Below, piece by piece: positions 1 through 39,647 of a DNA stretch of 39,647 nucleotides. Under the pieces are notes generated by a model that was not told the origin of the DNA, searched no databases, and was given only the letters and a program-made list of their open reading frames with translations. The first letter of the stretch is position 1. Every line of letters begins with the position of its first letter. The DNA is from Candidatus Zixiibacteriota bacterium (GTDB lineage Bacteria > Zixibacteria > MSB-5A5 > DSPP01), in NCBI GenBank assembly GCA_022614805.1, contig JAKEHY010000011.1, positions 1 to 39,647 of the forward strand, given 5' to 3'. Made by a program: the position numbers and the translations under genes.

Positions 1-266
1 AAGATTTGCTCGTAATGCTCGTCAATTTCGTGAATGGTGGTGATGTTGGGGTGGTTCAAAACCGAAGCCGCCCGGGCCTCCTGGAAAAAGCGTTCCTTCT
101 GTCCCGGTTCAGAAGCCAGATAAGGGGGCAGAAACTTTAAGGCCACATCCCGCTCCAGCTTGGTGTCGTGGGCGCGATAAACCACCCCCATTCCCCCTTC
201 GCCCAATTTCTCTATGATTTTATAATGCGAAACGGTCTGCCCTATCATCCGGCTGTAATCTAACAT
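1..266 (-). CDS. Serine/threonine protein kinase, N-terminal part (runs off the left edge)
   Basis: The reverse strand from the ATG at 266 encodes the N-lobe of a Hanks-type kinase. It has the glycine-rich loop [12 protein letters not shown], followed by DVALKFLPP with the ATP-anchoring lysine, and then the alphaC region with glutamate in [16 protein letters not shown] and [13 protein letters not shown]. The motif [19 protein letters not shown] is classic for bacterial Pkn/PknB-like kinases. The catalytic loop and everything after it lie outside the window. The start is either Met at 266 or Met at 248; neither has a clear Shine-Dalgarno site. The gene is divergent from recR, with about 94 bases between them. 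The family call is secure; substrate and extracellular domains cannot be seen. Confidence 0.88.
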
Positions 267-325
267 CTTGGCAGGACTTTTGGAAACGGAAAAATTTCAA
301 GACCGGCTCCCATTGAAGGGCAAAC

Positions 326-354
326 TTGCTCCTCTTTAGGCGGAGTGTTATACT
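326..354 (+). promoter_or_regulatory. Promoter of recR, apparently leaderless
   Basis: TTGCTC at 326-331, a 17-base spacer and TATACT at 349-354. Only six bases separate the -10 box from the GTG start at 361, so transcription should begin at or next to the start codon. No Shine-Dalgarno sequence is possible in such a transcript. Inferred from sequence only. Confidence 0.6.
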
Positions 355-360
355 TTAATT

Positions 361-960
361 GTGAATTCTAACGGTTCGCCGGTTGACCGGTTGATAGAAG
401 AATTTTCCCGGCTCCCCGGCATCGGCAAAAAAACGGCGGCCCGGCTGGCCTTTCATCTTTTGAAAGCGGATGCCGAACGGGTGCAGTTTTTGGCCGAGGC
501 ACTTTTGGATTTGAAAGGAAAAATTCGGGCCTGTTCGGTTTGTTTCAACTTCAGCCACACAGACCCCTGCCCGATTTGTTCGGATGCAAAACGGGATACT
601 TCAATTATCTGCGTGGTAGAAGAGCCGGCCGATTTGGCGGTTATCGAGCGCAGCGGCGAATACCGCGGCCGGTATCACGTTTTAGGGGGCGTGCTTGCTC
701 CACTCGACGGGGTTGGCCCAGGGGAACTTCGCGTCAAGGAATTGCTTGCCCGGGCCAAAGAGGGGATTAAAGAAGTAATTCTGGCCACCAACCCTTCCAC
801 CGAAGGGGAAGCGACGGCGACTTATCTTGCCCGAGAACTGAAAGCGTTGAACGTTCGCGTCACCCGCATCGCCCGGGGCGTTCCGGTCGGGGGGGATTTG
901 GAATTTGTTGACCAGGGCACCCTTTTGCGCGCTTTTGCCGACCGGCAGGTAATGGATTAG
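361..960 (+). CDS. recR: Recombination mediator protein RecR
   Basis: A 199-residue protein of normal RecR length. It has an N-terminal helix-hairpin-helix (LPGIGKKTAARLAFHLL, about residues 18-34), a C4 zinc finger with Cys58, Cys61, Cys70 and Cys73, then a Toprim domain (ICVVEEPADLAVIE onward, with ATNPSTEGEATATYLARE). RecR works with RecF/RecO to load RecA on SSB-coated gapped DNA. The GTG start at 361 fits the family start and sits just after a promoter -10 box. The usual dnaX-ybaB partners are not upstream; instead a kinase gene is divergent. The gene is convergent with the PhoD-like gene, with 14 bases between stop codons. Confidence 0.97.
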   Translation: MNSNGSPVDRLIEEFSRLPGIGKKTAARLAFHLLKADAERVQFLAEALLDLKGKIRACSVCFNFSHTDPCPICSDAKRDTSIICVVEEPADLAVIERSGEYRGRYHVLGGVLAPLDGVGPGELRVKELLARAKEGIKEVILATNPSTEGEATATYLARELKALNVRVTRIARGVPVGGDLEFVDQGTLLRAFADRQVMD

Positions 961-970
961 GTTTTCCCAT

Positions 971-987
971 GCGGCTAAATGCCGCAC
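971..987. terminator. Small hairpin at the recR / phoD-like convergence
   Basis: TGCGGC-TAAAT-GCCGCA is a perfect 6-bp stem with a 5-base loop that overlaps the stop codon of the minus-strand gene and lies 11 bases after recR. It lacks a good T-run on either side, so it is at most a weak bidirectional terminator. Confidence 0.35.
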
Positions 988-3014
988 CAGAAAGGGCCGT
1001 TGGGTCCTTGGAAAACCCGATAGAGTTCCGAGACCACATCGGAGCCGGATAGGCGGCCATCGCAATTCACGTCGGAAAAACAAAAGTTGCAGTTTTCAGT
1101 CCCTGAAAAAATACAGTCCACCAGCAAAACAACGTCGCTTGCAGTGAAACTTCCATCCCGATTCAAATCTCCTATATGTTGCGGGGTGCAGACCGTGAAG
1201 CTGTAGCCCACCCGTTCCTGGTTCAAATAGTTTCTTCCGCTCCATTGCACCCGAACGCTGTCCCCGAAATCGGTAACGGTCGTCAAAGCGAACTGCCCCC
1301 CGCCCGGAAAAGCCCCGTGGCTGTAAGGGCCCCCTTTCAGCGAACCGCTCTGGTCCAGGGCCGCCCCGTGCATCACTGGAAATCCGGCTCCACCGCTGGT
1401 GGCATAGCCGCTGTTGGTGCCGTCATCAATCGCCAGCATATGGGCATCGCCGGATATCATACAGAGATTTTTAATGCCGTTTATTTTGATAAAGTCGGCC
1501 AACTCCCGGCGCTCGTTGGTATACTCAAACCAGCCATCCCCGCCGCCGGGGGAACCTATCCAGGGAAGCGTATTTACCCACACGATTAGAGGATAATTTG
1601 ATTTAGCGTTCAGGAGTTCCTGCTTGAACCAGGCTTTCTGCATGGTGCCCAGCATCGTTTTGGAAGCATCGTCGATTGCTGTTTCCGGGCTGCGCGCGGA
1701 GCGGGAATCGCAAACGATGAAATGCACCCGCCCCACATCGAACGTAAAGTAAATCGGGATATTCCCCGAGCCGGCGGCCAAAGGATAATGCGGCACATAT
1801 TCTTGGTAGGTCAGCCGCGCGGCCTGACGTCCTGGCGCCGTGGAGTCGGAATTGTTGGGGCCGTAATCGTGGTCGTCCCAGATGTAAGCGATGGCTACTT
1901 CTTGAAACAGTCTCAATTGATTGGGGGAGGCCAGAACCGTCTCATACGCCTGCCGGAAAAGATTCGGGGCGTTGACTCCGATGTTCTGATAGTGAAAGTC
2001 GCCCAAGTGAAAAAAGAAAAGCGGGTCCAGCGAGCGGATGGTCTCGAATACGGCGTGGTTGGAGCCGGTCAAAGCGCAGGAGCCGAAGGCAAACGTGAAC
2101 GTGGCGGTATCCTGCGGGAAGGTCTGAAATTGTCCGATTTTATCCGTGTCCAAAACGCCGCCGACTTCCAGAGCGTAGTAATACCTTTGGCGGGGAGCAA
2201 GCCCGCTCACTTCGAACCGGACTACCCGATTGTTTTCCGTCGTTACCGCCGTGTCCCAATTGGAATAGATGGGGGAAGAGAGGTCCGGCATCTGGCTTGC
2301 GGCAAGGCGAGCGATGCTGCCGTCCTGCGTTAGTTTCGCTTTTACTACAGCTGAATTGGGAGTCACTCCTCCCGACCAGAGAAATTCCACCTGCGAAGAA
2401 CTCGACACCAACTCCGTATCCCACACCAAGTCGGTACTTGTCGGAGCCGTTTGATGCACCTCCACCGACAAAAGATTTGTCCCCTGAACCAAATCGCCGA
2501 TAGAGTTGGAAATATCGATCGTCTCATAAACTCCGCCTTCGTGGGAAGCGGCCAGGGTGGAATGCACGACCGCTCCGCCCGGCATTGCGCGGCGGGCCAC
2601 TTCCACCCCGTTCAGATAGGCCACAAAGCCGTCGTCGTAATTGGTCGAAAGCGTAAGTTGGGTTATTTCCGCCGGATCGGAATTCAACTGAAATGAATGT
2701 CGGAATAAAGTCGTTATGTACTTGTTGTTCGCATCCGGCCCGAAAGGAATCGTTGTGGCAATGTAGGTTTCGCCGAATCCCAATACCCCCGGGCCGGAAG
2801 GCCAGCCGACATCATCATAGCCCGACTGATTCCACGATACGTCCGGGTATTGCGCATCCGCATAATATTTCCATACAGAAAGCTTTGAAATTAAAGTATC
2901 CGATTTTCCAGTAGGGGCAAGGGCGAAAGCAAAAAAGAAGCTAACCGAAAAAATCCGGAAGGAAGTCCGCTTGGCCGTGTTCACCTCTTTTCGCCCGACG
3001 TTTCGCATTCTCAT
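975..3014 (-). CDS. Secreted PhoD-like metallophosphoesterase with C-terminal dockerin-like repeats
   Basis: About 680 residues. After a signal peptide (SFRIFSVSFFFAFALAPTG) comes a beta-sandwich module (WKYYADAQYPDVSWNQSGYD), then a PhoD-type N-domain (FLWSGGVTPNSAVVKAKL), then the calcineurin-like PhoD catalytic core. Metal-site motifs are FAFGSCAL, FFFHLGDFHY, IWDDHDYGPNNSDS and MISGDAHM. PhoD enzymes are Ca/Fe-dependent phosphodiesterases or alkaline phosphatases. The last 65 residues are a dockerin-like pair, GDLNRDGSFTASDVVLLVD and SDVNCDGRLSGSDVV, with a cysteine-rich linker. The frame stays open up to an ATG at 3095, six bases from the tRNA, but the signal peptide suggests a start at 3014, 3008 or GTG 2984. 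The gene lies just downstream of tRNA-Asn and may share its transcript. Substrate unknown; dockerin function here (surface anchoring or complex assembly) is inference. Confidence 0.85.
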   Translation of the reverse strand: MRMRNVGRKEVNTAKRTSFRIFSVSFFFAFALAPTGKSDTLISKLSVWKYYADAQYPDVSWNQSGYDDVGWPSGPGVLGFGETYIATTIPFGPDANNKYITTLFRHSFQLNSDPAEITQLTLSTNYDDGFVAYLNGVEVARRAMPGGAVVHSTLAASHEGGVYETIDISNSIGDLVQGTNLLSVEVHQTAPTSTDLVWDTELVSSSSQVEFLWSGGVTPNSAVVKAKLTQDGSIARLAASQMPDLSSPIYSNWDTAVTTENNRVVRFEVSGLAPRQRYYYALEVGGVLDTDKIGQFQTFPQDTATFTFAFGSCALTGSNHAVFETIRSLDPLFFFHLGDFHYQNIGVNAPNLFRQAYETVLASPNQLRLFQEVAIAYIWDDHDYGPNNSDSTAPGRQAARLTYQEYVPHYPLAAGSGNIPIYFTFDVGRVHFIVCDSRSARSPETAIDDASKTMLGTMQKAWFKQELLNAKSNYPLIVWVNTLPWIGSPGGGDGWFEYTNERRELADFIKINGIKNLCMISGDAHMLAIDDGTNSGYATSGGAGFPVMHGAALDQSGSLKGGPYSHGAFPGGGQFALTTVTDFGDSVRVQWSGRNYLNQERVGYSFTVCTPQHIGDLNRDGSFTASDVVLLVDCIFSGTENCNFCFSDVNCDGRLSGSDVVSELYRVFQGPNGPFWCGI

Positions 3015-3100
3015 CGAAAAATACCGGTGGAAGCGGAAAAACACAAGCCGGCAACTTCTGTGCTTTTCACTCTTTCCCAAGGTCAGAAATTGCATAAAAT

Positions 3101-3175
3101 TGGCTCCCCGGGTAGGATTCGAACCTACAACCTAGCGGTTAACAGCCGCTCACTCTACCGTTGAGTTACCGGGGA
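3101..3175 (-). tRNA. tRNA-Asn (GTT anticodon)
   Basis: The reverse strand folds into a full cloverleaf. The 7-bp acceptor is TCCCCGG paired with CCGGGGA, the D-arm stem is ACTC/GAGT, the anticodon stem AGCGG/CCGCT encloses loop CTGTTAA with anticodon GTT, the variable loop has five bases, and the T-arm is GTAGG-TTCGAAT-CCTAC. The discriminator is G and CCA is encoded. The total of 75 bases includes CCA. Confidence 0.97.
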
Positions 3176-3189
3176 AGGGATTTTCAAAC

Positions 3190-3217
3190 AATATAGATTA
3201 CAAAACCCGGTTGTCAA
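3190..3217 (-). promoter_or_regulatory. Promoter of tRNA-Asn
   Basis: On the reverse strand TTGACA (3217-3212), a 16-base spacer and TATATT (3195-3190) place transcription initiation around 3183, about 8 bases before the mature tRNA 5' end. This is a near-consensus housekeeping promoter. Confidence 0.8.
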
Positions 3218-3274
3218 CTTTTTAGGCTGGCCGGTCCATATCTTAAAAATATACTTTAAAATCTTCATCCTTTT

Positions 3275-3313
3275 CCCTCCCCTTGAGGGGAGGGATTAAG
3301 GGTGGGGTCAACG
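3275..3313 (+). repeat. Intergenic hairpin repeat, family A (intact copy)
   Basis: CCCTCCCC (3275-3282), loop TTGA, GGGGAGGG (3287-3294), followed by ATTAAGGGTGGGGTC. The same layout (C-rich/G-rich hairpin then NNAAGGGTGRGG) recurs at 36198-36259, where the loop holds another repeat. No open reading frame covers it. Confidence 0.55.
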
Positions 3314-3349
3314 ACGGATTGAATGGAAAGCCGCCGCCAAAAAGAAGAA

Positions 3350-3381
3350 CCCCGCCCGGTGTCGCCACGCACCGAGCGGGG
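3350..3381 (-). terminator. Strong hairpin, probable terminator for leftward transcription
   Basis: CCCCGCCCGGTG (3350-3361), an 8-base loop and CACCGAGCGGGG (3370-3381) form a 12-bp stem with a single mismatch. On the reverse strand the stem is followed by TTCTTCTTTTT, a usable U-tract. No coding gene is visible upstream on that strand, so it may end a small RNA or an antisense transcript. Confidence 0.5.
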
Positions 3382-3797
3382 AGGAGGCGTAAGACGTTGA
3401 AAAGGAGGTAGAGTTGTTATCCTCTCACTCTCGAACCATTATTAATCAAAGAACGTGCCAAAAGATGGAATTCGCCTTGCCATGGGGCGATTTGGGGTCT
3501 CAAAAACCAGGTCTAACTTTTTTGGATTAAACGGGTTAGAATCAGATGTTCCGGGCTTTGCAGAGCCTTGTTGTCAAAGCTCGCCGAATCGCCGCTCGCT
3601 CGAAAATTGGGGGATATTAGACGATGACGTCAAGTTGTTCAGGCTGGTTGCGGCAGTGTCCTGCTATAATTCATTGACTGTTTGTAAATTACACGGGCGG
3701 CGAAAAACTGCCGGTCGGTTTCTTTGAAATGCCAAGATTTTTTGGTGTTGTGTAATTCCCCTTTGAAAAACTTAGCCTGTCGCTTACAAAAAAATAA
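3382..3797. other. Gene-poor stretch with an orphan extended -10 promoter
   Basis: About 400 bases with no convincing coding region. The reading frame at 3455-3727 has odd composition and no ribosome binding site. The stretch holds a strong AAAGGAGGT at 3401-3409 followed only by a short TTG frame, and an extended -10 element at 3662-3670. It could encode a small RNA. Confidence 0.4.
3662..3670 (+). promoter_or_regulatory. Extended -10 promoter TGCTATAAT
   Basis: TGC followed by consensus TATAAT (3665-3670) is an extended -10 element. No good -35 hexamer sits 16-18 bases upstream. The first recognisable gene downstream on this strand is the lysine-rich mini-gene at 3947, which has its own promoter at 3798. 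Confidence 0.45.
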
Positions 3798-3826
3798 TTG
3801 ACAACTACTTGCTAACCTATTTTAAT
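3798..3826 (+). promoter_or_regulatory. Promoter of the lysine-rich mini-gene
   Basis: TTGACA (3798-3803), a 17-base spacer and TTTAAT (3821-3826), giving a start near 3833 and a leader of roughly 115 bases before the mini-gene ATG at 3947. Confidence 0.7.
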
Positions 3827-3946
3827 ATCACCAGATGGAGCGGGCAAACCTAAAACGGGGCTCCACGAATGGGTCAGTTCGGGCCGTTTACTGGAGTTCC
3901 CTTCGGTCACCCTTTAACCCCCTAAATTAAGGAGGTGATTCCCTCG

Positions 3947-3997
3947 ATGAAGAAGATGAAAAAGACCAAGAAGGCCAAAAAGAAAGGCAAAAAGTAA
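3947..3997 (+). CDS. 16-residue lysine-rich mini-protein
   Basis: ATG at 3947 to TAA at 3995-3997 encodes MKKMKKTKKAKKKGKK, in which 11 of 16 residues are lysine. It is preceded by TAAGGAGGTGAT (3928-3939), an almost full complement of the 16S rRNA 3' tail, seven bases before the ATG. It also has its own near-consensus promoter and a strong terminator about 50 bases after the stop. A promoter, long leader, ideal Shine-Dalgarno site, short frame and terminator together are what a real, highly expressed small gene would show. The peptide would be extremely basic, so binding to DNA, rRNA or another polyanion is plausible but is inference. It could instead be a leader peptide or only the translated mark of a regulatory RNA. 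Confidence 0.65.
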   Translation: MKKMKKTKKAKKKGKK

Positions 3998-4047
3998 AGC
4001 CTTAGTACCCCCGGGCGTGAGCGTACCGCTCGGGTTGGCATTGTAGA

Positions 4048-4080
4048 AAAATCCCGTCCCAAAAGGGCGGGATTTTTATT
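4048..4080 (+). terminator. Rho-independent terminator of the mini-gene
   Basis: The arm AAATCCCGTCCC (4049-4060) pairs with GGGCGGGATTT around an AAAA-type loop and is followed by TTATTT. A nearly identical hairpin ends the second cupredoxin gene at 5684-5715. Confidence 0.85.
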
Positions 4081-4220
4081 TGAAAAAGTTGGCATGGCCA
4101 TTTCTTCGGTTGCCGTAACCGTTGCCTCTTTTGCGCCGTTGTTATTAGTTCGCGCAGGATAAAAGTCTCAAAGTTTTCAGCTTTGGTATAGCGAAGGGGA
4201 AAAAAATTTTGAGGATTTGC

Positions 4221-4268
4221 CAACGTTTTGACCTTCCCACACGTAAAACAAACAGTTAACATAGACGA
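4221..4268 (+). promoter_or_regulatory. Shared upstream block of cupredoxin gene 1
   Basis: The 48 bases starting CCAAC at 4221 align without gaps to 5076-5123 upstream of cupredoxin gene 2. They contain TTGACC (4229-4234, against TTGGCG in the second copy) and the identical tail CAGTTAACATAGACG (4254-4268). An imperfect hairpin follows (GACCGTGG / CCACGACGG). This is a duplicated promoter/leader. The exact -10 box is unclear: AACAGT is 17 bases after the -35, whereas TAACAT lies further down. Confidence 0.45.
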
Positions 4269-4349
4269 CCGTGGTTTTCCACGACGGCGTTTTTAATGCG
4301 GGCGACGGTCTCGGTTTGGTCCGGGGGCGAAAAGAGAAGGAGGTTGCTG

Positions 4350-4892
4350 GTGCGTCTGAAAAATCTACTTCAGTTCCTTTTGGTTTTTTCCTTCTTTCCT
4401 TCCATAACTTGGGGGCAGGTGGTGGACGTGGAGATCGGAGACACCTTTTTTTCGCCGAAAAATTTGACCGTTCAACCGGGGACTACCGTACGTTGGACCC
4501 ATATGGGCGCTTTACTCCACACCACCACGGCCGACGATGGAAGCTGGAATTCCGGCACCCTGTCCAACGGCCAAACCTTTCAGTTTGCTTTCAATCAGCT
4601 CGGAGTTTTCCGTTACTTTTGCACTTTTCATGGACTCCCCGGGGGGGTAGGCCAGTCGGGTATAGTGACCGTCTGCACAGTGGCCAAGGGAGACCTGAAT
4701 GGTTCGGGGGGTTTGAGTGGCGCCGATATTGTGTTGCTGATAAATTGCACGTTCAACCAGAATGGAACCGGAACGGTCGGCGGCGACTGCAACCTCTGCT
4801 ACGCGGACGTAAACTGCACGGGGAACCTCTCCGGCGCAGATATCGTAGCGCTAATTGCGGCGACATTCAACGAAGCACCCTTCCCCTGCTGA
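4350..4892 (+). CDS. Secreted cupredoxin with Gln axial ligand, fused to dockerin-like repeats
   Basis: A 180-residue protein from GTG 4350, chosen because AGAAGGAGG lies seven bases upstream and a signal peptide begins here (LLQFLLVFSFFPSITWG). A plastocyanin/azurin-like domain follows (about residues 24-108: VDVEIGDTFFSPKNLTV). Copper ligands by position are His57, Cys91 and His94 (FRYFCTFHG). The fourth, axial position is Gln102 where the paralogue has Met102, as in plant stellacyanins. The C-terminal half is a dockerin-like pair (GDLNGSGGLSGADIVLLI and ADVNCTGNLSGADIVALI) with cysteine pairs. It is probably an exported blue-copper electron carrier that is attached or assembled through the C-terminal module. 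It forms a tandem pair with the gene at 5195. Fold is secure; electron-transfer partner unknown. Confidence 0.85.
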   Translation: MRLKNLLQFLLVFSFFPSITWGQVVDVEIGDTFFSPKNLTVQPGTTVRWTHMGALLHTTTADDGSWNSGTLSNGQTFQFAFNQLGVFRYFCTFHGLPGGVGQSGIVTVCTVAKGDLNGSGGLSGADIVLLINCTFNQNGTGTVGGDCNLCYADVNCTGNLSGADIVALIAATFNEAPFPC

Positions 4893-5194
4893 ACAAAAGG
4901 GTCTAAAAGGAGATGGGGTTTTTACTTTGAAAGATTGGCATGGGCGTTAGTCCCGATATCGAAAATATCCCCCCTCCTTGTCCCGCTCTTATGATTGCGT
5001 AGCGGATAAAAGGCCGGGGGCGATTTCCCGGGCACCCTGGAAGGCATAAAAATTTGCGCCGAACGCCAACATCTTGGCGTTTAGTTCCGTAATTCTATCA
5101 GTTAACATAGACGGCTGTAGTTCCCCACTGCGGCGTCATGGGCGCAAACGGCGGTCCGGTTTTTTCCGGGCCAAAAACAGAAGGAGGTAGTGGT
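4893..5194 (+). other. Leader region between the two cupredoxin genes
   Basis: No gene. The region repeats elements found before the first cupredoxin gene: TTGAAA-type sequence followed by TTGGCATGG (4925-4943 against 4081-4098), GGATAAAAG, the 48-base block at 5076-5123 and the AGAAGGAGG ribosome binding site. I see no terminator after gene 1 that resembles the two strong ones nearby, so partial read-through into gene 2 is possible. Confidence 0.5.
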
Positions 5195-5632
5195 ATGTTT
5201 TTGAAGAAACTGTTTTTCAATTTTTTGGGGTTCGTCCTTCTGCCTTCCCTTCTGTGGGGACAGACAGTCGATGTGGAGGTGGGAGACAGCTTTTTTGCCC
5301 CGAAGGATTTGACCATCCAGAAGGGGACTACCGTGCGATGGACGAATCTGGGTTTTCTCGTTCACACGAGTACCGCTGATGCCGGAACCTGGAATTCCGG
5401 CGCTCTTTCCACCAACGACTCTTTTCAGTTCACTTTCAATCAGCCGGGGTCTTACCGGTACTACTGCGTTTTCCACGGAGGGCCGGGAGGATTCGGGATG
5501 GCCGGCACCGTAACCGTGGAGGACCCTTTAGCCAATGCCCCCTCCTTCGGCTGGACCGGGCTGACCCTGCTTTTTTGCGCCCTTGCGGGAGCGGGCATCT
5601 GGTTTTTGAGTAAAAGAGAACCGCTCACGTAA
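5195..5632 (+). CDS. Cupredoxin with C-terminal membrane anchor
   Basis: A 145-residue paralogue of the preceding gene, starting at ATG 5195 behind AGAAGGAGG. It has a signal peptide (LFFNFLGFVLLPSLLWG) and a cupredoxin domain in perfect register with its neighbour. The ligands are His57, Cys91, His94 and a normal axial Met102 (YYCVFHGGPGGFGMAG). In place of the dockerin module it ends in one hydrophobic helix (GWTGLTLLFCALAGAGIWFL) followed by SKREPLT, a plausible membrane anchor. It probably carries electrons at the outer face of the cytoplasmic membrane. The two genes arose by tandem duplication including the leader, then diverged in C-terminal fate and axial ligand. Confidence 0.88.
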   Translation: MFLKKLFFNFLGFVLLPSLLWGQTVDVEVGDSFFAPKDLTIQKGTTVRWTNLGFLVHTSTADAGTWNSGALSTNDSFQFTFNQPGSYRYYCVFHGGPGGFGMAGTVTVEDPLANAPSFGWTGLTLLFCALAGAGIWFLSKREPLT

Positions 5633-5683
5633 GCTGTCACCTTGCCGTCTTCGCTTGTCGAAGCCGCTTTTTAGTTTGAGGAT

Positions 5684-5715
5684 AAATCCCGCCTTTGGGC
5701 GGGATTTTTATTTTG
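5684..5715 (+). terminator. Terminator after the cupredoxin pair
   Basis: AAATCCCGCC and GGCGGGATTT pair around a short TTTG loop and are followed by TTATTTT. It is the same type as the hairpin at 4048-4080. Confidence 0.85.
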
Positions 5716-5958
5716 GAAGACCCGGCTAAACAAAAAGACCATGTAGTAGGAGGCGGCTTTTAGTAATATCAAAACAAAATTCTTTTCCCCATTTCCCTTG
5801 TCGGTGGACGGAGGCCAAAACGGTTCAATTGCGTTCACACGCATTCGGGCCGACCCGATCTTGACTATCAAGAGGTTTGAGGAGTAGGCGTTAAAAAAGA
5901 AAGAGCGGAATAGCCCGCCCTTGACAAACCCTGCCAGTGGGATTTCCTTTGCGCACGC
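5716..5958. other. Intergenic region, no gene seen
   Basis: No coding signal. TTGACA at 5921-5926 could be a -35 element for the next gene, but the hexamer 17 bases on (TTCCTT) is a poor -10, so no promoter is claimed. Confidence 0.4.
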
Positions 5959-7071
5959 GTGCGGAAGTTGACCTACGATTACAAGGATATTTTCTTTGCC
6001 CCTCGATTCGCCCTTTCCGGAAAGAAAATACGGGTCGCCTTCGGGGGGCTTTTGGCCGGCTATGCCGGATACCTCCTTTTGGCCTATTTGAACCAGTGGA
6101 TGCAGGGCCAGTCGCCGGGCGAGACCTGGAACGATTATTCGATTTTCCCGTACTTCGACCTCGAGGAGGGGGGGCTTTGGGGGGGACTTTTGGCCATTGC
6201 GCTTTTTGCCTGGCTCGGTTTCTGTTACCTCACCTCCAGTTTCGTTTCCGCCAAGCTGAACTTCGAGGAACTCCACGGGAATCCCTTCTTCTCCGCGCGG
6301 GATGCCGTTGGGTATCTTTTCGAACACAAACGCAAGCTTTATTTGCCCCCTTTTTTCATCTTTCTTTTTTCGCTTCTGGTTTTGGTGATGCTGGCGGTGC
6401 CCGTCCTCCTGGGGAAAATCCCGGGCTTGGGCGAGCTGGGGCTTTCGATTTTCTTTCTTTTTCCTCTTATGATTTTTGCGGGTGTTTTGGTTTTCGTATG
6501 GGTCGTTTTGACGGTGGGAATTTTCTTCGGCCCGACCATCGCGGCCGTCGAACCGGGGGATACCTTCGAGGTGGTCTTCAACCTTTTCAACTCCATCTGG
6601 CGGCAGCCCTGGCGGTTTGCGGGCTATAACGGCATCGGCCTGGGGCTGGCCAAGCTGGCGAGCCTGGCTCTGGCCTATTTCTTTTTGCTTTCGGTCGGGC
6701 TTTTTGACTTTCTCGCCTCGGCTGTTGTCGGTTACCGCTGGGACTATCTTTTGGAAACGGCCCTGGGATATTTCCGGCCGGATGCCCCGGTGGTGATTTT
6801 TGCCACTTCACTTTTCTCCTGGGGAGATGCGGTCATCCACCTGCCGGTATCGGAAGGGGCGCCGGAACTGGACCGAATCGGCCAATTCTCCTCGCTGCTT
6901 TTGGGGCTTTGGTTTTTTGTTCTGCTCCTGTTTTCACTGGCCTACGGGCTTTCGGTGGTCTTTGCCACCCAGGTTCTGGCCTATCTGGCCGTCCGCAAAA
7001 AGGAGGGGGCGGATTTGCTCTCCGTTTCTCCCCTTGGGGCGGAAGCCGTGCCGGTGGTCGAGCCGCAGTAA
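5959..7071 (+). CDS. Polytopic membrane protein, unknown function
   Basis: A 370-residue protein with about seven to eight predicted membrane segments, including VAFGGLLAGYAGYLLLAYL, GLWGGLLAIALFAWLGF, LFSLLVLVMLAVPVLL, FPLMIFAGVLVFVWVVL, LASLALAYFFLLSVGLF and GLWFFVLLLFSLAYGLSVVF. The N-terminus (KLTYDYKDIFFAPRFALSGKKI) looks cytoplasmic, and the layout resembles uncharacterised proteins annotated only as integral membrane proteins. The GTG at 5959 is the best start in frame; it lacks a Shine-Dalgarno site. I recognise no catalytic motif. The gene is followed after 51 bases by the pyr run, which has its own promoter, so a functional link is not implied. Confidence 0.8.
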   Translation: MRKLTYDYKDIFFAPRFALSGKKIRVAFGGLLAGYAGYLLLAYLNQWMQGQSPGETWNDYSIFPYFDLEEGGLWGGLLAIALFAWLGFCYLTSSFVSAKLNFEELHGNPFFSARDAVGYLFEHKRKLYLPPFFIFLFSLLVLVMLAVPVLLGKIPGLGELGLSIFFLFPLMIFAGVLVFVWVVLTVGIFFGPTIAAVEPGDTFEVVFNLFNSIWRQPWRFAGYNGIGLGLAKLASLALAYFFLLSVGLFDFLASAVVGYRWDYLLETALGYFRPDAPVVIFATSLFSWGDAVIHLPVSEGAPELDRIGQFSSLLLGLWFFVLLLFSLAYGLSVVFATQVLAYLAVRKKEGADLLSVSPLGAEAVPVVEPQ

Positions 7072-7087
7072 GGTTTTTCCGCTTGCT

Positions 7088-7116
7088 TTGAATGGGGTTT
7101 ATTTCTATCATAGATT
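7088..7116 (+). promoter_or_regulatory. Promoter of the pyrK operon, apparently leaderless
   Basis: TTGAAT (7088-7093), a 17-base spacer and TAGATT (7111-7116), with six bases between the -10 box and the pyrK ATG at 7123. Transcription should start at or beside the start codon. Confidence 0.6.
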
Positions 7117-7122
7117 ATCAGC

Positions 7123-7971
7123 ATGCTTAAAGATTACGAAGTGGCCGTAACAAAAGCTCAAAAACTGCCCGGGCGAATGTTTTTCCTTGAATTTGAAGCG
7201 CCGGGACTGGCTAAAAAATGCGAGCCCGGGGAATTTGTAATGCTCAAGGTGGAACCTGGAACCGACCCGTTTTTGCGCCGGGCCTTTTCGGTTTTTTACA
7301 CCGAGCCGAAGCGCGGAAAGCTCGCCATTTTGGGCAAGAGTTATGGCTTTGGCACCACGCGGTTGCGGGAGAAAAAGGCCGGCGACCGGTTGAAAATGGC
7401 CGGCCCCCTGGGAAACCGGTTCGGACAGGCAAAAAAGAAAGAGACCGCCTTGCTGGTTGCCGGCGGAGTCGGCCTGGCTCCGCTTTATTTTTATCAGCAG
7501 GTCTTGGCGGCCGAGCGGCGCAAAGAGACGTACCTATTTTTGGGCACGCGCACAAAGGCGGAAGCCCTGGCTTTGAAAAGGCTCATGCCACAGACGGTCA
7601 ATTTACAGATTGCCACCGACGATGGCTCGTACGGTTATGAAGGCCGGGTGACCGATTTGCTGGAGAAATGGTTGGAAAAAAACCGCAGCGGACAGGTTCT
7701 GCGACTGCTGTCCTGCGGGCCGGACCCGATGATGGCAAAAACGGTGGAACTCGCCGGAAAATTTGATTTGCCCATCGAAGTTTCGCTCGAGACGGCGATG
7801 GCCTGCGGCTGGGGCATCTGCATCGGCTGCGCCGTCAAATCCGTACCGGACGAGAAAACAGCGTCCGAGTTTCCAAAAACCCCGGACGGCTTTATCTTCC
7901 AGCGGGCCTGCGTCGACGGGCCGGTTTTTAACGGGCACCGAGTCGTGTGGGAGTCCGATGGCCCGGCGTAG
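7123..7971 (+). CDS. pyrK: Dihydroorotate dehydrogenase electron-transfer subunit PyrK
   Basis: A 282-residue ferredoxin-reductase-like protein. The FAD-binding segment is FLRRAFSVFYTEP (Arg52-Ser56). The nucleotide-binding part has LLVAGGVGLAPLYF and LLSCGPDPMMA. The C-terminal 2Fe-2S site has Cys228, Cys233, Cys236 and Cys263, the CX4CX2CXnC pattern of PyrK. It passes electrons from PyrD-bound FMN to NAD+ in the B-type dihydroorotate dehydrogenase. Its stop lies 14 bases inside pyrD, as expected for partners made together. It is the first gene of the operon and has no Shine-Dalgarno site but a promoter ending six bases before the ATG. Confidence 0.95.
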   Translation: MLKDYEVAVTKAQKLPGRMFFLEFEAPGLAKKCEPGEFVMLKVEPGTDPFLRRAFSVFYTEPKRGKLAILGKSYGFGTTRLREKKAGDRLKMAGPLGNRFGQAKKKETALLVAGGVGLAPLYFYQQVLAAERRKETYLFLGTRTKAEALALKRLMPQTVNLQIATDDGSYGYEGRVTDLLEKWLEKNRSGQVLRLLSCGPDPMMAKTVELAGKFDLPIEVSLETAMACGWGICIGCAVKSVPDEKTASEFPKTPDGFIFQRACVDGPVFNGHRVVWESDGPA

Positions 7972-8962
7972 CCCACCATTAAAAGTGAAACCGGATTTGA
8001 AAATTAATTTTGCGGGGTTGGAATTTGCCAATCCCGTGCTGGTCGCCTCCGGCACGTTCAACTACGGCGAGGAGATGGCGAAGTTCTATCCGCTTTCAAA
8101 GCTGGGGGGCATCGTCACCAAGTCGATTACGAAAAAACCGCGGCCGGGGCACCCCTTTCCCCGCACCTACGAGACCAAAGGGGGGATGCTGAACGCCATC
8201 GGGCTGGCCAATCCGGGAATTGAAAAGTTTTTGTCGAAGAAGATGCCTTTCTTGCGAACGCTCGGAACCCGGCTGGTGGTGAACATCGCCGGTTCGACGG
8301 TTGAAGAGTTCGTTGAACTCGCCCAAAGACTCTCGGACGTGGAAGGAATCGATGCCCTCGAGGTGAACATCTCCTGCCCGAACGTGAAGGAGGGGGGGCT
8401 GGAATTTTCCGCCACTCCCCAGCCGGCCTTTCGGGTTCTTTCCGCCGTACGCAAGGCCACCCGCTTGCCGCTCGTGGCCAAGCTCTCTCCCAATACAGCC
8501 GACATCGGCGCCGTTGCGCGGGCGGCGGAAGAGGCGGGGATGGAAGGGGTTTCACTCATCAACACTCTGGTGGGGATGGCGGTCGATTTGAAAACCCGGC
8601 GGCCGATTTTGTCCAATGTCACCGGCGGGCTTTCGGGACCGGCCGTCAAGCCGGTGGCGTTGGCCATGGTTTATAAAGTCGCGCGTCAAGTCAAAATCCC
8701 GATAATGGCTATTGGCGGCATCTGCAATGCCGCCGACGCGCTGGAGTTTATGCTGGGCGGCGCCACCCTCGTGCAAATTGGCACGGCCAACTTCACAGAC
8801 CCGTTGGCGGCCCCCCGGGCGGTGGAGGGGATTGAAGACTTTTTGAAAGAAAAAAACATTCCCTCTGTCGGGCAACTGGTTGGAAGTCTGCGCACCCCGG
8901 CGGAAGAAATAGATTCCTCCCCAAAGCGGCCCAAACTGGATGAGCTTCGAGTCCAAACTTAA
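7958..8962 (+). CDS. pyrD: Dihydroorotate dehydrogenase (class 1B) catalytic subunit
   Basis: A 334-residue TIM-barrel flavoenzyme that oxidises dihydroorotate to orotate. Class 1B signs are the catalytic Cys140 in VNISCPNVKEGG, the FMN/substrate segments MLNAIGLANPG and NTLVGMAVDL, and the phosphate-binding MAIGGICNAADALEFM and GTANFTDPLA. The frame is open further upstream, but the ATG at 7958 (MARRSPPLK) has GGGAG six bases before it and gives normal family length. It overlaps pyrK by 14 bases and pyrF by 23, which supports translational coupling. Confidence 0.96.
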   Translation: MARRSPPLKVKPDLKINFAGLEFANPVLVASGTFNYGEEMAKFYPLSKLGGIVTKSITKKPRPGHPFPRTYETKGGMLNAIGLANPGIEKFLSKKMPFLRTLGTRLVVNIAGSTVEEFVELAQRLSDVEGIDALEVNISCPNVKEGGLEFSATPQPAFRVLSAVRKATRLPLVAKLSPNTADIGAVARAAEEAGMEGVSLINTLVGMAVDLKTRRPILSNVTGGLSGPAVKPVALAMVYKVARQVKIPIMAIGGICNAADALEFMLGGATLVQIGTANFTDPLAAPRAVEGIEDFLKEKNIPSVGQLVGSLRTPAEEIDSSPKRPKLDELRVQT

Positions 8963-9758
8963 AGCCGGCGTCTCGCGCTACGGTTTTCTCTGTTTGGGGC
9001 TGGATACGGAACTGGAGAAACTGCCGGCGCCGTTGGCCAAGTCTCCGGATTCCATTTTAAATTTCAATCTGGAAATGATAGAGGCCGCCTCGGCCCATGT
9101 GGCCGCCTTCAAGCCGAATTTAGCTTTTTACGAGGCTTTGGGCAGCGTCGGCTGGGAGATTTTGAAAAAAACCTGCGAGGCGATTCCGAAGGAGAAAATC
9201 ATCATTCTGGACGGCAAGCGGGGGGATATCGGCAACTCGGCCCGACTGTATGCCAAGGCGATGTTTGAAGAGCTGGGGGGGGATGCCGTGACGGTTAACC
9301 CGTATCTGGGGGCCGATTCGCTGGTTCCCTTTATGGAAAATCCGGAAAAGGGGGTCTATCTTCTTTGTTTGACTTCCAATCCGGGGGCTTCCAGCTTTCA
9401 GCTTTTTCCTTTGGCCGACCCGCTCTATTTGCGGGTGGCGCGCAAGGCGAACGAATGGAATCAGCACCGCAACATCGGCCTGGTGGTGGGGGCCACCCAT
9501 CCCCAGCCCCTGGCGGCCGCTCGTCAGGCCGCTCCCGAACTTCCCTTTTTAATCCCCGGTGTCGGCGCCCAGGGGGGGAGCCTTTGGGATACCGTTCACT
9601 ACGGCACCGGCGGGGGAAAAATCCCGACTTTGGTGAATCTTTCCCGCTCGGTTCTGTACGCCTCTTCGGGAAACGACTATAAAGAGCGGGCCGAAGAAGA
9701 ACTCGTTAAGATAAAAACCGAAATCGAACGGCTTTTGACCCGGAAAGTCCCCCAATAA
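8940..9758 (+). CDS. pyrF: Orotidine 5'-phosphate decarboxylase (long, type 2)
   Basis: A 272-residue OMP decarboxylase that makes UMP. The catalytic charged array is LDGKRGDIGNSA, with Asp91, Lys93 and Asp96, and the length matches the type 2 subfamily. Other motifs are LGLDTE near the N-terminus, VTVNPYLGADSLVPF, and LIPGVGAQGG for phosphate binding. The ATG at 8940 lies inside the end of pyrD, so expression probably depends on coupling; no clear separate ribosome binding site is visible. With pyrK and pyrD it supplies the last two steps of UMP synthesis. Confidence 0.96.
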   Translation: MSFESKLKAGVSRYGFLCLGLDTELEKLPAPLAKSPDSILNFNLEMIEAASAHVAAFKPNLAFYEALGSVGWEILKKTCEAIPKEKIIILDGKRGDIGNSARLYAKAMFEELGGDAVTVNPYLGADSLVPFMENPEKGVYLLCLTSNPGASSFQLFPLADPLYLRVARKANEWNQHRNIGLVVGATHPQPLAAARQAAPELPFLIPGVGAQGGSLWDTVHYGTGGGKIPTLVNLSRSVLYASSGNDYKERAEEELVKIKTEIERLLTRKVPQ

Positions 9759-9762
9759 AGCC

Positions 9763-11334
9763 ATGCTTCTTCCCACCCTTCGCCAGATGGCGGCCATCGA
9801 CCGGGAGGCAATTGAAAAACTAAAAATTCCGGTGGGTGATTTGATGGAAAAGGCGGGTGGGGGGGTGGCCGCCTCGGCGGTGGATTTTTTGGGCAAAATC
9901 GCCGGGAAAAAGATTGCGGTTTTGTCCGGCAAGGGGAACAACGGCGGGGACGGCCTGGTTGCCGCGCGAGAACTGCTTAGTCAAAAAGCGAAGGTCAAAG
10001 TTTTTCTTTTGGCAAAAAGGAAAGAGTTAGAAGGGGCCGGCCTGGCCAACCTGAAAAAATATCGCGGCCCGCTGGTGGAGTGGGACGGAAGCGCAAAGCC
10101 GGTTTTGCAGTTCGGGCCGGATTTGATAATCGACGCCCTTTTTGGCACCGGCTTCACCGGAACGCTGCCGGAGAAGGTAGCCGAACTGGTCTCCGTAGTG
10201 AACCAGCAGAAGCTTCCCGTACTTGCGGTGGATGTGCCCTCCGGGTTTGATGCCGATGAGGAACGGCCGATGCGGGATGTTTTTTCTGCCGTCCGGACGG
10301 TTACTTTTGCCTATCCGAAAGTGGCGCAGGTTTTTTACCCCGGGCGGGAATTTGTCGGCCGGCTACAATTGGTGGACATCGGAATACCGCCAGCGGCGGT
10401 AAAAGAAAGAGTGGAGTTGAACCTAATCACCCCTTGGGAGGTTGCCCAATGGCTGCCGGGGCGCAATCCGCAGGGGCACAAAGGCACATTCGGAAAGGTT
10501 TTTCTTTTGGCGGGCTCGCTCGGGATGACCGGGGCGGCGGCTTTGGCCGCAGAGGCGGTTTTGCGTTCCGGAGCAGGGATGGTCTTTCTGGGAACGGCGG
10601 CGAGTCTTTGCACGGCGGTTGCGTCACGGCTGCGGGAAGTGGTGATAAGACCCCTGCCGGAAATTAGAAAAAAGTCGGCGATAGCTCTGCGTTCGCTGGG
10701 GGAAGTTCGGCTGTACGCCGAAGAGGCAGATATAGCCGCGGTCGGGCCGGGGTTGGGACAGCATTACGAAACGATTGAATTGGTGCAGCGATTCGTGGCC
10801 GTTTTAGAAAAACCGCTGGTTCTCGACGCCGACGGCCTGAATGCGGTGGCCAAAAAGCCGGAAGTTTTGAGACAAAGGAGGTTTCCGACCGTTTTGACGC
10901 CGCATAGCGGCGAATTGGCGCGCTTGTTAGAAGTCTCTACGGAAGAAATTCTGAACGACCGGGTCAGCGCCGCGCGGCGGGGAGCGGCCGAACTAAATTC
11001 AATTTTGTTGTTAAAGGGAACGCCGACTGTTATTGCCGCTCCGAGAGGAGAGGTTTGGGTTTCCCCCACCGGCAATTCCGGTATGGCGACCGCCGGGTCG
11101 GGGGATGTTTTGACCGGGCTTTTAGCCGGGCTTCTGGCTCAAGGAATGGAGCCCATGAAATCCGCCTGCGCGGCCGCTTTCCTGCACGGTTGGGGCGGGG
11201 ACCTCGCCAAAGAAAAACGGGGGAAACGGAGTTTGATTGCGGGGGATATTTTGGTCGCCCTGCCCGACGCTTTTGCGCGCTTGCAATCGATTCCGGTTTC
11301 CCCGCCACTGGGGATGCCGGGCAGTTTGTGGTAG
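9763..11334 (+). CDS. nnr: Bifunctional NAD(P)H-hydrate epimerase / ADP-dependent dehydratase
   Basis: A 523-residue fusion of the two NAD(P)H repair enzymes. The N-terminal YjeF_N/NnrE epimerase (about 1-215) shows VLSGKGNNGGDGLVAARE, DALFGTGFTG and VDVPSGFDADE. The C-terminal NnrD ribokinase-like dehydratase (about 235-510) shows GKVFLLAGSLGMTGAA, LDADGLNAVA, LTPHSGELARL, LLKGTPTVIA and TAGSGDVLTGLLAG. The enzyme restores hydrated NADH/NADPH to the normal forms. It starts four bases after pyrF stops and clearly belongs to the same run. Both halves look intact. Confidence 0.95.
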   Translation: MLLPTLRQMAAIDREAIEKLKIPVGDLMEKAGGGVAASAVDFLGKIAGKKIAVLSGKGNNGGDGLVAARELLSQKAKVKVFLLAKRKELEGAGLANLKKYRGPLVEWDGSAKPVLQFGPDLIIDALFGTGFTGTLPEKVAELVSVVNQQKLPVLAVDVPSGFDADEERPMRDVFSAVRTVTFAYPKVAQVFYPGREFVGRLQLVDIGIPPAAVKERVELNLITPWEVAQWLPGRNPQGHKGTFGKVFLLAGSLGMTGAAALAAEAVLRSGAGMVFLGTAASLCTAVASRLREVVIRPLPEIRKKSAIALRSLGEVRLYAEEADIAAVGPGLGQHYETIELVQRFVAVLEKPLVLDADGLNAVAKKPEVLRQRRFPTVLTPHSGELARLLEVSTEEILNDRVSAARRGAAELNSILLLKGTPTVIAAPRGEVWVSPTGNSGMATAGSGDVLTGLLAGLLAQGMEPMKSACAAAFLHGWGGDLAKEKRGKRSLIAGDILVALPDAFARLQSIPVSPPLGMPGSLW

Positions 11335-11353
11335 CCGGAGTAAAGGGGATAAG

Positions 11354-12811
11354 GTGATTAAAAGGGCTTTTTTATTCGTTTTTCTTTTTTGCGCGGTCGC
11401 TTCGGGCAAGGGACGCTTCCGCCCGGGGGACTGGATCACCTACGGAAATTTTCGCTACGTCACCTCGGTTTCGGTCGGCTTCACGCACGTTTATTTTGGC
11501 ACCACCGAAGGGGTTTTGCGCTTCGATCGCAACCGGCGGGTCTTTGATGCACCGATGACCACGGCGGACGGGCTGCCGGACAGCTACGTGCGCCAGCTGG
11601 CCTATGACGCCTCAACCGACCAGTTGTACGCGGCAACGGCTCTGGGAGGGGCTTACTTTTTGCCGGCCTTCGGGGAATGGTATCCGGCCACCTTTCCGGA
11701 CAACCTAACAGACCGGGAGCGCCCGAAGCTGCCGCTTTTGGTTCCCGACGATTTCAACCTGCGCTATCTGGGAGACGGCCAGGTGGGGGACAATCAATTC
11801 CGCCGTTTCCGGTTTACCGACTGGGCCGAAGATGGCTTCAACAACCTCTGGATTGGAAGCTGGGGGCTGGGCGCTTTCGTCGGGGATTTGCGCCTGGGAA
11901 CCCTGGTCCGGCTGCCGTACGGTTTGCTCACCTCGCGGGTGGCAGCTTTCTGGATGGAGCCGGGGAAAATCTGGTTTGCCTGCCTGCGAAAAGGGGCGGA
12001 TGCGGGCGGCCTGGCGCTTTGGGATTTGAAGGAGGAGCGCTGGAGCTTTTGGGAGGCCGGACTGGCGGCCAATTTTCCCTCCGACGATATTTTTGCTTTG
12101 TCCGGCAACCAGAACTTCATTTTTCTGGGTACGGAGCAGGGGATTCTCCGATATGACCGCAAAACCGGCTACTTCCGCCCTGCCGGCCGGCGGGGAGGGC
12201 TGCGCGGGGAGGCGGTGCTTGCCCTTCTCGCAACCGAAGGGGGGCTTTTTGCCGGCACCCGCTACGGGGTGTATGCCGTGGATCCCAAGACCGATTCGGT
12301 CTGGAATCTGACTTCCCCCTCTATTGCGGGCGCGGTGGTCAACGATTTGAAAATGGCCGGCAGCTACCTGTGGGCGGCCACCAACCGCGGACTTTTCCGA
12401 CTGGCGGCCGGGAGCAAGAACTGGACCCGCTTTTCCGACGCGAGCCAAATCGCTCTTTCCACCATCCGGTCGCTGGCCGTATCCGGGGAATTCTTGTGGG
12501 CCGGCGGCCTGCGCGGGCTTTTGCAAGTTAACACGGTCAGCGATTCCATCGAGGGGTACCGGGTTGCGGCTGGCGACGCGGACTTGGACGTGTATGCCGT
12601 GGGGGCCAACGGAAAATATGTCTGGGCTGCCGTCCGTTCCGGCGTGTACCAGTTTGACCCGGCCAACAAGGAGTGGGATTTTTTGTCGGACCTGGAGGGG
12701 CTGACTTCCAACGAGATTTACCAAATCCACGTGGAAGGCGACTACGTTTGGTTTGCCACCGCCTCCGGCGCTTCCCGCTTTTTCTGGAACGCCCCCCATC
12801 TGCGCAAATAG
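11354..12811 (+). CDS. Secreted beta-propeller protein (two-component-propeller-like repeats)
   Basis: A 485-residue protein with a signal peptide (AFLFVFLFCAVASGKG) and many blade-like repeats of the form VWFAT-x-GASRF: YFGTTEGVLRFD, YAATALGGAYF, FLGTEQGILRYD, FAGTRYGVYAVD, WAATNRGLFRLA, WAGGLRGLLQV, WAAVRSGVYQFD and WFATASGASRFF. These resemble the propeller modules of hybrid two-component sensors, but no membrane segment or signalling domain follows, so it is a free extracytoplasmic propeller. The start is GTG 11354 with AAAGGGGA five bases upstream. It ends exactly one codon before thiL (TAG-ATG). Function unknown; the position in a nucleotide/cofactor operon is odd for a secreted protein. 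Confidence 0.85.
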   Translation: MIKRAFLFVFLFCAVASGKGRFRPGDWITYGNFRYVTSVSVGFTHVYFGTTEGVLRFDRNRRVFDAPMTTADGLPDSYVRQLAYDASTDQLYAATALGGAYFLPAFGEWYPATFPDNLTDRERPKLPLLVPDDFNLRYLGDGQVGDNQFRRFRFTDWAEDGFNNLWIGSWGLGAFVGDLRLGTLVRLPYGLLTSRVAAFWMEPGKIWFACLRKGADAGGLALWDLKEERWSFWEAGLAANFPSDDIFALSGNQNFIFLGTEQGILRYDRKTGYFRPAGRRGGLRGEAVLALLATEGGLFAGTRYGVYAVDPKTDSVWNLTSPSIAGAVVNDLKMAGSYLWAATNRGLFRLAAGSKNWTRFSDASQIALSTIRSLAVSGEFLWAGGLRGLLQVNTVSDSIEGYRVAAGDADLDVYAVGANGKYVWAAVRSGVYQFDPANKEWDFLSDLEGLTSNEIYQIHVEGDYVWFATASGASRFFWNAPHLRK

Positions 12812-13786
12812 ATGTTTTCCGAGTTCGGCCTGATTCGCCGATTCAAAAAGCTTTTGCGGACGCGCGACCGGCGGGTTCGGCTGGGGGCCGGAGACGATAC
12901 GGCGGCGCTCGCTTTCGGCAGACAAAATCTTTTATTCACCTGCGACTCGGTGGTGGAGGGTGTCCATTTCCGCCTCGACTATTTTTCTTTTTACGAAGTC
13001 GGCTGGCGGCTGGCCAGTGCCAATCTGTCCGACATCGCCGCAATGGGGGGGAAGCCGCTGGCGGCGTTAATCACTTTGGGCGCTCGCAAAGGGCTTAATG
13101 AGAAAAACATCTTTGAGTCGTATCGGGGGATTTTGACGCTTTTGTCCAAGTTCAACTGCCCGGTTGTCGGCGGGGATATCGTCCGTTCCAGGCAATTTTT
13201 TCTGGATATGGCGATGCTGGGGGTGGCCGGGGAAAAACTCTTCACCCGGTCCGGTGCGCGGCCGGGCCAGCTGGTCGTCGTTACCGGTGAACTGGGTCGT
13301 TCGCTCTTGGGTTTTAAGTTGCTATCCCAAGCAAAGAAACGGCCGTTGTCCATTTTGACAGAAAAGCATCTCCGCCCGTTTCCGCGGCTTCTGGAGTCGG
13401 GTTTTCTTGCTTCTCGAGTTAAAGTCGGAGCGATGATAGACATTTCGGACGGTTTGTCTTCCGAACTCTCTCACCTTTGCGAGCAGAGCGGAGTCGGTTT
13501 TGAAATCGAGGAGGAAAAACTCCCCTTGCACCCGGTTCTGGTGAAAGAAGCCCGGATGCTCGGGCTCTCGGCGACCAAACTGGCTTTGAGTTCGGGGGAG
13601 GAATACGAGCTTTTGTTCACCTGTCCTGTTTTGGAAGAAAAAAAGCTTCTGTCTTGGAACCGAGGCCGTCGAGGAGCGCCCTTTACGGTCATTGGCCGGA
13701 CTGTTAAAAGTCCGAAAAAGATTTTTCTGAAAAAAACGAGCGGACCCACACGCCTGGTACAACCCACCGGCTTTCGGCACTTTTAG
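12812..13786 (+). CDS. thiL: Thiamine-monophosphate kinase
   Basis: A 324-residue protein of the PurM/ThiL fold that phosphorylates thiamine monophosphate to the diphosphate cofactor. Diagnostic motifs are LGAGDDTAALAF, DSVVEGVHFRLDYF, ASANLSDIAAMGGKPLA, VVGGDIVR and MIDISDGLSSELSHL, followed by SGEEYELLF. The ATG follows directly after the stop of the propeller gene, so it is translationally coupled. It is the last gene of the run that begins with pyrK. Confidence 0.95.
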   Translation: MFSEFGLIRRFKKLLRTRDRRVRLGAGDDTAALAFGRQNLLFTCDSVVEGVHFRLDYFSFYEVGWRLASANLSDIAAMGGKPLAALITLGARKGLNEKNIFESYRGILTLLSKFNCPVVGGDIVRSRQFFLDMAMLGVAGEKLFTRSGARPGQLVVVTGELGRSLLGFKLLSQAKKRPLSILTEKHLRPFPRLLESGFLASRVKVGAMIDISDGLSSELSHLCEQSGVGFEIEEEKLPLHPVLVKEARMLGLSATKLALSSGEEYELLFTCPVLEEKKLLSWNRGRRGAPFTVIGRTVKSPKKIFLKKTSGPTRLVQPTGFRHF

Positions 13787-13800
13787 GCAAGCTTGGAGAG

Positions 13801-13838
13801 AAATAAAAAGCCGCCCTCGGCTTTCACTCGGGGCGGCT
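13801..13838 (-). terminator. Terminator of the minus-strand lipoprotein gene
   Basis: On the reverse strand AGCCGCCC (13838-13831) and GGGCGGCT (13816-13809) pair and are followed by TTTTATTT. It faces the end of the lipoprotein gene and may also slow transcription leaving thiL from the other side. Confidence 0.8.
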
Positions 13839-13857
13839 CTTAGTCTGTGCAAGTTTT

Positions 13858-14748
13858 TTAATCCGGCACACCCACGCGATAAAGCAGGCCCCACTGCCGG
13901 GAGTCGTAGTCGTTCAAATCGTCGCTGGCCAACACGTGCCCTTTCAAAACGTCCACCACCAAATGCCAGCGACCGAAAAAGTTGGCGTGGGAAGGAATGA
14001 AGATATACCCGGAAAAGGAGCCGTCGCCATTGTTGGCCAGTTTTTTGCGGCGGTGGCTGGGCAACGTTCCCATCTGGATATGGGCGTGCAGGTAAACGGA
14101 ATCGGTAGCGTCCCCGGTATAAACGGTCACATTGACGGAGTCCCCTTTGGCGAACTCAATTATGTCCGGCCGCAAAGTTATGGCCAAAATGCTGTCCGCC
14201 CTGACGGTTTGAGAAGCCGCGCCGGATTCGATTTTTACCGAATCGATTTTGGCCGTGTTGGGAACGGAGACTAACTCAATTCCGGAAACGCCGGCCAGAA
14301 CCCAGCCGCGATAACGAGTTGCGTCCAAGCCGCGCTTTTCAAAATACAACAGGCGGGTGGCCACTTCGGTGAAGGGTTTTTCCAAATGGACGGTGTCGCT
14401 TGAGTCGGTGCCGACGATGTGTAAAATTCCCTCGAGCGAGTCTATCAACGTAACGGTGATGGAGGGAAAAGGATGGGTTGAATCGGCCGGCTGGCGGACG
14501 CCCCATCCGATAATACGCCCCCGCGCCAATAGCTGGCGCCACCAGAGCTTGATGCTATCGACGGCGGCTTTGGACAAGGTTTGGTCAGCCGGGGAAAGCA
14601 CGTCCGAGCCGGTCATATCGGCGTTCTGACCGATTAGAGTCAGAATGGCGGCCTGGTCTGGGTCGGTGTTGGTGCTCTTGTTCGAGCAGCCGAAGGCGGC
14701 CATCAGCAGAACCAGACCGAGAATCAAACAGATAAATTTTTTGGTCAT
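13858..14748 (-). CDS. Lipoprotein of unknown function
   Basis: A 296-residue protein with a lipoprotein signal (LILGLVLLMAAFGC, lipobox AAFGC) followed by a Ser/Thr/Asn linker (SNKSTNTDPDQ). The rest is rich in beta-strand-like segments, such as SITVTLIDSLEGILHIVG, TDSVYLHAHIQMGTLP and GSFSGYIFIPSHANFFGRW; the C-terminal part may be an Ig-like sandwich. No enzyme motif is seen. The start is ATG 14748, with AAAGGAGGAG upstream; an in-frame ATG at 14769 has no such site. It is a single gene with its own terminator, convergent with thiL. Confidence 0.82.
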   Translation of the reverse strand: MTKKFICLILGLVLLMAAFGCSNKSTNTDPDQAAILTLIGQNADMTGSDVLSPADQTLSKAAVDSIKLWWRQLLARGRIIGWGVRQPADSTHPFPSITVTLIDSLEGILHIVGTDSSDTVHLEKPFTEVATRLLYFEKRGLDATRYRGWVLAGVSGIELVSVPNTAKIDSVKIESGAASQTVRADSILAITLRPDIIEFAKGDSVNVTVYTGDATDSVYLHAHIQMGTLPSHRRKKLANNGDGSFSGYIFIPSHANFFGRWHLVVDVLKGHVLASDDLNDYDSRQWGLLYRVGVPD

Positions 14749-14859
14749 TTGCTCCTCCTTTGTTTTCACCCGTTTGACAAGCGGTTTTACCCAAAGGTTT
14801 AATGCCTTCTTGCGAATGTTTATCCGAAAAAGCCCGGCACTACATTATACAGAAAAAGC

Positions 14860-14888
14860 TTGGGGGCGTTTCCGGCAAAATGTATATT
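14860..14888 (+). promoter_or_regulatory. Promoter of the TPR-protein gene, apparently leaderless
   Basis: TTGGGG (14860-14865), a 17-base spacer and TATATT (14883-14888), with seven bases between the -10 box and the GTG at 14896. No Shine-Dalgarno site is present for that GTG. Confidence 0.55.
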
Positions 14889-14895
14889 CTTCCTT

Positions 14896-15972
14896 GTGGT
14901 CAGAGCCCGGGCCGGACTTCTTTGCTTTCTTCTAACCTTGCCGCTTTTGGCTTGGCCCCCAACCGCTTTTGCGAAGGTTCTTCCGGATACGGCCCGAGAA
15001 GCGCTCTTTTTGGCCGGGCTGGAAGAGACGGCGGCGGAGCGGTTTGCCGAAGCGGACAGCCTGTTTCGCTCGCTCGTCAAAGCCGAGCCGGGGGACCCCT
15101 GGGGGCATTTTTTCTGGGCGGTGGAGATAGCCGCCCGGATGATGGATGCCGAGCAGGACAGTTTTTCCCCCGCTTTTTCCATCCAGCTTTCGATTGCCCA
15201 ACAGTTGGCAGAAAAGGAATTAAAAAAGCTGAAAAAACAAAAAAGGGAAAGGGAGCGGCCCGACCTGTTTTTGCTTATGGGGAACATCTGGGGCTACCGG
15301 GCGATTCAAGAGCACCGGAAAGGGTATTGGTTCGGCGGTTTGCAGGCGGGGCTTAAGGCCAAAAAGAATTTCGAGCGGGCTTTGGCCTTGGATTCCTCCC
15401 TTGGCGACGCCTACAACGGGCTGGGGAACTACCATTTCTGGAAATCGCAAAGGACGCGCAAGTTTCTCATTTCCACCTTTGTCAAAGATGAACGGGAAAA
15501 AGGGGTTGAACAGTTGATATGGGCGAGGGAGAAGGGGTATTTCTCGCGGTCGGCAGCGACGGCCTCTTTAGTGTGGGCTTTAATTCAGCAGAAAAACTAC
15601 GGCCGGGCACAGGCGCTGACCGATTCTTTGGCGGCGGCCTACCCGGAAGCCAAAAGCCCTTTGTGGGCCAAAGGGACCATTTATCAGGAAAAGGGAATGT
15701 GGGACAGTTCGGCAGCGGTTTTTTCCGAGCTACTCCGCCGGTTGGAGGGGGATTACTCCCAGAGCGGATTTAATTTGGTGGAGTGCCGGGGGCGGCTGGC
15801 GGAAGCCTACTACCACTCCGGGCGCTTCGAGGAGGCCCTGCGGGAGTGTCAGGCGGCCAAAAGCTACAAGCTTTCTTCCAAAAACAAAAAAAGATTAAAG
15901 AAGCGGTTCGATAATCTGACTGAAATTTACAAGAAGTCTCAGAAGGCCATAGCCCAGAACGAACCGGAATAA
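14896..15972 (+). CDS. Exported tetratricopeptide-repeat protein
   Basis: A 358-residue protein with an N-terminal signal peptide (GLLCFLLTLPLLAWPPTAFA) and TPR-like helical pairs: AGLEETAAERFAEADSLF, LALDSSLGDAYNGLGNYHFW, WAKGTIYQEKGMWDSSAAV and CRGRLAEAYYHSGRFEEAL. A highly charged segment (KKLKKQKRERERPD) lies between the first helices. TPR arrays hold protein partners; a periplasmic scaffold role is likely, with an unknown partner. The start is GTG 14896, where the signal peptide begins and just after a promoter; the reading frame is open upstream to 14860. A tail rich in Lys ends the protein. Confidence 0.82.
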   Translation: MVRARAGLLCFLLTLPLLAWPPTAFAKVLPDTAREALFLAGLEETAAERFAEADSLFRSLVKAEPGDPWGHFFWAVEIAARMMDAEQDSFSPAFSIQLSIAQQLAEKELKKLKKQKRERERPDLFLLMGNIWGYRAIQEHRKGYWFGGLQAGLKAKKNFERALALDSSLGDAYNGLGNYHFWKSQRTRKFLISTFVKDEREKGVEQLIWAREKGYFSRSAATASLVWALIQQKNYGRAQALTDSLAAAYPEAKSPLWAKGTIYQEKGMWDSSAAVFSELLRRLEGDYSQSGFNLVECRGRLAEAYYHSGRFEEALRECQAAKSYKLSSKNKKRLKKRFDNLTEIYKKSQKAIAQNEPE

Positions 15973-16005
15973 TTTTTATTCAATAGGCAAACGGCTTCAT
16001 CTTCT

Positions 16006-16034
16006 GCAAACCGATTCAGAGAAGGTCGGTTTGC
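16006..16034. promoter_or_regulatory. Perfect 9-bp inverted repeat between genes
   Basis: GCAAACCGA (16006-16014), an 11-base loop and TCGGTTTGC (16026-16034). No T-run follows, so it is not a standard terminator. A second inverted repeat, CGGCTT...AAGCCG, follows near 16058-16083. Both lie upstream of the 54-residue mini-gene and could be operators or structured leader RNA. Confidence 0.4.
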
Positions 16035-16161
16035 TTCGGAAATAGCCCGTCTTTCGCCCTCGGCTTAACTCATTATGTTCAAGCCGTTTCCGGCCAGTTC
16101 GCCCACCGTATTCGCCTGGCACAGTCTTTGATTCATTCTCGTTTGGAGGGGAAAAAAGACT

Positions 16162-16326
16162 ATGTGTCCCCTCCGAACGCTCGGGCAGGTTCTGTTTTCC
16201 CTTCTTGTCCTGCTGATTTTCACTCCCTCCCGTTTGAACGCCGGTTTCTGGAGCAGCTACCCGCGAGATGGAAGATTCAAACATCTCCCGAGCCGGGCGG
16301 GTATGTGGTATTACCTTATCTTTTAA
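16162..16326 (+). CDS. Possible 54-residue secreted mini-protein
   Basis: ATG 16162 to TAA 16326 encodes a peptide with a clear signal sequence (TLGQVLFSLLVLLIFTPSRLNA, about residues 6-27, cleavage near LNA-GF). It is followed by about 27 residues rich in Trp, Tyr, Phe and Arg (GFWSSYPRDGRFKH). The Shine-Dalgarno site GGAGGGG lies ten bases upstream and a terminator-like hairpin begins 20 bases after the stop, so this small frame is bracketed like a real transcription unit. No homologue is recognised. It could also be the residue of a longer broken gene, since the mature part ends abruptly in a hydrophobic WYYLIF. Confidence 0.45.
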   Translation: MCPLRTLGQVLFSLLVLLIFTPSRLNAGFWSSYPRDGRFKHLPSRAGMWYYLIF

Positions 16327-16345
16327 GCTTTTTTTCAGCGGGCAA

Positions 16346-16378
16346 GGGGTCCAGCTGTGGGCGGGCCCCTTTTCTTTT
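16346..16378 (+). terminator. Terminator after the 54-residue mini-gene
   Basis: GGGGTCC (16346-16352) pairs with GGGCCCC (16363-16369), with one G-T pair, and is followed by TTTTCTTTT. It sits before the hutI promoter and so isolates hutI from upstream transcription. Confidence 0.6.
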
Positions 16379-16403
16379 GCTTTCAGGTCCAAAACTCTAT
16401 ATT
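16375..16403 (+). promoter_or_regulatory. Promoter of hutI
   Basis: TTTTGC (16375-16380), a 17-base spacer and TATATT (16398-16403). The ATG follows ten bases after the -10 box, leaving a leader of only about three bases. Confidence 0.45.
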
Positions 16404-16413
16404 CGACCGGGCG

Positions 16414-17673
16414 ATGACACAGAAACTTCTCATTGAAAATATCGGCCAATTGATAACGTGCGCCGGGGGAAGGAAAGGCCCGGTTGCGGGAGAATTTGAG
16501 AAAGCCTTGGGTGTGAGAAAAGGGGGTTGTCTGGCCGTCGAAGGCGGCCGAGTTGTGGCTATAGGGGAAAGGGAGCGCGTAGTCCGTCAGTTGAGTCCCG
16601 GCGATTTTGAAAGCGTAGATGCGGAAGGGGGATTGGTCACGCCCGGCCTGGTGGATTGCCACACCCACCCCGTGTTTGCCGGCGACCGCAAGGAGGAATT
16701 TGAATTACGCAATCAGGGGGCTTCGTACGAGGCGATTGCCCGGAGGGGGGGCGGGATTTTTTCCACGGTGCGGGCCACCCGGCAGGCTTCGGCCGAAAAG
16801 TTGGAAAAACTTTTCCTGCAGCGACTCACCCGCTTCCTTGCTGCAGGCACCACCACGCTCGAAGCCAAATCGGGCTACGGGCTTTCGTATGAAGATGAAT
16901 TGAAGATACTGGAGGTTATCCGGCAGTCCTCCGGCCGGCAGCCGGTGGAACTGGTTCCGACTTTTTTGGGCGCCCACACCGTGCCGCCGGAGTTCAAGAA
17001 CAAAAGGAAAGACTACGTGTGGCTTTTGACGGAGCGGCTGTTGCCGGAGGTGGCCAGTCGGAGACTGGCACTCTTCTGTGACGTTTTCGTCGAGAAAATT
17101 GCGTTCCGATATGCCGAGGCAAAAGAGATTCTTCTGGCCGGGAAAAAGCGGGGGCTTTTGCCCAAACTGCACGCCGACCAGTTGACCAACGGAAGCGGCG
17201 GGAAATTGGCCGCCGAAGTGGAGGCGGTTTCGGCCGACCACTTGGAGCATTTGTCCCCCTCGGGCGTCAAGGCGCTGAAAAAGTCCGGTACCATGGCCGT
17301 TTTGCTCCCCTCCGCCGCCTTTTATCTGCGCTCCCCAAAAGCCCCGCCGGTGAAAAAACTTTTGACGGCCAACGTACCCATCGCACTGGCCACCGATTTC
17401 AATCCCGGCACCTCCCCCAACTATTCGCTCGTTTTCACGATGACCCTGGCCTGCGTGGAGTGGGGTTTTTCGGCCGCGCAGGCGCTTTTGGCGGTTACCC
17501 GCAATTCCGCCTTTGCATTGGGCAAGGGTTCGGAATTAGGGTGCCTGTCAGAAGGAAAACAGGCCGATTTAATCATCTGGGGGGCGCAGGACTACCGGGA
17601 ACTTTCTTATTATACCGGCGCCCAGCTGGCCCGAACGGTGGTAAAAAAGGGAAGGGTGGTATGGAAAAGTTAA
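16414..17673 (+). CDS. hutI: Imidazolonepropionase
   Basis: A 419-residue amidohydrolase that opens 4-imidazolone-5-propanoate to N-formimino-glutamate, the third step of histidine breakdown. Motifs include the metal-binding VDCHTHPVFAGDR, GGGIFSTVRATR, TTLEAKSGYGL, FLGAHTVPPEF, LPKLHADQLTNGSGG and ATDFNPGTSPNYS. The ATG at 16414 gives a normal N-terminus; the frame is open further upstream but that part is a promoter/terminator region. No other hut genes (hutH, hutU, hutF/G) lie nearby. It overlaps lptE by 13 bases, which is an unusual partner. Confidence 0.95.
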   Translation: MTQKLLIENIGQLITCAGGRKGPVAGEFEKALGVRKGGCLAVEGGRVVAIGERERVVRQLSPGDFESVDAEGGLVTPGLVDCHTHPVFAGDRKEEFELRNQGASYEAIARRGGGIFSTVRATRQASAEKLEKLFLQRLTRFLAAGTTTLEAKSGYGLSYEDELKILEVIRQSSGRQPVELVPTFLGAHTVPPEFKNKRKDYVWLLTERLLPEVASRRLALFCDVFVEKIAFRYAEAKEILLAGKKRGLLPKLHADQLTNGSGGKLAAEVEAVSADHLEHLSPSGVKALKKSGTMAVLLPSAAFYLRSPKAPPVKKLLTANVPIALATDFNPGTSPNYSLVFTMTLACVEWGFSAAQALLAVTRNSAFALGKGSELGCLSEGKQADLIIWGAQDYRELSYYTGAQLARTVVKKGRVVWKS

Positions 17674-18161
17674 ACGGAAAAATCGGACGGTTCGGGGCGG
17701 CGGCATTTTTCTTGGTCAGTATCTCCTGCGGGCCCTACTCCTTCAACCCGGGAGGGGCGGGAGCCAAAAGCATCGCCATCCCGCTTTTTGAAAATGAGAC
17801 CACCCAGTTTGGAGTGCGGGAAGCTTTGACCGACTCCGTTTCCTTTCGTTTTTTGAGCGATAACACCCTGAAAATAGCTCCCGCTGGCACGGCCGAGCTC
17901 CTGCTTTCCGGAACCATCCTCCGCTACGAACGGCTGCCCCACACCTTCGACGCCAGCCAGCAGGTGAAGCAGTACGTGGTCAACGTATGGGCCAAAGTCT
18001 CGGTGGTCAACCAGAAGGATAAAAAAACGGTCTGGGAAGCGGAGGAGCTTCTGGGCTTCGGCATTTACGACGCTCTCTCCGAAACCGAGGAGGAGGGCAA
18101 GGCCCGGGCCGTGGCCAAACTGGCGGAAGATATTGTCAACCGGACTGTGCGGGGCTGGTAG
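17661..18161 (+). CDS. lptE: LptE-like LPS-assembly lipoprotein
   Basis: A 166-residue lipoprotein with lipobox LVSISC (Cys23), then YSFNPGGAGAKSIAIPLFEN and TTQFGVREALTDSV, a pattern typical of LptE-family proteins outside Proteobacteria. LptE plugs the LptD barrel and helps insert lipopolysaccharide in the outer membrane. The ATG at 17661 lies inside the 3' end of hutI with AAGGG seven bases before it, whereas the longer open frame upstream is in hutI sequence. A weakly conserved family, so the call rests on length, lipobox and the IAIPxFxN...E..LTD.. pattern. Confidence 0.8.
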   Translation: MEKLNGKIGRFGAAAFFLVSISCGPYSFNPGGAGAKSIAIPLFENETTQFGVREALTDSVSFRFLSDNTLKIAPAGTAELLLSGTILRYERLPHTFDASQQVKQYVVNVWAKVSVVNQKDKKTVWEAEELLGFGIYDALSETEEEGKARAVAKLAEDIVNRTVRGW

Positions 18162-18320
18162 GAATTATCGGGCGGTATCGGATGGACAAAAAACAGAGCG
18201 GGATTGGATGGAATTTCGGGAGAATGGAACGGTCGGAGGTTTCTTTATGATTTCGGGCACCTTTCTTCAGATTATCGGAAAGAAAACAAGCGAAACCGAA
18301 AGCGTCTGGCCCTCCACCCC

Positions 18321-18349
18321 TTGACTTCCCCTTTGGCTTTGTTGAGATT
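18321..18349 (+). promoter_or_regulatory. Promoter of nadA-thiD
   Basis: TTGACT (18321-18326), a 17-base spacer and GAGATT (18344-18349). The ATG of nadA begins nine bases after the -10 box, so any leader is about two bases. The -10 match is weak. Confidence 0.4.
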
Positions 18350-18358
18350 ATTGAAAGT

Positions 18359-19456
18359 ATGACCACTTTCGCCGCCAAGACCTTAGTGTCCCAGGAATAC
18401 AAGGCCCTTCCGCCGGAGGTGCTGAAGGCCAAAATCGCCCGGAAGAAAAGTGAATGGGGAAAGAAGCTGGTGATTTTGATGCACCACTATCAGCGCAAGG
18501 AAATCGTCCCCTTTGGCGACCATTTGGGCGACTCCTTTGGTCTGTCCCAAAAAGCGGCCGCGGAGGTGGAAGCCCGGCACATCGTTTTTTGCGGCGTGCA
18601 TTTTATGGCCGAATCGGCCGACATTCTGGCCCGGCCGGAACAGCACGTCTACTTGCCCAACCCCTACGCCGGCTGCCCGATGGCCGATATGGCCCAGATT
18701 GAAGACGTTTTCTTCGCTTGGGACGAAATTTCCCGCCTGGTGCCGGCCGATGAAATCACGCCCGTCTCGTATATGAACTCCGCCGCCGTTTTAAAGGCCT
18801 TTTGCGGCAAAAACGGCGGCATCGTCTGCACCTCCTCCAACGTCACCAAGGCCTTCAACTGGGCGCTCTCGCAACGGCCCAAAATTTTCTTCTTCCCGGA
18901 TGAAAATCTGGGGTTGAACGCGGCGCGGATGCTGAAATACGACCCGGCCGACATCATCGTCTGGGATTTCAAAAAGGAACGGGGGGGCAACACCCCGGAG
19001 CAAATCAAAAAAGCCCGCTTGATTTTGTGGAAGGGATACTGCCACGTACATACCAACTTCCGGCCGGAGCATATCGAAGAAATGCGCACCCGCCACCCCG
19101 GCGTCAAAATCGTCGTCCATCCGGAATGCATCCCGGAAGTGGTGGAGAAAGCGGACGCCTTCGGTTCGACCAACTTTATCGTAAACTATGTGAAGGAACA
19201 ACCTCCCGGCTCGGTCATCGCCATCGGAACGGAATTGAATTTAGTCTCCCGGCTGGCGGACGAACATCCGGATAAAAAGATTTTGGACCTCTCCGGCCAG
19301 ACTTGTCCCATCTGCGTCAATATGTTCCGCACCACCCTGGCCGATTTGGCTTTCACGCTCGACTGTCTGGGGGAAGTGAACGAAATCATCGTAGAAGAGG
19401 ATATAAAAAAAGACGCGCTTTTGGCTTTAAATAGGATGCTTGAGTTCCTGAAGTGA
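18359..19456 (+). CDS. nadA: Quinolinate synthase
   Basis: A 365-residue NadA of the longer subtype. It condenses iminoaspartate with dihydroxyacetone phosphate to quinolinate, the first committed step of NAD synthesis. The probable 4Fe-4S ligands are Cys106 (YAGCPMAD), Cys228 (GYCHVHTNF) and a cysteine of GQTCPIC (316/319). Substrate residues include MHHYQRKEI, MNSAA, TSSN and VHPEC. nadB and nadC are not in the window. The stop overlaps the thiD start by four bases (GTGA), showing coupling. Confidence 0.96.
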   Translation: MTTFAAKTLVSQEYKALPPEVLKAKIARKKSEWGKKLVILMHHYQRKEIVPFGDHLGDSFGLSQKAAAEVEARHIVFCGVHFMAESADILARPEQHVYLPNPYAGCPMADMAQIEDVFFAWDEISRLVPADEITPVSYMNSAAVLKAFCGKNGGIVCTSSNVTKAFNWALSQRPKIFFFPDENLGLNAARMLKYDPADIIVWDFKKERGGNTPEQIKKARLILWKGYCHVHTNFRPEHIEEMRTRHPGVKIVVHPECIPEVVEKADAFGSTNFIVNYVKEQPPGSVIAIGTELNLVSRLADEHPDKKILDLSGQTCPICVNMFRTTLADLAFTLDCLGEVNEIIVEEDIKKDALLALNRMLEFLK

Positions 19457-20241
19457 AGAAATTCCCCACCTGCCTGACCGTCGCCGGTTCCGATTCGGGC
19501 GGCGGGGCCGGCGTTCAGGCCGACTTAAAAACCTTCGCCGCCTTAAAAGTCTTCGGCACCTCCGTCGTCACTGCCGTGACCGCGCAGAATACCCGCGAGG
19601 TTTTGGATAGCTGCCCGCTTTATCCGGAGGAGGTCGAAAGCCAGCTGGAGGCGATTTTCGACGATTTCAACGTGAAGGCAATCAAGACCGGAATGCTGGC
19701 GGATGGCGACATCGTTTCGGTGGTAGCCCGCAAGCTGAAGGCCGAAAGGGTCAAAAACTTGGTCGTAGACCCGGTTCTGGTGGCCAAATCGGGCGCACGG
19801 CTTTTGACGGCCGAGGGAGCCGAAGTGCTGGTGAAAAAGCTTTTTCCGCTGGCGGCCTTGATTACCCCCAATCTGCCCGAAGCAGAAGCGCTTTCCGGGA
19901 TGAAAATAAGAGCCGACGAAGATTACCGCAAAGCGGCCGAGAAGCTTTTGGGCTTCGGCCCCCGCGCGGTGGTGATTAAAGGTGGACACCGCAAGGGGGA
20001 CGCCAACGATTTTTTCTTTGATGGAAAAAAGGCGGTCTGGCTCAAGGCCAGACGCGCCAAAATGAAAGCCGTCCACGGCTCCGGCTGCATTTTTTCCGCC
20101 GCCATCTGCGCCAATCTGGCCAAGGGGAAACCACTTTTGGCTTCGGTAAGAACGGCCAAGGGTTTTATGAACCGGCTTTTGCACTCCCCTTTCAAGCCCG
20201 GCCGCGGCCACTGGGTGACCGACCCGATGTTACGGAGTTAA
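19453..20241 (+). CDS. thiD: Hydroxymethylpyrimidine/phosphomethylpyrimidine kinase
   Basis: A 262-residue ribokinase-fold enzyme that phosphorylates HMP and HMP-P for thiamine synthesis. Motifs are TVAGSDSGGGAGVQADLKTF, VKAIKTGML, DPVLVAKSG, TPNLPEAEAL, VVIKGGH and the anion-hole/catalytic HGSGCIFSAAI. The GTG start overlaps the nadA stop. The last 22 codons (NRLLHSPFKPGRGHWVTDP onward) are duplicated, with 12 changes in 65 bases, at 21489-21553 beyond the cassette. The gene is therefore complete, but its 3' end may have been supplied by the inserted DNA. Confidence 0.95.
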   Translation: MKKFPTCLTVAGSDSGGGAGVQADLKTFAALKVFGTSVVTAVTAQNTREVLDSCPLYPEEVESQLEAIFDDFNVKAIKTGMLADGDIVSVVARKLKAERVKNLVVDPVLVAKSGARLLTAEGAEVLVKKLFPLAALITPNLPEAEALSGMKIRADEDYRKAAEKLLGFGPRAVVIKGGHRKGDANDFFFDGKKAVWLKARRAKMKAVHGSGCIFSAAICANLAKGKPLLASVRTAKGFMNRLLHSPFKPGRGHWVTDPMLRS

Positions 20242-20371
20242 CGTAAAATATCTGTAGATAATCTTTAACTCATTACAGGAGTTGGGATTTGAATCAAGCC
20301 GATGAACGGCTCGACGATAACCCTCATAATCTTTTTTCAGATAACAAAATACGCCAAATCGGAAACTTAAC
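20242..20371. other. Left flank of the cassette, no gene
   Basis: A+T-rich spacer between the thiD stop and the cassette promoter. A short reverse-strand frame (20466-20230) has no ribosome binding site. The sequence GATTCAAATCCC on the reverse strand resembles a tRNA T-arm but no cloverleaf can be folded around it. Confidence 0.4.
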
Positions 20372-20400
20372 TTGACAGAGCGACCTTCTGCCTTTATACT
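20372..20400 (+). promoter_or_regulatory. Near-consensus promoter of the cassette gene
   Basis: TTGACA (20372-20377), exactly 17 bases, then TATACT (20395-20400). This is the best promoter match in the window on the plus strand. It fixes the start codon downstream, at ATG 20426, behind AAAGCAGGA. Confidence 0.8.
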
Positions 20401-20425
20401 TTCGAATGGTAATAAAGCAGGAATT

Positions 20426-21478
20426 ATGCGGATTCGAACCTTCAGAAAATCTCCGGTTTCCATCATTCTTTTTTTCTTGACCGGGTTGATTGCCGTTATG
20501 CCTTACCAGTTAGGAAATGCCCAGCTTAGTCAGGCTGACAAAGAAGCATTAGCGAAGAAGGGTTCTTTGGGCGTGAGTACAGACTTGGGCGACCCCGCGT
20601 TTTACCGGGGTTTATCCGAAGAGGAAGCAAGCCGAATGATTGAGTTTTCCAAAATCATCAATTTTGGTGCAAGAAGGATAAAGCGGAATTTAGATGCTGA
20701 AGAGTTGCAGGCGAGGTTGACTGCGTTTGTACATGCGGTTTTCAGCGACAGCGCTCGTAGTAACCCTTGGACGGTAAAAGAAAAGTTAAAACTCTGGCGT
20801 TTCCAATCAGAGGCGGAAAAGTTGGGTTTGTTTGTGTTTGAATCCGAGAGAGAGAAGCAGTATTTGCAAGAAATTTTGAAAACCCCAATACTTGATGAAA
20901 ATGACCTGGCTCAAATTGAATGGCCTATAATGCCTATGAAAGGCAGATCTGTTTATCCGGAGGACCCAGAATATCCGGGATTAACAGAATTGGAGGCCGC
21001 AAAAATAAAAGAGTGGAAACAGCGAATACAAGATGACAGTGTATCATATTCAACCAAGAAAGCCGAGCTTCAAGAAAGGCAGTTACAGCGATTACTCCGT
21101 ACTACGGATTCCAAAGGCGCAATTAAGGAAAGTAAGAGCACTAATCTAGGAGACCCAAAATTCTATCGGGGCTTAACGCAAGCCGAAGTGGATAGGCTTT
21201 TTAGATTCACGGAAATACTTTTTGGTGATACGACCTCCTCTCCAGAGGCCTTGGAGCTAAAACGAAGTTTGGAAAGATTTTTGATTGAATCTTTTGCTGA
21301 TACGGCCAGGACTTTTGGCTGGACAAAAGAAGAAAAATTAAAGCTAAACCAATTTCGACAAAAAGCCCAGGAATTAGGGCTTCTAACGCTTGATACTATG
21401 GAAAAGAGAACAGAGGCTTGGCGCAAAATTAAACAGGAGCAACGGTCTAAAGCAAATAAGGAAGTAAAAGTGAAATAG
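20426..21478 (+). CDS. Exported protein with an internally repeated ~85-residue module (cassette gene)
   Basis: A 350-residue protein of unknown function. It has a signal peptide (SIILFFLTGLIAVMPYQLGNAQ, about residues 12-33). Residues 54-137 and 241-323 are clear repeats: LGDPAFYRGLSEEEASRM against LGDPKFYRGLTQAEVDRL, then SDSARSNPWTVKEKLKLW against ADTARTFGWTKEEKLKLN, ending EKLGLFVFE against QELGLLTLD. A shortened third unit (EDPEYPGLTELEAAKIKEW) sits at about 180-198. The protein is helical and charged, ending KANKEVKVK. Base composition is visibly richer in A+T than both neighbours, with codons such as TTA, AAA and AGA common. It has its own strong promoter and lies between two copies of the thiD 3' end, so it was probably acquired. 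No family is recognised. Confidence 0.8.
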   Translation: MRIRTFRKSPVSIILFFLTGLIAVMPYQLGNAQLSQADKEALAKKGSLGVSTDLGDPAFYRGLSEEEASRMIEFSKIINFGARRIKRNLDAEELQARLTAFVHAVFSDSARSNPWTVKEKLKLWRFQSEAEKLGLFVFESEREKQYLQEILKTPILDENDLAQIEWPIMPMKGRSVYPEDPEYPGLTELEAAKIKEWKQRIQDDSVSYSTKKAELQERQLQRLLRTTDSKGAIKESKSTNLGDPKFYRGLTQAEVDRLFRFTEILFGDTTSSPEALELKRSLERFLIESFADTARTFGWTKEEKLKLNQFRQKAQELGLLTLDTMEKRTEAWRKIKQEQRSKANKEVKVK

Positions 21479-21488
21479 AGCCTTATAT

Positions 21489-21553
21489 ACCGGCTTCTGA
21501 ATTCCCTGTTTAAGCCCGGCCGCGGTCACTGGGTGGCCGACCCGGTTTTATAG
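21489..21553 (+). pseudogene. Second, diverged copy of the thiD 3' end
   Basis: These 65 bases match 20171-20235 at 53 of 65 positions, including an identical 14-base run (20194-20207 and 21512-21525). Read in the thiD frame they encode YRLLNSLFKPGRGHWVADPVL then TAG, so changes are mostly silent or conservative and the piece evolved under selection as a thiD end. It stops 10 bases before the stop of the convergent diguanylate cyclase gene, the spacing expected for an original thiD terminus. Best read as the displaced end of thiD or an attachment-site duplicate. Confidence 0.8.
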
Positions 21554-21563
21554 CTCCGTTAAA

Positions 21564-23126
21564 TTAAATCGCGCAGACTAAATTCCGGCCGCTCCCCTTG
21601 GCCCGGTAGAGGGCCTGGTCGGCCACCCGCACGATTTCGTGCTCGGGGTGGCCGTTTTCCGGGTAGGTGGTGATGCCGACCGAGACCGTGGTGCGCATTT
21701 CCGGAATTCCGCGCATCCCACCGAATATGGTTTCCGCGACCATCGAACGAATCCGCTCCCCGATGATAAAAGCGTCCCGCTTGTCGGTCTGGGGTAAAAT
21801 AATGGCGAACTCCTCCCCGCCGTAGCGGGCCAAAACGTCCGTGTCCCGGATGCAGCGCTCGATGACCTTCACCAGTTCGCGCAAGACCACGTTGCCGGCC
21901 TGGTGTCCGTGGCGGTCGTTGGTTTTTTTGAAATAGTCGATGTCAATCATTATCAGGGACACCGGCTGGCGGTAGCGGCGGGACCGCTTGACTTCGTCGT
22001 CGAGTTTGGCGGAAAAGTAGCGGTAGTTGTAAATGCCGGTCAACGGGTCGACGATGGACATTTCCTCCATGCTCTTATGCATACTGGCGTTTTCCAAGGC
22101 CATCGCCGCCGAGTTGGCCAGAATGGAGAAAGTTTTTTGGTCCTTATCCAAAAAACCTCCCACGTTCCGGCTATCGGCTGCCAGCACGCCGATGACCGAA
22201 CCGCGCGCGGTCATCGGCACCACCATTTGCGAACGGGCTCCCCGCAACCCGGGGACGTAGAGGGGGTCCAGTTCGGTATCGAACACCCGTTCCCCCCGTC
22301 CGGTTCGAACCACGCGCCCGATGATCCCTTCCAGTTCCACTCCGACCGGCTCTTTGTAGATTTTCTTTTCTCCAAATTCCATCTTGGCCTTTAAAAACAG
22401 CCGGTTCTCCTGTGCGTTTAAAAGCAAAACGTCGCAGGTCTGATATCCCAAAACCCGCCGGGTGATGTTTAAAATTTCGTCCAGCACTTCATCCATATTA
22501 TGAATTTCTCCCAATGCCCGGCTGGTTTCATACATCGTTTCCAATTGCGTTTGCGAGCGCTCCAGTTCGCTCGTGCGTTCGTTCAGGGTGTCCAGGGCGC
22601 GCAACAATCTTTCCTCCGAAGCCTTCAGGTAGCGCGAGATAACCCCCACCGCCATGGCGGAAAACCAGAAAAGGGCAACCCGAACGGCCAGTTCTCCCGG
22701 GTAAGCCCCTTCCGGCAAGGGGTGATTGGCGATGGTGTAGAAGACGGTGGCAAAGGTGGCCAGCACCAGCCCAAAGCGAAGGTTGTAATAAAAGGCTCCA
22801 AACGATATGGCCAGGTAGTAAAGAAGGTAAAATCCGGAGGAAAACCCGCCGGTGGCATGCGCCAGCGTGGTGATGAAAGCCAAATCGAAAAACGCAGTGC
22901 CCTGATAGAACCAATCGCGGGAGAATTTTTTCCAATGCGAAAAAAGATAAAGCAGCAGCAGGTGGAGAACAAAGGCGACCAAAAGCCCGCGGACCAAAAG
23001 GAGGTTGAAAGCCTGGTCCTGCACCCAGACGGTCCAGAGGGCAATTCCCAGGGCTGTGGCAGCCCGGCTGGTGATAAAAATCGAGTCGACCTTGGAAAAC
23101 AAGGCCTTGGTTATCCGCTCGCGCAT
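21564..23126 (-). CDS. Membrane-bound GAF-GGDEF diguanylate cyclase
   Basis: A 520-residue protein that makes the second messenger c-di-GMP. The N-terminal part has about five to six membrane helices (residues 20-165, for example LLVRGLLVAFVLHLLLLYLF and FGLVLATFATVFYTI). Then come a coiled-coil (EERLLRALDTLNERTSELER), a GAF domain (about 205-345) and a GGDEF domain with DPLTGIYNYRYF and active-site GGEEF at 436-440. An RDTD motif at 427-430, five residues before it, is the product-inhibition I-site. All cyclase residues look intact. The start at 23126 has a GGGG sequence just upstream. The GAF ligand is unknown. Confidence 0.95.
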   Translation of the reverse strand: MRERITKALFSKVDSIFITSRAATALGIALWTVWVQDQAFNLLLVRGLLVAFVLHLLLLYLFSHWKKFSRDWFYQGTAFFDLAFITTLAHATGGFSSGFYLLYYLAISFGAFYYNLRFGLVLATFATVFYTIANHPLPEGAYPGELAVRVALFWFSAMAVGVISRYLKASEERLLRALDTLNERTSELERSQTQLETMYETSRALGEIHNMDEVLDEILNITRRVLGYQTCDVLLLNAQENRLFLKAKMEFGEKKIYKEPVGVELEGIIGRVVRTGRGERVFDTELDPLYVPGLRGARSQMVVPMTARGSVIGVLAADSRNVGGFLDKDQKTFSILANSAAMALENASMHKSMEEMSIVDPLTGIYNYRYFSAKLDDEVKRSRRYRQPVSLIMIDIDYFKKTNDRHGHQAGNVVLRELVKVIERCIRDTDVLARYGGEEFAIILPQTDKRDAFIIGERIRSMVAETIFGGMRGIPEMRTTVSVGITTYPENGHPEHEIVRVADQALYRAKGSGRNLVCAI

Positions 23127-23545
23127 ACCCCGCTTTAGCTTTCGCTCAAGCTCCGCCCTCCGGGCACCGGTTACCCCGTTCCATATTTCTTGGTCATCTC
23201 TTTCTGCGTGGTTTGATTAACCAAACCCTTGCAGTTTCAAGTACCTCACACATACTTCTCCTACGCAGACAACCTGCCCCTTGAGAAAAGCTCTAAAAAG
23301 GCGCAGCTTCCCCCTCGGGCGCACCTTGCCCGCTGTTCGTTTTATCGGCAGAAGTGTTGAATTATTAAGGGGTTACAAGTCGGGGTGAGGGATAATTCCC
23401 ATACTTGGAGAATGCACGAATATCCCATATCCCCCAAATCCAATTACGGGATTTGGCTCCGATTGCAAAATGCGGCCCCTTTCGGCCCAATAACGGCAGC
23501 CACGAAAAATGTGGGCACGGGGGAGGGGGGTTGAGAATTATTCTG
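23127..23545. other. Intergenic region with inverted repeats, no gene seen
   Basis: Two perfect inverted repeats stand out. GGTTTG-ATTAAC-CAAACC at 23210-23227 lies about 85 bases before the cyclase start and could be an operator. CCAAATCC-N7-GGATTTGG is at 23434-23456. A short reading frame at 23405-23593 lacks a ribosome binding site and protein-like composition. Confidence 0.45.
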
Positions 23546-23573
23546 TTGTCAGAGCGATTCCGGGGATTATATT
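23546..23573 (+). promoter_or_regulatory. Promoter of the PorV-like gene
   Basis: TTGTCA (23546-23551), 16 bases, TATATT (23568-23573). A short leader with GGAGTGATAAA precedes the ATG at 23598. Confidence 0.65.
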
Positions 23574-23597
23574 GTAAGAGATTGATGGAGTGATAAA

Positions 23598-24542
23598 ATG
23601 AGAAGACTTTTGACCGGCGTAATCCCCCTGCTTTTTCCTTTAAATGCGGCTTTCGGGGCCTCGAATAATGCCGACGTCGGCACCCGCGTCTATCCCTTTT
23701 TGAAAAACGGCGTCGGCGCCCGTCCGTTGGCGATGGGAGGGGCCTTTACGGGGCTGGCGGATGACGAATCGGCCCTTTACTATAATCCCGCCGGCGCCAC
23801 CCAGGTCCGCACGCGGGCCCTTGCGGCCAGCTACGTAAACTACTTCGGCGACGTCAACTCCGGATACCTGGCCTTCCTTTATCCGGTGGGCCAAACGCAG
23901 ACCGCTGGAGCGGCCTTGAACTACTTCAACTACGGAGAGTTTGTCGGTCTGGATGCCGTCGGCAATCCAACCGAAAATTTCACCCCCAGCGACTTGGCTT
24001 TTCAGCTTACGTACGCCCGCCAGTTCAAGGCCGGTTTTTCCCTGGGGCTTTCCGGTAAAATTATCTATGAAAAATTGCAGGATTACTCCTCCAGCGCGCT
24101 GGCGGCCGATGCGGGTTTCCTGTATAACTTCAAAAACGGCCGGGGGCGGGTGGGGCTGGTGCTGCAGAACCTGGGTTTTCAAATTTCCCGTTTTTGGGGC
24201 GCCCCCAAGGAGGATTTGCCTGCCGCCGTGAAAATAGGCGGCTCCGTCCATCCGGTCGGGCTGCCGATGAACGTGACTTTGGATATTGGCTTTCCCACTG
24301 ATAACGACCCGTTTGTCTCCGGCGGGGTGGAATACTTGAAGTTAAACCCGGCGTTTTTGCGGGCGGGCTATACCACCTTCGGGAAAAATTACAAGGCCGG
24401 CCTGGAATCGGGAAAAGACAACCTGGCCGGTTTCTCCGGAGGGTTCGGGGTTCTCGTTAAAAAGTTTCATATCGACTATGCTTTTTTGCCCTATTCCACT
24501 CTCGGTTCGGTTCATCGGTTTTCGGGAGCGTACCGGTTTTAA
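23598..24542 (+). CDS. PorV/PorQ-family outer-membrane barrel protein
   Basis: A 314-residue outer-membrane protein. After a signal peptide (LLTGVIPLLFPLNAAFGA) comes the family hallmark GARPLAMGGAFTGLADDE followed by SALYYNPAGATQ, then alternating beta-hairpins ending FSGAYRF with a C-terminal aromatic residue, typical of BAM-inserted barrels. PorV in Bacteroidetes shuttles type IX secretion substrates; relatives are common in FCB phyla without a known secretion system. No other secretion gene is nearby, so the role here is unproven. It has its own promoter. Confidence 0.88.
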   Translation: MRRLLTGVIPLLFPLNAAFGASNNADVGTRVYPFLKNGVGARPLAMGGAFTGLADDESALYYNPAGATQVRTRALAASYVNYFGDVNSGYLAFLYPVGQTQTAGAALNYFNYGEFVGLDAVGNPTENFTPSDLAFQLTYARQFKAGFSLGLSGKIIYEKLQDYSSSALAADAGFLYNFKNGRGRVGLVLQNLGFQISRFWGAPKEDLPAAVKIGGSVHPVGLPMNVTLDIGFPTDNDPFVSGGVEYLKLNPAFLRAGYTTFGKNYKAGLESGKDNLAGFSGGFGVLVKKFHIDYAFLPYSTLGSVHRFSGAYRF

Positions 24543-24557
24543 TTTTCGGGTCACCCC

Positions 24558-24977
24558 TTGCGCCGCCTGCTCGCTTTCCTCTCGCTATCTTTGGCCTGCG
24601 CGGAAGCGCCGGCGGATAGGGTCGTCTACACCTTTTTTGACGCGATGCGGCAGGGAGACGCCAACCGGATGGCAGAGGTTCTGGATTCCTCGGTTTATCT
24701 GGGCCGGGCGGGCGTTCCCGAACTGGACACGCTTATGCCGGGGGCGGACTTCGAGGCCCGCCGCAACCGGATTTTACTGGAACTGACGGGCGGAAACCTG
24801 AAACGATTATGGCTTTCCAAACAGGTTATTGTCGGGCGCACCGAACGGGCCGGAGATACCGATTGGGTGGAAGTGTCTTTTGTGGACCCGGAACGGGAGT
24901 TACACTACCTCACCGGCTTTGGGCTTTTGAAAAAAAAGGGGGAAACCTGGCGGATTTTCAGTTTTAAAAGAGTTTAG
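24558..24977 (+). CDS. Small putative lipoprotein
   Basis: A 139-residue protein that begins at TTG 24558, giving LRRLLAFLSLSLACAEAP, a short lipoprotein signal with Cys14 as the likely lipid site. The body (VVYTFFDAMRQGDANRMAEVL through WRIFSFKRV) resembles small NTF2-like/DUF4878-type periplasmic proteins, with an N-terminal helix pair and a closing beta-sheet. No good ribosome binding site precedes the TTG, and it starts 15 bases after the PorV-like gene, so it probably depends on that transcript. Function unknown. Confidence 0.7.
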   Translation: MRRLLAFLSLSLACAEAPADRVVYTFFDAMRQGDANRMAEVLDSSVYLGRAGVPELDTLMPGADFEARRNRILLELTGGNLKRLWLSKQVIVGRTERAGDTDWVEVSFVDPERELHYLTGFGLLKKKGETWRIFSFKRV

Positions 24978-25081
24978 GAGCCCGGCGCAAGTTTTCGGCC
25001 GGTCCGGGAAGATACCGGGAAGACTTTGGTCGTGCGACAGAATGAAGTTTCGATAAAGCAAGGAAAGGAGAGCGTGTTTCC

Positions 25082-25588
25082 ATGAAGAAGTTGGCCGGAG
25101 GCACTTTGATTTTGATTCTGGTTTTTTCCTTTTCGGGAGCACAGTCTCCCCGGGAAGTGCCGAGCGTGATGAGTGTTCAACAGATGGAAGCCTACCTGAC
25201 GGGAGAGCCGATAACCGAAGCTTTGCCCGCCGAAACATTCGGCTACCCAAACCCCGAACGGGTTCTCGAACTGGAGCCGAAGCTGACCCTGACCGCCGAG
25301 CAGAAAGGGCAGCTTCAAAACCTGATTAAATTTACCCGCGGCCAGGCGGCTCTCTTTGGAAAAAAAATTGTCGGCGAGGAACTGCTCTTAGACGAGTTTT
25401 TTCGCAAGGACCGGACCGATTACGCCGAGCTGGCCAACCGGATAGAATCGATCGGGAATTGGTACTGGCGGCGCCGTTTCGTCTACCTGGATGCCTATCG
25501 TAAAACCCGGACGGTGCTTAGCACCGAGCAACTGAAAAAATATCATGAGCTTCGCTCCCTCCCCCCCGAAGGGGCCGGGGCGGAGTGA
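25082..25588 (+). CDS. Periplasmic helical protein, Spy/CpxP-like
   Basis: A 168-residue protein with signal peptide (LAGGTLILILVFSFSGAQS) and an all-helical body carrying LTLTAEQKGQLQNLIKF and LSTEQLKKYHEL. The LTxxQ motif pattern is that of the Spy/CpxP/ZraP group of periplasmic chaperones and metal-stress proteins. AAAGGAGAG lies upstream of ATG 25082. It follows the small lipoprotein gene after about 100 bases. A chaperone or stress role is inferred from the motif only. Confidence 0.72.
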   Translation: MKKLAGGTLILILVFSFSGAQSPREVPSVMSVQQMEAYLTGEPITEALPAETFGYPNPERVLELEPKLTLTAEQKGQLQNLIKFTRGQAALFGKKIVGEELLLDEFFRKDRTDYAELANRIESIGNWYWRRRFVYLDAYRKTRTVLSTEQLKKYHELRSLPPEGAGAE

Positions 25589-25655
25589 TACTCCGGGTTG
25601 GGTTCCGGCTGAAACGTTTGTGCCTGTTAATTGAAACTTGGTCCGATTGGAAAGA

Positions 25656-26816
25656 ATGAAGACCGGCATTCAAAATCAAATAGCCAAGTTAGCCTCCCTC
25701 CGTTTCGTGGATTACCCGGTCACCAGCATATTTTTGAGCCTGCGTCCTTCCGGTACCCGCCGGCCGGGTCTGGTTTTCCTGAAAAAAGAGCTTGCCCGTC
25801 TGGAAAAGTCGTTTCCACCCCGCTCGGCGGAGGCGGCCGATTTGGCCGGAGACCGAAGACGCACCGAGCGGGCTGTCGAGGAAGCGCAGGCCCGAAAGGC
25901 CAATCAACTCGCCATTTTTTCCTCCGCCCGCCAGGAGTTTTTTGAACCATTTTTCTGGACTTTGGCACCGGAGTCGGATGAGGGCATTCCCAATTCGGTG
26001 GTGCGGGGTTTTCGCCCCTATCTGCATCCTTTGGCCCTGCTGGCGGACCGGTTGGAAAGCTTTCTTTTGCTGGTGGCCGACCAGCGCAAGGGGGAGCTTT
26101 TTAAAGTGGAGGCCGGTCGTATAACCGAAAATTGGCGGAAAGAGGCCGTTTGGCACCCAGAGGCTCGAAGGAAAAAAGGGGGGGGCTATGACCGGCGGAC
26201 GGGCAATATCCACACCACCTTTACCCGCCGGGTGGAAGGGCACCTCCAAATGCACGAGGAAAAATACTTTAGGTCTTTGGCTGAAAAGGCCGGGGCGTGG
26301 GCCCGAGCTTCCGGTATCCGTTCCATCATCGTGGGGGCCGACGCCGTTTCGGGGCCGCCGATACGGGAAGAAATCGCCCGTTTGAATTCCCATTTCTCCA
26401 CCCTGTCCGCTCCCATCGACGCCAAGCTCTCGACGGTGAAGAAACTGGCCTTGGGGGTTGAGGCCTTCCGCAAGTGGGAGGATGAAATCTCCTTCCAGAG
26501 AGTCGCGGAACTATTTTCCCCGGGCCACCGGCAGGCGGTTTTTGGGGCGACGGAAGCGCTGGCGCGCTTGCGGACGACCCCCCGGGCGGAACTTCTGATT
26601 CTGGATGAGGCCTTTCACCGGGAGGGGTTGCTGTGCGGAAGTTGTTCCGCTCCGGCCGCCCAAGAGGCTTCCTGCCCGCTCTGCGGCGGCCCGGTCAAAT
26701 GGGCACCTCTTGAGAACGAACTGGTTTGTCTGGCGGCGGCTTTGGAAATAGAAATCGAATTCGTCAAAGATTCGGAGCCGCTGGCCCGAAAGGGCGGCGT
26801 CGGCCTGTTGGTTTAA
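25656..26816 (+). CDS. Bacterial archaeo-eukaryotic release-factor-like protein (baeRF)
   Basis: A 386-residue protein of the group related to eRF1/Pelota and found in bacteria. The N-terminal part (RFVDYPVTSIFLSLRPSG) is followed by the RNase-H-like middle domain (SFLLLVADQRKGELFKVEAG, with HTTFTRRVEGHLQMHEEKYF). An L7Ae-like third domain follows, with GATEALARLRTTPRAELLIL and DEAFHREGLLC, interrupted by a zinc-ribbon with Cys pairs (CGSCSAPAAQEASCPLCGG). These proteins are predicted to act at ribosomes, perhaps in rescue or cleavage of stalled peptidyl-tRNA; none of that is shown here. No GGQ motif is visible. The start is ATG 25656, or TTG 25638, six codons upstream. Confidence 0.75.
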   Translation: MKTGIQNQIAKLASLRFVDYPVTSIFLSLRPSGTRRPGLVFLKKELARLEKSFPPRSAEAADLAGDRRRTERAVEEAQARKANQLAIFSSARQEFFEPFFWTLAPESDEGIPNSVVRGFRPYLHPLALLADRLESFLLLVADQRKGELFKVEAGRITENWRKEAVWHPEARRKKGGGYDRRTGNIHTTFTRRVEGHLQMHEEKYFRSLAEKAGAWARASGIRSIIVGADAVSGPPIREEIARLNSHFSTLSAPIDAKLSTVKKLALGVEAFRKWEDEISFQRVAELFSPGHRQAVFGATEALARLRTTPRAELLILDEAFHREGLLCGSCSAPAAQEASCPLCGGPVKWAPLENELVCLAAALEIEIEFVKDSEPLARKGGVGLLV

Positions 26817-26823
26817 CTTCGCT

Positions 26824-26852
26824 TTGGATAATCCCCGGGACATTCGTATATT
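26824..26852 (+). promoter_or_regulatory. Promoter of the ABC exporter operon
   Basis: TTGGAT (26824-26829), 17 bases, TATATT (26847-26852). The leader of about 12 bases contains GGGAG five bases before the GTG at 26871. Confidence 0.6.
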
Positions 26853-26870
26853 CGGCGGTCGGGAGTTTTT

Positions 26871-28613
26871 GTGGACGGATTTGCGCGGCTGAAAGAATAT
26901 CTTTCCAAACATCGAAAAACGCTTTTCGCGGGGTTTCTGGCCGTTTTGTTGACCAATTTTTTCACTCTCCTGCCCCCTTGGTTCGTCAAACTGGCCGTGG
27001 ATAAAATAGAGGCCGGAACCACCGCCCGGCAGCTTTTGGTTTACGGTTTCTGGATCGTTTTTACCACGCTGGTGCAGGGATACTTCCGCTACCGGATGCG
27101 CCAGACGCTGATCGTCGCTTCCCGGCGGGTGGAATACGAACTGCGCAGCGATTACTTTGCCAAACTGGTGCGCCTGCCCAAAAGTTTTTACAACCATTTC
27201 AAAACGGGAGAAATCATCTCCCGAGCCAACGCCGATTTGGAGGCCGTGCGGAATATGATCGGCCCCGGGATTATGCAGGCCGCCAATACCATCCTCGCCT
27301 TGATGGGAAGTTTCGCCTTTATGCTGGCCTTAAACCCCAAACTTTCCCTTTTGACGCTTGTGCCCATTCCTTTTCTTTCGGTGGCGGTTTTCCACTTGGG
27401 ACGCTCCATTCACCGCAAATTTACCCGTATCCAGGAGCAGTATGCCCTTCTGTCCAGCAAGGTGCAGGAAAACCTGTCGGGGGTGCGGGTGGTGCGGGCC
27501 TACGTTCAGGAGGAGAACGAAATACACTCGTTTGAAAAAATCTCGCGCGAACTGGTGGGGCGAACGCTTTCTTTAGTCAAAGCCCAGGCCCTCTTTTATC
27601 CGGTCTTGTATTTTCTGGCGGGGGCTTCCCTGCTCCTGGTGGTATGGGTCGGCGGCCGGGAAGTGATGGCCGGGGAAATGACCTTGGGCGGGCTTTTGGC
27701 CTTTTTGCTCTATCTTTTGAATCTAACCTGGCCGGCCATCGCGCTGGGCTGGGTGGTGGGGCTGTACCAGCAGGGGAAAGCTTCGCTTGCCCGGCTGGAG
27801 GAGGTTTTTTCGGCGGAGGAAGAGCCGGTCGGGAGCGCCGGGACGGTTCAGCCGGAAAGCCGGCAGGGGGAAATCGAGTTTCGGGACTTGAGTTTCGGCT
27901 ACGGTGCGGACAACCATCTGGTTTTAAAAAACATAAACCTGACCATACCGGCCGGCCAAACGGTCGCCCTCGTGGGGCGCACAGGCGCCGGAAAATCTAC
28001 CTTGGTCAGCCTGATTCCCAAATTGTTTCCGGTCAAGGAAGACAGGCTTTTCGTCGACGGCACGGACGTCACCCACCACCCGACCGGACTGCTGCGGCGG
28101 CAAATCGGGTTTGTGCCCCAGGAGCCGTTTTTGTTTTCCGCCACGATAGCGGAGAATTTGGCCTTCGGTTTGGTTTCCGTTGATACGGAAAAGGTGGCCC
28201 GGTTTTCGCGGTTGGCCGGACTGGAAAACGACGTGACCGATTTTCCCAGTGGATACCAAACCGTTGTCGGGGAGCGCGGCATCACCCTTTCAGGCGGGCA
28301 AAAACAGCGGGCCACCCTGGCGCGGGCTTTGGCCACGGACCCCAAAATATTGATTTTGGATGACGCTTTTTCCTCCGTGGACACCGATACGGAAGAGAAA
28401 ATATTGTCCGGCCTGCGCCAGCTCTGGAAGGGGCGCACCGTGATTTTGATTTCCCATCGGGTCTCCACCGTAAAGGACGCCGATTTAATCGCCGTTCTGG
28501 AAGCCGGAGAAATCGTGGAGCGAGGCACGCACGCGGAGCTTTTGGCCCGCGGCGGCTATTACGCCGAGTTGTATGAAAAGCAGCTTTTGGAAGAGGAACT
28601 GGAAAGGATTTAA
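26871..28613 (+). CDS. Heterodimeric ABC exporter subunit with degenerate Walker B
   Basis: A 580-residue type IV ABC exporter half: six membrane helices (about 15-310) and a nucleotide-binding domain. Walker A is GRTGAGKST (369-377), the signature LSGGQ is canonical (473-477), and the switch His529 is present. Walker B reads LILDDAF, so the catalytic glutamate is replaced by Asp498. This is the pattern of the non-hydrolysing site subunit in heterodimers such as TM287/288, BmrCD and LmrCD. The partner is encoded immediately downstream, sharing one base (TAATG). The likely role is export of a drug, lipid or peptide; substrate unknown. The GTG start follows GGGAG. Confidence 0.93.
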   Translation: MDGFARLKEYLSKHRKTLFAGFLAVLLTNFFTLLPPWFVKLAVDKIEAGTTARQLLVYGFWIVFTTLVQGYFRYRMRQTLIVASRRVEYELRSDYFAKLVRLPKSFYNHFKTGEIISRANADLEAVRNMIGPGIMQAANTILALMGSFAFMLALNPKLSLLTLVPIPFLSVAVFHLGRSIHRKFTRIQEQYALLSSKVQENLSGVRVVRAYVQEENEIHSFEKISRELVGRTLSLVKAQALFYPVLYFLAGASLLLVVWVGGREVMAGEMTLGGLLAFLLYLLNLTWPAIALGWVVGLYQQGKASLARLEEVFSAEEEPVGSAGTVQPESRQGEIEFRDLSFGYGADNHLVLKNINLTIPAGQTVALVGRTGAGKSTLVSLIPKLFPVKEDRLFVDGTDVTHHPTGLLRRQIGFVPQEPFLFSATIAENLAFGLVSVDTEKVARFSRLAGLENDVTDFPSGYQTVVGERGITLSGGQKQRATLARALATDPKILILDDAFSSVDTDTEEKILSGLRQLWKGRTVILISHRVSTVKDADLIAVLEAGEIVERGTHAELLARGGYYAELYEKQLLEEELERI

Positions 28614-30418
28614 TGACCGGGGTTTCCGGTTTTCACGAGGATGAAGTTTTAGGCAAAGCCTACGACGCCCGGCTTTTGGGCCGGCTCTTGCATTACCTGA
28701 AGCCGTACCGGGCCGCGGTTGTTTTGGGCGTTGTTTTGCTCCTGACCTCCACCTTTTTGACCTTGAGCATCCCCTATCTGGTCAAGGAGGCCATCGACAC
28801 CGGCATCGCCCGGGGGGATGCCGGCCGCTTGCGGCTTCTGATGGGTTGGGTGGTGATCGTTCTCTTGACCGATTTCGGGGTGCGCTATGCCCAGACCTAC
28901 CTGGTGCAATGGATGGGGCAACAGGCCGTTTTTGATTTGCGCCAGGAAGTGTTTGCCCACCTGCAAAAGCTTTCTTTATCGTTTTACGACAAAAACCCAG
29001 TCGGGCGGCTTTTAACCCGGGTCACCTCGGACGTTTCCGTTCTGGGGGAGCTTTTCAGCTCCGGAGTGGTGGCCATCTTCGGGGATTTGTTCACGCTGGT
29101 AGGCATCGTCGTCTACATGCTCTATCTGGACGTCAAGCTGTCTTTGATAACTTTCATCGTTCTTCCTTTACTGATTTACGCCACGATGATATTTCGGAAA
29201 AAAGCGCGCGAGTCCTACCGCCAGGTGCGCCGGGGCATTGCCCGAATAAACGCCTACCTTTCCGAACACATCGGCGGGATGACGGTGGTTAAATTGTTCG
29301 GCCAGGAGGCCCGTTCGCAGGTGCGCTTCGAAGGGCTTTCCGCCGAATTGCGCGACGCCCATTTAAAATCTGTTCTATATCACGCCGTCTTCTTTCCGGT
29401 GGTTGAAATCCTCGGGGCGGTTTCGCTGGCTTTAATCATCTGGTACGGAGGGGCCGGGGTTCTGGCGGGCGTTTTGACGTTTGGCACCATCGCCGCCTTC
29501 GTGCAGTACGTGGACCGGTTCTACCAGCCGATACGGGACCTGGCGGAAAAATACAACGTTTTGCAGTCGGCGATGGCCTCCAGCGAGCGGATTTTCAAAC
29601 TCCTGGACACCCGCCCGGAGTTTGAATCCCCTGCAAACGCAGGGAAGGTAGAAAACGTCAAGGGGGAAATCCGGTTTGAAAATGTTTGGTTCGCCTACCG
29701 GCCGGAAGAATGGGTGTTGAAGGACGTCAGCTTCACCATTAAACCCGGGGAAAAAGTGGCCATTGTGGGGGCCACCGGCGCCGGCAAAACTTCGTTGGTC
29801 GGCCTTTTGACCCGTTTTTACGGCTATCAGAAGGGGAGTATCTATGTGGACGGGGTGGAATTAAAGCAAATGGACGTCCAGGCGTTGCGCCGCCACATCG
29901 GCTTGGTGCTGCAGGATGTTTTTTTGTTTTCGGGAGATATCTCGTACAACATCCGCCTGGGAAGCGACTCGATTTCCGACGAGCGGATGAAGGAGGCGGC
30001 CCGTCGGGTGAATCTGGAGCCGTTTATCCAGCGTTTGCCGGGTCGGTACCGCGCCGTCGTGGAGGAGCGGGGGGCCACCTTTTCCGTGGGACAAAAGCAG
30101 CTGCTCTCGTTTGCCCGGGCTTTGGCCTTCGACCCGAAAATTCTGATTCTGGACGAGGCCACCTCGTCCGTGGACACCGAAACCGAACTTTTAATCCGGG
30201 ACGCTTTGGAGAAGTTGATGGCCGGGCGCACCGCCATCGTGATTGCCCACCGGCTTTCGACCGTGGAAAAATCGGACCGCATCCTGGTTCTGCACAAGGG
30301 GGAAGTGCGGGAGGCGGGCACCCACGCCGAGCTTTTGGCCAAGAAGGGGATTTACCACCGGCTTTATTTGTTGCAGTATAAAAACGTCTTACCCTCGGCA
30401 AAAATACCGGCGGCTTAA
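28613..30418 (+). CDS. Heterodimeric ABC exporter subunit with degenerate signature motif
   Basis: A 601-residue partner of the preceding gene. Walker A is GATGAGKTS (386-394), Walker B has the normal catalytic Glu515 (LILDEATSSVD), and the switch is His546. The signature motif is FSVGQ (490-494) instead of LSGGQ. In the dimer this degenerate signature pairs with the Asp498 Walker B of the first subunit, which yields one dead and one active ATP site, the known arrangement in asymmetric exporters. Membrane helices span about residues 30-320. Expression is coupled to the first subunit. Confidence 0.93.
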   Translation: MTGVSGFHEDEVLGKAYDARLLGRLLHYLKPYRAAVVLGVVLLLTSTFLTLSIPYLVKEAIDTGIARGDAGRLRLLMGWVVIVLLTDFGVRYAQTYLVQWMGQQAVFDLRQEVFAHLQKLSLSFYDKNPVGRLLTRVTSDVSVLGELFSSGVVAIFGDLFTLVGIVVYMLYLDVKLSLITFIVLPLLIYATMIFRKKARESYRQVRRGIARINAYLSEHIGGMTVVKLFGQEARSQVRFEGLSAELRDAHLKSVLYHAVFFPVVEILGAVSLALIIWYGGAGVLAGVLTFGTIAAFVQYVDRFYQPIRDLAEKYNVLQSAMASSERIFKLLDTRPEFESPANAGKVENVKGEIRFENVWFAYRPEEWVLKDVSFTIKPGEKVAIVGATGAGKTSLVGLLTRFYGYQKGSIYVDGVELKQMDVQALRRHIGLVLQDVFLFSGDISYNIRLGSDSISDERMKEAARRVNLEPFIQRLPGRYRAVVEERGATFSVGQKQLLSFARALAFDPKILILDEATSSVDTETELLIRDALEKLMAGRTAIVIAHRLSTVEKSDRILVLHKGEVREAGTHAELLAKKGIYHRLYLLQYKNVLPSAKIPAA

Positions 30419-30429
30419 GGAGCAAAACC

Positions 30430-31260
30430 ATACAGGCGAAAGTCGTTACGCGCGCGTTGCAACTGGCCCAAAAAACGGCCGAGGAGGCCGGGGAATTGTT
30501 GCGGCGGACGCAAAAGAAGGGCTTCAAAGTCGAACTGAAGGGAGCCATTAATCTGGTTACCTCCGCCGACCAAAAAGCGGAAGCGCTCGTGGTTGCACGT
30601 TTGAAAAAAAACTTTCCGGAGTTCGGCATTTTGGCGGAAGAAGCTGGGAAATCGACCGGTCCGACGAACGCTCCCGCGGTTTGGGTGGTGGACCCTTTGG
30701 ACGGGACCACCAACTTCGCCCATCGGCTGCCGGTCTATGCCGTCTCCATCGCCCTTTGGGAGGACGGGAAACCGGTTTTGGGGGTGGTATACCATCCCGC
30801 CTTGAAGGAGCTTTTCTGGGCCGTTAAGGGAGGGGGGGCTTTCTTGAATAAACAAAAGCTTTCCGTTTCCCGTACGATCGACCCGAACGCGGCCCTGTTT
30901 GCGACCGGCTTTCCCTATGATCTGCGCGAAAGTCGTGAGAACAACCTGGATTATTTTTCCGCCTTCGCCACTCGCGTGCGGGCCATCCGGCGGATGGGGG
31001 CGGCGGCTTTGGACATTGCCTGGACGGCGGCCGGACGCTTTGACGGTTTCTGGGAGTTGAAACTTTTTCCTTGGGATATTGCCGCCGCCATCCTTCTGGT
31101 TTCCGAAGCGGGCGGGAAACTTTCCGATTTTGAGGGCCAGCCGCTCGGCTTGGAAACCCGGAACGTGGTCGCCTCCAACGGGCGGCTGCATAATTTTATC
31201 TTACAGGTTATAGAAGAATGTCGACAGAAGGAAGCGTCAAAAATTAACCGGGAACAGTAA
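30430..31260 (+). CDS. suhB: Inositol monophosphatase family protein, apparent ATA start
   Basis: An IMPase-fold phosphatase of about 276 residues with GILAEEAG, the metal site WVVDPLDGTTNFAHRLP, and the C-terminal WDIAAAILLVSEAGG. Substrates could be inositol phosphate, fructose-1,6-bisphosphate or related sugar phosphates; the SuhB-like name is a family label. AAGGAG (30417-30422) lies seven bases before an ATA codon at 30430, which would begin the frame IQAKVVTRALQLAQKTAEE at the normal family start. The first standard start in frame is TTG 30457, without a ribosome binding site. It follows the ABC exporter by 11 bases, so it probably belongs to that operon. Confidence 0.85.
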   Translation: MQAKVVTRALQLAQKTAEEAGELLRRTQKKGFKVELKGAINLVTSADQKAEALVVARLKKNFPEFGILAEEAGKSTGPTNAPAVWVVDPLDGTTNFAHRLPVYAVSIALWEDGKPVLGVVYHPALKELFWAVKGGGAFLNKQKLSVSRTIDPNAALFATGFPYDLRESRENNLDYFSAFATRVRAIRRMGAAALDIAWTAAGRFDGFWELKLFPWDIAAAILLVSEAGGKLSDFEGQPLGLETRNVVASNGRLHNFILQVIEECRQKEASKINREQ

Positions 31261-31286
31261 AATTTGAGGAAAAAGGAGGTCCAAAC

Positions 31287-32855
31287 TTGAAGCGGACAAT
31301 TTTGATGGTCGGGGTCGTCGTTTTTTGGGGGGGTACTGCGTTTGGCATTCTGCCGGGGCCTATCCAGGACTTTTTTACGCCCCGGCCGGGGGACACCACG
31401 GCCATCGTTTTCGGCACCGAGGGGCTGCGGCCCATCCAGTTGAAAGCGATTGAGTTTTTGGCCTATAAGAACGCCGATTATTTAAATCAAAAAGACCCTT
31501 TGCGGGTGGTGCAGGTGTATGCCGATACGGCCTTTCCGCCGGAGCTTTTTTCCCGCCGCTCGCTGGTCTTGATGGGCTCCCCCGGCGGCAACCAGGTGCT
31601 GGCGGAATGGAAAGGGTTTTTTCCTTTTATGCAGCGGGACAACCGCTTCAACATTTCCGGGCGGAAACTTTATAAGGGCGAGGACGCAACGCTGTCCTGC
31701 ATTTTCCCCAACCCGGCCGGGACGGACCGGTATGTCTTGCTTTTGGTCGGCCTCTCTTCCCTGTCTTTGCCTTCGCTGGCCGACTGGGAGGGGGATTACG
31801 ATTTCTACGTGGCCCAGCGACATACTTTTCCCGGACGTTTCCTTTGTCGGGGAAAATTCGAAAAATCCTCAAGCCTCTGGTCCTCCGAACTTACCGCGTT
31901 TGAACGCTCGCCGGGCGACACCGCATCGCTTTTCAGCCTGGTCTATCCTTTCGGCCAGGTCTGGTATCCGGCCCACTGGGAGGAGGATTCCCTTTGGGCC
32001 AACCCCCTGGCCGAGCGTATCCGCATGCTGGCCGTGATGCGGGACTTGATTTCCGTTTTTGAGCGCGGGCTGGGTTTTCGGGTACGCAACCGCATCGACT
32101 TCGAGCTTTCGGAACGATACCCCGAACCTTCCGCCTATGACCCGATGGGGCGGGTTTTTCTGCGAACCCACCCTCATCAGATGGACTCCTCTTTCTTTCT
32201 TGCCTGGGGAGCTCCGCTTTGCCGGGCCCTCTTCGCCTGCAGCGACGCCCCGCTGGACTGGGAGCTTTTCACCCATCGTTACCTTTTGGCCGAAAGTTTC
32301 GTGCGGCTGGGCCACCTGCCCCCCGAAAGCAAAACCTTTAAGACCCGGGGAAGACAGGTGTTGGAGGCGCTTAGCCTCGGGGACACGACCTATCTTTCCC
32401 TTCTTCTGCGGATGGCGGAGCGGCGCCTTCACCGCAAAATCGGCGAAATTTTGGATTCCGTCACGGAACAGGGGAAGCGATATACTTTCAAGATGCGGGA
32501 CTTCATTGCCGTTTTGGAGCGTATGGTCAGCGACACGGCCGTTTTGAATCGGGCCCGCCTTCCCCTTAAACCCTCCCCCTATGACCGGGCACCGGCCTAT
32601 GATCTGGGGGTCGAGGACCTGCGAGAGTGGTTTTTGAAAGAGGTGGTGGAGGTGGGAGAGTTGGAGCCGGACAGCAAGGCGGCGGCGGCCGGCTTGCGAC
32701 AAGGGGACAAAATCCTCTCTGTCGATGGTTTACCCACCAACCGCAACCGTTCCCGGGCTTATTTGGCCTGGGTGGAGAAGAAAAAAGGAGAGTCTATGAA
32801 GCTGGTAATCGAGCGGAAAGGAGTCAAGCGGACGCTTGTAGTTCCGATGGGATAA
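31287..32855 (+). CDS. Secreted PDZ-domain protein, possible inactive peptidase relative
   Basis: A 522-residue protein that begins at TTG 31287 with AAAAAGGAGGT upstream, and has a signal peptide (TILMVGVVVFWGGTAFG). A beta-rich N-terminal half and a helical middle (about 225-420) are followed by a PDZ domain (about 445-520: GVEDLREWFLKEVVEVGELE, AAAAGLRQGDKILSVDGLP). The layout of beta-domain, helical gluzincin-like domain and PDZ recalls M61 glycyl aminopeptidases, but no HEXXH motif is present. The equivalent helix may be HQMDSSFFLAWGAPLC. The M61 link is a guess from layout; the PDZ domain is well supported. Confidence 0.78.
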   Translation: MKRTILMVGVVVFWGGTAFGILPGPIQDFFTPRPGDTTAIVFGTEGLRPIQLKAIEFLAYKNADYLNQKDPLRVVQVYADTAFPPELFSRRSLVLMGSPGGNQVLAEWKGFFPFMQRDNRFNISGRKLYKGEDATLSCIFPNPAGTDRYVLLLVGLSSLSLPSLADWEGDYDFYVAQRHTFPGRFLCRGKFEKSSSLWSSELTAFERSPGDTASLFSLVYPFGQVWYPAHWEEDSLWANPLAERIRMLAVMRDLISVFERGLGFRVRNRIDFELSERYPEPSAYDPMGRVFLRTHPHQMDSSFFLAWGAPLCRALFACSDAPLDWELFTHRYLLAESFVRLGHLPPESKTFKTRGRQVLEALSLGDTTYLSLLLRMAERRLHRKIGEILDSVTEQGKRYTFKMRDFIAVLERMVSDTAVLNRARLPLKPSPYDRAPAYDLGVEDLREWFLKEVVEVGELEPDSKAAAAGLRQGDKILSVDGLPTNRNRSRAYLAWVEKKKGESMKLVIERKGVKRTLVVPMG

Positions 32856-32873
32856 GCTTTCGCTGAAACAAAA

Positions 32874-32896
32874 GGCCCTGTTTATAAACACGGGCC
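32874..32896. repeat. Near-perfect palindrome after the PDZ gene
   Basis: GGCCC-TGTTTATAAACA-CGGGCC. The 12 central bases are a perfect palindrome and the flanks pair with one extra C. It has no loop and no T-run, so as RNA it would be a poor terminator; a protein-binding site or cruciform is as likely. Confidence 0.5.
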
Positions 32897-32922
32897 GGGC
32901 TGTATGGAATTCGATGGAGAAT

Positions 32923-32960
32923 AAAAAAACCCCCGCCGGAAGGCGGGGGTTTTGGATTTG
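32923..32960. terminator. Bidirectional terminator between convergent genes
   Basis: ACCCCCGCC-GGAA-GGCGGGGGT stem (32929-32950) with seven A residues on the left and TTTTGGATTT on the right. It ends the minus-strand barrel gene strongly and the plus-strand operon less strongly. Confidence 0.88.
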
Positions 32961-32966
32961 CGGTTA

Positions 32967-33560
32967 TTAGCGCGGAGTGGTACGGCTGGAAGTCGGTTTG
33001 CCGAACATCAAGGACAAACCGGCATTGGCCGCGAGGTAGTTGAGCGAGCTGGGATCGGAGAAGATGTTGTGGTAGGCACCTTCCACGAAAACCGAAGCGG
33101 TCGGAGAGACCGCAAAAGCCACACCCAGACCGCCATTAATCCCCAGGTCGGTTGAGCTGGCGCTGGAACCGCCAGAAACCGAGGTCTTGCCGTTGTAGAA
33201 GCCCAGACCGGCCCTCACATAGGGGGCAATGGTCGGGTTCTGCATTTTGAAGTGGTACTTGCCGAACGCGCCAAATTGCAAGATGTTGAATTTGGCATCG
33301 CCGACACCCGTGGTGTCGTCGATTTTGTTCTGGGAGTAGGCACCCGTGGCGCCGACCTGGATTTGGTCGGTGACGAAATACCCCACGTTGGCGCCGGCTC
33401 TCCAGCCCATCTTGAAGGCATCGCCAAAATCACCCATCGGCATGGTCAACACCCCACCCAGGTCCGCCCCGAACATACCCTTCCGCTCCGTGGCGGACAG
33501 GCCGGCGGCCAGGAAGACCACCAGGGCCAAAGTCGCGCCCAAGACAAGAAGTTTCTTCAT
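32967..33560 (-). CDS. Small outer-membrane beta-barrel protein
   Basis: A 197-residue protein with signal peptide (LLVLGATLALVVFLAAGLSA) and an eight-strand OmpX/OmpW-like pattern: GADLGGVLTMPMGDF, GWRAGANVGYFVTDQIQVGA, QFGAFGKYHFKMQNPTIAPY, VRAGLGFYNGKTSV and LGINGGLGVAFAVSPTASVF. AAAGGAGGG lies upstream of the ATG at 33560. Strand endings rich in aromatic residues fit a membrane barrel. It is transcribed alone and stopped by the hairpin at 32923. The role is probably structural; ligand unknown. Confidence 0.85.
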   Translation of the reverse strand: MKKLLVLGATLALVVFLAAGLSATERKGMFGADLGGVLTMPMGDFGDAFKMGWRAGANVGYFVTDQIQVGATGAYSQNKIDDTTGVGDAKFNILQFGAFGKYHFKMQNPTIAPYVRAGLGFYNGKTSVSGGSSASSTDLGINGGLGVAFAVSPTASVFVEGAYHNIFSDPSSLNYLAANAGLSLMFGKPTSSRTTPR

Positions 33561-33693
33561 TGCGTTACCCTCCTTTCAGTTCCTTTTTCCTGTTTTAAAA
33601 CGGGAGTTTTTACCCCCCATTCCTGCCCTTTATTCGCCGGAGCCCGCACGGGCCGCCGGCCTCTTTAATTATCGGCAGGCCTTTTGAAAACTT

Positions 33694-33714
33694 AAGACCC
33701 CCTAAAGGGGTCTT
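33694..33714. terminator. Hairpin upstream of the small barrel gene
   Basis: AAGACCCC-CTAAA-GGGGTCTT, a perfect 8-bp stem (33694-33701 and 33707-33714). T-runs are short on both sides (TTT one way, AAGTTTT the other), so termination would be partial. Confidence 0.5.
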
Positions 33715-33735
33715 TGCGGAGGGTGTCCGAGGGGC

Positions 33736-33768
33736 ATAAAAAAACCCCGCCGGGGAGGGCGGGGTTCT
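33736..33768 (-). terminator. Terminator of the Bor-like gene pair
   Basis: AACCCCGCC (33743-33751) and GGCGGGGTT (33758-33766) pair; on the reverse strand the stem is followed by seven T residues. It is 21 bases past the stop of the frameshifted gene. Confidence 0.88.
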
Positions 33769-33788
33769 GATTTCATTAATTGAAGCTG

Positions 33789-34003
33789 TTAAGGTTCTAT
33801 GGTTTTCGGGACGAGGTCGCCGATTTTCGTCATTTTGCCCTTATCGGGCGATGAGATTAGGGTAACATAAATTACCCCGTCTTTGATTTCCGCACCGGTT
33901 GGCTTTTGAGCCAATTCACCCATAACTTGATCTGGGTTGAGTTTGTATAACCCGCCGGTATTGCATCGACGGCCAATCCGATCAGGCCGCCAAGCTTATC
34001 CAT
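33789..34003 (-). pseudogene. Glycine-zipper small protein, disrupted by a one-base frameshift
   Basis: From ATG 34003 (sharing a base with the Bor-like stop, TAATG) one frame reads MDKLGGLIGLAVDAI and then drifts into poor sequence ending at 33872. From about 33959 the next frame reads TGGLYKLNPDQVMGELAQKP and continues with GAEIKDGVIYVTLISSP to a stop at 33789. Joined with one added base the product contains GGLIGLAVDAITGGLYKLNP, close to the GGLIGxxVDAATGAMYKL core known at the C-terminus of many small bacterial envelope proteins. One missing base near ATACC (about 33957-33961 on the minus strand) explains everything. It could be a real mutation, a sequencing error or programmed slippage. 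Confidence 0.6.
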
Positions 34004-34437
34004 TACTCTGTTGTGTAGACCAGGACCGGCTTCCCTGTACTCACGGCCTTGTCCGCCGCTTTGGAATAGACCTCTTGGATCTCTTCCAGCGTTTGTTGCA
34101 TCGAGACGGTGAAATCCGGATTTGCTTCCAGCATTCCGGTTGCTGGCCGCTCGGCACAGGTGACAACGATCTGCATGGGCGTATAAATACCAAGCGTGAG
34201 CCAACCCACCAATTGGTTAACAAAGGAAAGCTGGGTCTCGACTCTTGCCACCCCGTTGGGACATCGCGCCGCAGTCTCTACGGTGCTTGGAGGAACCAGA
34301 CCGTAAATCCAGGACGAAGCGAAGCTTTTCTTAATAACCGTGTTCGACGGTGGAAGACCCGTTTCGATCTTCGCCGCGTAGCAACCTGCCAAAACGACAA
34401 GCAGGCAAGGGAGAATGACTTGCCAGCACTTCTTCAT
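34003..34437 (-). CDS. Bor-family lipoprotein
   Basis: A 144-residue lipoprotein with lipobox VVLAGC (Cys19). The body carries VETQLSFVNQLVGWLTLGIY followed by TPMQIVVTC, which matches the core of phage lambda Bor (ETQQTFVNGLLGFITLGIYTP). Bor and Iss give serum resistance in coliphage lysogens, but family members are widespread and mostly uncharacterised. This protein has a C-terminal extension of about 35 residues (FTVSMQQTLEEIQEVYSKAA). AGGAGG lies seven bases upstream of the ATG. No other phage gene is near. It is followed, with one base shared, by the frameshifted glycine-zipper gene. Confidence 0.82.
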   Translation of the reverse strand: MKKCWQVILPCLLVVLAGCYAAKIETGLPPSNTVIKKSFASSWIYGLVPPSTVETAARCPNGVARVETQLSFVNQLVGWLTLGIYTPMQIVVTCAERPATGMLEANPDFTVSMQQTLEEIQEVYSKAADKAVSTGKPVLVYTTE

Positions 34438-34642
34438 ACGTTCCTCCTACGCACTTTGGATTGTGAATGTTTTACCGGCTTCCTGCGTACCGGGTTGGAG
34501 AGAAAATGAATAAGGCGGGAGACACTGTCAAGTGTTATTTAGACGAATTTTGGGATAACGTCATAAAAAAACCCCCGCCAGGGCGGCCGGCGCTTTTGTC
34601 GAAAAGAGTTTCCGTCTTCCTCCGCCCGCCGGCAATAAAAGG
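34438..34642. other. Divergent intergenic region with an orphan A7 hairpin
   Basis: It contains a weak reverse-strand promoter candidate for the Bor-like gene (TTGACA at 34531-34526, CATTTT at 34508-34503). It also contains AAAAAAACCCCCGCCAGGGCGG at 34565-34586, which copies the front half of the terminators at 32923 and 33736. No minus-strand gene enters this hairpin. Confidence 0.4.
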
Positions 34643-34671
34643 TTTTACGGCCGAGGCTTGGCGGGTATATT
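34643..34671 (+). promoter_or_regulatory. Promoter of ruvX-mltG, apparently leaderless
   Basis: TTTTAC (34643-34648), 17 bases, TATATT (34666-34671), with seven bases (CCCCGCC) before the GTG at 34679. The start codon itself is about where transcription should begin. Confidence 0.6.
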
Positions 34672-34678
34672 CCCCGCC

Positions 34679-35095
34679 GTGCGGGTTTTGGGCGTTGATT
34701 TCGGGAAAAGAAAAATCGGTTTAGCCCTCTCCGACCCTTTGGGAATGGCGCATCCCTTGGGGACGGAGAAAGTATCCGGTCTGCATAGTGTCGTCGAAAA
34801 AATTTTAGAACTGGTAAAAGAAAAAGAGGTGTCCGAGGTGGTCTTGGGCTACCCTTTAAAGCAGGACGGCACGGTGGGGGAAATGGCTTTGGAAGTGCAA
34901 AAACTGGCCGACCTATTGAAGAAGGAGGGTTTGAAAGTGGTTTTGGTGGATGAGCGCTTTTCTTCCGAACGGGCCGTTCGTTCCCTGCATATAATGGGGA
35001 AAAAAACGGGTAAAAACAAAAGGGATATCGATACGATGGCGGCTGCCCTGCTCTTGCAGGAATACCTGGACCGGACAAGCAAGAGGGAGAATTGA
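34679..35095 (+). CDS. ruvX: Putative pre-16S rRNA nuclease / Holliday-junction resolvase (YqgF/RuvX)
   Basis: A 138-residue RNase-H-fold protein. Acidic motifs are VLGVDFGKRKIGLALSDPLG at the N-terminus, VVLGYPLKQDGTVGE and VLVDERFSSERA in the middle and KRDIDTMAAALLLQEYL at the end. YqgF processes the 16S rRNA 5' end in E. coli and has been tied to recombination in other species. GTG 34679 is chosen because it gives the canonical VRVLGVDFG start and follows a promoter directly. Its stop overlaps mltG by four bases (TTGA), an arrangement seen in many genomes. Confidence 0.93.
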   Translation: MRVLGVDFGKRKIGLALSDPLGMAHPLGTEKVSGLHSVVEKILELVKEKEVSEVVLGYPLKQDGTVGEMALEVQKLADLLKKEGLKVVLVDERFSSERAVRSLHIMGKKTGKNKRDIDTMAAALLLQEYLDRTSKREN

Positions 35096-36081
35096 AGCAA
35101 TTTCTCCTTCTAACCGCCGGTCTGGTTTTCATCCTTTTGTTTTCCGCCCTCTATGTGGTTTTTGCTCCGGTGCGCTGGGAAGGCCCCAAAAAGGTGGTGG
35201 AGGTGCGCCAGGGAGAGGCCGCCCGAGCGGTGGCCGCCCGCTTGAAGGAAGCCGGCGTCATAAAAAGCGCCGCAGCCTTCCGCCGGCTGGCCCGGTTTTC
35301 GGGAGCGGACAAGAAAATCAAGGTAGGGGCCTACTCCTTTTATTCGGGAGCTTCGCTTTACGGGGTCCTGAAGTATATGGCTTCGCCCAAGGCCGGGGTG
35401 GTGACTCTCTTCATTCCGGAAGGGGCTACCGTAAAGAAAATAGGCGGGTTGGTGCAGGCTTCGCTGGGGGTCGATTCGGCCCTTTTTGTGGCCTTTTGCC
35501 GAAGCCGGGAATTTGCCCGCACGCTGGGGGTTACCGCCCCTTCCCTCGAAGGATATCTTTTCCCTTCCTCCTACGAATTTTACTGGAATGTTCCGCCGGA
35601 GGAAATCATAGGGAAAATGTATGACGGGCACAAGTCCGCCTGGAAGGAGGTGACGGCCGGCGTCCCCAATCCGGATACGCTTTCGGTTGAAAAAATCGTC
35701 ACGATGGCCTCGCTGATAGAAGCCGAAACCGGTGTTGATTCCGAGCGGGTGCTGGTGTCGCAGGTTTTCCACCGGCGGCTCAAGTTGGGCTACCCCCTGC
35801 AATGCGACCCTACGGTCATATACGCGCTGGGGGAAACCCGGCGGGGACTTTCGCGGGAGGATTTGAAGTTCCGCTCCCCCTACAACACCTATCTTAACCG
35901 GGGGCTGCCGCCGGGACCGATTTGCAACGTGGGGAAAGAAGCGTTGGCCGCCGCTTTGGCGCCGGACACGACCAAGTATTTGTATTTTGTGGCCAACGGT
36001 TCGGGCGGACACATTTTTTCTCAAACCCTGGACCAGCACAACCGAGCCATTTACCGGTTGAAAAGACTGAATCGCCTATAA
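35092..36081 (+). CDS. mltG: Endolytic murein transglycosylase MltG
   Basis: A 329-residue membrane protein that cuts nascent glycan strands and may set their length. A single N-terminal helix (FLLLTAGLVFILLFSALYVV) anchors a periplasmic LysM-like region (VVEVRQGEAARAVAARLKEA) and the YceG catalytic domain. The catalytic glutamate is Glu210 in TMASLIEAETG. Further motifs are LQCDPTVIYALG, SPYNTYLNRGLPPGPICNVG and YLYFVANGSGGHIFSQTL. It starts at TTG 35092, inside the ruvX stop, so it is translationally coupled. Confidence 0.95.
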   Translation: MKQFLLLTAGLVFILLFSALYVVFAPVRWEGPKKVVEVRQGEAARAVAARLKEAGVIKSAAAFRRLARFSGADKKIKVGAYSFYSGASLYGVLKYMASPKAGVVTLFIPEGATVKKIGGLVQASLGVDSALFVAFCRSREFARTLGVTAPSLEGYLFPSSYEFYWNVPPEEIIGKMYDGHKSAWKEVTAGVPNPDTLSVEKIVTMASLIEAETGVDSERVLVSQVFHRRLKLGYPLQCDPTVIYALGETRRGLSREDLKFRSPYNTYLNRGLPPGPICNVGKEALAAALAPDTTKYLYFVANGSGGHIFSQTLDQHNRAIYRLKRLNRL

Positions 36082-36082
36082 A

Positions 36083-36105
36083 GGGCGAGCAGGCCTCGCC
36101 CCTAC
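36083..36105 (-). repeat. GTAGGGGC hairpin repeat, copy 1 (reverse)
   Basis: On the reverse strand GTAGGGGCGAG-GCCTG-CTCGCCC. It lies one base after the mltG stop. The stem GGGCGAG/CTCGCCC differs from the stems of copies 2 and 3, yet both arms changed together. It may also serve as an mltG 3' hairpin. Confidence 0.65.
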
Positions 36106-36163
36106 TAAATTTTCTTCAGCACCGCACCTTCCAGAGCGGCTTTTGCCGGAGCGAACCGGTGTG

Positions 36164-36245
36164 CTTGCCCTGAGCGCAGTCGAATGGGTTCGCCCTTCCC
36201 CTCTCCATTTACTTGTCCCGAGCGAAGCCGAGGGATGGAGAGGGG
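36164..36245. repeat. Nested repeat cluster (families A and B)
   Basis: Family B copy 1 is at 36164-36188 (CTTGCCCTGAGCGCAGTCGA...) and copy 2 at 36212-36234 (CTTGTCCCGAGCGAAGCCGA...). Copy 2 lies in the loop of a perfect 11-bp family A hairpin, CCCCTCTCCAT (36198-36208) with ATGGAGAGGGG (36235-36245), itself followed by CCAAGGGTGAGG like the intact family A repeat at 3275. Confidence 0.65.
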
Positions 36246-36264
36246 CCAAGGGTGAGGTGTTTTT

Positions 36265-36327
36265 GTAGGGGCAACTCCCCGTGGTTGCCCGTTTTTATTT
36301 TTGTAGGGGCGAACCTTTTGTTCGCCC
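36265..36327 (+). repeat. GTAGGGGC hairpin repeats, copies 2 and 3
   Basis: Copy 2 (36265-36290) has stem GGGCAAC/GTTGCCC; copy 3 (36303-36327) has stem GGGCGAAC/GTTCGCCC. Both are preceded by TTTTT. Together with copy 1 they keep base pairing while the bases change. A further degenerate piece (CATCCTGAAAAAGAGCGTAGCGGAGG) at 36331-36356 resembles another dispersed intergenic repeat type. Confidence 0.65.
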
Positions 36328-36492
36328 TCGCCATCCTGAAAAAGAGCGTAGCGGAGGCCTTCAGACCTCCACCTCTATTTTTAATTGGGGGAGGCGTGCT
36401 AATCATTAATACCTAATCTCTGTCTTTGAAAGGAGAAACGCCCCGCCTTAAGTCTTTGGGTTTCTTCCTGACGCAGTTTGACGAAAAGCTGG

Positions 36493-36522
36493 TTGACAAG
36501 AAATTCAGGCGCCTTCTATATT
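36493..36522 (+). promoter_or_regulatory. Promoter of the M1 aminopeptidase gene
   Basis: TTGACA (36493-36498), 18 bases, TATATT (36517-36522). It lies inside the open frame that extends up to 36426 and so shows that translation starts downstream, at ATG 36579. Confidence 0.75.
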
Positions 36523-36578
36523 CGAGGAATGCCAAAGCAAACAATGAAACAAGCCGGCCATCTTATTTCAAGAGAAGA

Positions 36579-39221
36579 ATGACGATGTCCAAATTGACTC
36601 CCGCCCGTGTTTTCCGCCTTTTTTTTGCCTTCACATTTTTTCTCTCTTACCCCTGCCTGGCGGAAGAACTCGATACCCTTCGTTTGGAAAAAAACGTTGT
36701 CCCCACGTTCCAGGCCATCGATTTGAATATCGATGCAAATAAAACCGAATATACGGGAGCGGTTCGTATCGATTTGCTGGTTCGCAAAAAAGCCGGCTCG
36801 TTTCGCTTTCATGCCGATGGCTTGTCCATTCAACAAATCACCCTGAAAGGGCCGGGCGGCGCAATCGAGCATAAATATAAAATGCTGAATCACGGCCAGG
36901 TTTCGGTCGCCCCATCATCCCCCTTGGAGCCGGGACAATACACCTTGGCCGTTCAATTTAAAAACGAGTTCAACCGCAAAGGAGAAGGCCTCGCCAAAGT
37001 CGAGAAGGATGGACTGGCATATACTTTCACGCAATTTGAAGCGATTTTTGCCCGGCAGGCCTTTCCCTGTTGGGACGAACCGGAGTTTAAAATTCCCTGC
37101 CAAATGACTTTGACCATCCCGGAGAATCATTTGGTCCTTTCCAACTCCCCCATCGCCAAAGAATCGACCGGGGCAGGCGTGAAAACCGTGGTATTTGAAC
37201 AAACCGAGCCGATGCCCTCCTATCTGCTTGCGCTCGCCACCGGCCCGTATGAAACGACCCCCATTCCCGGGCTGGGTGTGCCCGGCCGTGTCGTCACGTT
37301 GAAGGGGCAATCGCACCTAACCGCCGAAGCCGTGAAAATGCTCCCGCCGCTTTTGAAAGCTTTGGAAACCTATTTCAAGAACCCCTATCCCTATAAAAAA
37401 CTCGACCTCGTCGCCGTGCCGGAATTTCCGTTTGGCGCAATGGAAAACCCGGGCGCCGTGACGATTAGGGAAGAATTTGCGCTGATGGATTCCGAACGCG
37501 CGACGGTCGAAAAACGGCGTTTGCTCGCTTCGATACTCGCCCATGAATTGGCGCATATGTGGTTTGGCGACCTAGTCACCATGGCCTGGTGGGATGACCT
37601 TTGGCTGAACGAAGCCTTCGCCTCCTGGCTGGGCGATAAAGTCACCGAACGGGTCTTCCCGGAATTCAAGTTGGCGGTGCGCAGCGTCTTGAGCGCCCAA
37701 TACGCCATGCAAACCGATGCCCTCCCCTCCACTCCGCCGATTCGGCGCCCCGTCACCGGCTCGGTGGACCCCATCCAGATTGCCGATGAGCTCACCTATT
37801 CGAAAGGCCAGGCCGTTCTGGAAATGATTGAACGCTGGCTGGGCGGCGAAACGTTTCGAAAAGGGATGCATCAATACATCCGCACGCATCGATGGGGGAA
37901 TGCCGCCGCCGCCGATTTTTGGACGGCGCTTTCGCAGGCCGCCGGCAAAGATGTCGACGCCGCAATGTCCACCTTTATCGACCAGCCCGGCGTTCCCCTG
38001 GTGGAGTGTGAAATTCTGCCGGAAAACAAAATCAGGCTTTCGCAAAAGCGGCTGCTGAACCATGGCTTTGGAGATACCTCCTCCACTCTCTGGCAAATTC
38101 CCGTCAACCTGCGCTATTCCGATGGCGGGGAGGTTTATTCCCAACCGGTGCTGCTGTCAAAATCATCCCAAACTGTTGCCCTTTCATCCGGGCAAAAACC
38201 CGCGTGGGTTCATCCCAATGTCGATGAAAGCGGTTACTACCGCTGGCAGGTCGCGCCGGAACTGTTGAAACTGTTGGCGGCGCCGTCCCAAAACCGGCTC
38301 AATTTAAGGGAACGGGTCGGCTTCCTGAACAATCTCTCGGCATTGTTGGATGCTGGCCGTATGGATGGCAATGACTATCTCGAAACGCTCAATCTTTTTG
38401 CCGACGATACCGAACCCGAAGTCTTGGAAGCCCTCCTCTATGCGCTGGAAAAAGTCAAAACCGATTTTATCGACCAAGCGTTGGAAGAGCCGTTTGCCGC
38501 CTACCTGCGCCGGACCCTGCGGCCCGCCCTCGAACGTCTCGGCCTGGAACGGGTTGCCGGTGAAAACGAAAATATCGGTGAAATTCGTGCAAGTTTGATG
38601 GAATGGCTGGGCAAGGAGGGAGAGGACCCGGAAATTATGGCTTATGCAAAATCCCTTGCCGGCGCCTGTCTCAAGGACCCGAAAGCGGTCGACCCCGCCC
38701 TGACGGGCACGGTTCTTAGGGTTTCCGCCCGTAATGGAGATGAATACTTCTATCAAAAGTGCCGGGAAAAATTCGAGACCGCCAAGACGCCCGAGGAGCG
38801 GCGGGACTATCTTCGGGCCTTGGGGTCGTTTCATGACCCCAAAACCGTCGGCCGGGTATTGCAATACGTTTTGGACGGCCCGTTGCAGCCCAACGAAATC
38901 GGGTTCGTTCCCTTTTGGCTGGCTTCTTCTCCTCGTTTTTCGGACTATGTGTTTGAATGGATGACCGCCCATTATGACGCTATCGTTGCCAAAATGCCTT
39001 CCTCGCATGCAGATTTTTTTCTTCCCTGGCTTGCCGACGGCTGTTCAACGGAACGCCTGAAAAAAGCGCAACTCTTCTTTTCCGACCCCCACCGCCGCTC
39101 TCCCGAAGTGGAAACGGAATTGAAAAAGGTGGCCGATCGGGTGATGCGCTGTGCGGGAATTCGGGAAAGAGTCGGCCCGACGGTGGCGGCGTATTTAAAT
39201 GGTTTGGTAAAGAAAGAATGA
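36579..39221 (+). CDS. Secreted M1-family zinc aminopeptidase
   Basis: An 880-residue enzyme with signal peptide (VFRLFFAFTFFLSYPCLA). The order is N-terminal beta-saddle, gluzincin catalytic domain, small beta-domain and a helical ERAP1-like C-terminal domain (about 560-880). The exopeptidase motif GAMEN starts at Gly286. The zinc site is HELAH (322-326) with Glu345 in WLNEAFASW, and the catalytic glutamate is Glu323. It should remove N-terminal residues from peptides outside the cytoplasm. The start is Met 36579 (AGAGAAGA just upstream); the frame is open 51 codons further but contains the promoter. Complete and apparently active. Its codons (more GAT, AAA and TTG) look slightly unlike the pyr cluster. 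Confidence 0.94.
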   Translation: MTMSKLTPARVFRLFFAFTFFLSYPCLAEELDTLRLEKNVVPTFQAIDLNIDANKTEYTGAVRIDLLVRKKAGSFRFHADGLSIQQITLKGPGGAIEHKYKMLNHGQVSVAPSSPLEPGQYTLAVQFKNEFNRKGEGLAKVEKDGLAYTFTQFEAIFARQAFPCWDEPEFKIPCQMTLTIPENHLVLSNSPIAKESTGAGVKTVVFEQTEPMPSYLLALATGPYETTPIPGLGVPGRVVTLKGQSHLTAEAVKMLPPLLKALETYFKNPYPYKKLDLVAVPEFPFGAMENPGAVTIREEFALMDSERATVEKRRLLASILAHELAHMWFGDLVTMAWWDDLWLNEAFASWLGDKVTERVFPEFKLAVRSVLSAQYAMQTDALPSTPPIRRPVTGSVDPIQIADELTYSKGQAVLEMIERWLGGETFRKGMHQYIRTHRWGNAAAADFWTALSQAAGKDVDAAMSTFIDQPGVPLVECEILPENKIRLSQKRLLNHGFGDTSSTLWQIPVNLRYSDGGEVYSQPVLLSKSSQTVALSSGQKPAWVHPNVDESGYYRWQVAPELLKLLAAPSQNRLNLRERVGFLNNLSALLDAGRMDGNDYLETLNLFADDTEPEVLEALLYALEKVKTDFIDQALEEPFAAYLRRTLRPALERLGLERVAGENENIGEIRASLMEWLGKEGEDPEIMAYAKSLAGACLKDPKAVDPALTGTVLRVSARNGDEYFYQKCREKFETAKTPEERRDYLRALGSFHDPKTVGRVLQYVLDGPLQPNEIGFVPFWLASSPRFSDYVFEWMTAHYDAIVAKMPSSHADFFLPWLADGCSTERLKKAQLFFSDPHRRSPEVETELKKVADRVMRCAGIRERVGPTVAAYLNGLVKKE

Positions 39222-39603
39222 GCAAGGATGGGGCCAAATGGGAGCGAAAAATAAAAGTTACGGCCCTTTCCCCTCTTCCACCCTGTTTTTCGCAAGGGAC
39301 TTAACCCTCACAAACGGCCTGCCATACAACACATTGCAAAATTTCCAAAAAATATTTTCCCGCCCAAAACCCCCGTTTTTCCAAAATCCTGAATTTTCAC
39401 CCTTCCAACCTTTTTGTCCCCAACCGCTTGGCAAAATCACTACAACTTTCGAGCGAGTTGCCCAAAGGGCGCTATTTAATAGAGGGACGTGTGTGCGGGG
39501 CTTTCGGATTTCACTAATCCCTAATCCCCAATCCCTGTTCCCTGTTTTTGTGCGACGGGTCGGCGTCGGCGCCGCTGGCGTGCCACAGCCGAACCCCATA
39601 AGG
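39222..39603. other. Intergenic region with low-complexity tract
   Basis: No gene seen. The frame at 39238-39618 is Pro/Phe-rich, lacks a ribosome binding site and has poor composition. CACTAATCCCTAATCCCCAATCCCTG (39512-39537) is a short CTAATCC-type tandem tract common in repeat-laden intergenic DNA. CTATTTAATAG near 39473-39483 is a perfect 11-base palindrome. Confidence 0.4.
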
Positions 39604-39617
39604 AAAGGAGACCGGTA

Positions 39618-39647
39618 ACGACCAAGGAACACGGCACCCTCCCTTCT
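39618..39647 (+). CDS. Possible start of a further gene with an ACG start codon (cut by window end)
   Basis: AAAGGAG (39604-39610) is a strong ribosome binding site. Seven bases later comes ACG, then ACCAAGGAACACGGCACC, giving TKEHGTLPS to the window end. No ATG, GTG or TTG exists in any frame after the site. The spacing is the same as for the ATA-start gene at 30430. It may be a non-standard start or a base error in TAATG. Very tentative. Confidence 0.25.

Follow-up and report, generated by a model that had tools for sequence, protein, structure and literature searches.

The entry of single genes and toxin–antitoxin pairs into chromosomes without a transposase or integrase is an old open question, and it is raised here by the 3' end of thiD in a Candidatus Zixiibacteriota genome (G000; C numbers denote contigs): how did one gene without a recognised family come to lie between two copies of the end of a housekeeping gene? 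The window, by which we mean the whole stretch of 39,647 nucleotides that was analysed, carries thiD at 19453–20241 on the plus strand (Phos_pyr_kin, PF08543, E = 4.8e-87; 85% at the amino acid level to its ortholog in the congener G001). The present working end of this gene (20165–20232, plus strand) recurs as a direct repeat on the same strand at 21483–21550, 4 bp past the stop codon of the intervening cargo gene, where it matches ThiD residues 232–260. The two tails align over 68 bp, gap-free, with 82% identity and a spacing of 1318 bp, so that the 53 of 65 matching positions counted by hand in an earlier note on this DNA were essentially right. In a self-comparison of the whole window this was the third strongest local direct repeat (E = 1.5e-12), and a genome search with the tail (E = 2.8e-13) gave no third copy in 2.56 Mb. 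The 14-base core reported previously is also real: AAGCCCGGCCGCGG stands at 20194–20207 and 21512–21525, plus strand and identical in both tails, and all other sites resembling it in the stretches checked carry at least two mismatches.

The distal copy was described as a thiD C-terminus still in frame, and indeed it reads IYRLLNSLFKPGRGHWVADPVL in the thiD frame up to a TAG at 21551–21553. However, the original stop is probably not this TAG but the TAA at 21560–21562, separated by 1 bp from the next gene's end, because thiD of the congener ends ...LLQSR-TAA at that place. Set against the G001 layout, DP-LLQSR-TAA, the distal tail reads DP-VL-(TAG)-L-R-TAA, and the TAG is probably a later mutation.

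Evidence that the locus was interrupted comes from G001, the single genome of the same genus with which the window was compared; a search for further congeners among genome contigs returned one distant match in an archaeal bin. The native downstream neighbour of thiD is a convergent GAF-GGDEF diguanylate cyclase gene (21564–23126, minus strand; PF00990, E = 1.1e-45). In G001 the stops of thiD and of this gene overlap by 4 bp with no cargo between them, and when the window is aligned to G001, the thiD side matches up to 20226 and the GGDEF side from 21483, both on the same G001 thiD tail. Because thiD adjoins the GGDEF gene there without an insert, the distal tail is the original thiD end and 20233–21482 is the insertion, as the earlier note had proposed in suggesting a comparison with just such a relative. 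The thiD end and the GGDEF gene were both retained, so that the locus holds a duplication with no loss of recipient DNA. Descent of the same double tail within the genus, which would have spoken against an insertion, was not seen in the one congener compared, and in G002, which belongs to the same order, both the tail of thiD and its neighbour are unrelated. Nor was thiD shown to be a recurrent site, a possibility that the earlier note had raised: among the 15 genomes with a ThiD match, of 58 searched, the second tail is present only in this one.

The insert, about 1250 bp at 20233–21482 (plus strand), had been called A+T-rich DNA with a consensus promoter. Its composition bears this out, with 42% GC against about 55% in the surrounding DNA, but the promoter carries less weight: the sigma-70-like TTGACA-17-TATACT at 20372–20400 (plus strand, 11 of 12 positions) lies 5' of the cargo gene and is not significant alone, because shuffled sequence gives 1.7 such sites per region. 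One open reading frame fills the insert (20426–21478, plus strand; 350 amino acids from the ATG at 20426). Its product has an N-terminus that, judged by eye, resembles a signal peptide, as well as two repeats of about 95 amino acids that are 39% identical to each other; AlphaFold, run without an alignment, gave a pLDDT of 43. The gene had been said to belong to no known family, which agrees with the lack of any match at a meaningful E-value in Pfam, NCBIfam or PHROGs. It had no convincing relatives in 132 genomes of the class and phylum and no matches in viral contigs, phages or plasmids, and it was probably acquired from outside. There is no transposase in the insert and no inverted repeat pair bounding it, and an Rfam scan of the thiD region gave no RNA elements.

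To look for the same layout elsewhere, we compared the last 150 bp of each gene with the next 6 kb and, as a control, gene starts with the 6 kb upstream. With simple gene calling, the scan covered 1.71 Mb of G000 (67%) and 0.65 Mb of G001 (about a quarter). Repeats qualified at E of about 1e-7 or better, with a gap above 500 bp and a distal copy that lay outside same-strand genes and was not dispersed, and tandem paralogs were removed. By these rules nine gene 3' ends qualified against one gene 5' end, from approximately 1700 of each (sign test, 0.011); of these, the single head and two tails are weak or sit in repeat-rich DNA. Besides thiD, the clean loci, picked by eye and with cargo and host families from Pfam, carry varied genes. 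In G000 they are a DUF5916 gene (C38:44084/45064; 65 bp, 92%) with cargo of no recognised family, an Nramp gene (C13:48656/45913; 127 bp, 81%) whose cargo includes a GDSL lipase-like gene, an SH3-domain gene (C17:79624/76930; 51 bp, 82%) followed by three cargo genes including a sigma factor, and cysS (C21:51541/52378; 93 bp, 90%) with YdeI/OmdA cargo. In G001 they are gyrB (66 bp, 95%), with an NTase and HepT pair as cargo, and a GYD gene (38 bp, 95%), with an M61-like peptidase. The generality that the earlier note had raised as a condition is borne out insofar as other gene ends carry different cargo and a second tail, but what recurs is the gene 3' end and not thiD.

Two further pairs are incomplete. 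The pair at C25:33120/34164 is weak or partial, being 35 bp long, out of frame and interrupted by an indel. A 12-codon tail pair of a short-chain dehydrogenase (SDR) at C13:66367/67744 is a partial case. Here two SDR C-terminal fragments flank a cargo gene (L092:5657-7780, which is G000 C13:65657-67780). Both copies are orphan tails, because no full SDR gene remains, and the locus may be the relic of two successive events. Other candidates were rejected: the repeat at C25:21507 is out of frame with its gene and has three copies, the 30–33 kb part of C15 is a repeat-rich region, and L118, L096 and L110 hold dispersed repeats.

The gyrB end was followed through 132 genomes of the class. A tail match was present in 107 of them, and a second tail 3' of gyrB in two, G001 and G042, the latter belonging to another family. 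In G042 the second tail lies about 600 bp downstream, and the DNA between, at 42% GC, holds a HicA toxin gene whose small upstream partner has no Pfam match; we infer that this partner is HicB. The gyrB 3' end thus holds different small toxin–antitoxin-like pairs in the two families, and a second gyrB tail comes after each pair (L207 in G042, L205 in G001). In G000 itself unfamiliar genes directly follow gyrB, and no second tail was found. The genes 3' of cysS are likewise wholly different in the two congeners (L163:864-1967; L128:11642-14000), with a 163-amino-acid open reading frame without a family and an acetyltransferase-like one in G001, and YdeI-type and other genes in G000; the cysS end looks as if it were a hotspot of exchange.

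The recurrence of the layout made it possible to ask, from pooled tails, where the second copies came from. The topologically simplest answer is local: a staggered break or template switch would insert foreign DNA and copy the host gene's own last bases, after which the distal copy would drift. The thiD locus offers this reading some encouragement, since its distal copy differs more from G001 than the proximal one does and has gained the in-frame TAG. However, the nine tail pairs, the partial SDR case included, together differ by 48 synonymous and 26 nonsynonymous changes (pN/pS 0.16), for which the local model of a freely drifting distal copy beside a constrained proximal one gives P = 8e-8. 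In several pairs nearly all changes are synonymous, the ratios of synonymous to nonsynonymous being 4:1 for DUF5916, 3:0 for SDR and 6:1 for gyrB in G042. Because the pooled changes are mostly synonymous, most of the divergence should have arisen while both copies were working gene ends, that is, in different lineages, and the earlier suggestion of homologous exchange between thiD alleles fits this pattern. The thiD pair shows the weakest coding constraint of the set, with 5.5 synonymous and 6.5 nonsynonymous changes (pN/pS 0.38); on these numbers, drift of the distal copy could account for the thiD locus taken alone. Stop codons also differ in seven of the nine pairs, compared to 33% of 207 G000–G001 orthologs (P = 0.008), which again goes against local copying and hints at copies of separate origin, or at a homologous stretch that ends at the stop. 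Given the synonymous bias of the pooled changes, we consider local duplication distinctly unlikely.

Tails that diverged in separate lineages could also be what is left of a second full gene copy, brought in from a relative together with the cargo and then deleted except for its tail. Such a history would account for xenologous tails, and flanking duplication of a full gene is normal when a circular fragment with a whole gene integrates. The DNA between the thiD copies speaks otherwise: it holds neither a second full thiD nor any ThiD remnant beyond residues 232–260, so that the tandem duplication named earlier as a possible refutation is not seen. Furthermore, no insert was found with cargo and a long (>135 bp) non-genic remnant, and at all clean loci the tail begins right after the cargo stop. 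Since longer remnants are absent, we regard this as the least probable of the readings considered.

The restored gene end with the displaced old end behind it is, on the other hand, the classic outcome of site-specific integration, and we therefore weighed whether the cargo is a non-autonomous element that used its own thiD end as an attachment site, its tyrosine recombinase having been lost or being supplied in trans. Integrative elements in gene 3' ends, CIMEs among them, are known, for example at fda in Streptococcus thermophilus, and lengths such as 35–127 bp are typical of attachment sites in gene ends. The thiD locus resembles a CIME in that cargo lies between a restored gene end and a displaced old end with no integrase inside. 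In a three-way comparison with G001, moreover, the changes flanking the identical core segregate as a crossover in the core predicts, those of the left arm being specific to the distal copy and those of the right arm to the proximal copy (exact 0.012–0.048); the native-looking arms are the right one of the distal copy and the left one of the proximal copy. In contrast, the trend at Nramp is opposite and cysS shows none, so that neither fits a core crossover. Because the polarity conflicts between loci, we make no call on which copy is foreign outside thiD, and this mosaic test is reported here but not used as support.

Other observations also go against an integrase. None was found in any insert examined, and, in line with what the earlier note had seen, no recombinase or integrase was found near the thiD insert; the thiD tail, like the cargo, had no matches in viral contigs, plasmids or phages. 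In one genome five or more different genes serve as targets; they are unrelated gene ends, and no common core was noticed by eye across the inserts. This variety of targets argues against one site-specific integrase, and together with the lack of an integrase and of a common site visible by eye it sets the loci apart from CIMEs. A CIME-like insertion served by a recombinase in trans is the main rival to recombination with a relative's DNA, and it is weakened by these results; we consider site-specific integration unlikely. Four tyrosine recombinases are encoded in the genome, of which those on C3 and C15 have counterparts in G001 and the other two lie on an island on C21. This island looks like an integrated element (L033–L035, G000 C21:60001-113982); its two tyrosine recombinases are about 35 kb apart, and the right-hand one (C21:108977-110146) overlaps the start of a tRNA-Thr gene.

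The reading that we favour, with somewhat better than even confidence, is that the thiD cassette arose by additive insertion, in which DNA from a relative recombined at the thiD 3' end that both genomes share. In the donor relative the thiD end would be followed by the cargo gene, and a fragment with the last part of the donor thiD and the cargo would enter the cell. One crossover in the shared tail, presumably by RecA-type homologous recombination, would then take place either through a re-circularised fragment or with end-joining on the other side. The product would be a host thiD with a complete tail, followed by the cargo and then by a second tail that adjoins the former neighbour. Several housekeeping genes of the genus, and gyrB of another family, may have undergone the same process, with varied cargo including toxin–antitoxin pairs, and the layout at these ends gives a hint of how chromosomes acquire single genes when neither a transposase nor an integrase is in evidence. 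A precedent exists in a study of Escherichia coli, in which linear DNA with one homologous end was mostly integrated by partial degradation, re-ligation and a single crossover, a route that left insert-flanking duplications of 109–950 bp and was about ten times commoner than one-sided illegitimate integration (PMC3240628). This route predicts the order gene, cargo, gene tail and neighbour and a truncated tail right behind the cargo, which is what thiD shows.

Some features fit this favoured recombination less well. Random breakpoints would be expected to give longer and less regular tails than those seen, which measure 35–127 bp and start 0–30 bp past the cargo stop, and the crossover pattern across thiD, Nramp and cysS is mixed. 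No donor genome with adjacent thiD and cargo was found, and across the 132 genomes of class and phylum the cargo remains an ORFan. More tentatively, and with the balance of our judgement against it, one could envisage that small genes, such as toxin–antitoxin pairs and those for secreted proteins, settle 3' of conserved genes by a general route that needs no integrase. Such genes would travel together with the final tens of bases of the upstream gene, any conserved gene end would serve as a landing site in any relative, and the cargo could be removed by tail-by-tail recombination, much like a cassette system that needs no recombinase.

Several known systems share parts of this layout. The earlier note had suggested that the site, if general, would be undescribed, but insertion with long target duplication has already been published for restriction-modification genes of Helicobacter pylori from a comparison of two strains (Nobusato, Uchiyama, Ohashi, Kobayashi, Gene 2000; via PMC1643837, PMC3031569). 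As the citing papers present it, that class comprises genes missing in a close relative, often selfish gene pairs, which lack a transposase and have host DNA directly duplicated on either side over long and variable lengths. The thiD locus shows the corresponding features, an insert absent from G001 with its empty target and a flanking duplication of 68 bp at 82%. Judged by the same citing papers, it differs in that the duplications picked up in the scan are gene 3' ends, the copies are diverged with mostly synonymous pooled changes, and the cargo is not restriction-modification. Copies that were identical at insertion are not what the pooled set suggests, since its pN/pS of 0.16 argues for divergence before insertion; the thiD pair taken alone would allow either.

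Homology-facilitated illegitimate recombination and single-crossover integration of re-ligated DNA are similar in that one homology anchor brings in unrelated DNA, and the re-ligated route leaves a flanking partial duplication; however, the typical product of the former deletes recipient DNA, whereas the thiD locus shows duplication and no loss (PMC3240628). A pair of one homologous and one illegitimate junction would be compatible with what is seen at thiD. The sequential displacement of C-terminal modules in T6SS effector and Rhs genes is also alike, with a module anchored in a conserved upstream gene and the old 3' end shifted downstream, although there the displaced end is a variable toxin or immunity part (PMC5361080), and at thiD a housekeeping gene has had its conserved end displaced by cargo unrelated to it. 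The PabI restriction system lies 3' of gyrB in two Helicobacter species, and in other species it follows the GMP synthase gene (PMC4615327). A literature search, which was not exhaustive, gave no prior description of a multi-locus pattern specific to 3' ends with coding-constrained tails. Two diverged ends of a housekeeping gene are a readable and automatically searchable footprint, which marks the junctions and suggests a relative's DNA. Should the pattern be general, the contribution of this route to gene gain in bacteria could be quantified by scanning for orphan gene tails.

The wider neighbourhood of thiD has also moved between the congeners. The block nadA-thiD-cargo-GGDEF (window 18166–23545) is relocated: the G001 counterparts of the flanks at 18166 and 23545 lie only 4 bp apart, on contig C60, and the G001 nadA-thiD-GGDEF genes are on contig C43, between other genes. 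Beside nadA on G001 C43 there is a dispersed repeat of about 540 bp (L032:12736-13271), of which the window's genome carries eight or more sizeable copies (C27, C30, C31, C17, C13, C1, C35, C36) as well as many short partial ones, including one at window 39539–39634. The repeat is possibly linked to the movement of the nadA-thiD block. In NadA itself (window 18359–19456), the C-terminal part has a sub-threshold match to TusA (PF01206, E = 0.027) around a DLSGQTCPIC motif.
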